Assembly (NCBI GenBank): GCA_949127775.1
Contig: CASBQF010000008.1
Span: forward strand, 1 to 44,119
Direction: 5' to 3'
DNA length: 44,119 nt
Origin: Oscillatoriales cyanobacterium PMM_0080
Lineage (GTDB): Bacteria; Cyanobacteriota; Cyanobacteriia; Cyanobacteriales; Microcoleaceae
A program made the position numbers and the translations under genes. This document shows, in pieces, positions 1 through 44,119 of this stretch. The stretch's first letter is position 1. Each line of letters opens with the position of its first letter. Below the pieces are notes generated by a model. That model saw nothing but the letters and a program-made list of their open reading frames with translations, had not been told where the DNA came from and did no database searches.

Positions 1-90
1 CGATCGCCCCACCCCACCAAAAACGATCGCCCTTCACATCCCATAAGGCTAAACTAATCTAAGTTTTACCACAAAATTTTCTCCCCCTTC

Positions 91-1296
91 ATGAACATCG
101 CCTACCTAGTCAACCAATACCCCAAAGTCAGTCACAGCTTCGTCCGCAGAGAACTCCTAGCCGTCGAAACCTACGGCATCAAAGTCGGACGTTACTCCAT
201 CAGATCCTGCGAATCCGAACTCGTAGACGGCGCAGACAAGCAAGAACAAGAACTGACCAAAGTCGTCTTAGGATCTGGCGTACAGGGCTTAGCGTTGGGC
301 TTACTCCGCACTCTCGTAACTAGACCAATTCGATTCCTCGAAGCTTTGCGCTTAATGTTCAAAGTTGGCTTACACTCCGATCGCGGAATTATCCTTCATC
401 TCGCTTATTTAGCAGAAGCTTGCATTCTTTTAAACTGGTTCGCAGAAGCGGGCATAACACACGTTCACGCTCACTTCGGCACAAATTCCACAACTGTAGC
501 AATGTTGTGTCGTGTGCTCGGCGGCCCGACTTATAGCTTCACCGTTCACGGCCCTGAAGAATTTGATAAAGCTACACTTCTTGCTTTAGAAGACAAAATT
601 CAGCGATCGACCTTTGTAGCAGCAGTCAGTTCCTTCGGCAAAAGTCAGCTCTTTCGGTGGTGCGATCGTACATTGTGGTCAAAAATTCACGTCATACACT
701 GCGGTGTCGATGCTACATTTTTAGCTCACCCGCACGTCCCCATACCCGCAGCACCCCGCTTAGTTTGCATTGGACGACTCAGCGAACAAAAAGGTCATTT
801 GCTATTGCTAGAAGCGGCTAATTTGCTCGCAGTGGCAGGTTTAGATTTTAAGTTGGTATTTGTCGGCGACGGGCCGCTGCGATCGGATATTGAAAAGCAG
901 ATTGCACAGTACGGATTGCAAAAACATATTGAAATTACTGGCTGGGCCAGTGGCGATCGAGTTCGGGAACAACTTTTAGCTTCGCGGGCGATGGTATTGC
1001 CGAGTTTTGCCGAAGGTTTACCAGTAGTAATTATGGAATCTCTTGCTCTCAATCGGCCTGTGATCAGCACCTATGTTGCTGGTATCCCGGAGTTAGTAGA
1101 ACCTGGTGTTTGCGGTTGGTTAGTTCCTCCCGGTTCCGCAGAAGCATTAGCGGTAGCGATGCGTGCGGCATTGGAAGCACCTTTGGAAAAACTAGAAGAA
1201 ATGGGGAAAATAGGAGCCGAACGGGTTGCTCAACAACATAATGTCGATATAGAAGCAAAGAAATTAGTCGCGCTATTTCAAGGATCTATTGAGTGA
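91..1296 (+). CDS. GT4-family glycosyltransferase
   Basis: This 401-residue protein is a GT-B fold, retaining glycosyltransferase of family GT4. It would transfer a sugar from a nucleotide-sugar to a polysaccharide or lipid-linked acceptor at the cytoplasmic face of the membrane. The N-terminal acceptor lobe contains HVHAHFG (about 124-130) and a VHGPEEF segment (about 152-158), as in colanic-acid-type transferases. The donor lobe starts near residue 223 with LVCIGRLSEQKG. The diagnostic E-x7-E pair is E308/E316 in AEGLPVVIME. The length is typical. No clear Shine-Dalgarno precedes the ATG. Donor and acceptor cannot be read from the sequence. It stands alone, followed by a palindromic repeat cluster. 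Confidence 0.9.
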   Translation: MNIAYLVNQYPKVSHSFVRRELLAVETYGIKVGRYSIRSCESELVDGADKQEQELTKVVLGSGVQGLALGLLRTLVTRPIRFLEALRLMFKVGLHSDRGIILHLAYLAEACILLNWFAEAGITHVHAHFGTNSTTVAMLCRVLGGPTYSFTVHGPEEFDKATLLALEDKIQRSTFVAAVSSFGKSQLFRWCDRTLWSKIHVIHCGVDATFLAHPHVPIPAAPRLVCIGRLSEQKGHLLLLEAANLLAVAGLDFKLVFVGDGPLRSDIEKQIAQYGLQKHIEITGWASGDRVREQLLASRAMVLPSFAEGLPVVIMESLALNRPVISTYVAGIPELVEPGVCGWLVPPGSAEALAVAMRAALEAPLEKLEEMGKIGAERVAQQHNVDIEAKKLVALFQGSIE

Positions 1297-1312
1297 TTTA
1301 AAAAGGAAATTG

Positions 1313-1587
1313 AGGACACGGCAATGCCGTTTCCCTACCCCAAAATAATCAATCTTTCTCGCGAGCAACTCAGGACACGGCAGTGCCGTGTCCCTACCCC
1401 AAAATAATCAATTTTTCTCGCGAGGAAACCAGCAACTCAGGACACGGCAGTGCCGTGTCCCTACCCCAAAATATTTCAGATAAAAAGGACACGGCAGTGC
1501 CATGTCCCTACCCCAAAAAAATCACGAACTCCACTCGGATGTCACCATCGCCTGATTAATTGTAGGGACACGGCACTGCCGTGTCCT
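1313..1587. repeat. Cluster of five GGACACGGCA-type palindromic repeats
   Basis: The 321-bp gap between the glycosyltransferase and moxR holds five copies of a palindrome built on GGACACGGCAnTGCCGTGTCC followed by CTACCCCAAAA. Copies lie near 1313, 1372, 1440, 1488 and, inverted, at 1562-1586. Some arms vary to TTTCC. Spacers between copies are also partly repeated (AATCAAT..TCTCGCGAG). Each unit can form a hairpin, and the two genes converge on this block, so it could serve as a bidirectional terminator. No gene is seen here. Confidence 0.85.
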
Positions 1588-1617
1588 GACTGTGGATAAT
1601 ATTAAGATCAAGGCTTT

Positions 1618-2526
1618 TTAAGGAATAGGAACCGATCGCAATAATCGATCGACAATCGTCTTAGCCCTTCTTCCCCCCGCCGGAATCAAACGGTGAGAAA
1701 GTACGTGTGGGGCCAAATATTTCAGATCGTCAGGAGTCGCATAATCCCGGCCATCCATAAATGCCAACGCCTGGGAAGCCCGGTACAAAGCCACTGCACC
1801 CCGGGGACTGACGCCCAGAGTAATTTCTTCATCCTCGCGAGTCGATCGCACCAAATCCACAATATACTGTTTCAAAGACCCTTCCAGCTTCACAGCAGCG
1901 CACAAACGGCGCAACTCCTGCACCTCTTCCAAAGAAATACAAGGCTGCAAATCTTCAATTGTAAAAGTATCAGAAAGCCGTTCCAACATCTGCAACTCTT
2001 CCAGTGCAGCGGGATAGCCTAAAGTTAAAGACAAAGTAAACCGATCCATCTGCGCTTCTGGTAGCGGAAAAGTACCTTGATATTCGATCGGGTTCTGAGT
2101 CGCAATCACAAAAAACGGGGCGGGAACATTCCGAGAAACCCCATCCACCGTCACCTGCTTTTCTTCCATCACTTCCAGCAAAGCCGACTGAGTACGCGGC
2201 GTCGCCCGATTGATTTCGTCCGCCAGCAACACATTCGCAAACACTGGCCCAGGCAAAAACTCAAACTTCCCGCTGCTGGGATTCCAAATATTAGTACCGG
2301 TGATATCTGTTGGTAACAAATCGGGAGTACACTGAATCCGCTGAAACTTACCATCGATCGATCGCGCTAAAGACTTAGCAAGCAGCGTTTTGCCGACACC
2401 AGGAACATCTTCCAGCAGCGCGTGTCCGCCCGAAAGCACCGCTACGATTACCAAGCGAATAGCATCCGCTTTGCCAACAATGGTCTTGCCTAGATTTTGC
2501 TTGAGTCGTTCAATGTGTTCTCTCAT
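1618..2526 (-). CDS. MoxR-family AAA+ ATPase
   Basis: This is a MoxR-type AAA+ ATPase of 302 residues. Such proteins act as chaperones, often for VWA-domain partners. Walker A is VPGVGKT (about 41-47), Walker B is LLADEIN (about 100-106), sensor 1 is the Asn of IATQNP (about 145), and the C-terminal lid follows. An open frame continues upstream to 2652, but its extra 42 codons come from a MITE-like repeat at 2574-2693. I therefore place the start at the ATG at 2526, just before REHIERLKQNLGKTIVGK, with AGGGA immediately upstream. No VWA or DUF58 partner is adjacent; the VWA protein at 41996 is far away. Confidence 0.93.
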   Translation of the reverse strand: MREHIERLKQNLGKTIVGKADAIRLVIVAVLSGGHALLEDVPGVGKTLLAKSLARSIDGKFQRIQCTPDLLPTDITGTNIWNPSSGKFEFLPGPVFANVLLADEINRATPRTQSALLEVMEEKQVTVDGVSRNVPAPFFVIATQNPIEYQGTFPLPEAQMDRFTLSLTLGYPAALEELQMLERLSDTFTIEDLQPCISLEEVQELRRLCAAVKLEGSLKQYIVDLVRSTREDEEITLGVSPRGAVALYRASQALAFMDGRDYATPDDLKYLAPHVLSHRLIPAGGRRAKTIVDRLLRSVPIP

Positions 2527-2573
2527 ATCCCTGATTTTTAATTGTAAAATGCGATAGAACTTTAGCTTCCGGA

Positions 2574-2693
2574 CTAGGGCTATTTCATTCTTTGTAGGGG
2601 CAATCCCCCCGTGGTTGCCCTCCTGGATAGGGGAGGGTCGGCACGGGGGCACGATCCTACAAAATCATGATTCTCAGAATGAAACAGCCCTAG
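2574..2693. repeat. MITE-like element with 18-bp terminal inverted repeats
   Basis: The ends CTAGGGCTATTTCATTCT (2574-2591) and AGAATGAAACAGCCCTAG (2676-2693) are inverted repeats with one mismatch. The 120-bp interior carries a second palindrome related to GTAGGGGCAA..GGTTGCCC, also found in the element at 25676-25833. It sits directly upstream of moxR and extends that reading frame artificially. No transposase is encoded, so this looks like a miniature non-autonomous element. Confidence 0.75.
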
Positions 2694-2739
2694 CTCCCAG
2701 ACTTATTTGAAAAATCAAGAACCTGGGTATTTTGTGTTT

Positions 2740-3903
2740 TTAGGTTGGCTTACTTAACACCTTTCTAGCAACATCACAGTCTGCCTGAATTTGAGTTTTC
2801 AGAGCATCCAGAGAAGCGAACTTTTGTTCGGGTCGCAAATACTCTACCAAACTCGCGCTCAAGGTTTGACCGTACAAATCCCCAGACCAATCTAACAAAT
2901 GAATTTCGATCGTCGGTTGCTGGCCGTCTACCGTCGGGCGACAGCCAACATTCATTACCCCACTTAGAATAGATAAATCTGATGCTTTGCGATCGATGAG
3001 AGATTGAGGATTTTTCCACTCATAGGAAGAACTTGGATCTTTGATTTCTCCAGCTTCACTATTCGATAACATACTGACTAATACTTGCACTGCGTATACG
3101 CCAAAACGCGGCAAAAACTTTTCGGGTGGTAATTCGATATTAGCGGTGGGAAACCCGATCGTCCTACCCAGCCGCTGTCCCCCAACCACAGTCCCCACCA
3201 AACTGTAAGGTCTTCCCAGCAACTGATGCGCTTTTCTGAGGTCGCCGGATGCTAGAGCTTCGCGGATTGCAGAACTGCTGATCCGATCGCCCTCACCGCA
3301 ACTGTATAGGGGCGCAAGAGTCACATCAATGCCGTAGCTAGAAGCGATCGACTGCAAATCCACAGCCGTCCCAGCGCGTCCCCGTCCAAACCGAAAATCC
3401 ATCCCTACGCTAATTCGACTCGCTTGCAGTTGCCGCACCAGAATTTCCTCGACAAACTCAGAAGCCGTTAAACTTGCTAGTTCTCGATCGAACGGCAACA
3501 GTACAAGTTGCTCGACACCCATTGCTGTGAGCAATTCTACCTTTTCTGCCAGAGGCGTCAGCAGTTTTTTGGGTTGACCTGTAAAAAATTCTTGCGGGTG
3601 CGGATCGAATGTCACCACAGTGCTGTAAGGTCGATCGTCCGCATCAGAAATCAGACCAGAGAGGCTGTTGCTCGCCGAATCGTTGTAAGTTGCCGGATGT
3701 TTGCTTTCGGAATTTTGATCTTTGCCAGGGTTTGAGCGCAGGTTTTGCCCCGAGGCAGAAACCATTGCAGAATTTGGCTCAAAGGTCGATCGATTTAAAA
3801 TTGGCTGCACGACTTGTCGATGCCCTAGGTGCAAACCATCAAAGTTTCCCAAGGCAACAGAAGTTGGAGTCAGAGCAGCAGTACAAGAAGAAGTTACCCA
3901 CAC
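2740..3903 (-). CDS. ribF: Bifunctional riboflavin kinase / FAD synthetase
   Basis: RibF phosphorylates riboflavin to FMN and adenylates FMN to FAD in the cytoplasm. The N-terminal FMN adenylyltransferase domain shows GNFDGLHLGH (19-28), VTFDPHP (97-103) and ISSSAIR (208-214). The C-terminal flavokinase domain shows GRTIGFPTANI (246-256) and the NVGCRPTVDG / IEIHLLDWSGDLYG segments. At 387 residues it is longer than the usual 300-330. The excess is two polar insertions: about residues 37-92, between the HIGH-like motif and the VTFDPHP strand, and about 277-313, in the flavokinase core after GVYAVQV. Both flanks keep the frame and the core motifs are intact, so the enzyme is probably active. 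Confidence 0.95.
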   Translation of the reverse strand: MWVTSSCTAALTPTSVALGNFDGLHLGHRQVVQPILNRSTFEPNSAMVSASGQNLRSNPGKDQNSESKHPATYNDSASNSLSGLISDADDRPYSTVVTFDPHPQEFFTGQPKKLLTPLAEKVELLTAMGVEQLVLLPFDRELASLTASEFVEEILVRQLQASRISVGMDFRFGRGRAGTAVDLQSIASSYGIDVTLAPLYSCGEGDRISSSAIREALASGDLRKAHQLLGRPYSLVGTVVGGQRLGRTIGFPTANIELPPEKFLPRFGVYAVQVLVSMLSNSEAGEIKDPSSSYEWKNPQSLIDRKASDLSILSGVMNVGCRPTVDGQQPTIEIHLLDWSGDLYGQTLSASLVEYLRPEQKFASLDALKTQIQADCDVARKVLSKPT

Positions 3904-4136
3904 GCTTTAGATTTTGCCATACTTAGCCGGATTGCGATCGCCGATCGATTTTAGATTAGAGATTAAAGATTTAAAAATCCACTCCACAGATCAATCTGGA
4001 AGCTTGAACTTTCATCTAAACTTGTTGTTTTCCAAGACTTAAGCCGTGGGCTTGTGTCTATGTTTGAGTGAGGTCAGGGTAACTTAAATTTGAGATTTCC
4101 GACCTCAAGATTTCTGAATCGGCAACCTCAAATCCA

Positions 4137-5045
4137 TCACACAGAAACTTGAGGAGCTTCCACCGACGCTTCAGAGACATCAGTGTTAGGAGGTAGCAAC
4201 TGCAATGACAAACCTTCCCGCGCCATCAAACTGTTCGGGAACCTTTGAGCCACTTGCTCTCCCACCTTGTCTAAAAACTCATCATTATGCAGCGGATCGT
4301 GGTGAAAAATCACCAACTTTTTGACATTAGCCGCTTTTGCCACCTTCACCGCTTCCTGCCAAGTCGAATGTCCCCAGCCAACCCTGCTAGACTTTTCCGA
4401 ATAATACTCGTCATCCGTATAAGTAGCGTCGTAGATCAGCACATCAGCATCCCGAGCCAAATGCAGCACATTTTCGTCCAAGCGATCGGGAAAATGTTCA
4501 GTATCAGTCACATAAGCAGCCGAATACCCGCGCCAGTTCACACGGTAGCCTACAGCTTCCCCGGGATGATTCAACAAAGCAGTTTCCACCTTAATATCTC
4601 CGATGGAGAGAGGTTCACCCACTTCTATGTCATTAAATTTCAGGTCTGCCCCCATAATTTGTAGGGGTACCGGAAAATTGGGGTGCAGCATCTGGTCGTT
4701 GAGCCGCTGCTGAATAGTAGCCTTATTAGGAGGAGGAGCAACTGCGCCGTAGATGTGAAAACAATTGCCCTTGACAAAAGCTGGGATAAAAAATGGGAAT
4801 CCTTGAATGTGATCCCAGTGAGAGTGAGTAAAAAACATATGAGCTTCTACGGGCATCTGCGGCAGGAGAGTTTGTCCCAAAACCCGCAATCCCGTACCGC
4901 CATCGAAAATTAGGCGACTGTCACCCACTCGCATTTCTATACAGGGCGTGTTGCCCCCGTAACGTACTGTTTCAGCCCCGGGGGAGGCTATGCTACCTCT
5001 AACGCCCCAGAAGTGAACCGTGAATTGGTTTTGCATACTAGACAT
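4137..5045 (-). CDS. MBL-fold metal-dependent hydrolase
   Basis: A 302-residue metallo-beta-lactamase-fold hydrolase. The Zn-binding motif is HSHWDH (74-79). Further ligands are likely the Asp in YVTDTEHF, the Asp in IYDATY and the His pair in VIFHHDP. The opening HFWGVRGSIASPG is typical of the cyanobacterial/proteobacterial MBL subgroup related to cAMP phosphodiesterase-like and RNase Z-like enzymes. The substrate is unknown. An alternative ATG lies three codons downstream. It is followed by ribF on the same strand after a 233-bp gap, so co-transcription is uncertain. Confidence 0.9.
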   Translation of the reverse strand: MSSMQNQFTVHFWGVRGSIASPGAETVRYGGNTPCIEMRVGDSRLIFDGGTGLRVLGQTLLPQMPVEAHMFFTHSHWDHIQGFPFFIPAFVKGNCFHIYGAVAPPPNKATIQQRLNDQMLHPNFPVPLQIMGADLKFNDIEVGEPLSIGDIKVETALLNHPGEAVGYRVNWRGYSAAYVTDTEHFPDRLDENVLHLARDADVLIYDATYTDDEYYSEKSSRVGWGHSTWQEAVKVAKAANVKKLVIFHHDPLHNDEFLDKVGEQVAQRFPNSLMAREGLSLQLLPPNTDVSEASVEAPQVSV

Positions 5046-5463
5046 GGGTTTTACTGCAAGATTGTTCCGGCGAGCGTAAGGTGTTTATATATTCATGAGT
5101 GCTTGAGGATCAAACCTAAGCTCTTTGACGATCAAGTTCGTCACTCGTTGGAAGTACCAAGAGTCTCCGCGAAGATAGAATCTACCCAAATTTACCCAGT
5201 TCTTTACAGATTTGGACTTTAGAAGCTACTTCCTATTTCAGCGTAGTCTCAAGATGACTCTTGAGAGGTTTGTCTACTTATTTGGAATCCTCCACAGCTT
5301 TAGATACGTTCTCTAATAGTTTATTGTTTTTGTGACTTCTAGACCCATAAAGACGGGCTGAAAACACAGCAACAAGTTCAATCATGTCTGTTACTAAGTA
5401 GGTGGGTACAAATAAACATCTGATTCTGGTCAAAGCCAGCTATTTTTGGGGCCTGGATACTGG

Positions 5464-5490
5464 CGATCGGGCGATCGGGCGATCGGGCGA
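5464..5490. repeat. Tandem GCGATCGG micro-repeat
   Basis: The octamer GCGATCGG is repeated head to tail about four times. It is one base away from the HIP1 octamer GCGATCGC. A related GATCGATCGC stretch at about 5545 with CCAGATACC nearby makes an imperfect larger inverted repeat around it. Confidence 0.8.
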
Positions 5491-5820
5491 TGCTGCTTTT
5501 AGGGGTTTGAACCCGAACTCGCTTTCCTGCTATCTAGTTCGCCCGATCGATCGCAAGTGTCCAGATACCTGGGCGAGCTTACGGGGATCTCTAAACATTA
5601 TGGTCGATCGGGCGCGACCCGCTCTACCAAAATTACGGCTAATTTACCGGACTCGATCTGCTACCGTCAATTCAAAAATCTTAGCAGTTTAGGACTAATC
5701 CTGCTATTAATTCTCAAACAATTCGAGTTCAACGCAAGTGCTGGCCAGGAGGCTGCTGTCCGTCCAGCTAGGTGTCATATCAAATCCGGTAGCATCGGAA
5801 TTATTAATCTTACCGAAATC

Positions 5821-5844
5821 AGGAGACGGCACTCGCCGTCTCCT
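5821..5844. repeat. Perfect 10-bp hairpin
   Basis: AGGAGACGGC and GCCGTCTCCT form perfect arms around a 4-base loop. The sequence belongs to the same GGCA/TGCC-type palindrome family seen at 1313, 11670 and 17952. No T-tract follows, so a terminator role is not supported. Confidence 0.75.
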
Positions 5845-6070
5845 GTATATTATTCCAATACAACCGGAATTGATATCAAGCTGCTATATAGCCTTTCTTA
5901 CAAAGGTGAGGTACGAATTTTGACCTGAAAAGCTTGGTAATATAGGGTTTTGGCATACCTCATCTATCTGAGAACCGCTATACATTTCTGAGGGGACTTC
6001 TTCAAACACTCAAAAGCCCCCAAATTTCATAAATTTAAATTTTTTCGGGTTTTTGCCCGCAGATCAACTC

Positions 6071-6120
6071 CGTTAGCCCAGCCCGCCCCTAGGGGGGCTA
6101 CGCCAACGAAGAGGATCGCC
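6071..6120. repeat. Small dispersed repeat, long form, intergenic copy
   Basis: This is an intergenic copy of a repeat with the consensus CGTTAGCGAAGCCCGCCCC..GGGGCTACGCCAACGAAGAGGATCGC. Matching copies occur inside coding sequence at 6621 and 7361, and shorter forms lie at 19871, 23180 and 39231. The inner CGCCCCTAGGGGGGC is palindromic. Confidence 0.85.
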
Positions 6121-6565
6121 CTTGGGCCTCAACAGTAATCTCGTTTTCGGCTGCATCGGTATTATTCAAATGTCCAAACAGTCAACAGTCATGTATAAGT
6201 GCAACCAGAATTGAGATGATTCAGAAATATTCGTTGTTAGCCTATCGTGCTTTTCGGGTGCATCTCAATGAATGTAAGGACTCTCGCATTCCGGCAGTAA
6301 ATCTCTGGTTATAACTAATAAATTGTCTGCCGGAATGCCAGAACCATACGAATATATTGGCAAAACACCGGATGCACCTGCTTTTCTCAACTATTTATAA
6401 ATTGCTCTATTTTTGGTATTAATTTTTCAGTCTTCGGCGTCGTTGCATTTTTAGCACTGGTTTGAATTTCGGGTATCATAGAGTCTAAGACTCTTGTTTC
6501 TCAAAAATCTAAATCAGTGCTAAAAAAGGCTGAATAATTGAAAACTATTCCTCACAAAAGTCAGT

Positions 6566-7558
6566 ATGAATCAATTTAAAAAAACTACAAACAAGCCCAA
6601 TCGATCGCCAATCAAAGTGTCCGTTAGCGAAGCCCGCCCCTACGGGGGCTACGCCAACGAAGAGGAGCGCACTTTGCAACTGAGTCAGCTACCCGAGCGC
6701 AACCTGTCTGGGGAGATGACTGATGCACCAGAAGAAAGACAACTCAGTCACCATAGCCCGCCAGGGACTCCAGAAACAAAGCGCCGGAGAGTAGATGGTA
6801 ACAGCGATCGGGCCCGATCGCCTGTAGCTTCTACCGCAGGGATCAAGTGGTTGCTAGATCGTTTGAGTCGATCGAAAGGTTGGCTGGCAGTTGTGACTCT
6901 GGTAGGAGTTTGGGGATGGTGGAACAGTCAGTTACTGTTTTCGACAGGGCTGGGGATAACAGCGATGATGCTGGTTTATCGAGGACAGTCGCGTCCCGGA
7001 CAATTGCTGCGAGAACAAATCGAGCAATTTTGGGAGGGCCCGAACCGCCCATTTGTTTTAGCGGTGGGTAGTGGCGGCATGATCACCTTGGGCACTTACA
7101 TGAGTTGGGCGATTTGGACGGACTCAGAGAGCCACTGGATGGCTGTGAGCACCATTTTGCAGAATTTTGGGACGATCGCGATTGTAGGACTCTTGCTGCG
7201 GCAAGCATTAAATCTCGGGGCCTCACAAAATGAAGCAGTGCTCGATCGCCTCCTATCAGATTTGACTGATGCAGACCCCGTGAAACGTTTGATTGCTGTG
7301 CGACAAATGACCGATTTGGTGAATAACGGTGGGTTTGGGGCTTTTCGTTCTGGCAAAAGTTCGTTAGCGAAGCCCGCCCCTACGGGAGGCTCATCAACGC
7401 AGATGATCGCCCGAAACCGCGCTGCCGAGTGCTTTCGTCTGATGCTGAGTCAGGAACCCGAAGCTTTAGTCCGAAATGCCCTTCTTGAAGGTTTGCAGAC
7501 TTGGGACAATACTTATGGTATTACCTTAAAATCCAAAAATAAAGTCATCGACTATTAG
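6566..7558 (+). CDS. Membrane protein with C-terminal armadillo/HEAT-like helices
   Basis: A 330-residue protein with a variable, polar N-terminus (1-90), a membrane region and a helical C-terminus. Likely transmembrane segments are at about 107-140 (WLAVVTLVGVWGWW onward), 165-187 and 195-215. After residue 225, segments such as LLSDLTDADPVKRLIAVRQM and FRLMLSQEPEALVRNALLEG resemble armadillo/HEAT repeats. Two copies of a small dispersed repeat are translated within it: residues about 19-36 (EARPYGGYANEEER) and about 266-282, read in a different frame. Its 3' end overlaps the convergent gene by 33 bp. The biochemical role is unknown. Confidence 0.8.
   Translation: MNQFKKTTNKPNRSPIKVSVSEARPYGGYANEEERTLQLSQLPERNLSGEMTDAPEERQLSHHSPPGTPETKRRRVDGNSDRARSPVASTAGIKWLLDRLSRSKGWLAVVTLVGVWGWWNSQLLFSTGLGITAMMLVYRGQSRPGQLLREQIEQFWEGPNRPFVLAVGSGGMITLGTYMSWAIWTDSESHWMAVSTILQNFGTIAIVGLLLRQALNLGASQNEAVLDRLLSDLTDADPVKRLIAVRQMTDLVNNGGFGAFRSGKSSLAKPAPTGGSSTQMIARNRAAECFRLMLSQEPEALVRNALLEGLQTWDNTYGITLKSKNKVIDY
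6621..6670. repeat. Small dispersed repeat, long form, in coding sequence
   Basis: It matches the 6071 copy closely but lies in frame near the 5' end of the membrane/armadillo gene, where it encodes about 16 residues (SEARPYGGYANEEER). Its presence in a variable N-terminal region suggests a tolerated insertion. Confidence 0.85.
7361..7408. repeat. Small dispersed repeat, diverged long form, in coding sequence
   Basis: This second copy in the same gene starts with CGTTAGCGAAGCCCGCCCCTACGGG and then diverges. It is read in another frame than the 6621 copy, giving LAKPAPTGGSS. It separates two armadillo-like helices. Confidence 0.8.
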
Positions 7559-8140
7559 CTGACCGTCAAAAGCATAAAAAGTAATTCGATGAATATTCGG
7601 AGCTTTTACACGCAAGGGAGCCCTAGGGGCGATCGGAGAATTAGACCCTGCCAGATTGGGCGCGGGCATTTCATCTTGAACAATTGGGTTCCCGTCAATG
7701 TCGCAAGCAGATAAAACAGTTCGTCGCGAACTGGTGACAAGTCCTGACACGCTGCGGACGGGATACTTGAAATTTACTTCTATCAGTCCGCTTTTTGGAG
7801 CTCCCATTAACACTGTTGCCCCAGAACCCGTGAAAAATGCTGGATTTGAAGGTTGGATGGCGACGGTATTGACAAAAGTTAGGCCCCAATGTGCAAACTG
7901 GTCTTGTACTACTTCAAAGCATTTCAAGTCTTCTGAAGCTAGGCGGACGATCGCCGGTACCGTGGCGCCCGATCGCACATCTAACCCGGAGCCCGATCGT
8001 TCGGGAGCGGCGACTAAAGACTTTTTACCGTTCAAATCCATGCCTCGATAAGCAGTATCAAATTCTGCAAACCCATCCGATTGAAGACTTTTTGCGTCAA
8101 CCATAAAACCTTCTCGATCCCGTTTTCTGAGCAGTTGCAT
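7526..8140 (-). CDS. Hypothetical protein, predicted beta-rich C-terminus
   Basis: I do not recognise this 204-residue protein. It has no signal peptide or membrane segment. Most of it alternates short hydrophobic strands and turns (IEVNFKYPVRSVSGLV, ITFYAFDGQLIVDDF), suggesting a beta-sandwich. The ending, with an aspartate pair before an aromatic strand, resembles the last strand of secreted carbohydrate-binding-like domains, but this is only an analogy. AGGGAG lies about 11 bases before the ATG and supports the start; M13 is an alternative. It converges on, and overlaps by 33 bp, the preceding plus-strand gene. Confidence 0.7.
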   Translation of the reverse strand: MQLLRKRDREGFMVDAKSLQSDGFAEFDTAYRGMDLNGKKSLVAAPERSGSGLDVRSGATVPAIVRLASEDLKCFEVVQDQFAHWGLTFVNTVAIQPSNPAFFTGSGATVLMGAPKSGLIEVNFKYPVRSVSGLVTSSRRTVLSACDIDGNPIVQDEMPAPNLAGSNSPIAPRAPLRVKAPNIHRITFYAFDGQLIVDDFIFGF

Positions 8141-8710
8141 TTTTAGTAGAGCTCCCTGCGATTAGTTGTTTTTTGTGTTTGGGAATTTATAACGGTCTTT
8201 TCCAGAGAAATGGGCAAACCGGAGATCGGAAACCAAAAAACCGTAGCTTGCGGGGCTCCCAGCCATCGCCCGCCCTTCAACAGAGACTTTCGACATGAAA
8301 AGCCACTGCTCCGCAAAATCCGCAAAAAAATATGATGATTAATTATTCGTGAGTGGCTGACAGCGGTAAACTTGCCGCTGGCCTGAAAGCGAGATTTAAT
8401 AGTCCTGCTTTCCGATCGCCCGTTTTCCTCGTCGGCGAACCGACTCTGTTATCTTGAGGGGTCTTACCCATCATTTGATATTATCTTGGATCTGCGGTAG
8501 TTTGCAAAGGTGATGATAACTACACAGCCGAACTGCCCAAATCGCAAAACTTACGAACAGTCGGTAGTTTCAGGCGACACTTGTACTAAGATAGATTTAA
8601 ATCATTACTTAATCTTTACAAAAACTCCGCTCGCGAGAGCAACTTTTTTTTAAACAAAGATCATCTCGGCGGACGAACATCTAAAATCTAATAGCTATTG
8701 AGGTTTATTT
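8141..8710. other. 570-bp intergenic region
   Basis: This stretch separates the divergent hypothetical and alpha/beta-hydrolase genes, so promoters for both should lie here. A 60-codon open frame on the minus strand (8143-8325) has no supporting features and I leave it out. I see no strong palindrome or repeat family member. GAGG at about 8700 serves the downstream ATG at 8711. Confidence 0.6.
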
Positions 8711-9616
8711 ATGCTTGTGCCCCTCGGCTTCGGTCAGCGATCGATAGTTACTTCTCTCGGCAGAATGGTCTACTACACTGCTGAAAAAACGCCTTGGCTC
8801 GGGTTGCCGACCTCAGATTCGGAAAATAAACCGACTTTGGTATTTTTTCACGGTTTTGGGGGCGGTTCGAGTGCCTATGAATGGTCAAAAGTTTATCCAG
8901 CTTTTGCGGCAGAATATCGAACTTTAGCACCTGATTTAATTGGTTGGGGGCGATCGGAACATCCGCCCAGAGATTATCAGGTCGATGATTATATCACAAC
9001 CTTGATTGAATTTATCGAAAAAACTTGCGACAGTCCGATAGATGCGATCGCTTCTTCTCTAACGGGGGCGATCGCAGCTCGGATCGCGATCGCCCGTCCC
9101 GATCTCTTCAAATCTCTAATTTTGACCATACCAAGCGGTTTATCCGACTTCGGACAAAATTACCGCAACAGTTTCTTCGCTCAGCTAGTCAACACCCCGA
9201 TTTTAGACCGATTGCTCTACAGTACCGGAATCGCCACAGACGGCGGCATCCGCAGCTTCTTAGAACAGCGCCAATTTGCCGATTCCCGCCGCGTTTACCA
9301 AGAAATTGTAGATGCTTATCTCGCATCCGCCTTAGAACCAAATGCAGAATATGCCGCCCTGTCTTTTGTGCGCGGAGATTTATGCTTTGATTTGTCGCTA
9401 TACATCACTCAACTAACAACGCCGACTGCGATTATTTGGGGAGAAAAATCACAGTTTACCAGCCCCGATATCGGGCAGCGGTTGGCAAATCTCAACCCCG
9501 AAGCAATCAAAGTTTTTCAATCTTTGGAAGACGTAGGTTTGACTCCGCAGTTGGAAGTTCCCGCAGTCACGATCGGCTTAATTAGACAATATTTAAAATT
9601 GCTTTCTCAAGGGTGA
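8711..9616 (+). CDS. Alpha/beta-hydrolase fold protein
   Basis: A 301-residue alpha/beta-hydrolase. The oxyanion-hole motif is HGFGGG (47-52), and the nucleophile elbow reads IASSLTG with Ser116 in the catalytic position (canonical G-x-S-x-G degenerated to A-x-S-x-T-G). The acid region reads IIWGEKSQFTSPD. The catalytic His normally expected near the C-terminus is not seen: the corresponding segment is GLTPQLEVPAV. Activity may therefore be altered or lost. The start is supported by GAGG seven bases before the ATG. The substrate is unknown. Confidence 0.88.
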   Translation: MLVPLGFGQRSIVTSLGRMVYYTAEKTPWLGLPTSDSENKPTLVFFHGFGGGSSAYEWSKVYPAFAAEYRTLAPDLIGWGRSEHPPRDYQVDDYITTLIEFIEKTCDSPIDAIASSLTGAIAARIAIARPDLFKSLILTIPSGLSDFGQNYRNSFFAQLVNTPILDRLLYSTGIATDGGIRSFLEQRQFADSRRVYQEIVDAYLASALEPNAEYAALSFVRGDLCFDLSLYITQLTTPTAIIWGEKSQFTSPDIGQRLANLNPEAIKVFQSLEDVGLTPQLEVPAVTIGLIRQYLKLLSQG

Positions 9617-9743
9617 AGTTCGGCAACGGATTCGCTCGCGCGAAATGTAACGGATTGAGGAAGAGGGAAGTTTGGAAAGGAGCAATGTACCGGATGTAAC
9701 GGATTTAATATCAAATCCGGTAGCGTAGGAATTAATATTTCCC

Positions 9744-9775
9744 GACAGTGGTAGGCGCATACGGACTCGAACCAT
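9744..9775 (-). other. tRNA 3'-end-like fragment
   Basis: On the minus strand the sequence reads a T-arm-like CATGGTTCGAGTCCGTA, then TGCGCCT, then A and CCA. The loop TTCGAGT is canonical, but the T-stem has one mismatch and one wobble. No D-arm or anticodon arm is found upstream. It is probably a remnant or a former attachment site rather than a functional tRNA. Confidence 0.4.
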
Positions 9776-9842
9776 GAGGACACTCAAGATGCCGTTTCCC
9801 TACTCCAATTAATTGTAGGGAAACGGCATCTTGAGTGTCCTC
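9776..9842. repeat. Perfect 28-bp inverted repeat
   Basis: The arms at 9776-9803 and 9815-9842 are perfectly complementary around an 11-base loop, TCCAATTAATT. The arm contains GGACACTC, AAGATGCC and GTTTCCCTAC, a variant of the GGACACGGCA family with AAGATGCC in the core. It lies between two convergent genes and could stop transcription in both directions. Confidence 0.9.
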
Positions 9843-9973
9843 CGTTTATATAAATTCCGGTGTAACCGGAATTTATATAACGGATATAAGGGATTGAGTA
9901 AGAGGGCAGAAGGAAAATTAATTCCCAATTCCCGATTACCGATTACCAATGCCCAATGCCCAATGCCCAATGA

Positions 9974-10498
9974 CTACTCTTTCACTCGCACGTCCATAAC
10001 GCTGGCGTTGAAAATGTACTTTTTGCCTTCGAGTTCTAGAGTAGTGCCAATTTTGACTTTCGTATTCCCTAAAACCGGGCCATTTTCAGTAAGTTGACCT
10101 TTTCCCTCTAGGGTAAACATCATGTTTCTACTGAATGATTCTTCTTCTCTGGGATCGGGAAGAGCTTTGACAGATCCGTTGGGCTGGGGAACTGCTAGGG
10201 TTCTGGGGATAGTTTTGACAGATTTGATCGTAATCTGACCGGAGGGTTGATTGCGGATCACCACATTAATTTTATCGCCTGCTTTGAATAATGATTGAAC
10301 GTTTGTGCCTTTGAGTCCGATCGCAATTGCATCAATCTCTACAGGTTTGTCAATGCTGCCGACTTGGGCGACGGAACCGCCAGAAGTGCCGGGAAAGAAG
10401 AAGATGCCGACTGCAACTAGCAGCACAATCATCGCGGCACCTACGTCTAGAATGCTGATTTTGCCGAACAGTCGGCCTTGAGAATCCAAAATTTTCAT
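9974..10498 (-). CDS. DUF4330 family membrane-anchored protein
   Basis: A 174-residue protein matching the cyanobacterial DUF4330 family. It has a short cytoplasmic N-terminus (MKILDSQGRLFGKISILD), one transmembrane segment (about 19-36) and a beta-rich outer domain of about 135 residues. The frame stays open to 10570, but the ATG at 10498 gives the usual start of the family, so I choose it. The function is not known; the topology suggests a thylakoid- or plasma-membrane anchored periplasmic or lumenal domain. Confidence 0.85.
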   Translation of the reverse strand: MKILDSQGRLFGKISILDVGAAMIVLLVAVGIFFFPGTSGGSVAQVGSIDKPVEIDAIAIGLKGTNVQSLFKAGDKINVVIRNQPSGQITIKSVKTIPRTLAVPQPNGSVKALPDPREEESFSRNMMFTLEGKGQLTENGPVLGNTKVKIGTTLELEGKKYIFNASVMDVRVKE

Positions 10499-10774
10499 AA
10501 ATCGCCTATAAACGGACAGCGACAGGAGTATCTGTACAAGCCAAAAGATATTACCACAACGATCGCCCAAAATCAGCAGGACTTGGGCTGCCGTCGGCAG
10601 AAGGTACAGGGGACGGCGGTTGGTTGATTTGCCCGATCGCCCGGGAGCTCGCGGCGCGGTGAAAAATTGGCAACAAGTTAAAATAGCAACTAAGCAGCAT
10701 CAAATTTCGTCTTCCTATTGAGTGACTTTTGCCATTTTTCCTAAAATTTACCGATCTTTTCGCACGTATCAATC

Positions 10775-11626
10775 ATGTTAAAAAGTTTGTGGTTGACTTG
10801 CCGGCGTAGTTGCGGGCGCGGGATTTATCTGTTTCTGTCGCTGATTTTGGCTGTGGGTATTTCGGTGATCAGGCCCGCACCGACGATCGCCTTTTCTTTG
10901 CCAGAACTAATTTTTCGGGGCATTCAAGTTATTCAATTGTCGAATATGTCCGATCGCCAAGAGGTGACGGTTGGCCAACAAATTAATCAACAGTTGACCA
11001 AAAGCGAGTTTAAAATTGACCAAGATCGCGCCACTACACTATATATCAACCGCATTGGTCAGCGGCTCGCTCAAGAAAGCACTCGCCCGGATATTCCCTA
11101 TACTTTCCAGGTGATTGACGACAAGAATATTAATGCTTTTGCCACAATGGGCGGTTTTGTTTATGTCAATAAAGGTTTGATGGCGGCGGCGGATAATGAA
11201 GCTGAATTGGCAAGTGTAATCGCTCATGAAATCGGGCATATTACTGCTCGTCACTCGATTCAACAAATGCGTCAAATGGCGATCGCCTCTGGTGTAGCTT
11301 CTGCCACGGGACTCGATCGATCTCGGGCGGTTCAGATTGGGGTAGAATTGGCTTTGCGCCGCCCGCACAGCCGTCAAGCTGAATACGAAGCGGATCAGTT
11401 GGGATTGGAAACTATGGGGCGATCGGGCTACGCTCAATCTGGGATGGTTGATTTTATGAAAAAACTGCTCAACAAACCTTCTCCTCCGAGCATTTTGAGC
11501 ACGCACCCGGCTACTGGCGATCGTATAGCTGCTATAAATCAGGCGATCGACCCGGATCTCGCTAGCGGTGAAGGCTTGAATAATGCGGCTTACAAGTTAC
11601 AAATGCGCAGACTGTTGGGATATTAG
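10775..11626 (+). CDS. M48-family zinc metalloprotease
   Basis: A 283-residue exported M48 peptidase. A Sec signal peptide covers about 1-39 (hydrophobic ILFL core, end near PTIA-F). The zinc site is HEIGH (151-155) with the third ligand probably Glu203 in AEYEAD. The spacing matches BepA/LoiP/YcaL-type periplasmic proteases, which degrade misfolded envelope proteins. The length is typical and no TPR tail is present. It is transcribed alone, and a palindromic repeat block follows. Confidence 0.93.
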   Translation: MLKSLWLTCRRSCGRGIYLFLSLILAVGISVIRPAPTIAFSLPELIFRGIQVIQLSNMSDRQEVTVGQQINQQLTKSEFKIDQDRATTLYINRIGQRLAQESTRPDIPYTFQVIDDKNINAFATMGGFVYVNKGLMAAADNEAELASVIAHEIGHITARHSIQQMRQMAIASGVASATGLDRSRAVQIGVELALRRPHSRQAEYEADQLGLETMGRSGYAQSGMVDFMKKLLNKPSPPSILSTHPATGDRIAAINQAIDPDLASGEGLNNAAYKLQMRRLLGY

Positions 11627-11669
11627 GAATTTTAAATCATTTAAATTCTGGTTGCACCGGAATAATAGA

Positions 11670-11875
11670 GTAGGGAAACGGCACTGCCGTCTCCTAATTT
11701 CTTTTCGACATACGGGGAGGACACGGCAATGCCGTTTCCCTACCCAAGATAATATTGTAGGGAAACGGCACTGCCGTCTCCTAATTTCTTTTCGACATAC
11801 GGGGAGGACACGGCAATGCCGTTTCCCTACCCAAAATAATATTGTAGGGACACGGCACTGCCGTCTCCTAATTTC
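11670..11875. repeat. 87-bp tandem repeat made of facing palindromes
   Basis: An 87-bp unit starts at 11670, repeats at 11757 and begins a third, partial copy at 11844. Each unit contains GTAGGGAAACGGCACTGCC, TTCTTTTCGACATACGGGG and GGACACGGCAATGCC followed by GTTTCCCTACCC. Neighbouring half-units can pair with each other. It fills the gap between two convergent genes (286 bp). Confidence 0.88.
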
Positions 11876-11912
11876 GGCTAATAATTCCGATGCTACCCAA
11901 TTTTGTGATGAT

Positions 11913-12683
11913 TTAAGCCTGATGTTGAACCACAGGATCGATCGCAGGTTTTGGGAGTGCCAACTGTGGCAGTCTCAATTGTCTGACAACTTCATCAAAC
12001 GGCAAAATTCGGACTTGATTGTTAAATACATTTACTTGATAAACTCTGCGGTAGCTGAAGTCGAGTCCTGTCAGCCAGCCGCTTTTTGGATGATAAGCAC
12101 CTGTGTCAATATCCAACCAACCTTGACCCCTGACTAATTCGCCTGGCCTGACGCCCTCAAAGGTAAAGGTGATTGTGTGACCGGTGATAATTAATTTATT
12201 CGGAAAATAGGGTTTCGATATGGTGTGAAATTCTTTGCGAATCCAGCAGAGTTGTTCGATCGACTGGAGAGCGAATGGCATTGTGGGATGGACACCGGCA
12301 TGAACCAGCCAGATGTCCCCTAAGTCAATGTACGTGGGGAGCGATCGCAGCCAATCTAAGTGTTTGTACGGCATCATCCCTGTATCTCTGTAGCTGGCGA
12401 CTGTCGCATCGCCACCGCTGTACAGCCAAGATTGCCACGCCCGTATATCCACCGACTCCCCCGACAAAGCATCTAACATCAATTGTTCATGATTGCCCAG
12501 CAGAGTTTGGTAGGGGCTGTGCTGGACAAAATCTAATACCTGAGCACTTTTCGGGCCGCGATCGATTAAGTCTCCCAAAAAATACACGCGATCGTCCGAT
12601 CTCGGGGCAAGTGCCTCTAGTAGCAGCATTAAACCATCGTAATGCCCGTGTACGTCCCCGATAACAATGCGCCGCTGATCCAC
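11913..12683 (-). CDS. Metallophosphoesterase, PPP-type protein phosphatase
   Basis: A 256-residue calcineurin-like phosphoesterase resembling bacterial PrpA/PrpB Ser/Thr phosphatases. The three signature motifs are GDVHG (9-13), GDLIDRG (37-43) and GNHE (63-66), followed by the metal-binding histidines in WLVHAGVHP and ITGHT. It would hydrolyse phosphomonoesters on proteins, or a dinucleotide polyphosphate, in the cytoplasm. The start is GTG at 12683. Length and motifs look complete. Confidence 0.92.
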   Translation of the reverse strand: MDQRRIVIGDVHGHYDGLMLLLEALAPRSDDRVYFLGDLIDRGPKSAQVLDFVQHSPYQTLLGNHEQLMLDALSGESVDIRAWQSWLYSGGDATVASYRDTGMMPYKHLDWLRSLPTYIDLGDIWLVHAGVHPTMPFALQSIEQLCWIRKEFHTISKPYFPNKLIITGHTITFTFEGVRPGELVRGQGWLDIDTGAYHPKSGWLTGLDFSYRRVYQVNVFNNQVRILPFDEVVRQLRLPQLALPKPAIDPVVQHQA

Positions 12684-13106
12684 TGTGTTTATCCGCTTCC
12701 CTAACTCAAAACCTTAACTATTAGCTTATAGCATCCAATTTTGGTACTATATTTACCACCCTGTTTTGTGGAGCAGGGGTATTATCCATTATACGGCTTT
12801 GTACAAAGATTCAGTAAAAATCATCAGTATCTGTTTGCGTCGCTACTAATAGCAAAACTCGAAAGCTCTTAATTTCGTTTTTGCAACTCCTGTTATTGAG
12901 TCAAAGCTGTAGGGTGCGTCAGCCATTAGCCGATCGATTCAGTCGAAAATAACGCTAGCTGACGCACCCTACAATACTATTAATTAGGTGATTGCGAAAA
13001 AACAATAGTATTTTGTAGGGGTGGGTTTAGCTAAGAATCACTCCTATACAAGCCAGTTTATAAAGGCAAAACCCGCCCGACCCATCAGAGGTTTATTTGT
13101 ACCCAC
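12684..13106. other. 423-bp intergenic region with a 16-bp inverted repeat
   Basis: It holds a stem-loop element at 12908-12973 and a sequence at about 13084-13107 (GTTTATTTGTACCCACCTACT) that is the inverse of one at 5397-5417. The latter supplies the TAG stop of the DUF1995 gene. Upstream sequence (12684-12780) should contain the promoter of the phosphatase gene. No gene is supported. Confidence 0.65.
12908..12973. repeat. Stem-loop repeat with GTAGGGTGCGTCAGC arms
   Basis: Perfect 16-bp arms TGTAGGGTGCGTCAGC and GCTGACGCACCCTACA flank a loop containing CATTAGCCGATCGATT. A second copy with a nearly identical loop lies at 14853-14912, so this is a dispersed family. No coding potential is seen. 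Confidence 0.88.
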
Positions 13107-13853
13107 CTACTGAGTCAAAGCTTTGAGGAATGTCTGGAGTTCTGCCAAAAAACCTTTCTTTTTTAGCGGTTTGGCAGGTGCGCTGGAGTTGGGATCGGCG
13201 GTTCCCATAGCTTTGGCTAAAATCCGCTCTAAGTCGTCTCCGACTGGTTTTTGGGCAGTTTCCGAAATTAGTTCGTATTCGTCGTTTGTTTCCAGCCAGA
13301 CTTGCCAGGATTGCGGGTAGCAGCGAAATAGGGCTGCACTGTCTAGGGGTCTGATGTAGTAACACGATTCGATTTTGTTGAGGAAGCGCTCGCGCAATTG
13401 GCGGCCTGCATAGCCTATGCCTATGGTAGCCACATCTTCGAGGCGCGGGTTGAGGAGGATTACGGGGCGATCGCCCGCAGCTCTGTAAAGTTTTTCGACT
13501 TGCGCCACTTCTACCGCCGCCGGATTCACCAACAAAAACAGTTGATCTTCCGGTGCTAATTTATCTTCAACCGGAGTGCGGCTACTGCCCAAATCAGTGA
13601 TTTTAAACGCTGTTTGTCCCCAGTCGCGGCGCGCGAGGGCTGCTGAACCAGCATCGGGGAAGAAGACTTTAACTCCCGAGTGGATGTCCTCAAATTCTGG
13701 TAAGAATTGTTGGGTGATAGACTGTGCTTGCAGTGCGATTTCGGGAAATACTAATTCGACTTGCAGTAAAGTTTGACCATCTGCAAGAGCGGCGGCGGTT
13801 GCAATGCGGGATTGGGCGATCGCATCATCGAGATCCTTTGGCAGTTCTGTCAT
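13107..13853 (-). CDS. DUF1995 family protein
   Basis: A 248-residue soluble protein matching the DUF1995 family, which is found in cyanobacteria and plant chloroplasts. Recognisable parts are the N-terminal LPKDLDDAIAQSRIATAAALADG helix, the VEL.FPE strand, FPDAGSAALARRDWG, and the LLVNPAAVEVAQVEKLYRAA segment. The Lys-rich tail (about 228-248) is variable. The role is not established. The stop codon lies at the edge of a dispersed repeat. Confidence 0.85.
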   Translation of the reverse strand: MTELPKDLDDAIAQSRIATAAALADGQTLLQVELVFPEIALQAQSITQQFLPEFEDIHSGVKVFFPDAGSAALARRDWGQTAFKITDLGSSRTPVEDKLAPEDQLFLLVNPAAVEVAQVEKLYRAAGDRPVILLNPRLEDVATIGIGYAGRQLRERFLNKIESCYYIRPLDSAALFRCYPQSWQVWLETNDEYELISETAQKPVGDDLERILAKAMGTADPNSSAPAKPLKKKGFLAELQTFLKALTQ

Positions 13854-13933
13854 TAATCTTATTATTTTTAAGGGAATTCTCTCAATCCAATTTTACCTGA
13901 GATATTGCACCATTTTCAATTTGTATCGGGCTA

Positions 13934-13999
13934 GGAACAGGCAAGATGCCTGTTCCACAATAAAATTCACTCTTTGTGTAACAGGCATCTTGCCTGTTC
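13934..13999. repeat. Paired AACAGGCAAGATGCC palindromes
   Basis: GAACAGGCAAGATGCCTGTTC and an inverse copy, AACAGGCATCTTGCCTGTTC, are separated by about 25 bases. Each is palindromic itself and the two can also pair with each other. It lies between two minus-strand genes. Confidence 0.8.
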
Positions 14000-14032
14000 T
14001 CGATCGTGGTACAAGATGTAAGTTTTACCGCA

Positions 14033-14764
14033 TCAAGCCACAAAAGCGAACACAGACACGGGCGAACCGGAACCTCCCAAAAGGCGCAATATTCCGATCG
14101 CTAAAGTGAAGTCAGCCGCAGGTAACAAGTCGAGATTTGCCAGATTTTCCAGCACTATTCGCTGCTTTTCCAATACCAGTTTATTAACTGCAAAACTTTG
14201 ATCTTGTCCCGGATCGACTCCGTGGGTGTCGGTGCCAATTCCAGCGATCGATCGTTCTTCTAGCAAAAATTGAGTTACTGCTTTGCCAAATCCAGGAAAA
14301 TGGCAAATTCCGCCATCGTCTTGATTAAAAAATGCTCGCTCATCATCCCATTTTGCTTGCCAACCAGTATACAATAAAACTAGATTTCCTGGTTCTATAA
14401 ATTTGTGCTGTTGTTCCCAAGTCAATATATCATCGACTGTTAAACTGTAGTCGGGATTGGCAAGACTTTGCTCGCGAATGTCGATCGCAATTCCCGACAA
14501 AACTAGCGATTGCGGCGTATAACTATCAATGCTCGGGCCTGCCGTCTCAAAGCTATTGGGTGCGTTGATGTGAGTGCCGCTGTGTTCTCCCATTGAGAAT
14601 TTTCGCAGGAAATACCCATCTTTTTCTATGTGAGATACTGTTTCAAATTCTGTCGCCGGATCTCCCGGCCAGATGGGAATATTTGGATGAATTGGATGGG
14701 TTAAGTCTATAATGTCGCGGTAGGCGATCGTTTTTAAATTGTTTGAATTAAAGTTATTTGTCAT
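14033..14764 (-). CDS. Cyclase-family hydrolase, kynurenine formamidase-like
   Basis: A 243-residue member of the cyclase family (metal-dependent amidohydrolase-type enzymes such as KynB and isatin hydrolase). The fold signature is DLTHPIHPNIPIWPGDP followed by HSGTHINAPNSF (61-72). The family consensus is H-x-G-T-H-x-D-x-P-x-H-F, so here the metal-binding Asp is Asn67 and the last His is Ser71. Metal binding or specificity may differ. The later GIGTDTHGVDPGQD is also typical. I use the ATG at 14764; an in-frame GTG at 14791 is an alternative. Confidence 0.85.
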   Translation of the reverse strand: MTNNFNSNNLKTIAYRDIIDLTHPIHPNIPIWPGDPATEFETVSHIEKDGYFLRKFSMGEHSGTHINAPNSFETAGPSIDSYTPQSLVLSGIAIDIREQSLANPDYSLTVDDILTWEQQHKFIEPGNLVLLYTGWQAKWDDERAFFNQDDGGICHFPGFGKAVTQFLLEERSIAGIGTDTHGVDPGQDQSFAVNKLVLEKQRIVLENLANLDLLPAADFTLAIGILRLLGGSGSPVSVFAFVA

Positions 14765-14852
14765 CTGCAAAAACGAAGTTTTGAATCGCACGAAATATCG
14801 TAGGGAAACGGCATCTTGAGTGTCCAGGGCCGGATTATAGTTATTTCAATGA

Positions 14853-14912
14853 TAAGGTGCGTCAGCCATTAGCCGATCGATTAAATCAAAAATCATCCTA
14901 GCTGACACACCC
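14853..14912. repeat. Second copy of the GTGCGTCAGC stem-loop
   Basis: AAGGTGCGTCAGC and GCTGACACACCCT flank a loop starting CATTAGCCGATCGATTAAA, nearly identical to the copy at 12908-12973. One arm mismatch (GACACA for GACGCA) shows divergence. Just upstream, at 14800-14825, is a GTAGGGAAACGGCATCTTGAG arm related to 9815. Confidence 0.8.
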
Positions 14913-14927
14913 TACAATACTTCAGAA

Positions 14928-15989
14928 TCACCCGACAATGCGATCGAGCGTAGCTTCCATCACATCCTTTGTCTGCCCGGAAACAGTATACACCAAAGCT
15001 TCTCGATAAACTCTCCCCGCCGGGTGCAGCGCACCGTTAGCCGCACCGCTGGAAACTGCAACCGCAGCGTGCCCGCAGCGCACCGCTAAATCAATAGCTT
15101 GAGCTCGGAGTGCTAATTGTTCGGCTTTTGAGCTATGTTGAGATTGTGCGAAATGCTGTTTTAGCCGATCGAGCTTCAGCTCCAATTTTGTGCAAGCCGC
15201 CGCAATCACAGGCGAATCTTTAGAAGTCGCCGCCGCTGAAATTACATCCAATCCCGCGCGAATACAACCAAAAGTAGTCGGAACAAAATTTAGGATATTT
15301 TTGCTGTCATTTTCCGCAATCCACCCGACAGGTTTAACGGCAATTATTTCCGATTCATCCAGCAACCAATTATCGAGAGTTGCTGTCACAGTATTAGTCG
15401 AATTCATGGCGATTAACTGCATGATTTCGCTAAAACGTATTTTACCATATTCACGGTCAATATTGACAAAAGGGAGCAAACCGAAAACCGCGCGATTGTC
15501 TGGAAGTACCGCAGCCACAATAAACTTTTGAAATAAGCCAAAACCTGTAATCCAAGGAACATTCCCCGACAGTAAATAGCCATTTGGTGCGGGAGTTGCG
15601 GTGACTGCCGGTTTGCCCGATCGCCTTAAATGCGAAAATCCCACACCCAAGCGTAACTCTTTTTGGGCGATCGCGCCCAAGTATCTGCTTTTTAGCATTT
15701 CATTGTCGCTGCTGGCAATCATCGCAGTTGCGCTGTGGTGCTGAGTTTGCAGGAAAGACAAAGCGCCGGAATATCGCGCCGTCAATTCCTGATATTCGTA
15801 AAAAATCTCCGGTGAAATTTCCGCGCCGCCCCATTTTTGGGGAACTCGCAGCGCCAAGAGCGATCGATTTTCCAATCCAGAAAGTGCTTTTTTCAGTGCT
15901 TCCGAGTCGCTGTCGATAACTTCTGCGTGGGGTGATACGCACTCTTTCAGGTAAGTTTCTGTCCTGTTAAGAATATCTTTAAAATCCAT
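14928..15989 (-). CDS. Acyl-CoA dehydrogenase family protein
   Basis: A 353-residue flavoprotein of the acyl-CoA dehydrogenase superfamily. The N-terminal helical domain (1-110) includes LALRVPQKWGGAEISPEIFYEY. The central beta domain includes LGVGFSHLRRSG, then TATPAPNGYLLSGNVPWITG, which matches the flavin-contacting segment. The C-terminal helical bundle follows. It is slightly shorter than the usual 380 residues, and the catalytic Glu cannot be assigned by eye. Cyanobacteria generally lack classical beta-oxidation, so the substrate is unclear. It lies 163 bp from the cyclase gene on the same strand. Confidence 0.88.
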   Translation of the reverse strand: MDFKDILNRTETYLKECVSPHAEVIDSDSEALKKALSGLENRSLLALRVPQKWGGAEISPEIFYEYQELTARYSGALSFLQTQHHSATAMIASSDNEMLKSRYLGAIAQKELRLGVGFSHLRRSGKPAVTATPAPNGYLLSGNVPWITGFGLFQKFIVAAVLPDNRAVFGLLPFVNIDREYGKIRFSEIMQLIAMNSTNTVTATLDNWLLDESEIIAVKPVGWIAENDSKNILNFVPTTFGCIRAGLDVISAAATSKDSPVIAAACTKLELKLDRLKQHFAQSQHSSKAEQLALRAQAIDLAVRCGHAAVAVSSGAANGALHPAGRVYREALVYTVSGQTKDVMEATLDRIVG

Positions 15990-16077
15990 CTTTTATAATT
16001 AATGTGAAACTTATTATTTGTAATTTATTGGTTTACAATGATTGTGGGACGGGCCGGAGAGCCCGTCCCAAACTAAC

Positions 16078-16854
16078 TTATTCCCAAACTTTCCAAGGAG
16101 CCTTCCCTTCATCCCAAAGCTCATTTAAATACTTATACTCCCGATAAGTATCCATCGCAAAAAAGAAGCCTTCATGGCGGTAAGCCATCAACTGTCCCTC
16201 TGCCGCCAAACGCTGCATCGGCTCCTGTTCTAAAACACAATCATCCCCACCCAAATACTCAAATATCCGGCGGTTAAATATGATATATCCCACACTAATC
16301 CAACCATCTATTTGAGGCTTTTCAGCAAATTCTCGTACTTGACCTTCACTATCTACATCCAAAATTCCAAAACGAGAAATCGGGCGAAAAGTAGTAACAG
16401 TTGCTAGCTTACCATGAGACTTATGAAATTCGAGCAATTTCTCAATATCGACATCAGCAACTCCATCGCCGTATGTCACCATAAAATTCTCGCTATCGAT
16501 ATATTTTTCAATCCGTTTTACCCGCCCTCCCGTCAAGCTTTCTGCGCCAGTTTCAGCCAGCGTTACATGAAAATCTTGTTCACGATGTTCCTCTTGATAG
16601 GTGATGCTATTTTTGCGGCCCAGACAGATAGTAAAGTCATTGTTCATGGCTTCATAATTCAGGAAATATTCCTTAATCATGTTCCCGCGATAGCCCAAGC
16701 ACACCACAAAGTTTTGGAAACCGTAGTGGGCATAGATTTTCATGATGTGCCAAATAATCGGACGCCCGCCGACATCAACTAAAGGTTTGGGGCGAAATTC
16801 TGTTTCTTCTCTGAGACGAGTACCAAGACCGCCAGCCAGGATGACTACTTGCAT
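16078..16854 (-). CDS. rfbF: Glucose-1-phosphate cytidylyltransferase
   Basis: This enzyme makes CDP-glucose from CTP and glucose 1-phosphate, the first step towards CDP-linked 3,6-dideoxyhexoses and related sugars of surface polysaccharides. The signature is LAGGLGTRLREETEFRPKPLVDVGGRPIIWHIM near the N-terminus, followed by VTYGDGVADVDI and CLGYRGNMIKEYF, all diagnostic of RfbF. I place the start at the ATG at 16854, which gives 258 residues, the usual length, and has AAAGGTG about six bases upstream. The frame is open for 20 further codons. The other CDP-sugar genes (rfbG and others) are not in the window. Confidence 0.95.
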   Translation of the reverse strand: MQVVILAGGLGTRLREETEFRPKPLVDVGGRPIIWHIMKIYAHYGFQNFVVCLGYRGNMIKEYFLNYEAMNNDFTICLGRKNSITYQEEHREQDFHVTLAETGAESLTGGRVKRIEKYIDSENFMVTYGDGVADVDIEKLLEFHKSHGKLATVTTFRPISRFGILDVDSEGQVREFAEKPQIDGWISVGYIIFNRRIFEYLGGDDCVLEQEPMQRLAAEGQLMAYRHEGFFFAMDTYREYKYLNELWDEGKAPWKVWE

Positions 16855-17101
16855 TTTTTCACCTTTTGAAAACTTATCAATTAATCTATCATCAATTATC
16901 TGGGATTTTTTCAAAGAATTATTAACAAATTCTCAGATTGAGTGAAGCTTTGTAAATCATAAAAATAAATTATCTTCTAAATAAAAGTAGCGTCGCTATA
17001 CACCGTGCAATTAAATGCTACGCGCAATTTGTAACTAACTAATGCTAAAGTAGGAAGCAGATAAAAATACTAGACAACTATACTGAATATCCAAAATAGC
17101 A

Positions 17102-17641
17102 ATGAAAAGTCAACTCGATCGCCTAAAAAGATTTTTAGGTATCCTGTGTGCGATCGCCTCAATCACAGTCTTATTCCAATCGGCAATACCTGCGGTTTAC
17201 GCCACGGTTGTTGCACCGCAAGTCTCAACGATACCACAAACTACCCTAGCTTTTGTCCCCAACATCCCGGGCGGTGGATTGGACTTTCACGAAGCAGCAG
17301 GAGGACACACTTTAGAGAGACACGTTGGCAAAACAGAATCACAACTAGCACAGCGACTCGCAAAGGAAAAGAGAATTTCTTCCGCATCTTCCTTTAGTTA
17401 CCGTTCCGTTGCCGAGGCGGCGATTGCGGAAGCAATGAGCAAAAATCAAAGTGCGATCGACTCCTGGATGAAAAAACGAACTAATCGTTATACGATCGAC
17501 TACGACGCCAACAGAATAATTGGCATTACTATGAGCCGCCGCGCATCCAAAGCAACTCAGACATCTCGCTTGAGAATCGTCCTCCAGCGCAGCACCAAAT
17601 TACCTCCCGGATACTTTATTCTCACAGCATATCCCCAATGA
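17102..17641 (+). CDS. Secreted RNase A-like toxin (bacterial CdiA-CT RNase A fold)
   Basis: A 179-residue protein with a Sec signal peptide (1-34, likely cleavage after AVYA) and one toxin domain (about 55-179). The domain matches bacterial RNase A-like CDI toxins: GGHTLERHVGKT near the start, an SYRSVAEAAIAEAM helix, and the ending YFILTAYPQ. From memory, the Yersinia kristensenii toxin uses His175, Arg186, Thr276 and Tyr278. Here His74, Arg85, Thr175 and Tyr177 have the same spacing (11, 101, 2), so the active site appears intact. No CdiA filament, RHS, VgrG or LXG region is attached. The last four bases overlap the start of the immunity gene. Confidence 0.85.
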   Translation: MKSQLDRLKRFLGILCAIASITVLFQSAIPAVYATVVAPQVSTIPQTTLAFVPNIPGGGLDFHEAAGGHTLERHVGKTESQLAQRLAKEKRISSASSFSYRSVAEAAIAEAMSKNQSAIDSWMKKRTNRYTIDYDANRIIGITMSRRASKATQTSRLRIVLQRSTKLPPGYFILTAYPQ

Positions 17642-17937
17642 TCGATCAATTTTCTAATTTAACCCAATTTTTCAGTTCCTACTTTCACCAAGACTGGCCA
17701 CTAGAAGCTGAAACCGCCAGCGATGTAGTCAACAACTACCTGAGCAGCGAACCGCCAGAAAGTATTGAAGCTGCATCGCAAGAACTTAGCCAACTGCTAG
17801 AAATGCCGATCGCCCCAGCCGACTTAGAAACATTCATTTTCGATGAATTAGGCTGTTACTACGATCCAAAATCGGACAATCAAACAGTCCGAGAGTGGCT
17901 GGAATCGGTACAAAAATCTTTGCACAATCCCAGGTAA
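17638..17937 (+). CDS. CdiI-type immunity protein
   Basis: A 99-residue acidic, helical protein without a signal peptide. It starts inside the stop codon of the toxin gene (ATGA overlap), which implies translational coupling. The segments LTQFFSSYFHQDWPLE and VVNNYLSSEPPESI, then ELGCYYDPKSDNQTVREWLESV, match the contact-dependent growth inhibition immunity family usually paired with RNase A-type toxins. It should bind and neutralise the toxin in the cytoplasm. The partnership follows from family match and gene overlap. Confidence 0.85.
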   Translation: MIDQFSNLTQFFSSYFHQDWPLEAETASDVVNNYLSSEPPESIEAASQELSQLLEMPIAPADLETFIFDELGCYYDPKSDNQTVREWLESVQKSLHNPR

Positions 17938-17951
17938 ATTCTATATATTTG

Positions 17952-18039
17952 TCAGGACACGGCTATATATTTGTCAGGACATGGCAGTGCCGTGTCCCTA
18001 CAATTAATCGCGGTAGGGAAACGGCACTGCCGTGTCCTC
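17952..18039. repeat. GGACACGG/GGCAGTGCC palindromes
   Basis: A tandem CTATATATTTGTCAGGACA segment is followed by GGCAGTGCCGTGTCCCTAC and an inverted copy, GTAGGGAAACGGCACTGCC. It lies between the immunity gene and the convergent glycosidase gene, where the hairpins could end both transcripts. Confidence 0.82.
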
Positions 18040-18067
18040 TATAATTCCGGTGCAACCAGAAACGATA

Positions 18068-19396
18068 TCATTTGCTAACCGTCAACAAATAACCTTCGTG
18101 AACGTTGAAATTAGGAATAATATAAGTCAAACTGCCGCTACCAACCGAAACACTTTCTTCTTTAACCGTCACAAGTTTTTGCACAGAACCTTCTAGATTA
18201 TTAGGAATCTTTTGTAATTTCAGACTAATTTTTTGACCGCTTTGAATACCTAGAGCTTGCAAATTGGCAAGATTCAAAGTAACGGTTGTTGCTGATGAAT
18301 AATTGCGATCGAAATAACCTAAAAGCACCTGTGCTTTGCCTTCATGATTTGACTTGCTAGCCAAAGCCACAAGGCGATCATTATCCGATCGACTCAGCAC
18401 CCGCGAATTCACTCCATCAGCATAAGCTTTGTAAGTCCACCAAGCAGCCCTCGGCTCAAAGGTATTCGGCGTTACAATCCCAGTCAGCGTATTATTGAAG
18501 CAATTGCTAACTTTTTTCCCTACAGTTGTATCCCAACAAGCTCTGCAAGCACCATCAGCTCTTGCATACTCCAAGTTGGACAAATAACCTAAAATTTCCC
18601 CCGGTTGATACTGCGCTAATTCTCCTACAATCTCGTTGACATAAATCTTTTGCAACTTCAGTTCCTTGTAAGAAGGACTTTGTTGAAAATTGCGTTTAGC
18701 ATCGAATACGTGGTCATCCACAAATAAAATTATAGTATCATTGAGTTCGTGCCAAGCTAGAAAATTCACTTCGAGTTTGTTAGCTTTGCAGTAATCCAAA
18801 AAAGCCGCGAGATATTCTTTTTTGTAAGTGCTGATACTCGGCCCACCAATCATCGCTGATGGCCCCAATTCTTCCCGCAAGATTTTGTAAGCCCTTTTGT
18901 AAGTTTCAAAGAATTGTTCTCTGCTTCCCTTCCAAAATGGATTTGCTAAATCTGGTTCGTTCCATATATCCCAAATAATTTTTTTGCCTTTATTTTGCTG
19001 GGCTAACTGTCGGATGAATGCTTCCCATGCGGGATAGTTTTGATAGGGCCAGCCTTTGGGATTGCTGCCGTATCCCCACAAGTCGCTAACTAATAGTTGA
19101 AATTCGGCTCCGCTGGCGATTACTCGATCGTAAACATCGAGTCTTCCCACACGCCACAGCTTCGGCTGCAAGGGCTTGACAGAGCTATCCGGGGGTTTTG
19201 TGGGGTCAATTCCGTGCAGGAAGCCGCTCATGGATGTGATACCCGTGGCTGGCTGTCCAAAATCGACTGTGACGTTCGATCGCATTTGGGCGATACTTGA
19301 TTGCTGTCCAAAATATGCGATTAACAGGACAGTTACTACAGCTAAGCAAATTGGTAGCAGCTTATTAATGGGTGGGAATTTGAAAGTGAATTGCAT
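18068..19396 (-). CDS. GH39-like (clan GH-A) glycoside hydrolase, membrane-anchored
   Basis: A 442-residue exported protein with an N-terminal signal anchor (about 10-32). The (beta/alpha)8 domain shows WDIWNEPDL (142-150), where Glu147 is the likely acid/base, and IYVNEIVGE (251-259), where Glu255 is the likely nucleophile. A beta-sandwich tail runs from about 330. The pattern resembles GH39 xylosidase/iduronidase-type enzymes. It probably trims an extracellular or periplasmic polysaccharide. The neighbours rfbF and a glycosyltransferase fusion fit a glycan role. The exact substrate cannot be told. Confidence 0.82.
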   Translation of the reverse strand: MQFTFKFPPINKLLPICLAVVTVLLIAYFGQQSSIAQMRSNVTVDFGQPATGITSMSGFLHGIDPTKPPDSSVKPLQPKLWRVGRLDVYDRVIASGAEFQLLVSDLWGYGSNPKGWPYQNYPAWEAFIRQLAQQNKGKKIIWDIWNEPDLANPFWKGSREQFFETYKRAYKILREELGPSAMIGGPSISTYKKEYLAAFLDYCKANKLEVNFLAWHELNDTIILFVDDHVFDAKRNFQQSPSYKELKLQKIYVNEIVGELAQYQPGEILGYLSNLEYARADGACRACWDTTVGKKVSNCFNNTLTGIVTPNTFEPRAAWWTYKAYADGVNSRVLSRSDNDRLVALASKSNHEGKAQVLLGYFDRNYSSATTVTLNLANLQALGIQSGQKISLKLQKIPNNLEGSVQKLVTVKEESVSVGSGSLTYIIPNFNVHEGYLLTVSK

Positions 19397-19439
19397 CTTG
19401 TATTTGCTGGCTAATAAAAAAAACAGAAATTAATCACAA

Positions 19440-19560
19440 ACGGCTAGCCTGTAGGGTGCGCATTGCGCACCTTACCCATAATACCTACTTAATTCTTCAG
19501 TCCGCGCACCATCCGGACTTCGTTTGTATAGTCGCGGTTTCAACCGCCGAGTCCAAACAG
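19440..19560. repeat. Short palindromes between glycosidase and glycosyltransferase genes
   Basis: GTAGGGTGCGCATTGCGCACC is a palindrome related to the GGTGCG stem-loop family. It is followed by GTCCGCGCACCATCCGGAC and GGTTTCAACCGCC. No gene is present. These could terminate the upstream minus-strand gene. Confidence 0.55.
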
Positions 19561-19566
19561 TCAGCT

Positions 19567-22500
19567 TTAACGAACAGAAACTGCAACTTCCAAACCCTGA
19601 ATTGATGCGATCAATTCTTGCCACGCTGCGGAATGAGTGAGCAAGTAAGTATCAAGTTTCACGTCTTTTTCTGATGATAGCATCACAAAATTTGTGATCC
19701 AACTCAAAATAGTTTCTGTTGAAAACAGTGGCGTGCATTTCCAAGATAACTCCAACTTATCGACCATCCCAGGCATATCTCCGCGATCGAAAGCTTGCCA
19801 TGCCTGCCATACTAGGTAATAGTAGTAGAGCATACTGTCAACTTTTTCGATCTGCTTTTGAACTTTGGGGGCGATCCTCTTCGAGGGCTTCGCTAACACA
19901 AATTCGTCTCGATTGCCAATAGCAGATAAGACTTGGGCGACAACATCTGCATATTCCAAAAGCATCCGTTCTTCCTTGAACATTTCTATAGCCCGCAGTT
20001 TGCAAGCTTGTCCTGTCAGCCTCCGCAATTCTGGATTTTGGGCCCATAGTTCTACCGTTTCAGCTAACTCTTGTGCAGTTTGTTGCGCGTCAATTGTCGG
20101 ATCGGCAATTAACTTTCCGGTGTCTCCCAACTCTTCAGGAATGCCGCTGACGGCTGTAGCAATTACGGGCAATCCTTTCGCCATTGCTTCCATCACTGCT
20201 AGGGGCATTCCCTCTGCTTCGGATGATAGAATAAAGATGTCACTGGCATCTAACCAATCGGCAACATCCCACCGCTGGCCGATGAATTTAACTTGTTCTG
20301 TGACTCCTAATTGGCTGACAGTTGCTCTCAATTCCGGTTCCATATTATCGTGGGTGGTGGAACCCGGGCCGGCCCAAACGAAATATAGCTGGGGCCAAAT
20401 TGGCAGATTTTTCAGTTTGGCGATCGCCTGCAATTGATACTGATATCCTTTAATTGGAGTCAGTCTCGCCGCCGTGAAACAAACCACAGCCTCTTCGGGG
20501 ATGCCTTGTTCTTGGCGCAGGCGCAGGCGGTTTGAGAGATTTGGCGGCTCAAAATAACTGTCTGGCCTGCCGTAATAAATGACTTTGCCCTGTTCCAGAG
20601 GTGTTTTGAACAACCTTTTGAACAAGTTTAAGTTCTCGTGGGAAACAGCGATGGCGGCTTTGGCTAAATTGTACTGATAGGCCACTGCATCGAAGTAGGG
20701 AATCTGATCGCCACGGTTGAAATGTTGATAAGTGCGATCGATATAACCGAGAGTAATTATATAAGGTATATTCTGTTTGATCGCAACTTGTTTCGCCGCA
20801 AAATTAGCCATCGGCCAGCCATCGCTAAAGATAATTAAATCTGGTTTAGCTTGTGCGTAAATTCTTTCAGCATCCGTACAATTGTAAGCAATTCGCAAAA
20901 ACTCCTTCATCGTGTCGAACTCCAGCCAAATATGCTCGACACCTAGCTGCTGCTGTTCGGTAATTAAAGGATTAGAAGCTCTACTTTGCACGCTAGTAAC
21001 GCGGTAGCCGTCGGCTGCTAATTTGCAAAGCAACGAATGGTTGAACTGCGCCAAGCCGCCGATTCCGTGGTCTTCTGCGTACAGGAGTACGTGCCCTGCC
21101 TGTTGGCGGTAATTTGAACTAGGTGCTGATTTAAATTGATAGGTATTGTTTGCCGCTTCTACTACTATATTTTGCCATTCTGGTAAATTAGTTAAGGCAT
21201 AAGCATCAAAGTTGCTGCCGTATTCTTCGGAAGCAAGTCTGAAATTTTCCAACCATTTAAAAACAGTTTCTGTACCAGTAAAAGGAGTGTAGTATAGAGA
21301 TTTTTGCAGACACTCGACCATTTCTGCTAAATATCCGTCGCGGTACATCCGCCACGCTATCCACACTAAACATTTGTAACGTTCTGCCTTTTTTAGTCGG
21401 CGTATGCGATCGGGCAAATCTGGTCTAGCGAAGAATTGCTCCATCACAGTTTCCATGCTTTTCATCACTTTTGGCCCGCCGGACATTAGATTGCTTTCGT
21501 GCTGGCGGTAGCAGGTTAATATCTCTTTCAACCACATACATTTGCAGCCTTTTAAAGCTAAACGCAAAGCAAAATCTAAATCTTCGGTTGGCGGAAAGCG
21601 GGGGTCAAAACCGCCCAGACGTTCCCACCACTCGCGTCGCAGCATTATCGCGCTTGGACGCACACTTTTGTACAGGACAAAGGTTTCTAAATCTAAGTTG
21701 GGAGAGTCTTCCCAAGGCATCGCTGGGTAGATATCTTTTCCGGTTTCATCCACCATCAACCAGCCGTTTTGTACCATCCCCAAAGAATGATCGGCTTCAA
21801 AACAAGCAATTTGTTTGGCGAGTTTTTCTGGCAGAAAAAAGTCGTCGGCATCCAGAAAAGCTAAGAATTCGCCTCTGGCAAGTTCGCAAGCGCGATTTCG
21901 AGCTATTGCTGCTCCTTGATTTTCCTGATAAACGTACTGAATTACATCGCCGTAAGGCTCTAAAACTTGCCTCGTATTGTCTGTAGAACCATCGTCTATG
22001 ACAATAATTTTCCAATTTTTATACGTTTGATCAAAAACGCTTTCCACCGCTCTAAGAATGTAGCGCTCGCTGTTGTATGCCGGAATAATTACGCTGATCC
22101 GCGGTGTTTCTGAGGTAAGTATGCTAGCCATTAACTGTTTCCATTCTAATAAATTTCTTAATGATTGAAAATCGATTGTAAGTCCGTAAACTGTAGAAAT
22201 TGCAGCCAGACGTTTGAGCCAATCTGTGACAGTTACTTTGGCAGGATAAGGACTGTAACGGAGAGATTTTTGGAAAAACTCAACTGCCTCGACTGGATAG
22301 CTACTATAGTACAATTGCCACGCCATCCAAGTCAATGCTTCGTAAAAAGCCGGATTTTCTAAATCGCGAATGTGCTGCGGTAAATCGGGACGATCGAAAA
22401 ATCTCTGTTTTAAGGTAATAAAAAGATTTGCTTGTTTTAGGACTCTTTTTATTGAGACATTTTGGTCGTGCTGGCGATAGGCTACTGTCACTTGAGGCAG

Positions 22501-23094
22501 CCAAGCTGCTTCGCAACCCAATTCTGCTAAACGTAGGATTAAATCTGCATCGTCTACTGAATCAAATTCTGAATTAAAACCGCCTACAAGTTCCAGCCAC
22601 TGGCGTGAAAATATCATGGCACTGGGAAGTATGGGCATTTGTACTACCCAAGTTTCTAAGTCTAATTTGGGGAAATATTCCCAAGCTTTGATATCGGAAA
22701 TTTTCTCGCCTTGGTGGTTGACAATGCGCCAGCCACTGTTCACAATTCCTAATGATGGTTGCTGACGAAATAGGGCTATTTGTGCTGCTAGTTTATCGGG
22801 AAAAAAGAAGTCATCTTGATCTAAAAAAGCGATGAATTCGCCTTTTGCTTCCTGAATTCCTCGGTTGCGGGCGGCTGCTACTCCGGCATTTTCTTGATAT
22901 ACGTAGCGAATTCTGTCAAGATAAGGCTCTAATACCTGATGCGTCTCATCCGTCGAACCGTCGTCTACAACTATAATCTCCAAATCTGTAAAGGTTTGGG
23001 CTAGGGCGCTTTCTACGGCTTGCACGATGTAACGATCGCCATTGTATGCTGGTATAATTACGCTGACTTGCGGTGCGTGAGTCGCTGCTGACAT
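19567..23094 (-). CDS. Three-domain glycosyltransferase fusion GT2-GT2-GT4
   Basis: A 1175-residue protein with two GT2 domains and one GT4 domain. GT2-A is about 9-220 (VSVIIPAYNGD, VVDDGSTD, AFLDQDD). GT2-B is about 332-540 (VSVIIPAYNSE, VIDDGSTD, AFLDADD). GT4 is about 665-1057 (FTAARLTPIKG, and E-x7-E in EAEGMPLAVME). Each catalytic domain is followed by a related helical module of about 95 residues: 225-323, 547-645 and 1078-1166. A small dispersed repeat is translated at about 1066-1076 (LAKPSKRIAP), between GT4 and the third module. The protein likely builds several linkages of one surface glycan. GAGGT precedes the ATG. Confidence 0.92.
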   Translation of the reverse strand: MSAATHAPQVSVIIPAYNGDRYIVQAVESALAQTFTDLEIIVVDDGSTDETHQVLEPYLDRIRYVYQENAGVAAARNRGIQEAKGEFIAFLDQDDFFFPDKLAAQIALFRQQPSLGIVNSGWRIVNHQGEKISDIKAWEYFPKLDLETWVVQMPILPSAMIFSRQWLELVGGFNSEFDSVDDADLILRLAELGCEAAWLPQVTVAYRQHDQNVSIKRVLKQANLFITLKQRFFDRPDLPQHIRDLENPAFYEALTWMAWQLYYSSYPVEAVEFFQKSLRYSPYPAKVTVTDWLKRLAAISTVYGLTIDFQSLRNLLEWKQLMASILTSETPRISVIIPAYNSERYILRAVESVFDQTYKNWKIIVIDDGSTDNTRQVLEPYGDVIQYVYQENQGAAIARNRACELARGEFLAFLDADDFFLPEKLAKQIACFEADHSLGMVQNGWLMVDETGKDIYPAMPWEDSPNLDLETFVLYKSVRPSAIMLRREWWERLGGFDPRFPPTEDLDFALRLALKGCKCMWLKEILTCYRQHESNLMSGGPKVMKSMETVMEQFFARPDLPDRIRRLKKAERYKCLVWIAWRMYRDGYLAEMVECLQKSLYYTPFTGTETVFKWLENFRLASEEYGSNFDAYALTNLPEWQNIVVEAANNTYQFKSAPSSNYRQQAGHVLLYAEDHGIGGLAQFNHSLLCKLAADGYRVTSVQSRASNPLITEQQQLGVEHIWLEFDTMKEFLRIAYNCTDAERIYAQAKPDLIIFSDGWPMANFAAKQVAIKQNIPYIITLGYIDRTYQHFNRGDQIPYFDAVAYQYNLAKAAIAVSHENLNLFKRLFKTPLEQGKVIYYGRPDSYFEPPNLSNRLRLRQEQGIPEEAVVCFTAARLTPIKGYQYQLQAIAKLKNLPIWPQLYFVWAGPGSTTHDNMEPELRATVSQLGVTEQVKFIGQRWDVADWLDASDIFILSSEAEGMPLAVMEAMAKGLPVIATAVSGIPEELGDTGKLIADPTIDAQQTAQELAETVELWAQNPELRRLTGQACKLRAIEMFKEERMLLEYADVVAQVLSAIGNRDEFVLAKPSKRIAPKVQKQIEKVDSMLYYYYLVWQAWQAFDRGDMPGMVDKLELSWKCTPLFSTETILSWITNFVMLSSEKDVKLDTYLLTHSAAWQELIASIQGLEVAVSVR
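19871..19898. repeat. Small dispersed repeat, short form, in coding sequence
   Basis: GCGATCCTCTTCGAGGGC followed by TTCGCTAAC is the short version of the repeat at 6071. It lacks the inner CCCCTACGGGGGCTACGCC part. It is read in frame within the glycosyltransferase fusion as LAKPSKRIAP, in a linker. Confidence 0.85.
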
Positions 23095-23179
23095 TATTTA
23101 CCTCGCTGTTAACCTGTTGCTATCTTAGTTTAATCGAAATTGGTTTTTCCTTAACTTATGTGCAAATTAAATTAAATTT

Positions 23180-23208
23180 CGTTAGCGCAGCCCTCGAAGA
23201 GGATCGCA
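23180..23208. repeat. Small dispersed repeat, short form, intergenic
   Basis: CGTTAGCGCAGCCCTCGAAG followed by AGGATCGC is a short-form copy in the divergent promoter region between the glycosyltransferase and TPR-methyltransferase genes. It could influence either promoter, but no promoter can be assigned firmly. Confidence 0.8.
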
Positions 23209-23330
23209 CAAATCGCCATACAGGCGATCCGGTATTTACAGCTAAGGAGATGTCTGTACAGGAGTCGAAAAATAGATAAGTTTTGCCCTAGAATTATACA
23301 AGCAATTATTATTAAATAGGAACGCTAAAA

Positions 23331-25649
23331 GTGAATTCGGAAACAACAACGATTGATTTGCAGAAACAAGCCCAATTGTATTTGGCTGCTGGAAAATTGG
23401 ATGAGGCGATCGCCCTTGGCACCGAATTCTTCGCCTCGCACCCCAATTCTGCCGAAACTTGCAAAACCCTGGGAAAGGCGCTGCAAGCTCAGGGCAAGCT
23501 AGAAGACGCGCGGTATTGGTACAAAGTTGCGATCGCCCTGCAACCCGATTTTGCCGAAGCTTTTGCCAACCTCGGTACACTCTGCGCTACTCTGCAACAG
23601 TGGCAAGAGGCGATCGACTGTTACCAAAAAGCGATCGCCCTGCAACCCGACTTTGCAGGATTTTACCGCAATTTGAGCCGGATATTTGCCCAAGTCGGTC
23701 AAACTGAGGAAGCGACAGATTGCTGGTATCAAGCACTGATGGTGGAACCAATAGAAGTAGCCGAAGAATACCTCGACTTAGGCAATACTTTGTTGGCGCA
23801 AAACAAGCCAGAAAAAGCCCTAGTTTGTTACCACCGTACGATTTATTTAAACTCTAGTTTTTGCGAGGCTTATTGCCAATCAGCCGCAGCGAATAGTCAG
23901 TTAAAACAGTGGGAAGAAGCTATTGTTGACTACCGCAAAGCCATTAAGCTTCAGCCGGATATTTCCGAATTTCATTACAAATTAGGCAATGTTTTACAAG
24001 CGGCAGAACTCTGGCACGAAGCAGAGACAGCTTACCGCGAAAGTATTGAATTAAATCCCAATTCTTTTTGGTCTTACTCCAATTTAGGTAGCGTTCTACT
24101 GAAGTTAGAACAATGGCAAGCAGCCATCGTTATCTACCGCACTGCTGTTGAAATCAACCCTAATTTTTCTTGGTCTTACTACAGCCTTGGTGAAGCTTAT
24201 AGCAAATTAGAAAAATGGTCTGAGTCTGCCGTCGCATACCAGCGCGCTGTTGACTTAGACCCGAATTCTTCTGGCTCTTGTCACAAGTTGGGAGATGCGC
24301 TTTTTCAAATAGAAAAATGGTCGGAAGCTGCCACGGCTTACCAGGGGGCGATCGCACTCGATTCAGAATTCTTTTGGTCTTATTATAACTTAGCTTTGAC
24401 TTTAGTTAAACTCCAGGATTGGTCAGCAGCAACATTCGCCTACCAGCGGGCGAGTACACTCGATCCAAACTTTTCTTGGACTTACCACAATTTAGGAGAA
24501 GCACTGTTGAAAACGGAACAGTGGAAAGCAGCCGCTGTCGCCTACAAACGCGCTATTGAACTTAACCCAAATCTTTCTTGGTCTTATTACAATTTAGGCG
24601 ATGCTTTGACTGAAATACACGAGTGGAACGAGGCTGTTTCTGCTTACCTTTGCGCGCTGCAAATTGAGCCTGCTCTCCCGAAGATTTACACCAAGTTAGG
24701 CGATGCTCTAATCAAAAGAACTCCGGTAGATTTAGATGCAGCAACTAGCTACTATCACCACGAATTGCAGTCGCTACACGCTCCTAAATTTTACTGCGAA
24801 ATCGCTCAAAAGTTTGCTGAGGGCGATCGCCCCGACGAAGCTACAGTCTTGTACATGATGGCCTTAGAAATTCGGCCTGAAGATCCAGCAATATCCGCGA
24901 AATTGGCGGAAGTTGTGGAGAAAAAGCACTTGTCGGGCGATCGTACTATACTATCAGAGTTCGAGACTGACGATATTCGCGATCGCTACATTGCCCGAGT
25001 CGCCAAAAATCACACTTTTGCAGAAGTCGGCGGCTTATGGGGAACAGTCAATGAAAAAGTATCTGTAGCTAGCAAATACGGTGCTGTTTCTCTGACAATG
25101 ATTGATGTAACGCCCGCATCTGTACACATTTGGGATGATTTTCGCGATCGTATGGCAAGTTTAAATATTGCTAATTATAATTGTATCAGTCAAGATATAA
25201 CTCAGATTCAGCTTGCAGAAATTGGCAAGCCTTACGATGTAGTCCACTGTGCAGGAGTTTTGTACCATCACCCCCATCCTTTGCAAATTTTAACAGGCTT
25301 GCGTCAAATAACTGGGGAGTATTTAATCTTAACTTCAGCTATTACTCAAGAAGTTATAGAAAACGAGCGGGGACGCTACGAAATTTCAGCTTCTGGAGTA
25401 ATCTTCATTCCCGCTTTAAGCGAAGCAGAACGAGCTATCCTAACAGCTTACTGGCAGCAGTACACCTACGGCACACCAATTCTCGGAGTAATTGAAAAAG
25501 CAGTTTTTGATGTCAACGACTTTGGCCCGTGGTGGTGGCTGCCTACAGCTTCTGCTTTAGAGGCTATGTGCAAAGTAGCTGGATTTAAGGTTTTAGATAA
25601 AGGATTGACTTGGCATAATAATGCTTTGACTCTACTGCTGGGAGTTTGA
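23331..25649 (+). CDS. TPR-repeat protein fused to a methyltransferase-like domain
   Basis: A 772-residue cytoplasmic protein. About fifteen TPR units fill residues 8-525. The central ones (about 240-460) share an unusual W-S-Y-Y-N-L-G helix A, pointing to recent internal duplication. The C-terminus (about 540-772) looks like a class I SAM-dependent methyltransferase: FAEVGGLWGTVNEKVS near motif I, MIDVTP, and VVHCAGVLYHHPHPLQIL as motif IV. This type often modifies glycans or other small molecules, which fits the neighbouring glycosyltransferases, but the substrate is unknown. The start is GTG, with AGGA nine bases upstream. It is divergent from the glycosyltransferase fusion. Confidence 0.85.
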   Translation: MNSETTTIDLQKQAQLYLAAGKLDEAIALGTEFFASHPNSAETCKTLGKALQAQGKLEDARYWYKVAIALQPDFAEAFANLGTLCATLQQWQEAIDCYQKAIALQPDFAGFYRNLSRIFAQVGQTEEATDCWYQALMVEPIEVAEEYLDLGNTLLAQNKPEKALVCYHRTIYLNSSFCEAYCQSAAANSQLKQWEEAIVDYRKAIKLQPDISEFHYKLGNVLQAAELWHEAETAYRESIELNPNSFWSYSNLGSVLLKLEQWQAAIVIYRTAVEINPNFSWSYYSLGEAYSKLEKWSESAVAYQRAVDLDPNSSGSCHKLGDALFQIEKWSEAATAYQGAIALDSEFFWSYYNLALTLVKLQDWSAATFAYQRASTLDPNFSWTYHNLGEALLKTEQWKAAAVAYKRAIELNPNLSWSYYNLGDALTEIHEWNEAVSAYLCALQIEPALPKIYTKLGDALIKRTPVDLDAATSYYHHELQSLHAPKFYCEIAQKFAEGDRPDEATVLYMMALEIRPEDPAISAKLAEVVEKKHLSGDRTILSEFETDDIRDRYIARVAKNHTFAEVGGLWGTVNEKVSVASKYGAVSLTMIDVTPASVHIWDDFRDRMASLNIANYNCISQDITQIQLAEIGKPYDVVHCAGVLYHHPHPLQILTGLRQITGEYLILTSAITQEVIENERGRYEISASGVIFIPALSEAERAILTAYWQQYTYGTPILGVIEKAVFDVNDFGPWWWLPTASALEAMCKVAGFKVLDKGLTWHNNALTLLLGV

Positions 25650-26208
25650 GAATTGTTCATTCAGTTGACATTTGATATAGCAATCCTAAATAATTTGTAC
25701 ATATTTGTAGGGGTAGTGCCCCCGTGCCTACCCCCAGCGTCAACTAAAGAGGGCAACCACGGGGGTTGCCCCTACAAAAATTACACTGATGAACGGACTG
25801 TTATAGTCTGGATAATGATTTAGGATTGCTATAGTTGACAGTTGACAGCACTTGACAAAAGAAGTCCGAGGATTGGAGTAATGAATAGTCTGATTTTAAT
25901 TTCTCCCTACAGGAGGCTTTAAACCAATTATTTCTGGTAAACGAAGAATCACAGCAATTGCAAAAAAAACGGCTAAAAAACTGGTTTATGAGCGAATTAC
26001 TCGTTTGATTTCCCCAATCTTCTTACTAGGAAACCGTTTTTTTGTATGAGTTCAAAATAATACATAGCAATCCCCAGATGGTGAGGAAGTTCTTAATTAC
26101 TGAAACCCTTCCGAAAGATTCCTTCTTCGGTCTTCCGTCTTCTTTACATCCGTTACATCCGCTATACAATCCGTTGCCGAACTTCCTTTATATTTTGGAA
26201 AATAATCA
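25650..26208. other. 559-bp intergenic region with MITE-like element and structured stretch
   Basis: It holds a 158-bp inverted-repeat element (25676-25833), then TTGACAGTTGACAGCACTTGACA direct repeats. A stretch at 25911-26045 starts with a strong ribosome-binding-like AGGAGG and stays open for about 45 codons of basic sequence, but has no ATG, GTG or TTG at the right place. Near 26100-26190, TTACATCCG repeats match the inverse of 9617-9710. No gene is called. Confidence 0.6.
25676..25833. repeat. MITE-like element with perfect 16-bp terminal inverted repeats
   Basis: The ends TATAGCAATCCTAAAT and ATTTAGGATTGCTATA are perfect inverted repeats. Inside, GTAGGGGTAGTGCCCCCGTG and GGGTTGCCCCTACA form a second stem, related to the interior of the 2574-2693 element. 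No open frame is present, so it would depend on a transposase encoded elsewhere. Confidence 0.82.
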
Positions 26209-27504
26209 ATGAATAATCAAGAGCCAGGGACGGCATTAGGCAATATTTTAGTAGTAGACGATACGCCTGAAAACCTGCGTCTATTGTCTACGATGTTGAC
26301 TCATCGCGGGTACTCTCCCCGCTGCGTAATTAATGGGCAAATGGCTTTGAGAGCCTGCAATTCTAATCCGCCGGATTTGATTTTGCTCGATATCATGATG
26401 CCGGAAATGAACGGCTACGAAGTATGTCAGCATCTGAAATCTGAACCGAAAACTCGTGATATTCCGGTAATTTTTATCAGCGCTAAAGATGAAGTCTTCG
26501 ACAAAGTAAACGCCTTTGCAGTTGGAGCAGTTGACTACATCAGCAAGCCGTTTCAGTTTGAAGAAGTGCTCGCCCGCATCGAAAGTCACCTTACCCTGCG
26601 GAATTTACAAAAGCAGCTAAAAGAACAAAATGTGCTGCTTCAAGCAGAAATTACCAGCCGCTTAGCCGTTGAAAAAAACCTTCACGAAAAAAACCAAATC
26701 CTGCAAGAAGAAATCAGCAACCGCCTCGCCGTTGAAAAAGCTTTGCAAGAGCAAAATTTGCTCCTCCAACAAGAGATATCGCAGCGCCATTATGTCGAAT
26801 CTGCTCTCTTAAAATCTAACCAAGAATTGGCGCGTTCAAATGCGGAACTCGAACAATTTGCTTATGTAGCTTCCCATGACTTGCAAGCGCCTTTAGCAAC
26901 CATTGCTAGCTACGCTCAACTTTTAGAAAAACGCTACAAAGATCAACTCGACAGCCAAGCTAGTAAGTTTATCGGCAATATCGTTCATGGCTGTACGAGA
27001 ATGCAAACTTTAATTGACGATTTGCTGGAATATTCGCGAGTTGGTCGGAGTCAGAGACCTTTTGAACTTGTAGATTGTAATCAGGCAATCCAGCAAACAA
27101 TTGCCAATCTGCAAGGGGCGATTCGCGACACTGAAGCAGTTGTTACATACAACAATTTGCCAACGGTAATGGGGGATACTTCTCAGCTTGTACAACTCTT
27201 TCAAAATTTAGTTGGTAATGCGATTAAGTATCGCCACGATGCAGCGCCGGCGGTTCATATTACGGCTTGCAAACAGGAGGGAAATTGGTTATTTTCTATC
27301 TCTGATAATGGAATTGGGATTGCTCCCCAGCATCAACAACGCATCTTTCAAATTTTTCAGCGCTTGCACACTCAAAGAGAATATTCTGGGACAGGTATTG
27401 GTTTAGCAATTTGTCAAAAGATTGCGGAACGTCACGGCGGATCTATTTGGGTGGAGTCGGAACCGGGTCAAGGTTCAACTTTTTACTTGACTCTTGCTGA
27501 TTAA
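26209..27504 (+). CDS. Response regulator-histidine kinase hybrid
   Basis: A 431-residue soluble two-component protein. The N-terminal receiver (11-128) has its phosphoacceptor Asp61 in LLDIMMP and Lys113 in SKPF. A coiled coil (about 133-215) follows, made of three tandem units of about 22 residues (LxEQNxLLQxEIxxRLAVEK). The HisKA box is AYVASHDLQAPL with His223. The ATPase domain has Asn337 in the N box, DNGIG (366-370) and GTGIGLA (394-400). Motifs are complete, so it should autophosphorylate. The input signal probably arrives through the receiver from another kinase. The giant hybrid kinase follows 303 bp downstream on the same strand. Confidence 0.93.
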   Translation: MNNQEPGTALGNILVVDDTPENLRLLSTMLTHRGYSPRCVINGQMALRACNSNPPDLILLDIMMPEMNGYEVCQHLKSEPKTRDIPVIFISAKDEVFDKVNAFAVGAVDYISKPFQFEEVLARIESHLTLRNLQKQLKEQNVLLQAEITSRLAVEKNLHEKNQILQEEISNRLAVEKALQEQNLLLQQEISQRHYVESALLKSNQELARSNAELEQFAYVASHDLQAPLATIASYAQLLEKRYKDQLDSQASKFIGNIVHGCTRMQTLIDDLLEYSRVGRSQRPFELVDCNQAIQQTIANLQGAIRDTEAVVTYNNLPTVMGDTSQLVQLFQNLVGNAIKYRHDAAPAVHITACKQEGNWLFSISDNGIGIAPQHQQRIFQIFQRLHTQREYSGTGIGLAICQKIAERHGGSIWVESEPGQGSTFYLTLAD

Positions 27505-27807
27505 TCGACACATCATCTAGGCACTTATGCAGAAGCTAGAAGGCAGGGGAAGCTGAATTAAATCCTATATTTTCAGGCAGAAGCTAGAAATTAGCAGTTA
27601 AATTGCAAGTTAGAAAAAAAATGTTTTGCGTTGACAGCCGAGTCAGTTCGTGATATGATTATGCATCTTAAACACAATTTTTGTAACGATCGCCCTCACC
27701 GCAATCTAACCGCGGATGTCTGTGTAGGTGCAATTTAATAACAGTCCGGGAAATCAAAGGTGACATCTAATTTAGTTTGAAAAAATTTTGATTAATAATT
27801 ATTAATT
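27505..27807. other. 303-bp intergenic region with a promoter
   Basis: It contains a repeated GCAGAAGCTAGAA (about 27529 and 27577), a consensus sigma-70-type promoter (27631-27659) and an AT-rich leader of about 140 bases before the ATG at 27808. No gene is seen. Confidence 0.6.
27631..27659 (+). promoter_or_regulatory. Consensus vegetative promoter of the giant hybrid kinase
   Basis: TTGACA (27631-27636) and TATGAT (27654-27659) are separated by exactly 17 bases, close to the ideal SigA promoter. Transcription would start near 27666 and leave a leader of about 140 bases before the kinase start codon. Confidence 0.7.
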
Positions 27808-30800
27808 ATGAAAGCAGTTTTTGACTTAGCTGTGCCTCCTGCTTGCTTTAAAGTTTTGTTAGTAGAAGACAACCCTCAAGAAGCTGAGCTGATTGAAGAT
27901 TTGTTGTCAGAAATTAGTGGCAAGCAGCGTATATTACTGACGAAAGTTGAGCGCCTCAGCGAAGCGCAGGAACGATTGAATCAAGAAACTTTTGATATCA
28001 TTTTATTAGACCTTTCACTGCCAGATAGTCGGGGAATTGAGACGGTGGCTCGGGTACAAGAGTATGGGGTAAATGTGCCGATCGTAGTTTTGACCGCCCA
28101 AAACGACGAAGAGCTTGCCCTGCGGTTGATTTCCGTCGGCGTACAGGATTATTTAGTCAAAAGAAAAATCGACGGCGAACTGTTAATTCGATCGCTCCGT
28201 TACGCCATCGAACGCCAGCACAGCCAAGATGCTCTGCGAAAAAGTGAAGAAAAATATCGCTCGATAGTCGAAAATTCCCTGATCGGAATTGCCATTGTCG
28301 CTCCAATTGTTGACCCCAAAATTGCCCAAAATTGCAATTGGATAGAAGTTAATGATGCCCTGTGCAATTTGCTAGGATATGAGCGCGACGAACTTGTACA
28401 AAAAAATTGGCTGGAGTTGACTCATCCAGAAGATTTTGAGGCCTATACCGAAAAAATGTCTCAGATTTTTGTAGGGACAATAGACGGTTATATCTCAGAC
28501 AAAAGGTGGTTCAGAAAAGACGGTGAAATAGTTTACACGCGAGTTTCACTGCGCTGCATTCGCGGGCTGGATGGGTCTATTGACCGGATGATTGAAGTAG
28601 TGTTGGATGTGAGCGATCGCTACCGTTATGAAGCGCAACTGAAAGCGTCTGAAGAATTTTTAAACCACACGATAAATGCTACGCCAGACCCGATTTTTGT
28701 GAAAGATGAGCAGCACCGTTGGATTATATTAAATGATGCTGTTTGTCAGTTTGTCGGAAAATCGCGGGATGAACTAATCGGCAAATCAGATTATGACTTT
28801 TTTCCCAAATCAGAAGCTGATGTTTTTTGGACAAAAGATGAAGAAGTATTGACAACAGGTATTTGCTTGGAAATCGAAGAAAATTTAACAGACACCGCCG
28901 GGAAAGAACGCATCATTTCTACCAAGAAGAGCGTATTTAAAAGAGCAGATGGCAGTAAAGTAATAGTTGGCACTATTAGAGATATTACCGAATACAGACG
29001 GCAGCAAAGAGCCTTGGAACAAAGTGAAGCTCGATTTCAAAAATTGGTAGCTAACTTGCCAGGAGCAATTTATCAATTCCGAAGGTCAGTAACTGGACAA
29101 AGGTTGTTTCCCTATGTCTCTTCAGGTAGCCACAAACTGTACGAATTAGATGCTGAAGCAATACAGGAAAATGCGGAACTAATTTTTAGCGGAATTCACC
29201 CAGACGATATCTTAGATTTAGAAACATCGATCGCAATTTCAGCAGCTACCCTGGAACCTTGGCAGCAGCAGTGGCGGCACATCATGCCATCGGGAAAAGT
29301 TAAGTGGCTACAAGGAGCTGCGAGACCGGAAAGGCTGAAGAATCAGAGCGAATCTGGGAGCGAAGGCGATATTCTCTGGGACGGTTTAGTGATGGATATC
29401 ACTGAGTTGAAGCAGGCACAAACAGAGCGCGATCGCTTTTTTACGATTTCCTTAGACTTGCTTTGTATTGTCGGTTTCGACGGTTGTTTTAAACGACTAA
29501 ACCCGGCTTGGTCAACTGCTCTAGGCTACAGCAATACTGAACTTTTTGCCAAGCCGATGCTCAAATTTGTTCATCCAGACGATCGAGCAGCCACCGCATC
29601 CGAAAGGGCAAAATTAATAGCTGGTACGTCTAGTATCTGCTTTGAAAACCGCTATATTTGCAAAGACGGTTCTTACAAATACCTGCTGTGGTCGGCATCA
29701 CCATTCAGTGAAGAAGGTTTGATCTATGCAGTCGGTCATGACATTACCGATCGCAAACAAGCCGAGTCAAAACTCCAGCAACAAGCAGTAGCAATGGCTG
29801 CCGCTTATGATGGTATCGCTATTTTTAACGATCGTAAAGAATGTATTTATTCAAATGACGCGTATCTCAAAATGTACGGCTTGACTAGCATTAACCAACT
29901 GTATGAAAATAAATGGGAAATGCTCTACAGCCAAGCAGATAGTCAATATGTTGAACGAGAAATAATACCGATACTCCAGCAAAAAGGGTATTGCAATATA
30001 GAAGGAATAGGTCAGCGCGGCGATGGTACTCAGTTTCATCAAGAACTGTCGCTGACAATGCTGGAAGATGGCGAAATTATTTCGATCGTCCGCGATATTA
30101 CTAAAAGAAAACAAGCAGAATCAGCACTGCAATCGAGCCAGCGTCGCTATCAAACTTTGGCAGAAACGTCGCCTGTCTGCATATTTCATAGCGATGCGTT
30201 TGGCAATTGCCTTTATGTCAATCAGCGGTGGCACGAAATGACGGGATTAAACCCAGAGTTAGTAGCAGAAACTGGTTGGATGAATGTCATACATCCCGAT
30301 GATGCAGAGCGGGTGAAAAATGAATGGTATCGGGCAATTAGTGACAAAATTGCTTTTAAATCAGAATACCGCTTTTTGCGTGCAGACGATCGCGTAATTT
30401 GGGCGATCGGTCAAGCAGTAGCGGAAATTGGAGATGCTGGCGAAATTAAAGGCTATATCGGCACTATTACTGATATTAGCGATCGCAAAAAAGCCGAATT
30501 AGACTTACTGCGCGTGACTCAAGCGGTAGAAAGCACCAGTGATGCGATCGGCATTGCGGACTTGACAGGGCGATCGATCTACCACAATCAAGCGTTTGTT
30601 GAGCGGTACGGCTACACAGTAGAAGAACTGAACACAGCAGGAGGAGCAGCGGCGATTTACCCGCAAACTCAAGTGCTGCTAGAAATGTTTAAAACTATCC
30701 GTAAAGGCAAATCTTGGCAAGGCGAACTCAAAATCAAAACTAAAAGTAACGAACTGGTAACAACTTTATTTCGCGCCGACTGCATTAAAGATGAAATTGG

Positions 30801-32997
30801 CAATTTAATCGGGCTAGTGGGAGTAATTACCGACATCACCGAACGCAAACAAGCCGAGATAGCGCTGCTACAGCAATTAAGGCGAGAACGGCTGGTAGTT
30901 GCCATGCTCGATCGCATTCGCTCCTCCCTCAATTTAGAAGAAATCCTCACCGCTGCTGTCGAACAAGTGCGGCAATTTTTGCAAACAGACCGCACAGTTA
31001 TTTACCGCTTTAATCCCGACTGGAGCGGCTTGGTAGTTGTGGAATCTGTGGGAAAAAATCGAATTTCCGTCCTAGATTTTGACAATTTCGATCCCTGTTT
31101 TAAAGATGAATTTGTTGCTAGTTACCAGCAAGGCTATATTCGAGCTATAGAAGATATTTACCGTGAAGAGTTGAGCGAATGCCACATTAAATTTCTCGAA
31201 CAATTTGAAGTAAAAGCTAGCTTAGTAGTACCGATTTTAAAAGCGCGAAACACCATTTCTCAGACCGAACCAACCGCCGAAAATCAGCTCTGGGGACTGC
31301 TAATCGCCCACGATTGCAGCGGCCCCCGTGTCTGGGATTCGTCAGAAATAGAATCCCTGCGGCAATTGTGCGTCCAATTGGCGATCGCGATCCAACAATC
31401 AACCCTATTTCAACAAGCACAAACCGAAATTGCCGATCGCAAACTAGCAGAATCCGCCCTGCAACAAGCCGTATTAGCCGCCGAAACTGCTAACCGCGCC
31501 AAAAGTGAATTTCTCGCCAACATGAGCCACGAACTGCGCACACCTTTAAACGGGGTTTTAGGTTACGCTCAAATTATCAAAATAGACAAAGACTTAAGCT
31601 CAGATCATCAAGAAAGTCTCAGCAACATTCAACTGTGTGGCGAACATTTACTAATGTTAATCAACGATGTTTTAGACCTTTCCAAAATCGAAGCTAGAAA
31701 AATGGAACTCTACCCGGAAGAGTTGAATTTTTTAAATTTCACAAAAAGCATTGCCGATCTCTTTCAGATGCGAGCCGATCAAAAAGGAATTTCCTTCAAT
31801 TACGAACAAGTATCTCCCCTACCTAGTTGCGTTCATGTAGATCAAAAAAGATTGCGCCAAATTTTGATAAATTTACTCAGCAATGCCGTTAAATTTACCC
31901 AGAGTGGCGGAGTAAAATTCAAAGTCGGCTATGTTGGCACAGCAGCCTGGAGTCAAGGGCTAGGAGAAAATCAGGCATTCTCGACTTTGAGTTCCGAACT
32001 AAAACAAAATTATCTGCGCTTTGCTCACAATGCGATCGTAGCCAAACACGCTTTAAAAATCCGCTTTCAAGTTGAGGATACTGGTACTGGAATAGAGCAA
32101 AGTAAGTTAGCCGAAATATTTTTGCCATTCCATCAAGTAGGAGGTAATAGATTTGTTGAAGGCACTGGTCTCGGATTATCTATCAGCCAGAGATTGGCGA
32201 AATTGATGGGAACTGAAATTCATCTCAATAGCACTTTTGGAAAAGGCAGCACTTTCTGGATAGATTTAGAAGTGCCTGTAACTAAACGATACTTAGAAAT
32301 ATTTCCGTTGCGGGAAAAACCCTGGCTTGTCGGTTTTGTCGGCAACAAGCGGAAAGTGCTAATCGTGGACGACAATCAACTAAATCGCGATTTGTTGTGC
32401 AGGCTGCTGGGCCGTTTGGGATTTGAAATTGCCGAGGCCCAAAACGGTCAAGAATGCCTCTACAAAGCAGTCGAATTTCAACCGGATGTAATTTTAATGG
32501 AGTTGCGGATGCCTGTGATGGATGGCTTAGAAACTGCAAGGAGACTGCGGCAGTTGCCGGAATTAAAAGATGTTGTGTTAATCGCTTTGTCAGCTAGCGT
32601 TTTCGAGTCTACGCAGGAAGAGAGTATCCTCGCGGGGTGTGATGATTTTCTTCCGAAGCCGATCGAAGCAAATCACTTTTTGGAGCAGTTGCGCGTGCAT
32701 CTGGGACTAGAATGGATTTACCAGGAATCTTCCAGTAAAAAGCGCAAAACTTCCAGTTTGTCACCATCTGGTTTTCCTACTTATTCTTCTCTGTTACCTG
32801 CGGCTGCTGAGTCGGTAGCAAAAATTTTGAAACTTGCGGCTATGGGCGATATTGAAGAAATTTTTGAGGAGAGTGCTAATCTGGAGAGTTTAGAACCTAA
32901 ATTAGTGCCTTTTGTCGCGAGGTTGCACCAATTGGCCAAGGGGTTTCAGCTTAAGCAAATTCGGAATATTTTAAAGCAATATATCGAGGGGAATTAA
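27808..32997 (+). CDS. Giant hybrid sensor kinase REC-PAS(7)-GAF-HisKA-HATPase-REC
   Basis: A 1729-residue soluble sensor. Receiver 1 is 14-133, with Asp68. About seven PAS/PAC units fill 143-1012, each ending near DITxRKQAE. The GAF domain (about 1039-1198) has a DPCF motif (Cys1097) and a CH motif (Cys1125-His1126), 28 residues apart as in DXCF cyanobacteriochromes, so it may bind a bilin. The HisKA box is FLANMSHELRTPLNG with His1241. The ATPase has Asn1359, DTGTGI and GTGLGLS. Receiver 2 (1515-1632) keeps DD1521-1522 and Lys1617, but its phosphoacceptor is Glu1565 instead of Asp. A helical tail (1665-1729) ends the protein. Confidence 0.93.
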   Translation: MKAVFDLAVPPACFKVLLVEDNPQEAELIEDLLSEISGKQRILLTKVERLSEAQERLNQETFDIILLDLSLPDSRGIETVARVQEYGVNVPIVVLTAQNDEELALRLISVGVQDYLVKRKIDGELLIRSLRYAIERQHSQDALRKSEEKYRSIVENSLIGIAIVAPIVDPKIAQNCNWIEVNDALCNLLGYERDELVQKNWLELTHPEDFEAYTEKMSQIFVGTIDGYISDKRWFRKDGEIVYTRVSLRCIRGLDGSIDRMIEVVLDVSDRYRYEAQLKASEEFLNHTINATPDPIFVKDEQHRWIILNDAVCQFVGKSRDELIGKSDYDFFPKSEADVFWTKDEEVLTTGICLEIEENLTDTAGKERIISTKKSVFKRADGSKVIVGTIRDITEYRRQQRALEQSEARFQKLVANLPGAIYQFRRSVTGQRLFPYVSSGSHKLYELDAEAIQENAELIFSGIHPDDILDLETSIAISAATLEPWQQQWRHIMPSGKVKWLQGAARPERLKNQSESGSEGDILWDGLVMDITELKQAQTERDRFFTISLDLLCIVGFDGCFKRLNPAWSTALGYSNTELFAKPMLKFVHPDDRAATASERAKLIAGTSSICFENRYICKDGSYKYLLWSASPFSEEGLIYAVGHDITDRKQAESKLQQQAVAMAAAYDGIAIFNDRKECIYSNDAYLKMYGLTSINQLYENKWEMLYSQADSQYVEREIIPILQQKGYCNIEGIGQRGDGTQFHQELSLTMLEDGEIISIVRDITKRKQAESALQSSQRRYQTLAETSPVCIFHSDAFGNCLYVNQRWHEMTGLNPELVAETGWMNVIHPDDAERVKNEWYRAISDKIAFKSEYRFLRADDRVIWAIGQAVAEIGDAGEIKGYIGTITDISDRKKAELDLLRVTQAVESTSDAIGIADLTGRSIYHNQAFVERYGYTVEELNTAGGAAAIYPQTQVLLEMFKTIRKGKSWQGELKIKTKSNELVTTLFRADCIKDEIGNLIGLVGVITDITERKQAEIALLQQLRRERLVVAMLDRIRSSLNLEEILTAAVEQVRQFLQTDRTVIYRFNPDWSGLVVVESVGKNRISVLDFDNFDPCFKDEFVASYQQGYIRAIEDIYREELSECHIKFLEQFEVKASLVVPILKARNTISQTEPTAENQLWGLLIAHDCSGPRVWDSSEIESLRQLCVQLAIAIQQSTLFQQAQTEIADRKLAESALQQAVLAAETANRAKSEFLANMSHELRTPLNGVLGYAQIIKIDKDLSSDHQESLSNIQLCGEHLLMLINDVLDLSKIEARKMELYPEELNFLNFTKSIADLFQMRADQKGISFNYEQVSPLPSCVHVDQKRLRQILINLLSNAVKFTQSGGVKFKVGYVGTAAWSQGLGENQAFSTLSSELKQNYLRFAHNAIVAKHALKIRFQVEDTGTGIEQSKLAEIFLPFHQVGGNRFVEGTGLGLSISQRLAKLMGTEIHLNSTFGKGSTFWIDLEVPVTKRYLEIFPLREKPWLVGFVGNKRKVLIVDDNQLNRDLLCRLLGRLGFEIAEAQNGQECLYKAVEFQPDVILMELRMPVMDGLETARRLRQLPELKDVVLIALSASVFESTQEESILAGCDDFLPKPIEANHFLEQLRVHLGLEWIYQESSSKKRKTSSLSPSGFPTYSSLLPAAAESVAKILKLAAMGDIEEIFEESANLESLEPKLVPFVARLHQLAKGFQLKQIRNILKQYIEGN

Positions 32998-32998
32998 T

Positions 32999-33067
32999 TG
33001 GGCATGGGCCAAACAGGGCATGGGCCAAACAGGGCATTGGTTATTGGTTATTTGTTATTGGTTATTT
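32999..33067. repeat. Tandem GGGCATGGGCCAAACAG and TTGGTTATTGG repeats
   Basis: The 17-bp unit GGGCATGGGCCAAACAG is repeated two and a half times, followed by TTGGTTATTGGTTATTTG micro-repeats of the same kind as in the clpR-clpP spacer. An ATG here opens a long frame into the next gene, but these repeats are unlikely to be coding. Confidence 0.75.
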
Positions 33068-33170
33068 ATACCAATTTTAAAAAAGAATGCAACAGTATTC
33101 TTGTCCCCCCCCTTTGCAAGGGGGGCTAGGGGGGGTCGAAGAATGTTGCACGATTTTAGAAAATTGGTAT
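33068..33170. repeat. Palindromic MITE-like element, 103 bp
   Basis: The ends ATACCAATTTT and AAAATTGGTAT are inverted repeats. Inner arms GCAACAGTATTCTT and AAGAATGTTGC, and a core CCCCCCCTTTGCAAGGGGGG, continue the hairpin. The whole element can fold into one long stem. Confidence 0.8.
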
Positions 33171-33256
33171 TACTTCAACATCCGGCTATACCACCTTGCA
33201 TCCTGCGGCTAATCTTGCTTCTATATATTCAGAGACAATTTTTGAGAGATTTGGGA

Positions 33257-34624
33257 TTGAAAATACTTTGCCTCAGTAACGGCCACGGAGAAGATGCGAT
33301 CGCCCTTCGCATCTTGCAGGAACTGCAACAGCACCCGCATCCCCCAGAATTAGCCGTGTTTCCGCTAGTGGGCGAAGGACAAGCTTTCGCCCAACTGGAA
33401 AACGCCCGCATCATCGGCCCGGTGCAGCGGATGCCTTCGGGCGGCTTTATTTACATGGACAGAAGAGAATTTTTGCGCGATGTCAAAGGCGGACTGCTTC
33501 AGTTGACCCTAGCTCAGTTTAAAGCGATTCGGGCTTGGGTGCGGACGCAAAAACAATCTGGGAATCAAAAAAGTTTTATTTTAGCCTGCGGGGATATTGT
33601 ACCGCTGCTGTTTGCTTGGCTCAGTGGCGCGCCCTATGCCTTTGTCGGCACCGCCAAGTCGGAGTATTATTTGCGGGACGAAAACGGGCCTCTGGCTCGC
33701 AAATCCCGGGGCATTAGTTTGGAGAGTTTGTCGGGTTCGGTTTATTTGCCTTGGGAGCGCTGGTTGATGACTGACTCGCGCTGTCGGGCCGTTTTTGCCA
33801 GAGACGCGCTCACCGCCGACAATTTAAAAAAGCTGGGAATTCCCGCCTACAATCTCGGAAATCCGATGATGGACGGACTCGAACCGGAAAACCCCGCCGG
33901 TTTTTACGGCCCTGACGCAGAGTTTCGGGAAATCCAGCGATCGCTGATTATCACCCTACTGCCCGGCTCTAGAGCGCCGGAAGCCTATGCTAATTGGCTG
34001 CTAATAGTAGAGGCTGTAGCCGGAATTTTGTCCTTGTTTGCCGATCGTAAATTGTTATTTTTCGGAGCGATTTCAAGAGAGTTAAACTTAGAAGCTTTGC
34101 GGCCTAGTTTAGAATTTTTCGGTTGGCGTCAAGAGGGCGAAACTAGAACGCAGCGGCGAGAAGGAAGTATTTTGCGACCTCCTGTTTATAGCGCTCAAGA
34201 AATTCAGCAAGAATCTCCTAATTTACTATTACCCTTAACATTTGTGCAGAGAAACGCCACAATGATTTTGACTCAGCAAAGTTTTAACGATTGTTTGTAC
34301 GAATCCGATTTAGCAATAGCAATGGCCGGAACAGCTACAGAACAGTTTGTCGGTTTAGGAAAACCCGCGATCGCCATTCCCGGAAACGGCCCCCAATTTA
34401 CTTACGCCTTTGCAGAAGCTCAAAGTCGTTTGTTAGGCCCGTCACTAATTTTAGTCAAACATCCCGCCGAAGTTGCCAACACCATACAGTCTTTGTTCCG
34501 CGATCCGGACAGGTTGCAGCTAATCGCAGAAAACGGCTTGCGTCGCATGGGAGAAAGTGGTGCAGCAGCCAGAATTGCCGATTGTTTAATGCAGCAATTT
34601 GGCACTGAATTTAGCAATGTTTAA
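33257..34624 (+). CDS. Lipid-A-disaccharide synthase-related protein
   Basis: A protein of about 455 residues of the cyanobacterial LpxB-related family (GT-B fold). It begins KILCLSNGHGEDAIALRIL and contains VFPLVGEGQAF, LACGDIVPLLFAWLSGAPYAFVGTAKSEYYL, and a C-terminal AMAGTATEQFVGLGKPAIAIPGNGPQFTYAFAEAQ with the sugar-nucleotide-binding pattern. The frame is open from an ATG at 33020, but the first 75 or so codons are repeats. I choose TTG at 33257, eight bases after GAGAG; TTG at 33242 or 33251 are alternatives. It may be a glycolipid glycosyltransferase; the true substrate is unknown. Confidence 0.85.
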   Translation: MKILCLSNGHGEDAIALRILQELQQHPHPPELAVFPLVGEGQAFAQLENARIIGPVQRMPSGGFIYMDRREFLRDVKGGLLQLTLAQFKAIRAWVRTQKQSGNQKSFILACGDIVPLLFAWLSGAPYAFVGTAKSEYYLRDENGPLARKSRGISLESLSGSVYLPWERWLMTDSRCRAVFARDALTADNLKKLGIPAYNLGNPMMDGLEPENPAGFYGPDAEFREIQRSLIITLLPGSRAPEAYANWLLIVEAVAGILSLFADRKLLFFGAISRELNLEALRPSLEFFGWRQEGETRTQRREGSILRPPVYSAQEIQQESPNLLLPLTFVQRNATMILTQQSFNDCLYESDLAIAMAGTATEQFVGLGKPAIAIPGNGPQFTYAFAEAQSRLLGPSLILVKHPAEVANTIQSLFRDPDRLQLIAENGLRRMGESGAAARIADCLMQQFGTEFSNV

Positions 34625-34730
34625 TGGTCGATCGTACAGTAGGTACACAAGATTAGTTATGTTCCTACCGAATATCTTGAATTGTACTTTATTTAAAAGA
34701 CATCTCGATCGCTAAATACTAATTTCCGTT

Positions 34731-34787
34731 GTTTGTAGTGAGGACTTTAGTCCTCAGAATTATAGGACTTTAGTCCTCACTACAAAC
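34731..34787. repeat. GGACTTTAGTCC inverted repeat
   Basis: GTTTGTAGTGAGGACTTTAG and its complement CTAAAGTCCTCACTACAAAC (ends at 34787) form an almost perfect hairpin of 57 bp with a short loop. It is one of several GGACTT(T/C)AGTCC palindromes in the window (37097, 38418, 38481, 43270) and lies between two convergent genes. Confidence 0.85.
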
Positions 34788-34837
34788 CAAAAAAATCAAG
34801 TCGCAGTTTTTTCCGAAGATTCAACCCAGAAATCAGC

Positions 34838-35587
34838 TTAAGGAATTTTAAAATCCGACTTCACCAAAACTCCCGGTTCTCGCTGTATCGGCAGCACATC
34901 TAAAGTATCCATTTGCGCGCAATATTTTAAATCTTCAATCACACCCAAACGGAGGAGACGCTGGCCGTGACTGGCACATTCCAACAATTCATGCAGCCGA
35001 TCTTGCCAGTGCAAATAAAGAGCAATTGCCGCAAATACTTCATCGTTACCAGCAAACTCGCTCACAGGAATACCACTTTCTGCTAGGAGGCTTTGGGCGA
35101 TCGCCCCAGCGCACACCGTATCTTCCAACGAATAACTTCCTTCCCAACCAGAACCCACAATCCAGATACTTTCCGGCTTTTCCTTCAACAGAAACTGCAC
35201 CACAGATTTGCGATTAATCAAAGCCGCCGTCAACACAGTTGCAGCAGATTGCACTCGCGCCAAAGCCCTAGTACCGTTAGTTGTGCTGATAAAAATTCGC
35301 TTTCCAGTCACCTTTTCCGGCGCGCAGTCTAGCGGGGAATTTCCCATGTCAAATCCCTCAACTTTGCCACCACCACGCTCTCCGGCGCGAATCCGCTTGT
35401 CTGGCGGCCATTTTTCGCTCTCGGCCATCAGCTTATCTAAGTCACTGAAAACTTGGACAGCTTCCGCCCCATTATTCAGGGCTGTCGCCATTGTCGTAGT
35501 CGCCCGTAGCACATCAACTGCGATCGCACAAGCCGGCATTTTGTCGATCGGCGTAAGTTCCGGGGTATGGTAAATAAAAAGCTTCAC
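34838..35587 (-). CDS. comB: 2-phosphosulfolactate phosphatase family protein (ComB)
   Basis: A 249-residue member of the ComB family, Mg-dependent acid phosphatases that convert 2-phosphosulfolactate to sulfolactate in archaeal coenzyme M synthesis. Family hallmarks are [18 protein letters not shown] near the N-terminus, [18 protein letters not shown] in the middle, and [13 protein letters not shown]. The length is typical. Cyanobacteria do not make coenzyme M, so the physiological role is uncertain; a role in sulfonate metabolism is possible. The start is GTG at 35587. Confidence 0.92.
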
Positions 35588-35653
35588 TTTTAGGCAACCT
35601 ACAATAAATCCTCATAGGTAATAATAATAGAAAGTGACACTCTCACCGCTAAT

Positions 35654-36547
35654 ATGTCAAAACAGATCAATTCAAATCCCGCCCGCGCAGCAATTAGTGC
35701 ACCAATTGGACTTCTGGCAGGTTTCACCTATCCCATTCGTGCTTTCACGCTGATTTGGCAAACTCCCAAGTTGTGGAGTTATGTATTAGTTCCCGTGGTG
35801 CTAAATTTTATAATTGGTATCAGTCTTTATTTAAGCTTGCTATTTCCCAGTTTGGCAGGCATAGATGTTTTGGTTGCCGATTTGTCCGTCCGATTCAATA
35901 CTTTAATTGTAAGTTTTCCAGCTTGGCTGAGCTTTCTCGGCGGGTTAACAGTCGCTTTCGGATGGCTGCTGCGCGTACTCCTAGTATCAGGACTTTTGCT
36001 GATTATTGGATTTTTGTTAGTACAGTTTGGTGTGATTTTGGGTTCGCCCTGGTACGGCAAACTTTCCGAACAATTGGAACTGCTGCGGAACGGTCAATTG
36101 CCCGCAGAAGCACCAATGGATTTGGCGAGTAGTTTGCGGGATATTCAAATGGCGATCGCCTTTGAACTGCGAAAACTACAAATTTTGTTGAGCATCGGCT
36201 TACCGCTGCTGCTGCTAAATTTTGTGCCAGGATTCGGCTCTATTATTAGCAGTTTGGGAGGTGTAGCTTTGGGCGCGACTATTGTCTGTTTGGACTTTTT
36301 AAATGCACCTTTGGAGCGGCGGAAGCTACCTTTTCGGGAGAAGTTGGAGATAATTTGGGCAAGTTTTCCGGCTAGCGGGAGTTTTGGTTTGGTTTGTTTG
36401 GGTTTGGTGAGCATTCCGCTGTTGAATTTGTTGGCGATTCCGCTGTGCGTGACGGCGGGGACTTTGTTTTTTTGCGATCGCATTTGGCCGGTTCGCTTTG
36501 CCGCAGCAGAAACAAAGAGTGCTCCAGAAAGTAACACGACAAACTAA
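35654..36547 (+). CDS. EI24-domain (CysZ-like) membrane protein
   Basis: A 297-residue integral membrane protein. The N-terminal GLLAGFTYPIRAFTLIWQTPKLWSYVLVPV matches the EI24/CysZ-like family. Likely transmembrane helices are at about 40-65, 95-128, 178-215 and 243-268. The amphipathic region between helices 2 and 3 carries charged residues. It may be a transporter or envelope protein; CysZ transports sulfate in E. coli, but the similarity here is only at family level. Its promoter shares a 66-bp divergent gap with comB. Confidence 0.82.
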   Translation: MSKQINSNPARAAISAPIGLLAGFTYPIRAFTLIWQTPKLWSYVLVPVVLNFIIGISLYLSLLFPSLAGIDVLVADLSVRFNTLIVSFPAWLSFLGGLTVAFGWLLRVLLVSGLLLIIGFLLVQFGVILGSPWYGKLSEQLELLRNGQLPAEAPMDLASSLRDIQMAIAFELRKLQILLSIGLPLLLLNFVPGFGSIISSLGGVALGATIVCLDFLNAPLERRKLPFREKLEIIWASFPASGSFGLVCLGLVSIPLLNLLAIPLCVTAGTLFFCDRIWPVRFAAAETKSAPESNTTN

Positions 36548-36550
36548 AAA

Positions 36551-36805
36551 CTAGGGAGATGCTTCTGGTTTCTGCCGATTCTGGGAAGTCGCAATTAGAA
36601 ACGGGCTTAAAAACAGCCAGCTAACGAAGAAAAAGGAGGCTGTAAATAGCTGCACAATATCGATCGCCGACAGGTATCCGTCAGATAATAGTGCAATGCT
36701 TCTATCTGTCAGCCCGAATATCCATGAGAGAATCCCAAACAGCCAAATGCCTTTTTGGAACATTAGCACAAATGCTGAGACTTCCGAGTTTTGCTGATTA
36801 TTCAT
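36551..36805 (-). CDS. Small two-helix membrane protein
   Basis: An 84-residue protein with two hydrophobic helices (about 17-32 and 50-72) and a polar tail. I do not recognise a family. AAGGG lies nine bases before the ATG, which supports it as a real gene. It converges on the EI24 gene, with only a 3-bp gap between stop codons. No function can be proposed. Confidence 0.65.
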   Translation of the reverse strand: MNNQQNSEVSAFVLMFQKGIWLFGILSWIFGLTDRSIALLSDGYLSAIDIVQLFTASFFFVSWLFLSPFLIATSQNRQKPEASP

Positions 36806-37196
36806 TGATTTAGCCCTTATTGGCGAAGAATCTGATTAACCGGAGCACCCCAAGGGCTTAAGGATTTTTGGTGTCTCCTCGGATTCCCTTTGTTCTCTAT
36901 ATGTTAAGAAATGTTTCCAAATATTGCAACGTGGCCCGGGAGGTATTTGTGCATCTATCTCAAGAAGTAGTCGTAACGTCAAAAATAAGTAAACTTTGAT
37001 ACACTTTGGTAGGAGGGGCGATCGCGATCGGGTACTAGCCTCCACCAAAAGCTTGTAATTTATTTTGAAGTATGCCATACTACATTAGTGGCTTTCAGGA
37101 CTTCAGTCCTCAAAGCCCTAAAAGCCACAGGATAAACAATTTGACGATCGCTATTAACCAGACTTGACGTGAGTTCAGCATCAATAATATAGAACT
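36806..37196. other. 391-bp intergenic region
   Basis: It should hold the promoters of the divergent small membrane protein and DUF7873-like genes. An 80-codon minus-strand frame (36836-37078) lacks support. At 37089-37128, GTGGCTTT and AAAGCCAC bracket an inner AGGACTTCAGTCCT palindrome, forming a two-level hairpin of the GGACTTCAGTCC family. Nothing else is recognised. Confidence 0.6.
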
Positions 37197-37928
37197 ATGG
37201 CACGATTAAATCAGATTATCGCGATCGAGAAAGGCATCAAAAGCCGATCGATCCAAGAACTAGCAGAAGCTCAAAAAGCACTCCAGAAGCCCGCCGTGCT
37301 TTCTGGAATCTCCCGCACATACCGCCCCAAAGACGAAGAAGGCGAACAACTGCCGCCCGAGTCCAAAAAAGTTGAAGTCAAAGCCGAAGAAATTATCCGA
37401 AAAACAACCGAAGTTTTGACCAAACTCTTCGACGTAACCGCAACCAAAGATTGGACAAATTGTAGCGCCCGCGCCGACGTAACTGTAGATGGAAACGTGC
37501 TGTTGAGCCAAGTCCCCGTCAGCTATTTGCTATTCATTGAAAAGCAGTTAGCAGATTTGCAAGCATTCATCAAAAAACTTCCAGTCTTAGATGCTTCGGA
37601 GACTTGGAACTTCGATGCTTCGGCCGACTGCTGGGGAACAGAACCCGTGCAAACTCTCAAAACTTTTAAAACTCCGCGCAATCACGTTAAAGCTGAAGCT
37701 ACCGAGCACCATCCGGCTCAAGTTGATGTTTATTACGAAGATATTACGATCGGCTACTGGCGCACTGTCAAGTTTTCTGGAGCTTTACCAGCGCGGCGGA
37801 TCAATGAGTTGCTGCAAAGAGTGGAAATATTGCAGCAAGCTGTGATGTTCGCCCGCGAAGAAGCTAATAATTCGGAAGTTGAGGAACAGAGAGTGGGAGA
37901 ACGAATTTTTCAATTTATTTTCCGCTAA
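37197..37928 (+). CDS. Conserved protein, probably DUF7873 family
   Basis: A 243-residue soluble protein that I recognise as a conserved family found in cyanobacteria and actinobacteria (probably DUF7873). Recognisable blocks are MARLNQIIAIEKGIKSR, LSGISRTYRPKDEEGEQLPPE, LFDVTATKDWTNCSARADV, and PVSYLLFIEKQLADLQAFIKKLPVLD. The middle appears beta-rich and the C-terminus helical. No catalytic motif is evident. It is the only protein gene next to the tRNA-like RNA unit, ending 75 bp before it on the same strand, so the two may form one transcription unit. Function unknown. Confidence 0.78.
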   Translation: MARLNQIIAIEKGIKSRSIQELAEAQKALQKPAVLSGISRTYRPKDEEGEQLPPESKKVEVKAEEIIRKTTEVLTKLFDVTATKDWTNCSARADVTVDGNVLLSQVPVSYLLFIEKQLADLQAFIKKLPVLDASETWNFDASADCWGTEPVQTLKTFKTPRNHVKAEATEHHPAQVDVYYEDITIGYWRTVKFSGALPARRINELLQRVEILQQAVMFAREEANNSEVEEQRVGERIFQFIFR

Positions 37929-38003
37929 TTGCTTGTTTTTTTGATAGTTATGGTTTAAGATATAAACAGAGTACAAGTTCAATCTAAAACTTCAACTTAA
38001 ACC

Positions 38004-38085
38004 GTACAACTGTGACAGTGCAGGTTCGACTCCTGTCTTCGTTCAATAGCGAAGTAGCCCAATTGGTAGAGGCCGCGTTACGTAC
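38004..38085 (+). ncRNA. tRNA-like RNA 1 with permuted halves, candidate Y RNA
   Basis: The T-arm half comes first: GTGACAGT, then GCAGG-TTCGACT-CCTGT (38020-38036), then CTTCGTT. A four-base linker leads to the D-arm half: AGCGAAG, TA, GCC..GGC. The acceptor-like stem CTTCGTT (38037-38043) pairs with AGCGAAG (38048-38054), 7 of 7 with one G-T. An anticodon-like helix is formed by 38004-38014 (GTACAAC, T bulge, GTG) with 38074-38085 (CGCGTT, AC bulge, GTAC). The variable segment is five bases. The fold matches a circularly permuted tRNA whose anticodon end is open, as in YrlA Y RNAs. Confidence 0.5.
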
Positions 38086-38145
38086 AAATTCAATAGCAAG
38101 CTATTACTCTAAACTCAGCATTCTCCGCCGATCGCTAAAACGAAT

Positions 38146-38258
38146 GTCAGGAACAAATAGGTCATCGAGGTTGCTGGCTCATATCCAGCTCCCCCTACCA
38201 AACGCAGGGGGGTAGCTCAATCGGTAGAGCGCGATGTTATCAATCTTAAATCCTTGAC
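38146..38258 (+). ncRNA. tRNA-like RNA 2 with permuted halves, candidate Y RNA
   Basis: The T-arm half is CATCG (38163-38167), AGGTT, GCTGG-CTCATAT-CCAGC (38173-38189), TCCCCCT (38190-38196), ACCA. After five bases comes the D-arm half: AGGGGGG (38206-38212), TA, GCTC-AATCGGTA-GAGC (38215-38230), G, CGATG (38232-38236). All four cloverleaf stems pair: acceptor 7 of 7 (one G-T), D 4, anticodon 5, T 5. Beyond the anticodon stem, GTCAGGA (38146-38152) pairs with TCC-T-TGAC (38251-38258). The T-loop is not canonical. No intact linear tRNA can be built from this region. Confidence 0.55.
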
Positions 38259-38296
38259 TTAAATGTGATAGCGTGCGCAAATGGGCGGTAAATTGG

Positions 38297-38329
38297 AACC
38301 CAGTAGTAAGGTCAGAACTACTGGGTTTT
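38297..38329 (+). terminator. Rho-independent terminator after the tRNA-like RNAs
   Basis: AACCCAGTAGT (38297-38307) and ACTACTGGGTT (38317-38327) form a perfect 11-bp hairpin with a 9-base loop, followed by a short T run. It lies 39 bases after the lower stem of tRNA-like RNA 2 and would end that transcript. Confidence 0.75.
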
Positions 38330-38409
38330 GTGCTAATTTATAAATCAAAGCGATACGCTTTACTAAAAAAAATGCCCGAGCAAGTTTTCAACCAATAAAG
38401 TATCAGTCA

Positions 38410-38535
38410 TTTCGATCGTTTGGACTTCAGTCCGATCTCCGGCTGCGGACTGAAGTCCGCACTACAAACAAAAACCGTTGGTAGTGCGGACTTCAGTCCG
38501 CTTTTATGCTGCGGACTGAAGTCCGCACTACAAAC
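38410..38535. repeat. GGACTTCAGTCC palindrome cluster
   Basis: Three copies of the GCGGACTTCAGTCCGC palindrome are present. Two of them form a large hairpin: the arms at 38481-38501 and 38511-38531 (GTAGTGCGGACTTCAGTCC type) are perfect with a 9-base loop. They occupy the region directly upstream of the Ser/Thr kinase gene. Confidence 0.88.
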
Positions 38536-38568
38536 TAATCTGATTGTGGTCAATCCACCGGACATGAT

Positions 38569-39504
38569 ATGAGTTACTGCATCAATCCTCAATGCACACA
38601 ACGCGAAAATCCTGCTGCTGCTCAAAATTGTCAGACTTGCGGTACGGCTTTACTAATTGTCGATCGCTATCGTATCCTTAAACCAGTACGATCGCCCAAT
38701 CCCGCACTCGCCACAGATATCTTTGAAGTCGAAGATTTGGGGACAGGGGAAAACGAATGGGGAACTGTCAAAGTTTTAAAAGTCTTGAAACACACCCACA
38801 ATCCCAATTTGGTTCGCTTGTTTCAGCAGGAAGCGCGAGTTTTGATTTGGCTAGCGGGAAGGGGCGAAGTTCCCCAAGTCGAACCAGACGGTTATTTCTC
38901 AATTAAACTCTCCCATAACTCCCAGAAATTGTCTTGTTTGGTGATGGAAAAAATTAGCGGAGAAAATTTGGCAGAATTCTTAGCTAAAAACCAGTACGTT
39001 TCTCAAGAATTAGCTGTTGATTGGCTGCAACAAATGCTTCATATTTTGCAGAAAATCCACAAATATCATTTAGTGCATCGGGATATTAAGCCCTCCAATC
39101 TGATGCTGGAATTTGATGGGAAACTGAGATTAATTGACTTTGGGGCCGCAACAGAAGCGGGGATTGATACAGCGCCCGTAGGTTCTGCGGGATATGGCGC
39201 GCCGGAACAAATCGCAGGGAAACCAGAAGTGCGATCCTCTTCGAGGGCTTCGCTAACGGACTTTTTTGCGCTGGGGCGTACTTTTGTACATTTATTGACT
39301 GGCATATCGCCGATCGACTTTCCCGTCAATCCAAAAACTGGTAAAATAAATTGGAGAAATCAGGCTGTAGGTGTTGACGAGTGGTTGCTGAGCTCGATCG
39401 ACCAATTGATGGAACCGCTACCGGAAAACCGACCTGAAAATACCCAAGTTATCTTAGAAAAAATCAAAAATATAGACCTTTTGATGGGTGCATCTCACTT
39501 TTGA
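38569..39504 (+). CDS. Ser/Thr protein kinase with N-terminal zinc ribbon
   Basis: A 311-residue kinase of the cyanobacterial type with a four-Cys ribbon (Cys4, 9, 21, 24). The catalytic loop is HRDIKPSN (170-177), the metal-binding motif DFG (190-192), and the activation segment ends APE (211-213). Between APEQIAGKP and DFFALGRTF lies an insertion, VRSSSRASLT (221-230), encoded by a small dispersed repeat. The C-terminus stops soon after NRPENTQVILEKI, and the last six codons plus the stop come from a palindromic element. Kinase motifs are otherwise intact; the insertion after the P+1/APE region could affect substrate binding. Confidence 0.9.
   Translation: MSYCINPQCTQRENPAAAQNCQTCGTALLIVDRYRILKPVRSPNPALATDIFEVEDLGTGENEWGTVKVLKVLKHTHNPNLVRLFQQEARVLIWLAGRGEVPQVEPDGYFSIKLSHNSQKLSCLVMEKISGENLAEFLAKNQYVSQELAVDWLQQMLHILQKIHKYHLVHRDIKPSNLMLEFDGKLRLIDFGAATEAGIDTAPVGSAGYGAPEQIAGKPEVRSSSRASLTDFFALGRTFVHLLTGISPIDFPVNPKTGKINWRNQAVGVDEWLLSSIDQLMEPLPENRPENTQVILEKIKNIDLLMGASHF
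39231..39258. repeat. Small dispersed repeat, short form, inside the kinase domain
   Basis: GCGATCCTCTTCGAGGGC followed by TTCGCTAAC is identical over its core to the copy at 19871 but is read on the other strand sense here, encoding RSSSRASLT. It interrupts a conserved stretch of the kinase fold between the APE motif and helix F. Confidence 0.85.
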
Positions 39505-39608
39505 AGAGGGCGAAGCATGACCGCATATAAGTTATTAGTTATAATCTCATATTTACTACGGTCATGCTTCGCCCCTACAAATATATTTGCTCTCATTGAG
39601 ATGCACCC
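39486..39608. repeat. Nested inverted-repeat element with GGGTGCATCTCA ends
   Basis: Outer arms GGGTGCATCTCA (39486-39497) and TGAGATGCACCC (39597-39608) enclose perfect 16-bp inner arms GGGCGAAGCATGACCG (39508-39523) and CGGTCATGCTTCGCCC (39559-39574). The left end lies inside the kinase gene and provides its stop codon. A partial GGGTGCATCTCA copy is at about 6256. Confidence 0.85.
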
Positions 39609-39684
39609 CCTTTTGATTACCTCCACAGAATCAAACTAATAATTTTCAATCCTCTATGCGCAATTCCCAATTCCCAATTCCCAA

Positions 39685-40311
39685 TCAATAAATCTCTTCT
39701 AATCTACGAAAATCCCGCTCAACTTCCGCCCACAAAGCCCGATTGTGAGGGTCAGTTTTTACCGCTTTTTTCAAATAAATTCTCGCCTTTTCAACCTGCT
39801 TTTCCCCAATTAAATGCCGTCCCCAGCGCTGATAGGCGATCGCCTGCCACTGGCGCACCTCCAAATCTTCGGGCACCCGCTGGGCCAAACCTTCAATCAG
39901 GGCGATCGCCCGCGGGAACCTCTGATATTTCAGCAACTGTTGCAGCTCAATATAAGCATCTTTCTTTAACTTTTGTTCCGCCGCCGACAATTCTGCCTTA
40001 GATTGAGCCTGTGGCTCTTTTCGAGTCACTTTAACTGCCTGTGGTTGAGCTTTCACCGCCTCCGCTGGCGCTGTCGGAGGAGGCGGTACAGTTGAATTGC
40101 CAACTTTCGACTCCGCAACATCGGCGGGCGCAATACTCACCAGGAACTTATAAGCCTCAGTAATAGCAATAAACTTATTCTTAGCCTGTTCGTTTCCCGG
40201 ATTCACATCGGGGTGATACTGTCTGGCTAACTTTCGATAAGAGGCCTTAACTTGCGATAAACTCGCACCAGGCCTCAGTCCTAACTGTCGATAATAATCT
40301 GCAATATCCAT
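39685..40311 (-). CDS. DnaJ-domain (J-domain) protein
   Basis: A 208-residue co-chaperone-like protein. The J domain covers residues 1-60, with the HPD motif at 33-35, needed to stimulate DnaK ATPase. A Pro/Ala-rich linker (about 70-105) and a TPR-like helical C-terminus (about 110-208) follow. There is no G/F region or zinc finger, so it is a type III J-protein. The partner DnaK is not in the window. It precedes clpP on the same strand but with a gap, so co-transcription is uncertain. Confidence 0.9.
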
Positions 40312-40460
40312 TTAGCATGAATGATCGTTAATAATCCCATTAAATATGGCAGAATCCTTAAATGTAAAGATTCTGCCAAAATTTACTGCTAACTAGGGTA
40401 GTGCGAGGGTTGCCCGCACTACTTCGCTATAAAAATCACTTACCTGTCAACTGTCAACTG

Positions 40461-41054
40461 TCAAGGACGATCTTCGACCACTTTGTCAATCAAGCCATAT
40501 TCCTTGGCTTCCTCAGCCGACATGAAATAGTCGCGATCCATGTCTTTTTCGATTTTCTCGATCGGCTTTCCGGTATTGTGAGCGTAAATACCATTGAGTT
40601 GGTGGCGCAGTCGCAGAATCTCTTTCGCCTCAATCTGAATATCTGTTGCTTGTCCCCGCGCGCCCCCAGAAGGCTGGTGAATCATGATCCGCGAGTGAGG
40701 CAAAGCTAAGCGTTTGCCCTTCGTACCAGCAGCTAGCAGGAAAGAACCCATCGAAGCAGCCAAGCCCACACAAATCGTCACCACGTCCGATTTAATGTGC
40801 TGCATGGTATCAAAAATAGCCATGCCTGCCGACACCATTCCGCCTGGGGAATTGATGTACAAAATGATATCCTTACCTGAATCTTCCGAATCGAGATAGA
40901 GCATCACAGCGATGATTTGATTGGCAATTTCATCGTCAATGTCTTTGCCCAAGAATATAATCCGTTCCCGGTAAAGCCGATCGTAGATATTAATCCACTG
41001 AGTATCATAACCACCCGGCATTTTGTAGGGAACTTTTGGCACACCTATAGGCAT
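40461..41054 (-). CDS. clpP: ATP-dependent Clp protease proteolytic subunit
   Basis: A 197-residue ClpP serine protease subunit of the Clp complex. The catalytic triad is Ser101 in GLAASMGSF, His126 in MIHQP, and Asp175 in [10 protein letters not shown], all present. It is the downstream partner of clpR and corresponds to the clpP3-clpR pair typical of cyanobacteria, where they form a mixed heptameric ring. The ATG has GGAG about nine bases upstream. A 209-bp spacer separates it from clpR. Confidence 0.96.
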
Positions 41055-41084
41055 AATTCGGAACTCCGTTTAGTTGGTAATTGG

Positions 41085-41262
41085 TAATCGAGGATTGGTT
41101 ATTGGTTATTAGTTATTAGTTACTTGTTATTAGTTACTTGTTATTAGTCACTTGTTATTTTTTGGTTATTAGTTTTTGGTGATAACAACCAATAACTAAT
41201 AACCAACAACCCAGAACTAATAACCAATAACCAATAACCAATAACCAATAACTAATAACCAA
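41085..41262. repeat. Long TTGGTTATTAG micro-repeat inverted repeat in the clpR-clpP spacer
   Basis: One half (about 41095-41184) is made of GGTTATTAGTTATTAGTTACTTG-type units. The other half (about 41188-41262) is made of complementary CCAATAACTAATAACC units. The two can fold into a stem of about 75 bp. In an operon mRNA this would lie directly between the two coding regions. Confidence 0.88.
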
Positions 41263-41263
41263 A

Positions 41264-41923
41264 TTAGATAGCTGCCGCAGGAAGGGCTTTCGCCAATTCT
41301 TCCGAACTTTCAAGAACGCGATCGATCAAACCGTATTCTTTAGCTTCATAGGGTGTCAGGTACAGCAACCGATCCATATCTTTAGTAATTTTATCGATCG
41401 GTTGACCAGTGCAGCTTGCAAAAATATCGAGCATTGTCGCCTTATTTGCCAGCACTTCCTTCGCCCGAATTTGAATGTCACTGGCTTGACCGCGCGTGTA
41501 AGCCTTGGGTTGGTGCAACACAATCGAAGCGTGGGGTAAACTAGCCCGAAAGCCCTTTGTACCTGCCGCTAACAGCATCGCAGACATTCCCATTGCCGAA
41601 CCGAGGCAAATAGTATGGACGGGCGGCTTAATGTATCTAATCGTGTCACAGATAGCGAAGGCTTCGGTTTCAAATCCGACGGGTTCGCCACTGTAACCAG
41701 AAGTGCCTGTGGAGTTGATATAGATTTTGATCGGCTTATCTGGATCTTCGTATTGCAAGAACAGCAGTTCAGCGATAATCAGTTCTGTTACCGCAGGCAC
41801 CAGAGGCATACCCAGATAAACGATCCGCTCCTTCAGCAACAGGGAAGGTAAATCGGGAGGGGGAGTTCGAGAGTTGCCCTCTCCGTAGTATTGGGATTGC
41901 ACAGCTTTTATTGGTGTGTTCAT
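41264..41923 (-). CDS. clpR: ClpR, inactive ClpP-like subunit
   Basis: A 219-residue ClpP paralogue. The active-site Ser is replaced by Gly112 (CLGSAMGMSA versus [10 protein letters not shown]), while His137 in VLHQP is retained, which matches cyanobacterial ClpR. It therefore contributes structure rather than catalysis to the ClpP3/R ring. Its N-terminus is about 20 residues longer than that of ClpP. The gene starts 72 bp from the divergent VWA gene. Confidence 0.95.
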   Translation of the reverse strand: MNTPIKAVQSQYYGEGNSRTPPPDLPSLLLKERIVYLGMPLVPAVTELIIAELLFLQYEDPDKPIKIYINSTGTSGYSGEPVGFETEAFAICDTIRYIKPPVHTICLGSAMGMSAMLLAAGTKGFRASLPHASIVLHQPKAYTRGQASDIQIRAKEVLANKATMLDIFASCTGQPIDKITKDMDRLLYLTPYEAKEYGLIDRVLESSEELAKALPAAAI

Positions 41924-41955
41924 AAACCGAAATGTTGCCTGAACTGATGGAGCTA

Positions 41956-41967
41956 TTCTTATAAGAA
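41956..41967. promoter_or_regulatory. Palindrome in the divergent clpR/VWA promoter region
   Basis: TTCTTATAAGAA is a perfect 12-bp palindrome centred in the only 72 bp between clpR and the VWA gene. TATAAG-like -10 elements overlap it on both strands. It may be part of both promoters or a regulator site; no -35 match is convincing. Confidence 0.4.
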
Positions 41968-41995
41968 ATAGTAACGCAATCTTTAGGTATCCCGC

Positions 41996-43231
41996 ATGAA
42001 AGTTAGTTTGCTCCCGGTGTTAAACGACCCTAACCTTGACGCTACCGCACCCTCAACCCAGCGCCAGCTAGCGATCTCGGTGTCTGCGACGGCAAGTGCG
42101 ATCGACTCCAGCGTACCCTTAAACTTGTGCCTGATTCTCGACCACAGTGGCTCGATGAGCGGACGCCCCTTGGAAACCGTCAAACAAGCCGCCGGACGGT
42201 TGCTCGATCGGTTGAAGCCTGGGGATCGCTTTTGCGCGATAGCTTTCGATCACAAAGCCAAAGTCCTCGTCCCCAATCAAGTCGTGGGAGATCCCGCCAG
42301 CATCAAACGGCAAATTGAGCAATTGCGTCCGGCCGGAGGCACAGCAATTGACGAGGGCATTAAGTTAGCTATTGAAGAGTTGGGGAAAGGCAAAAAAGAG
42401 GCGATATCTCAGGCGTTTTTGCTGACTGACGGCGAAAATGAACACGGTGACGACAGCCGCTGTTTGAAGTTGGCGAAACTGGCGGCTGAGTATAACATGA
42501 CTTTGAATTCTTTGGGATTTGGCGATAACTGGAATCAGGATATTTTGGAAAAGATTGCTGATGCTGGCGGTGGTGCTTTGGCTCACATTCAGCGTCCTGA
42601 AGATGCGGTTGATGAGTTTGGCAAGTTGTTTACTCGCATCCAAGGTGTAGGTTTGACTAATGCTTATTTGCTATTTTCGCTGATGCCAAAAGTGCGGTTA
42701 GCCGAACTCAAACCGATCGCCCAAGTTGCTCCTGATACGATCGAATTACCGGTGCAGCAAGAGGGCGATCGGTTTATGGTACGTTTGGGAGATTTAATGA
42801 AAGATGTAGAGCGAGTAGTTTTGGCTAATATTTATATTGGACAGTTGCCAGAAGGTACACAGGCGATCGGGCAATTGCAAATTCGCTACGACGATCCGAG
42901 TGTCGGCCCAGGTTTGCTCTCCGATCCCGTTGCACTTTCTGCTAATGTCCTGAAAGTTTATCAGCCAGCACTTAACCCGATGGTGCAGCAGCACATTTTA
43001 GCTTTGGCTAAGTACCGCCAAACTCAATTAGCAGAAACCAGATTGCAACAGGGCGATCGGGCTGGTGCGGCAACAATGCTCCAAACGGCGGCTAAAACTG
43101 CTCTGCAAATGGGCGACAAAAGTGCCGCAACTGTGCTACAAACCTCTGCTACTCGTTTGCAGTCCGGCGAACAATTGAGTGAAGCCGATCGCAAGAAAAC
43201 TCGCATTGCTTCTAAAACTGTTCTGAAGTGA
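41996..43231 (+). CDS. VWA-domain protein
   Basis: A 411-residue protein with a von Willebrand factor A domain (about 42-220). The MIDAS metal site is DHSGS (49-53), with the further ligand Thr in LLTDGENEHGDD. The C-terminal half contains a beta domain and a helical region (about 325-411). No signal peptide is apparent, so it is probably cytoplasmic. VWA proteins often pair with MoxR ATPases, but moxR is about 40 kb away here. It lacks a TROVE domain and so is not Ro60. Specific function unknown. Confidence 0.88.
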   Translation: MKVSLLPVLNDPNLDATAPSTQRQLAISVSATASAIDSSVPLNLCLILDHSGSMSGRPLETVKQAAGRLLDRLKPGDRFCAIAFDHKAKVLVPNQVVGDPASIKRQIEQLRPAGGTAIDEGIKLAIEELGKGKKEAISQAFLLTDGENEHGDDSRCLKLAKLAAEYNMTLNSLGFGDNWNQDILEKIADAGGGALAHIQRPEDAVDEFGKLFTRIQGVGLTNAYLLFSLMPKVRLAELKPIAQVAPDTIELPVQQEGDRFMVRLGDLMKDVERVVLANIYIGQLPEGTQAIGQLQIRYDDPSVGPGLLSDPVALSANVLKVYQPALNPMVQQHILALAKYRQTQLAETRLQQGDRAGAATMLQTAAKTALQMGDKSAATVLQTSATRLQSGEQLSEADRKKTRIASKTVLK

Positions 43232-43261
43232 TATTATTTTCGCTTAATTGCGGGCACCATT

Positions 43262-43330
43262 GTTCGTAGTAAGGACTTTAGTCCTAATTTACTAAAAACT
43301 TTAGAAAGGACTGAAGTCCTTACTACGAAC
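43262..43330. repeat. GGACTTTAGTCC-family inverted repeat
   Basis: GTTCGTAGTAAGGAC (43262-43276) and GTCCTTACTACGAAC (43316-43330) are perfect arms around two inner GGACT(T/G)(T/A)AGTCC half-palindromes. It lies between the VWA and Uma2 genes. Confidence 0.85.
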
Positions 43331-43369
43331 CAGTCTATAATGTTTGTATTACCTATCAAGAGTGTTTGT

Positions 43370-43936
43370 ATGAGCCAGACAATATCTGATAAAGTACGCT
43401 TTACCACCGCTGATTTAGAACTATTGCCTGATAATGGCGATCGTTACGAACTTATTGATGGAGAGTTATTTGTCACATGGGCCGCACACTGGAATCATCA
43501 AGCAGTTTGTGGTAACATCTGCATAGAATTAAATAATTGGTCACAAAAAACAGGATTAGGAGAATCAGTAATTAGTCCAGGGGTTATTCTTACAGATGTT
43601 GATTGTGTCATTCCTGATGTGGTTTGGATTAGCAACGAACGCTTGACTATCTTGCTAGACGAAGCCGGTCATTTAACAGGCGCACCTGAGTTGGTTATAG
43701 AAGTATTGTCTCTCGGTGCAGACAATGAAAGACGGGATAGAGATTTGAAACTCAGACTCTATTCGGTGCGAGGTGTCCAAGAATACTGGATTGCGAATTG
43801 GCAGTTGCAACAAATAGAAGTTTATCGCAGGGAACAAGCAAGTTTAAGGCTCGTTGCTACGCTGTTGAGAAACGATCAACTGACTTCGCCTTTGTTACCT
43901 GGTTTTAGTTGCTCTGTCGCTCGGATTTTTGCTTAG
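43370..43936 (+). CDS. Uma2 family (DUF820) putative restriction-endonuclease-fold protein
   Basis: A 188-residue PD-(D/E)XK-fold protein of the Uma2 family, very common in cyanobacteria. Hallmarks are RYELIDGELFV, the HNHQAV-like helix (here HWNHQAV), VIPDVVWIS and APELVIEVLSLGAD, which includes the active-site Glu. The core D/E-x-K residues look plausible. The biological role is not established. I use the ATG at 43370, with AAGAG eight bases upstream; an in-frame ATG at 43340 adds ten residues. Confidence 0.88.
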   Translation: MSQTISDKVRFTTADLELLPDNGDRYELIDGELFVTWAAHWNHQAVCGNICIELNNWSQKTGLGESVISPGVILTDVDCVIPDVVWISNERLTILLDEAGHLTGAPELVIEVLSLGADNERRDRDLKLRLYSVRGVQEYWIANWQLQQIEVYRREQASLRLVATLLRNDQLTSPLLPGFSCSVARIFA

Positions 43937-43943
43937 ATTATTT

Positions 43944-44119
43944 ATGAAACTCTTTTACAGGGCGATCGCCATTTGGGGATTTATTACCGTTTTGGGTGGC
44001 ATATCCCCTGCCATTTCTATTCAATCCTCACCAATACTAATCGTTCAAAATCCCGCAGAAGACTTATTTAATAGCGGTTTAGCAAAATCAGAGGCTGGAG
44101 ATTTTCAAGGTGCGATCGC
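43944..44119 (+). CDS. TPR protein, 5' part only
   Basis: The reading frame from the ATG at 43944 continues past the right edge of the window. The first 58 residues show a signal peptide (MKLFYRAIAIWGFITVLGGI, cleavage probably in ISPAISIQ) and then AEDLFNSGLAKSEAGDFQGAI, which is the start of a TPR unit. It lies 7 bp after the Uma2 stop, so the two are probably co-transcribed. Function beyond an exported TPR protein cannot be stated. Confidence 0.7.
   Translation, partial: MKLFYRAIAIWGFITVLGGISPAISIQSSPILIVQNPAEDLFNSGLAKSEAGDFQGAI

What the first reader, a model, noticed from the sequence alone, without database searches (positions are those of the whole stretch)
38146..38258. A complete tRNA cloverleaf encoded in permuted order (T-arm half before D-arm half)
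All four stems of a canonical tRNA pair when the two halves are joined at the anticodon loop, but the 3' half lies upstream of the 5' half. The acceptor-like stem is capped by a 9-base linker. Beyond the anticodon stem, a further helix (GTCAGGA with TCC-T-TGAC) continues outward. Permuted tRNA genes are known in some algae and archaea. In bacteria, YrlA-type Y RNAs, ligands of the Ro60 protein, have the same topology with a tRNA-mimicking module. The simplest reading is a Y RNA; the alternatives are a decayed tandem tRNA pair or a true permuted tRNA. Chance pairing of the acceptor (7), D (4), anticodon (5) and T (5) stems is very unlikely.
Basis: partly seen in the sequence, partly recalled or inferred. 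Interest (0 to 1): 0.9.

Follow-up and report, generated by a model that had tools for sequence, protein, structure and literature searches.

The report
Tandem tRNA-mimic RNA beside DUF7873
The spotted permuted tRNA shape is real and is half of a longer non-coding RNA that carries two tRNA look-alikes in tandem, sits next to a gene of unknown function in cyanobacteria, actinobacteria and many phages, and may act by imitating tRNA.

Summary
In detail: window 38146-38258 folds as a tRNA whose T-arm half precedes its D-arm half, with a capped 7-bp acceptor stem. It is not a solitary Y RNA. It is module B of an RNA of about 360 nt: module A (37968-38110, a second permuted tRNA mimic), module B (38124-38289) and a 3' hairpin (38294-38330), 39 nt after a DUF7873 gene (37197-37928). 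Compensatory changes support both modules in cyanobacterial relatives. A module-B model built only from cyanobacteria finds the RNA beside DUF7873 in Streptomyces, Nonomuraea, phages and IMG/VR viruses: 29 of 33 loci at E<=0.01. Two modules occur in 22 of 34 flanks of DUF7873, against 0 of 340 shuffles and 0 of 367 other windows. Rfam YrlA matches far below its cut-off; TROVE is absent from 18 of 18 virus records searched. So the module is YrlA-like, but the RNA is a separate family tied to DUF7873, whose fold matches nothing known. Most likely it is a DUF7873-linked tRNA mimic, decoy or scaffold; this step is inferred. In passing: a Ro60-fold protein unseen by Pfam, beside arrays of Y-stem RNAs.

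The parts
37197..37928 (+). DUF7873 protein (PF25283), 243 aa, unknown function; the RNA begins 39 nt after its stop codon
   Evidence: Pfam E 2.3e-114; found beside the RNA in 31 of 33 loci tested, in L062 only as 24 residues; AlphaFold pLDDT 87.9, no PDB or viral fold match at E<=0.001
37968..38110 (+). Module A: first permuted tRNA mimic with outer stem AGAGTA/TACTCT
   Evidence: A7: 97.8% of cells paired, 15 of 30 pairs with changes on both sides; Rfam YrlA 23.6 bits at 38019-38073
38020..38073 (+). Module A core: T arm 38020-38036, acceptor 38037-38043 with 38048-38054, D arm 38057-38073
38124..38289 (+). Module B in full: helices 38124-38129/38284-38289 (outermost pair T-T in the window), 38133-38137/38269-38273, 38146-38152/38251-38258 and the permuted tRNA core
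   Evidence: A6: 95.3% paired, 24 of 39 pairs with changes on both sides; model R1 score 202 bits (the window is one of the sequences the model was built from)
38163..38236 (+).
38197..38200 (+). ACCA directly after the acceptor strand, like discriminator plus CCA
   Evidence: NCCA at this place in 24 of 51 modules that the scan found in 31 flanks
38294..38330 (+). 3' hairpin, 14 bp, loop AAGGTCAGA with GGNYA
   Evidence: GGNYA in or at the loop of the best hairpin in 21 of 26 loci; not called a terminator by the consensus scan

Best explanation
The feature is the second half of a non-coding RNA of about 360 nt made of two tandem tRNA mimics, each circularly permuted (T half, capped acceptor, D half, with a long stem in place of the anticodon loop), followed by a GGNYA hairpin. 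It is encoded next to DUF7873 and probably forms a ribonucleoprotein with that protein or is controlled with it. Shown: the conserved fold, the two-module layout, and the genetic link to DUF7873 across phyla and phages. Inferred: that a transcript is made, and that the mimics occupy tRNA-binding enzymes (tRNA-cleaving defence or stress nucleases, or modification and decay enzymes) as uncleavable decoys or as a scaffold, because they show the elbow and acceptor surface but lack an anticodon loop, and because in several phages the pair sits inside tRNA arrays. I put the RNA and its link to DUF7873 at about 0.97, a shared RNP at about 0.6, and the decoy role at about 0.35.
For: Covariation in cyanobacteria on MAFFT alignments not fitted to the structure; RNAalifold recovers acceptor, T and D stems by itself, and the anticodon stem in module B. 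Held-out test: R1, built only from cyanobacteria, hits 29 of 33 DUF7873 loci at E<=0.01. In its 27 matches at E<=1e-6 (26 of 27 loci given; one row is a module A) 95.6% of cells pair and 38 of 39 pairs have changes on both sides, slid controls at most 43.6% (this alignment is fitted to the structure, which favours it). Two modules in 22 of 34 flanks against 0 of 340 shuffles and 0 of 367 other windows. Co-occurrence in 98 relatives: 26 with R1 at 78 bits or more, 23 of these with a DUF7873 match. tRNA genes within 2.5 kb of the pair in 5 of 7 annotated phage regions opened and in 10 of 23 viral loci scanned. A competitive-inhibitor role for the YrlA tRNA-like domain has been suggested by others (PMC7790460, passages read).
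Against: No expression, binding or genetic data. No tRNA call in the window, in 13 of 23 viral loci or in the two actinobacterial loci. DUF7873 matches no known RNA-binding fold. Three genomes keep module B without a DUF7873 match (G013, G022, G034), and in 5 of the 23 with both the gene is interrupted or partial (G021, G024, G028, G040, G057). In L249 the RNA lies 5' of the gene and in L260 about 1 kb 3' of it. L268 (Microcoleus phage) has the protein but no RNA that I could find, and L261, a gene piece at a contig end, has none either.
Confidence: 0.6

Rival explanations
1. A Y RNA proper: both modules are tethered to a Ro60/Rsr protein through their long stems and guide it or PNPase.
For: Full-length YrlA alignment. 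The window genome encodes a Ro60-fold protein, and 24 of 26 genomes with the RNA have that family (one, G005, only as fragments) against 30 of 72 without it; relatedness was not corrected for.
Against: Score 34.4 against a cut-off of 69. TROVE absent in 18 of 18 virus records and in 25 of 26 RNA-bearing relatives (only G065 has it); whether the viruses carry the Pfam-invisible family was not tested. The stem motif of the Ro60-linked array RNAs is absent from the window. The stable neighbour is DUF7873.
Confidence: 0.2
2. An RNA-protein toxin-antitoxin pair: DUF7873 is a toxin or effector held by the tandem tRNA-like RNA.
For: Pairing of a small protein gene with a two-unit structured RNA, patchy spread (12 of 386 in the phylum), presence in phage and plasmid-collection records.
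Against: RNA usually 3' of the gene; no nuclease or other fold recognised; no PADLOC match.
Confidence: 0.12
3. A cis-acting 3' element of the DUF7873 mRNA that senses tRNA-processing enzymes and sets its own expression.
For: Starts 39 nt after the stop codon; no promoter-like site found on this strand.
Against: RNA 5' of the gene in L249 and 1 kb away in L260; module B kept without a DUF7873 match in three genomes; elaborate two-module architecture.
Confidence: 0.1
4. A precursor cut in the caps, as in permuted two-piece tmRNA, giving tRNA-like ends that carry CCA and can be charged.
For: NCCA directly after the acceptor in 24 of 51 modules; permuted order is that of two-piece tmRNA (recalled).
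Against: 27 of 51 modules lack NCCA; caps vary from 4 to 89 nt, the limits of the scan; acceptor sequences differ from module to module; ARAGORN sees no tmRNA in the window.
Confidence: 0.08
5. Remnant of a tandem pair of tRNA genes.
For: The YrlA model also rings on ordinary genomes, as real tandem tRNAs would make it do (13 of 14 controls).
Against: Outer helices and both acceptor stems covary; no tRNA call in the window.
Confidence: 0.005

Closest known systems
YrlA, bacterial Y RNA (Rfam RF02553; Salmonella YrlA structure 6CU1)
   Same: Circularly permuted tRNA mimic with capped acceptor and a long stem beyond the anticodon position (permutation of 6CU1 read in passages of PMC11472068)
   Different: Two modules in one RNA, DUF7873 as neighbour, no TROVE link seen, Rfam score half the cut-off
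Permuted tRNA genes of algae and archaea (recalled)
   Same: 3' half before 5' half, cap between acceptor strands
   Different: No splice motif, no anticodon loop, no conserved anticodon seen
Permuted two-piece tmRNA (recalled)
   Same: T half with CCA upstream of D half
   Different: Full D arms, no tmRNA call by ARAGORN, tandem modules; a tag reading frame was not searched for
Type III toxin-antitoxin systems (recalled)
   Same: Protein gene paired with a repeated structured RNA
   Different: RNA usually 3' of the gene, different protein, tRNA-like units
Phage tRNA arrays
   Same: Genomic setting in several phages
   Different: The RNA is not a tRNA and is not annotated as an RNA in the seven phage regions opened

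Membership tests
YrlA / bacterial Y RNA | Permuted tRNA-like module with T arm, D arm and capped acceptor | tested here: met
YrlA / bacterial Y RNA | Rfam RF02553 gathering score of 69 bits | tested here: not met
   34.4 and 23.6 bits; 29.7-37.1 bits in five of eight other loci, no match at E<=0.05 in the other three
YrlA / bacterial Y RNA | Encoded near or with a TROVE-family Ro60/Rsr gene | tested here: not met
   0 in the genome, 0 of 29 in the genus, 0 of 18 virus records, 11 of them IMG/VR records that may be fragments
YrlA / bacterial Y RNA | Binds Ro60 through its basal stem | not testable with these tools
   A Ro60-fold protein exists in the genome, binding unknown; the recalled stem motif was not tested statistically
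YrlA / bacterial Y RNA | RNA of 90-150 nt with one tRNA-like domain | tested here: not met
   Two modules plus hairpin, about 360 nt; size range from passages of PMC8394870. That they form one transcript is inferred
Permuted tRNA gene | Halves join to a 7-nt anticodon loop with a splice motif | tested here: not met
   Internal loop of 10 and 14 nt in the window and variable in relatives, read by eye
Linear tRNA or tmRNA | ARAGORN or Rfam tRNA/tmRNA call | tested here: not met
DUF7873-linked tandem RNA (family proposed here) | Two permuted modules beside DUF7873 | tested here: met

The most novel reading that the evidence does not exclude
DUF7873 and its tandem permuted-tRNA RNA form an undescribed mobile ribonucleoprotein, carried by phages of several phyla and by cyanobacterial and actinobacterial genomes, that shields tRNA or captures tRNA-attacking enzymes; it would be the first protein-RNA pair built on two permuted tRNA mimics without a TROVE-type Ro60.
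Probability: 0.35. Interest if true: 0.95.

Novelty: new variant of a known kind. Interest (0 to 1): 0.82.

Why it matters
YrlA-type tRNA mimicry has been studied as a feature of Ro60 ribonucleoproteins. Here the same permuted fold occurs twice in one RNA locus, linked to an uncharacterised protein and spread among phages, with sequence turned over almost completely while the fold is kept. That makes a testable case of tRNA-mimic RNAs in phage-host conflict and gives DUF7873 a first functional lead. It also accounts for unannotated gaps of about 400-1200 nt after the DUF7873 gene in four of the seven phage records opened (Racecar, Phendrix, NiceHouse, Pam2), and puts in doubt small reading frames annotated over the RNA in Keelan and K479.

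Tried and rejected
Simple Y RNA: rejected as a full account because of the second module, the DUF7873 link and the absent TROVE. Tandem tRNA remnant: rejected by covariation. YrlA counts across genomes: not used as presence counts, since the model also rings in control genomes (13 of 14 at E<=10, 10 of 14 at E<=0.1). For R1 I took 78 bits as the line after seeing the gap down to 46.8 bits; weaker hits there include array RNAs and tandem tRNAs. Profile comparison of the 477-aa protein with cyanobacterial Ro60 (E 0.06-0.07) and PDB sequence searches (TROVE entries at E 1.4 in the first, none in the second) gave nothing significant; the predicted fold decided. Promoter: a TATAAA at 37961-37966 looked tempting but lies too close to the start of the RNA, and the consensus scan found none on this strand, so co-transcription with DUF7873 is as likely. 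DNA matches to the window RNA in plasmid and phage collections: none by blastn; the protein search and the structural model found the distant copies. MIR-family hits are palindromic repeats. Literature: no paper in the held library contains DUF7873; searches on Y RNA, Ro60, tRNA operons and arrays, permuted tRNA and phage tRNA mimics listed none that by title, start of abstract or the passages I opened describes this pair. Recalled and not read (not held): Chen et al. 2014 reported Y RNAs in many bacterial and some phage genomes, so some of these loci may already be counted there as YrlA.

Full report
What was claimed. Every stem named is present at the stated place. No tRNA is found in the window, and no Rfam family reaches its cut-off. 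With permissive settings the best Rfam match of the region is YrlA, full length, 34.4 bits, E 1.2e-5, cut-off 69; a second, partial YrlA match lies at 38019-38073, 23.6 bits. Pairing alone is not overwhelming: the same stem set appears 3 times in 30 shuffles of the window, once in the real + strand and never on the - strand, and the single-sequence minimum-energy fold is different.

What is there. Searching 98 related genomes with 37940-38340 gave matches in 28, some of them only fragments. I aligned 24 loci from these; L053 was left out of both module alignments because its 5' part is replaced, and L051 also of module A because of a large insert, leaving 23 and 22 sequences. They show two tandem permuted tRNA modules. 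Module B (38124-38289): 39 pairs, 95.3% of cells paired, 24 pairs with changes on both sides; sliding partners drops this to at most 42.5% and 8 pairs. Module A (37968-38110): 30 pairs, 97.8%, 15 pairs with changes on both sides; slid at most 49.3% and 6 pairs; one of the five measures, further pair types, was not above its shuffles (462 of 500 reached it). The structures were read from the window row (B) and from L040 (A), which favours them over slid versions. RNAalifold, given no structure, returns the acceptor, T, D and outermost stems in both modules and the anticodon stem in module B; it does not return the two inner stems of module B's stalk, nor the anticodon stem and the GTAC helix of module A. 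After module B comes a 14-bp hairpin with a GGNYA loop.

The neighbour. The RNA begins 39 nt after the stop codon of a DUF7873 gene (PF25283). In a tblastn of flanking window proteins against 33 loci that hold the RNA or parts of it (some genomes twice), DUF7873 is found in 31, in and outside the genus, in L062 only as 24 residues, and not in L053 or L054; the kinase on the other side is found only in loci of the genus, within the 1.5 kb or so of flank held. In the 98 relatives a model of module B (R1) gives 26 genomes at 78 bits or more, the next at 46.8 bits. DUF7873 is matched in 30. Both: 23, of which five have an interrupted or partial gene (G021, G024, G028, G040, G057). RNA without a DUF7873 match: G013, G022, G034. 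DUF7873 without R1 at 78 bits: G030, G088 and G095, whose flanks hold a diverged RNA (G088 and G095 with two modules by the scan, G030 with one and the second visible by eye); G009, with a truncated gene and only the end of the RNA; G014, G045 and G089, gene fragments without the RNA.

Across phyla and in phages. DUF7873 is found in 4 plasmid-collection records (Streptomyces, Nonomuraea), in 72 phage records and in 24 IMG/VR loci. I opened 2 of the 4 and 7 of the 72. R1, built from cyanobacteria alone, hits 29 of these 33 loci at E<=0.01. The exceptions are L256 and L269, where the structural scan finds two and one module; L261, a gene piece at a contig end related to L249; and L268, where I found nothing. 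L251/L252 and L249/L261 look like pairs of the same virus, so the loci are not all independent. In most the RNA is within a few hundred bases 3' of the gene; in L249 it is 5' of it and in L260 about 1 kb 3'. A scan for permuted modules finds at least one in 28 and at least two in 22 of 34 flanks of 600 nt, the window included; dinucleotide shuffles give 12 and 0 of 340, and other windows of the same loci 25 and 0 of 367, real tRNA arrays being among them. On 27 matches at E<=1e-6, from 26 of 27 loci given and none used to build R1, 38 of 39 pairs show changes on both sides and 95.6% of cells pair, slid at most 43.6%; the alignment was fitted to the model and so leans its way, and one of the 27 rows is a module A (L278).

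Is it a Y RNA? The module has YrlA topology, and the YrlA crystal structure is known as a circular permutation of tRNA (PMC11472068, passages). But TROVE is absent from the genome, from all 29 genomes of the genus searched and from 18 of 18 virus records tested, eleven of which are IMG/VR records that may be fragments. The genome does encode a protein with the Ro60 fold, described below, and that family is in 24 of the 26 RNA-bearing relatives (G005 only as fragments) against 30 of the other 72, so binding remains open. The size, double module and neighbour set this RNA apart.

How it may work. tRNA mimics that lack an anticodon loop could occupy anticodon nucleases without being cut; the authors of PMC7790460 offer this for YrlA, fragments of which they did not detect (passages). 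The setting fits in part: tRNA genes lie within 2.5 kb of the pair in 5 of 7 opened phage regions and in 10 of 23 viral loci scanned, but not in the window. NCCA follows the acceptor in 24 of 51 modules, which could reflect tRNA ancestry, recognition by CCA-binding enzymes, or cutting as in two-piece tmRNA (recalled). The DUF7873 model is confident (pLDDT 87.9, pTM 0.71) but matches no solved or viral fold at E<=0.001, no PHROG, no PADLOC model and no paper of the held library by name.

Found on the way. Contig C58 of the same genome carries 27 tRNA calls in L099, one of which, the tRNA-Lys at L099:10104-10174, is a normal-order tRNA-like module inside a Y-type stem (by eye); an RNA ligase; and, before a 477-aa protein, a set of RNAs with a shared stem. 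That protein has no TROVE match in Pfam (four homologues, where a vWA match appears) and none in NCBIfam (two homologues) and no significant sequence match to Ro60, but its predicted fold (a 95%-identical homologue, pLDDT 75.9) has Ro60/Rsr/TROVE structures as its first 13 PDB matches, best E 3.1e-12, TM 0.62. Relatives of it occur in 54 of 98 genomes. In 80 named cyanobacterial loci (the best 80 of 104 found) the shared stem occurs 137 times in 63 loci, all upstream of the gene on its strand, and never in five two-base block shuffles of each. The stems hold permuted tRNA modules, tRNA modules in normal order, and pieces like 23S rRNA: the GTPase-associated region (a 91-nt piece scores 64, shuffle maximum 41; the longer 231-nt piece 64 against 61), an exact 13-mer of the sarcin-ricin loop (too short to beat shuffles) and a helix 69-71-like piece (53, maximum 51); the Rfam 23S model hits the first at 44.7 bits, cut-off 50. 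The helix and loop names are recalled. These deserve a study of their own.

Noticed in passing
G000:C58:41855-43285 (L099:10855-12285) and L137-L216: 477-aa protein whose homologue is predicted to have the Ro60/Rsr fold and that Pfam TROVE misses; 54 of 98 relatives have it.
   Followed up: yes
G000:C58:40550-41450; upstream of the gene in 63 of 80 loci L137-L216: Arrays of RNAs with a common Y-type stem that hold permuted tRNA modules, normal-order tRNA modules or rRNA-like pieces.
   Followed up: partly
L099:2660-2890 and L099:10380-10570: Pieces resembling the 23S GTPase-associated region, an exact sarcin-ricin 13-mer and a helix 69-71-like stretch in the same island.
   Followed up: partly
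L099:83-6925: tRNA array with an RNA ligase of PF09414 plus tRNA_bind domain and a PIN-domain protein.
   Followed up: no
L243:6077-6152, L247:6030-6101, L258:6055-6129, L259:6077-6154: In some viruses a tRNA gene follows module B, before a hairpin of the GGNYA kind where one was scored (L243, L247, L258).
   Followed up: no
L246, L247, L269 3' flanks of DUF7873: By eye, the tRNA-like part of module A is replaced by a simple hairpin or lost while module B is kept.
   Followed up: no
window 38430-38540: Palindromic repeat units (GCGGACTTCAGTCCGC type) that give false MIR-family hits; likely a dispersed repeat.
   Followed up: no
L264:572-1100: Gordonia phage Phendrix has a tmRNA match, 89 bits, in its tRNA array that is not in the annotation shown.
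   Followed up: no
G089:C25, G059:C465, G078:C59, G086:C6: In 4 of the 10 TROVE-bearing relatives a listed YrlA match lies within 1 kb of the TROVE match, as expected for ordinary Y RNAs; the listing was capped.
   Followed up: partly
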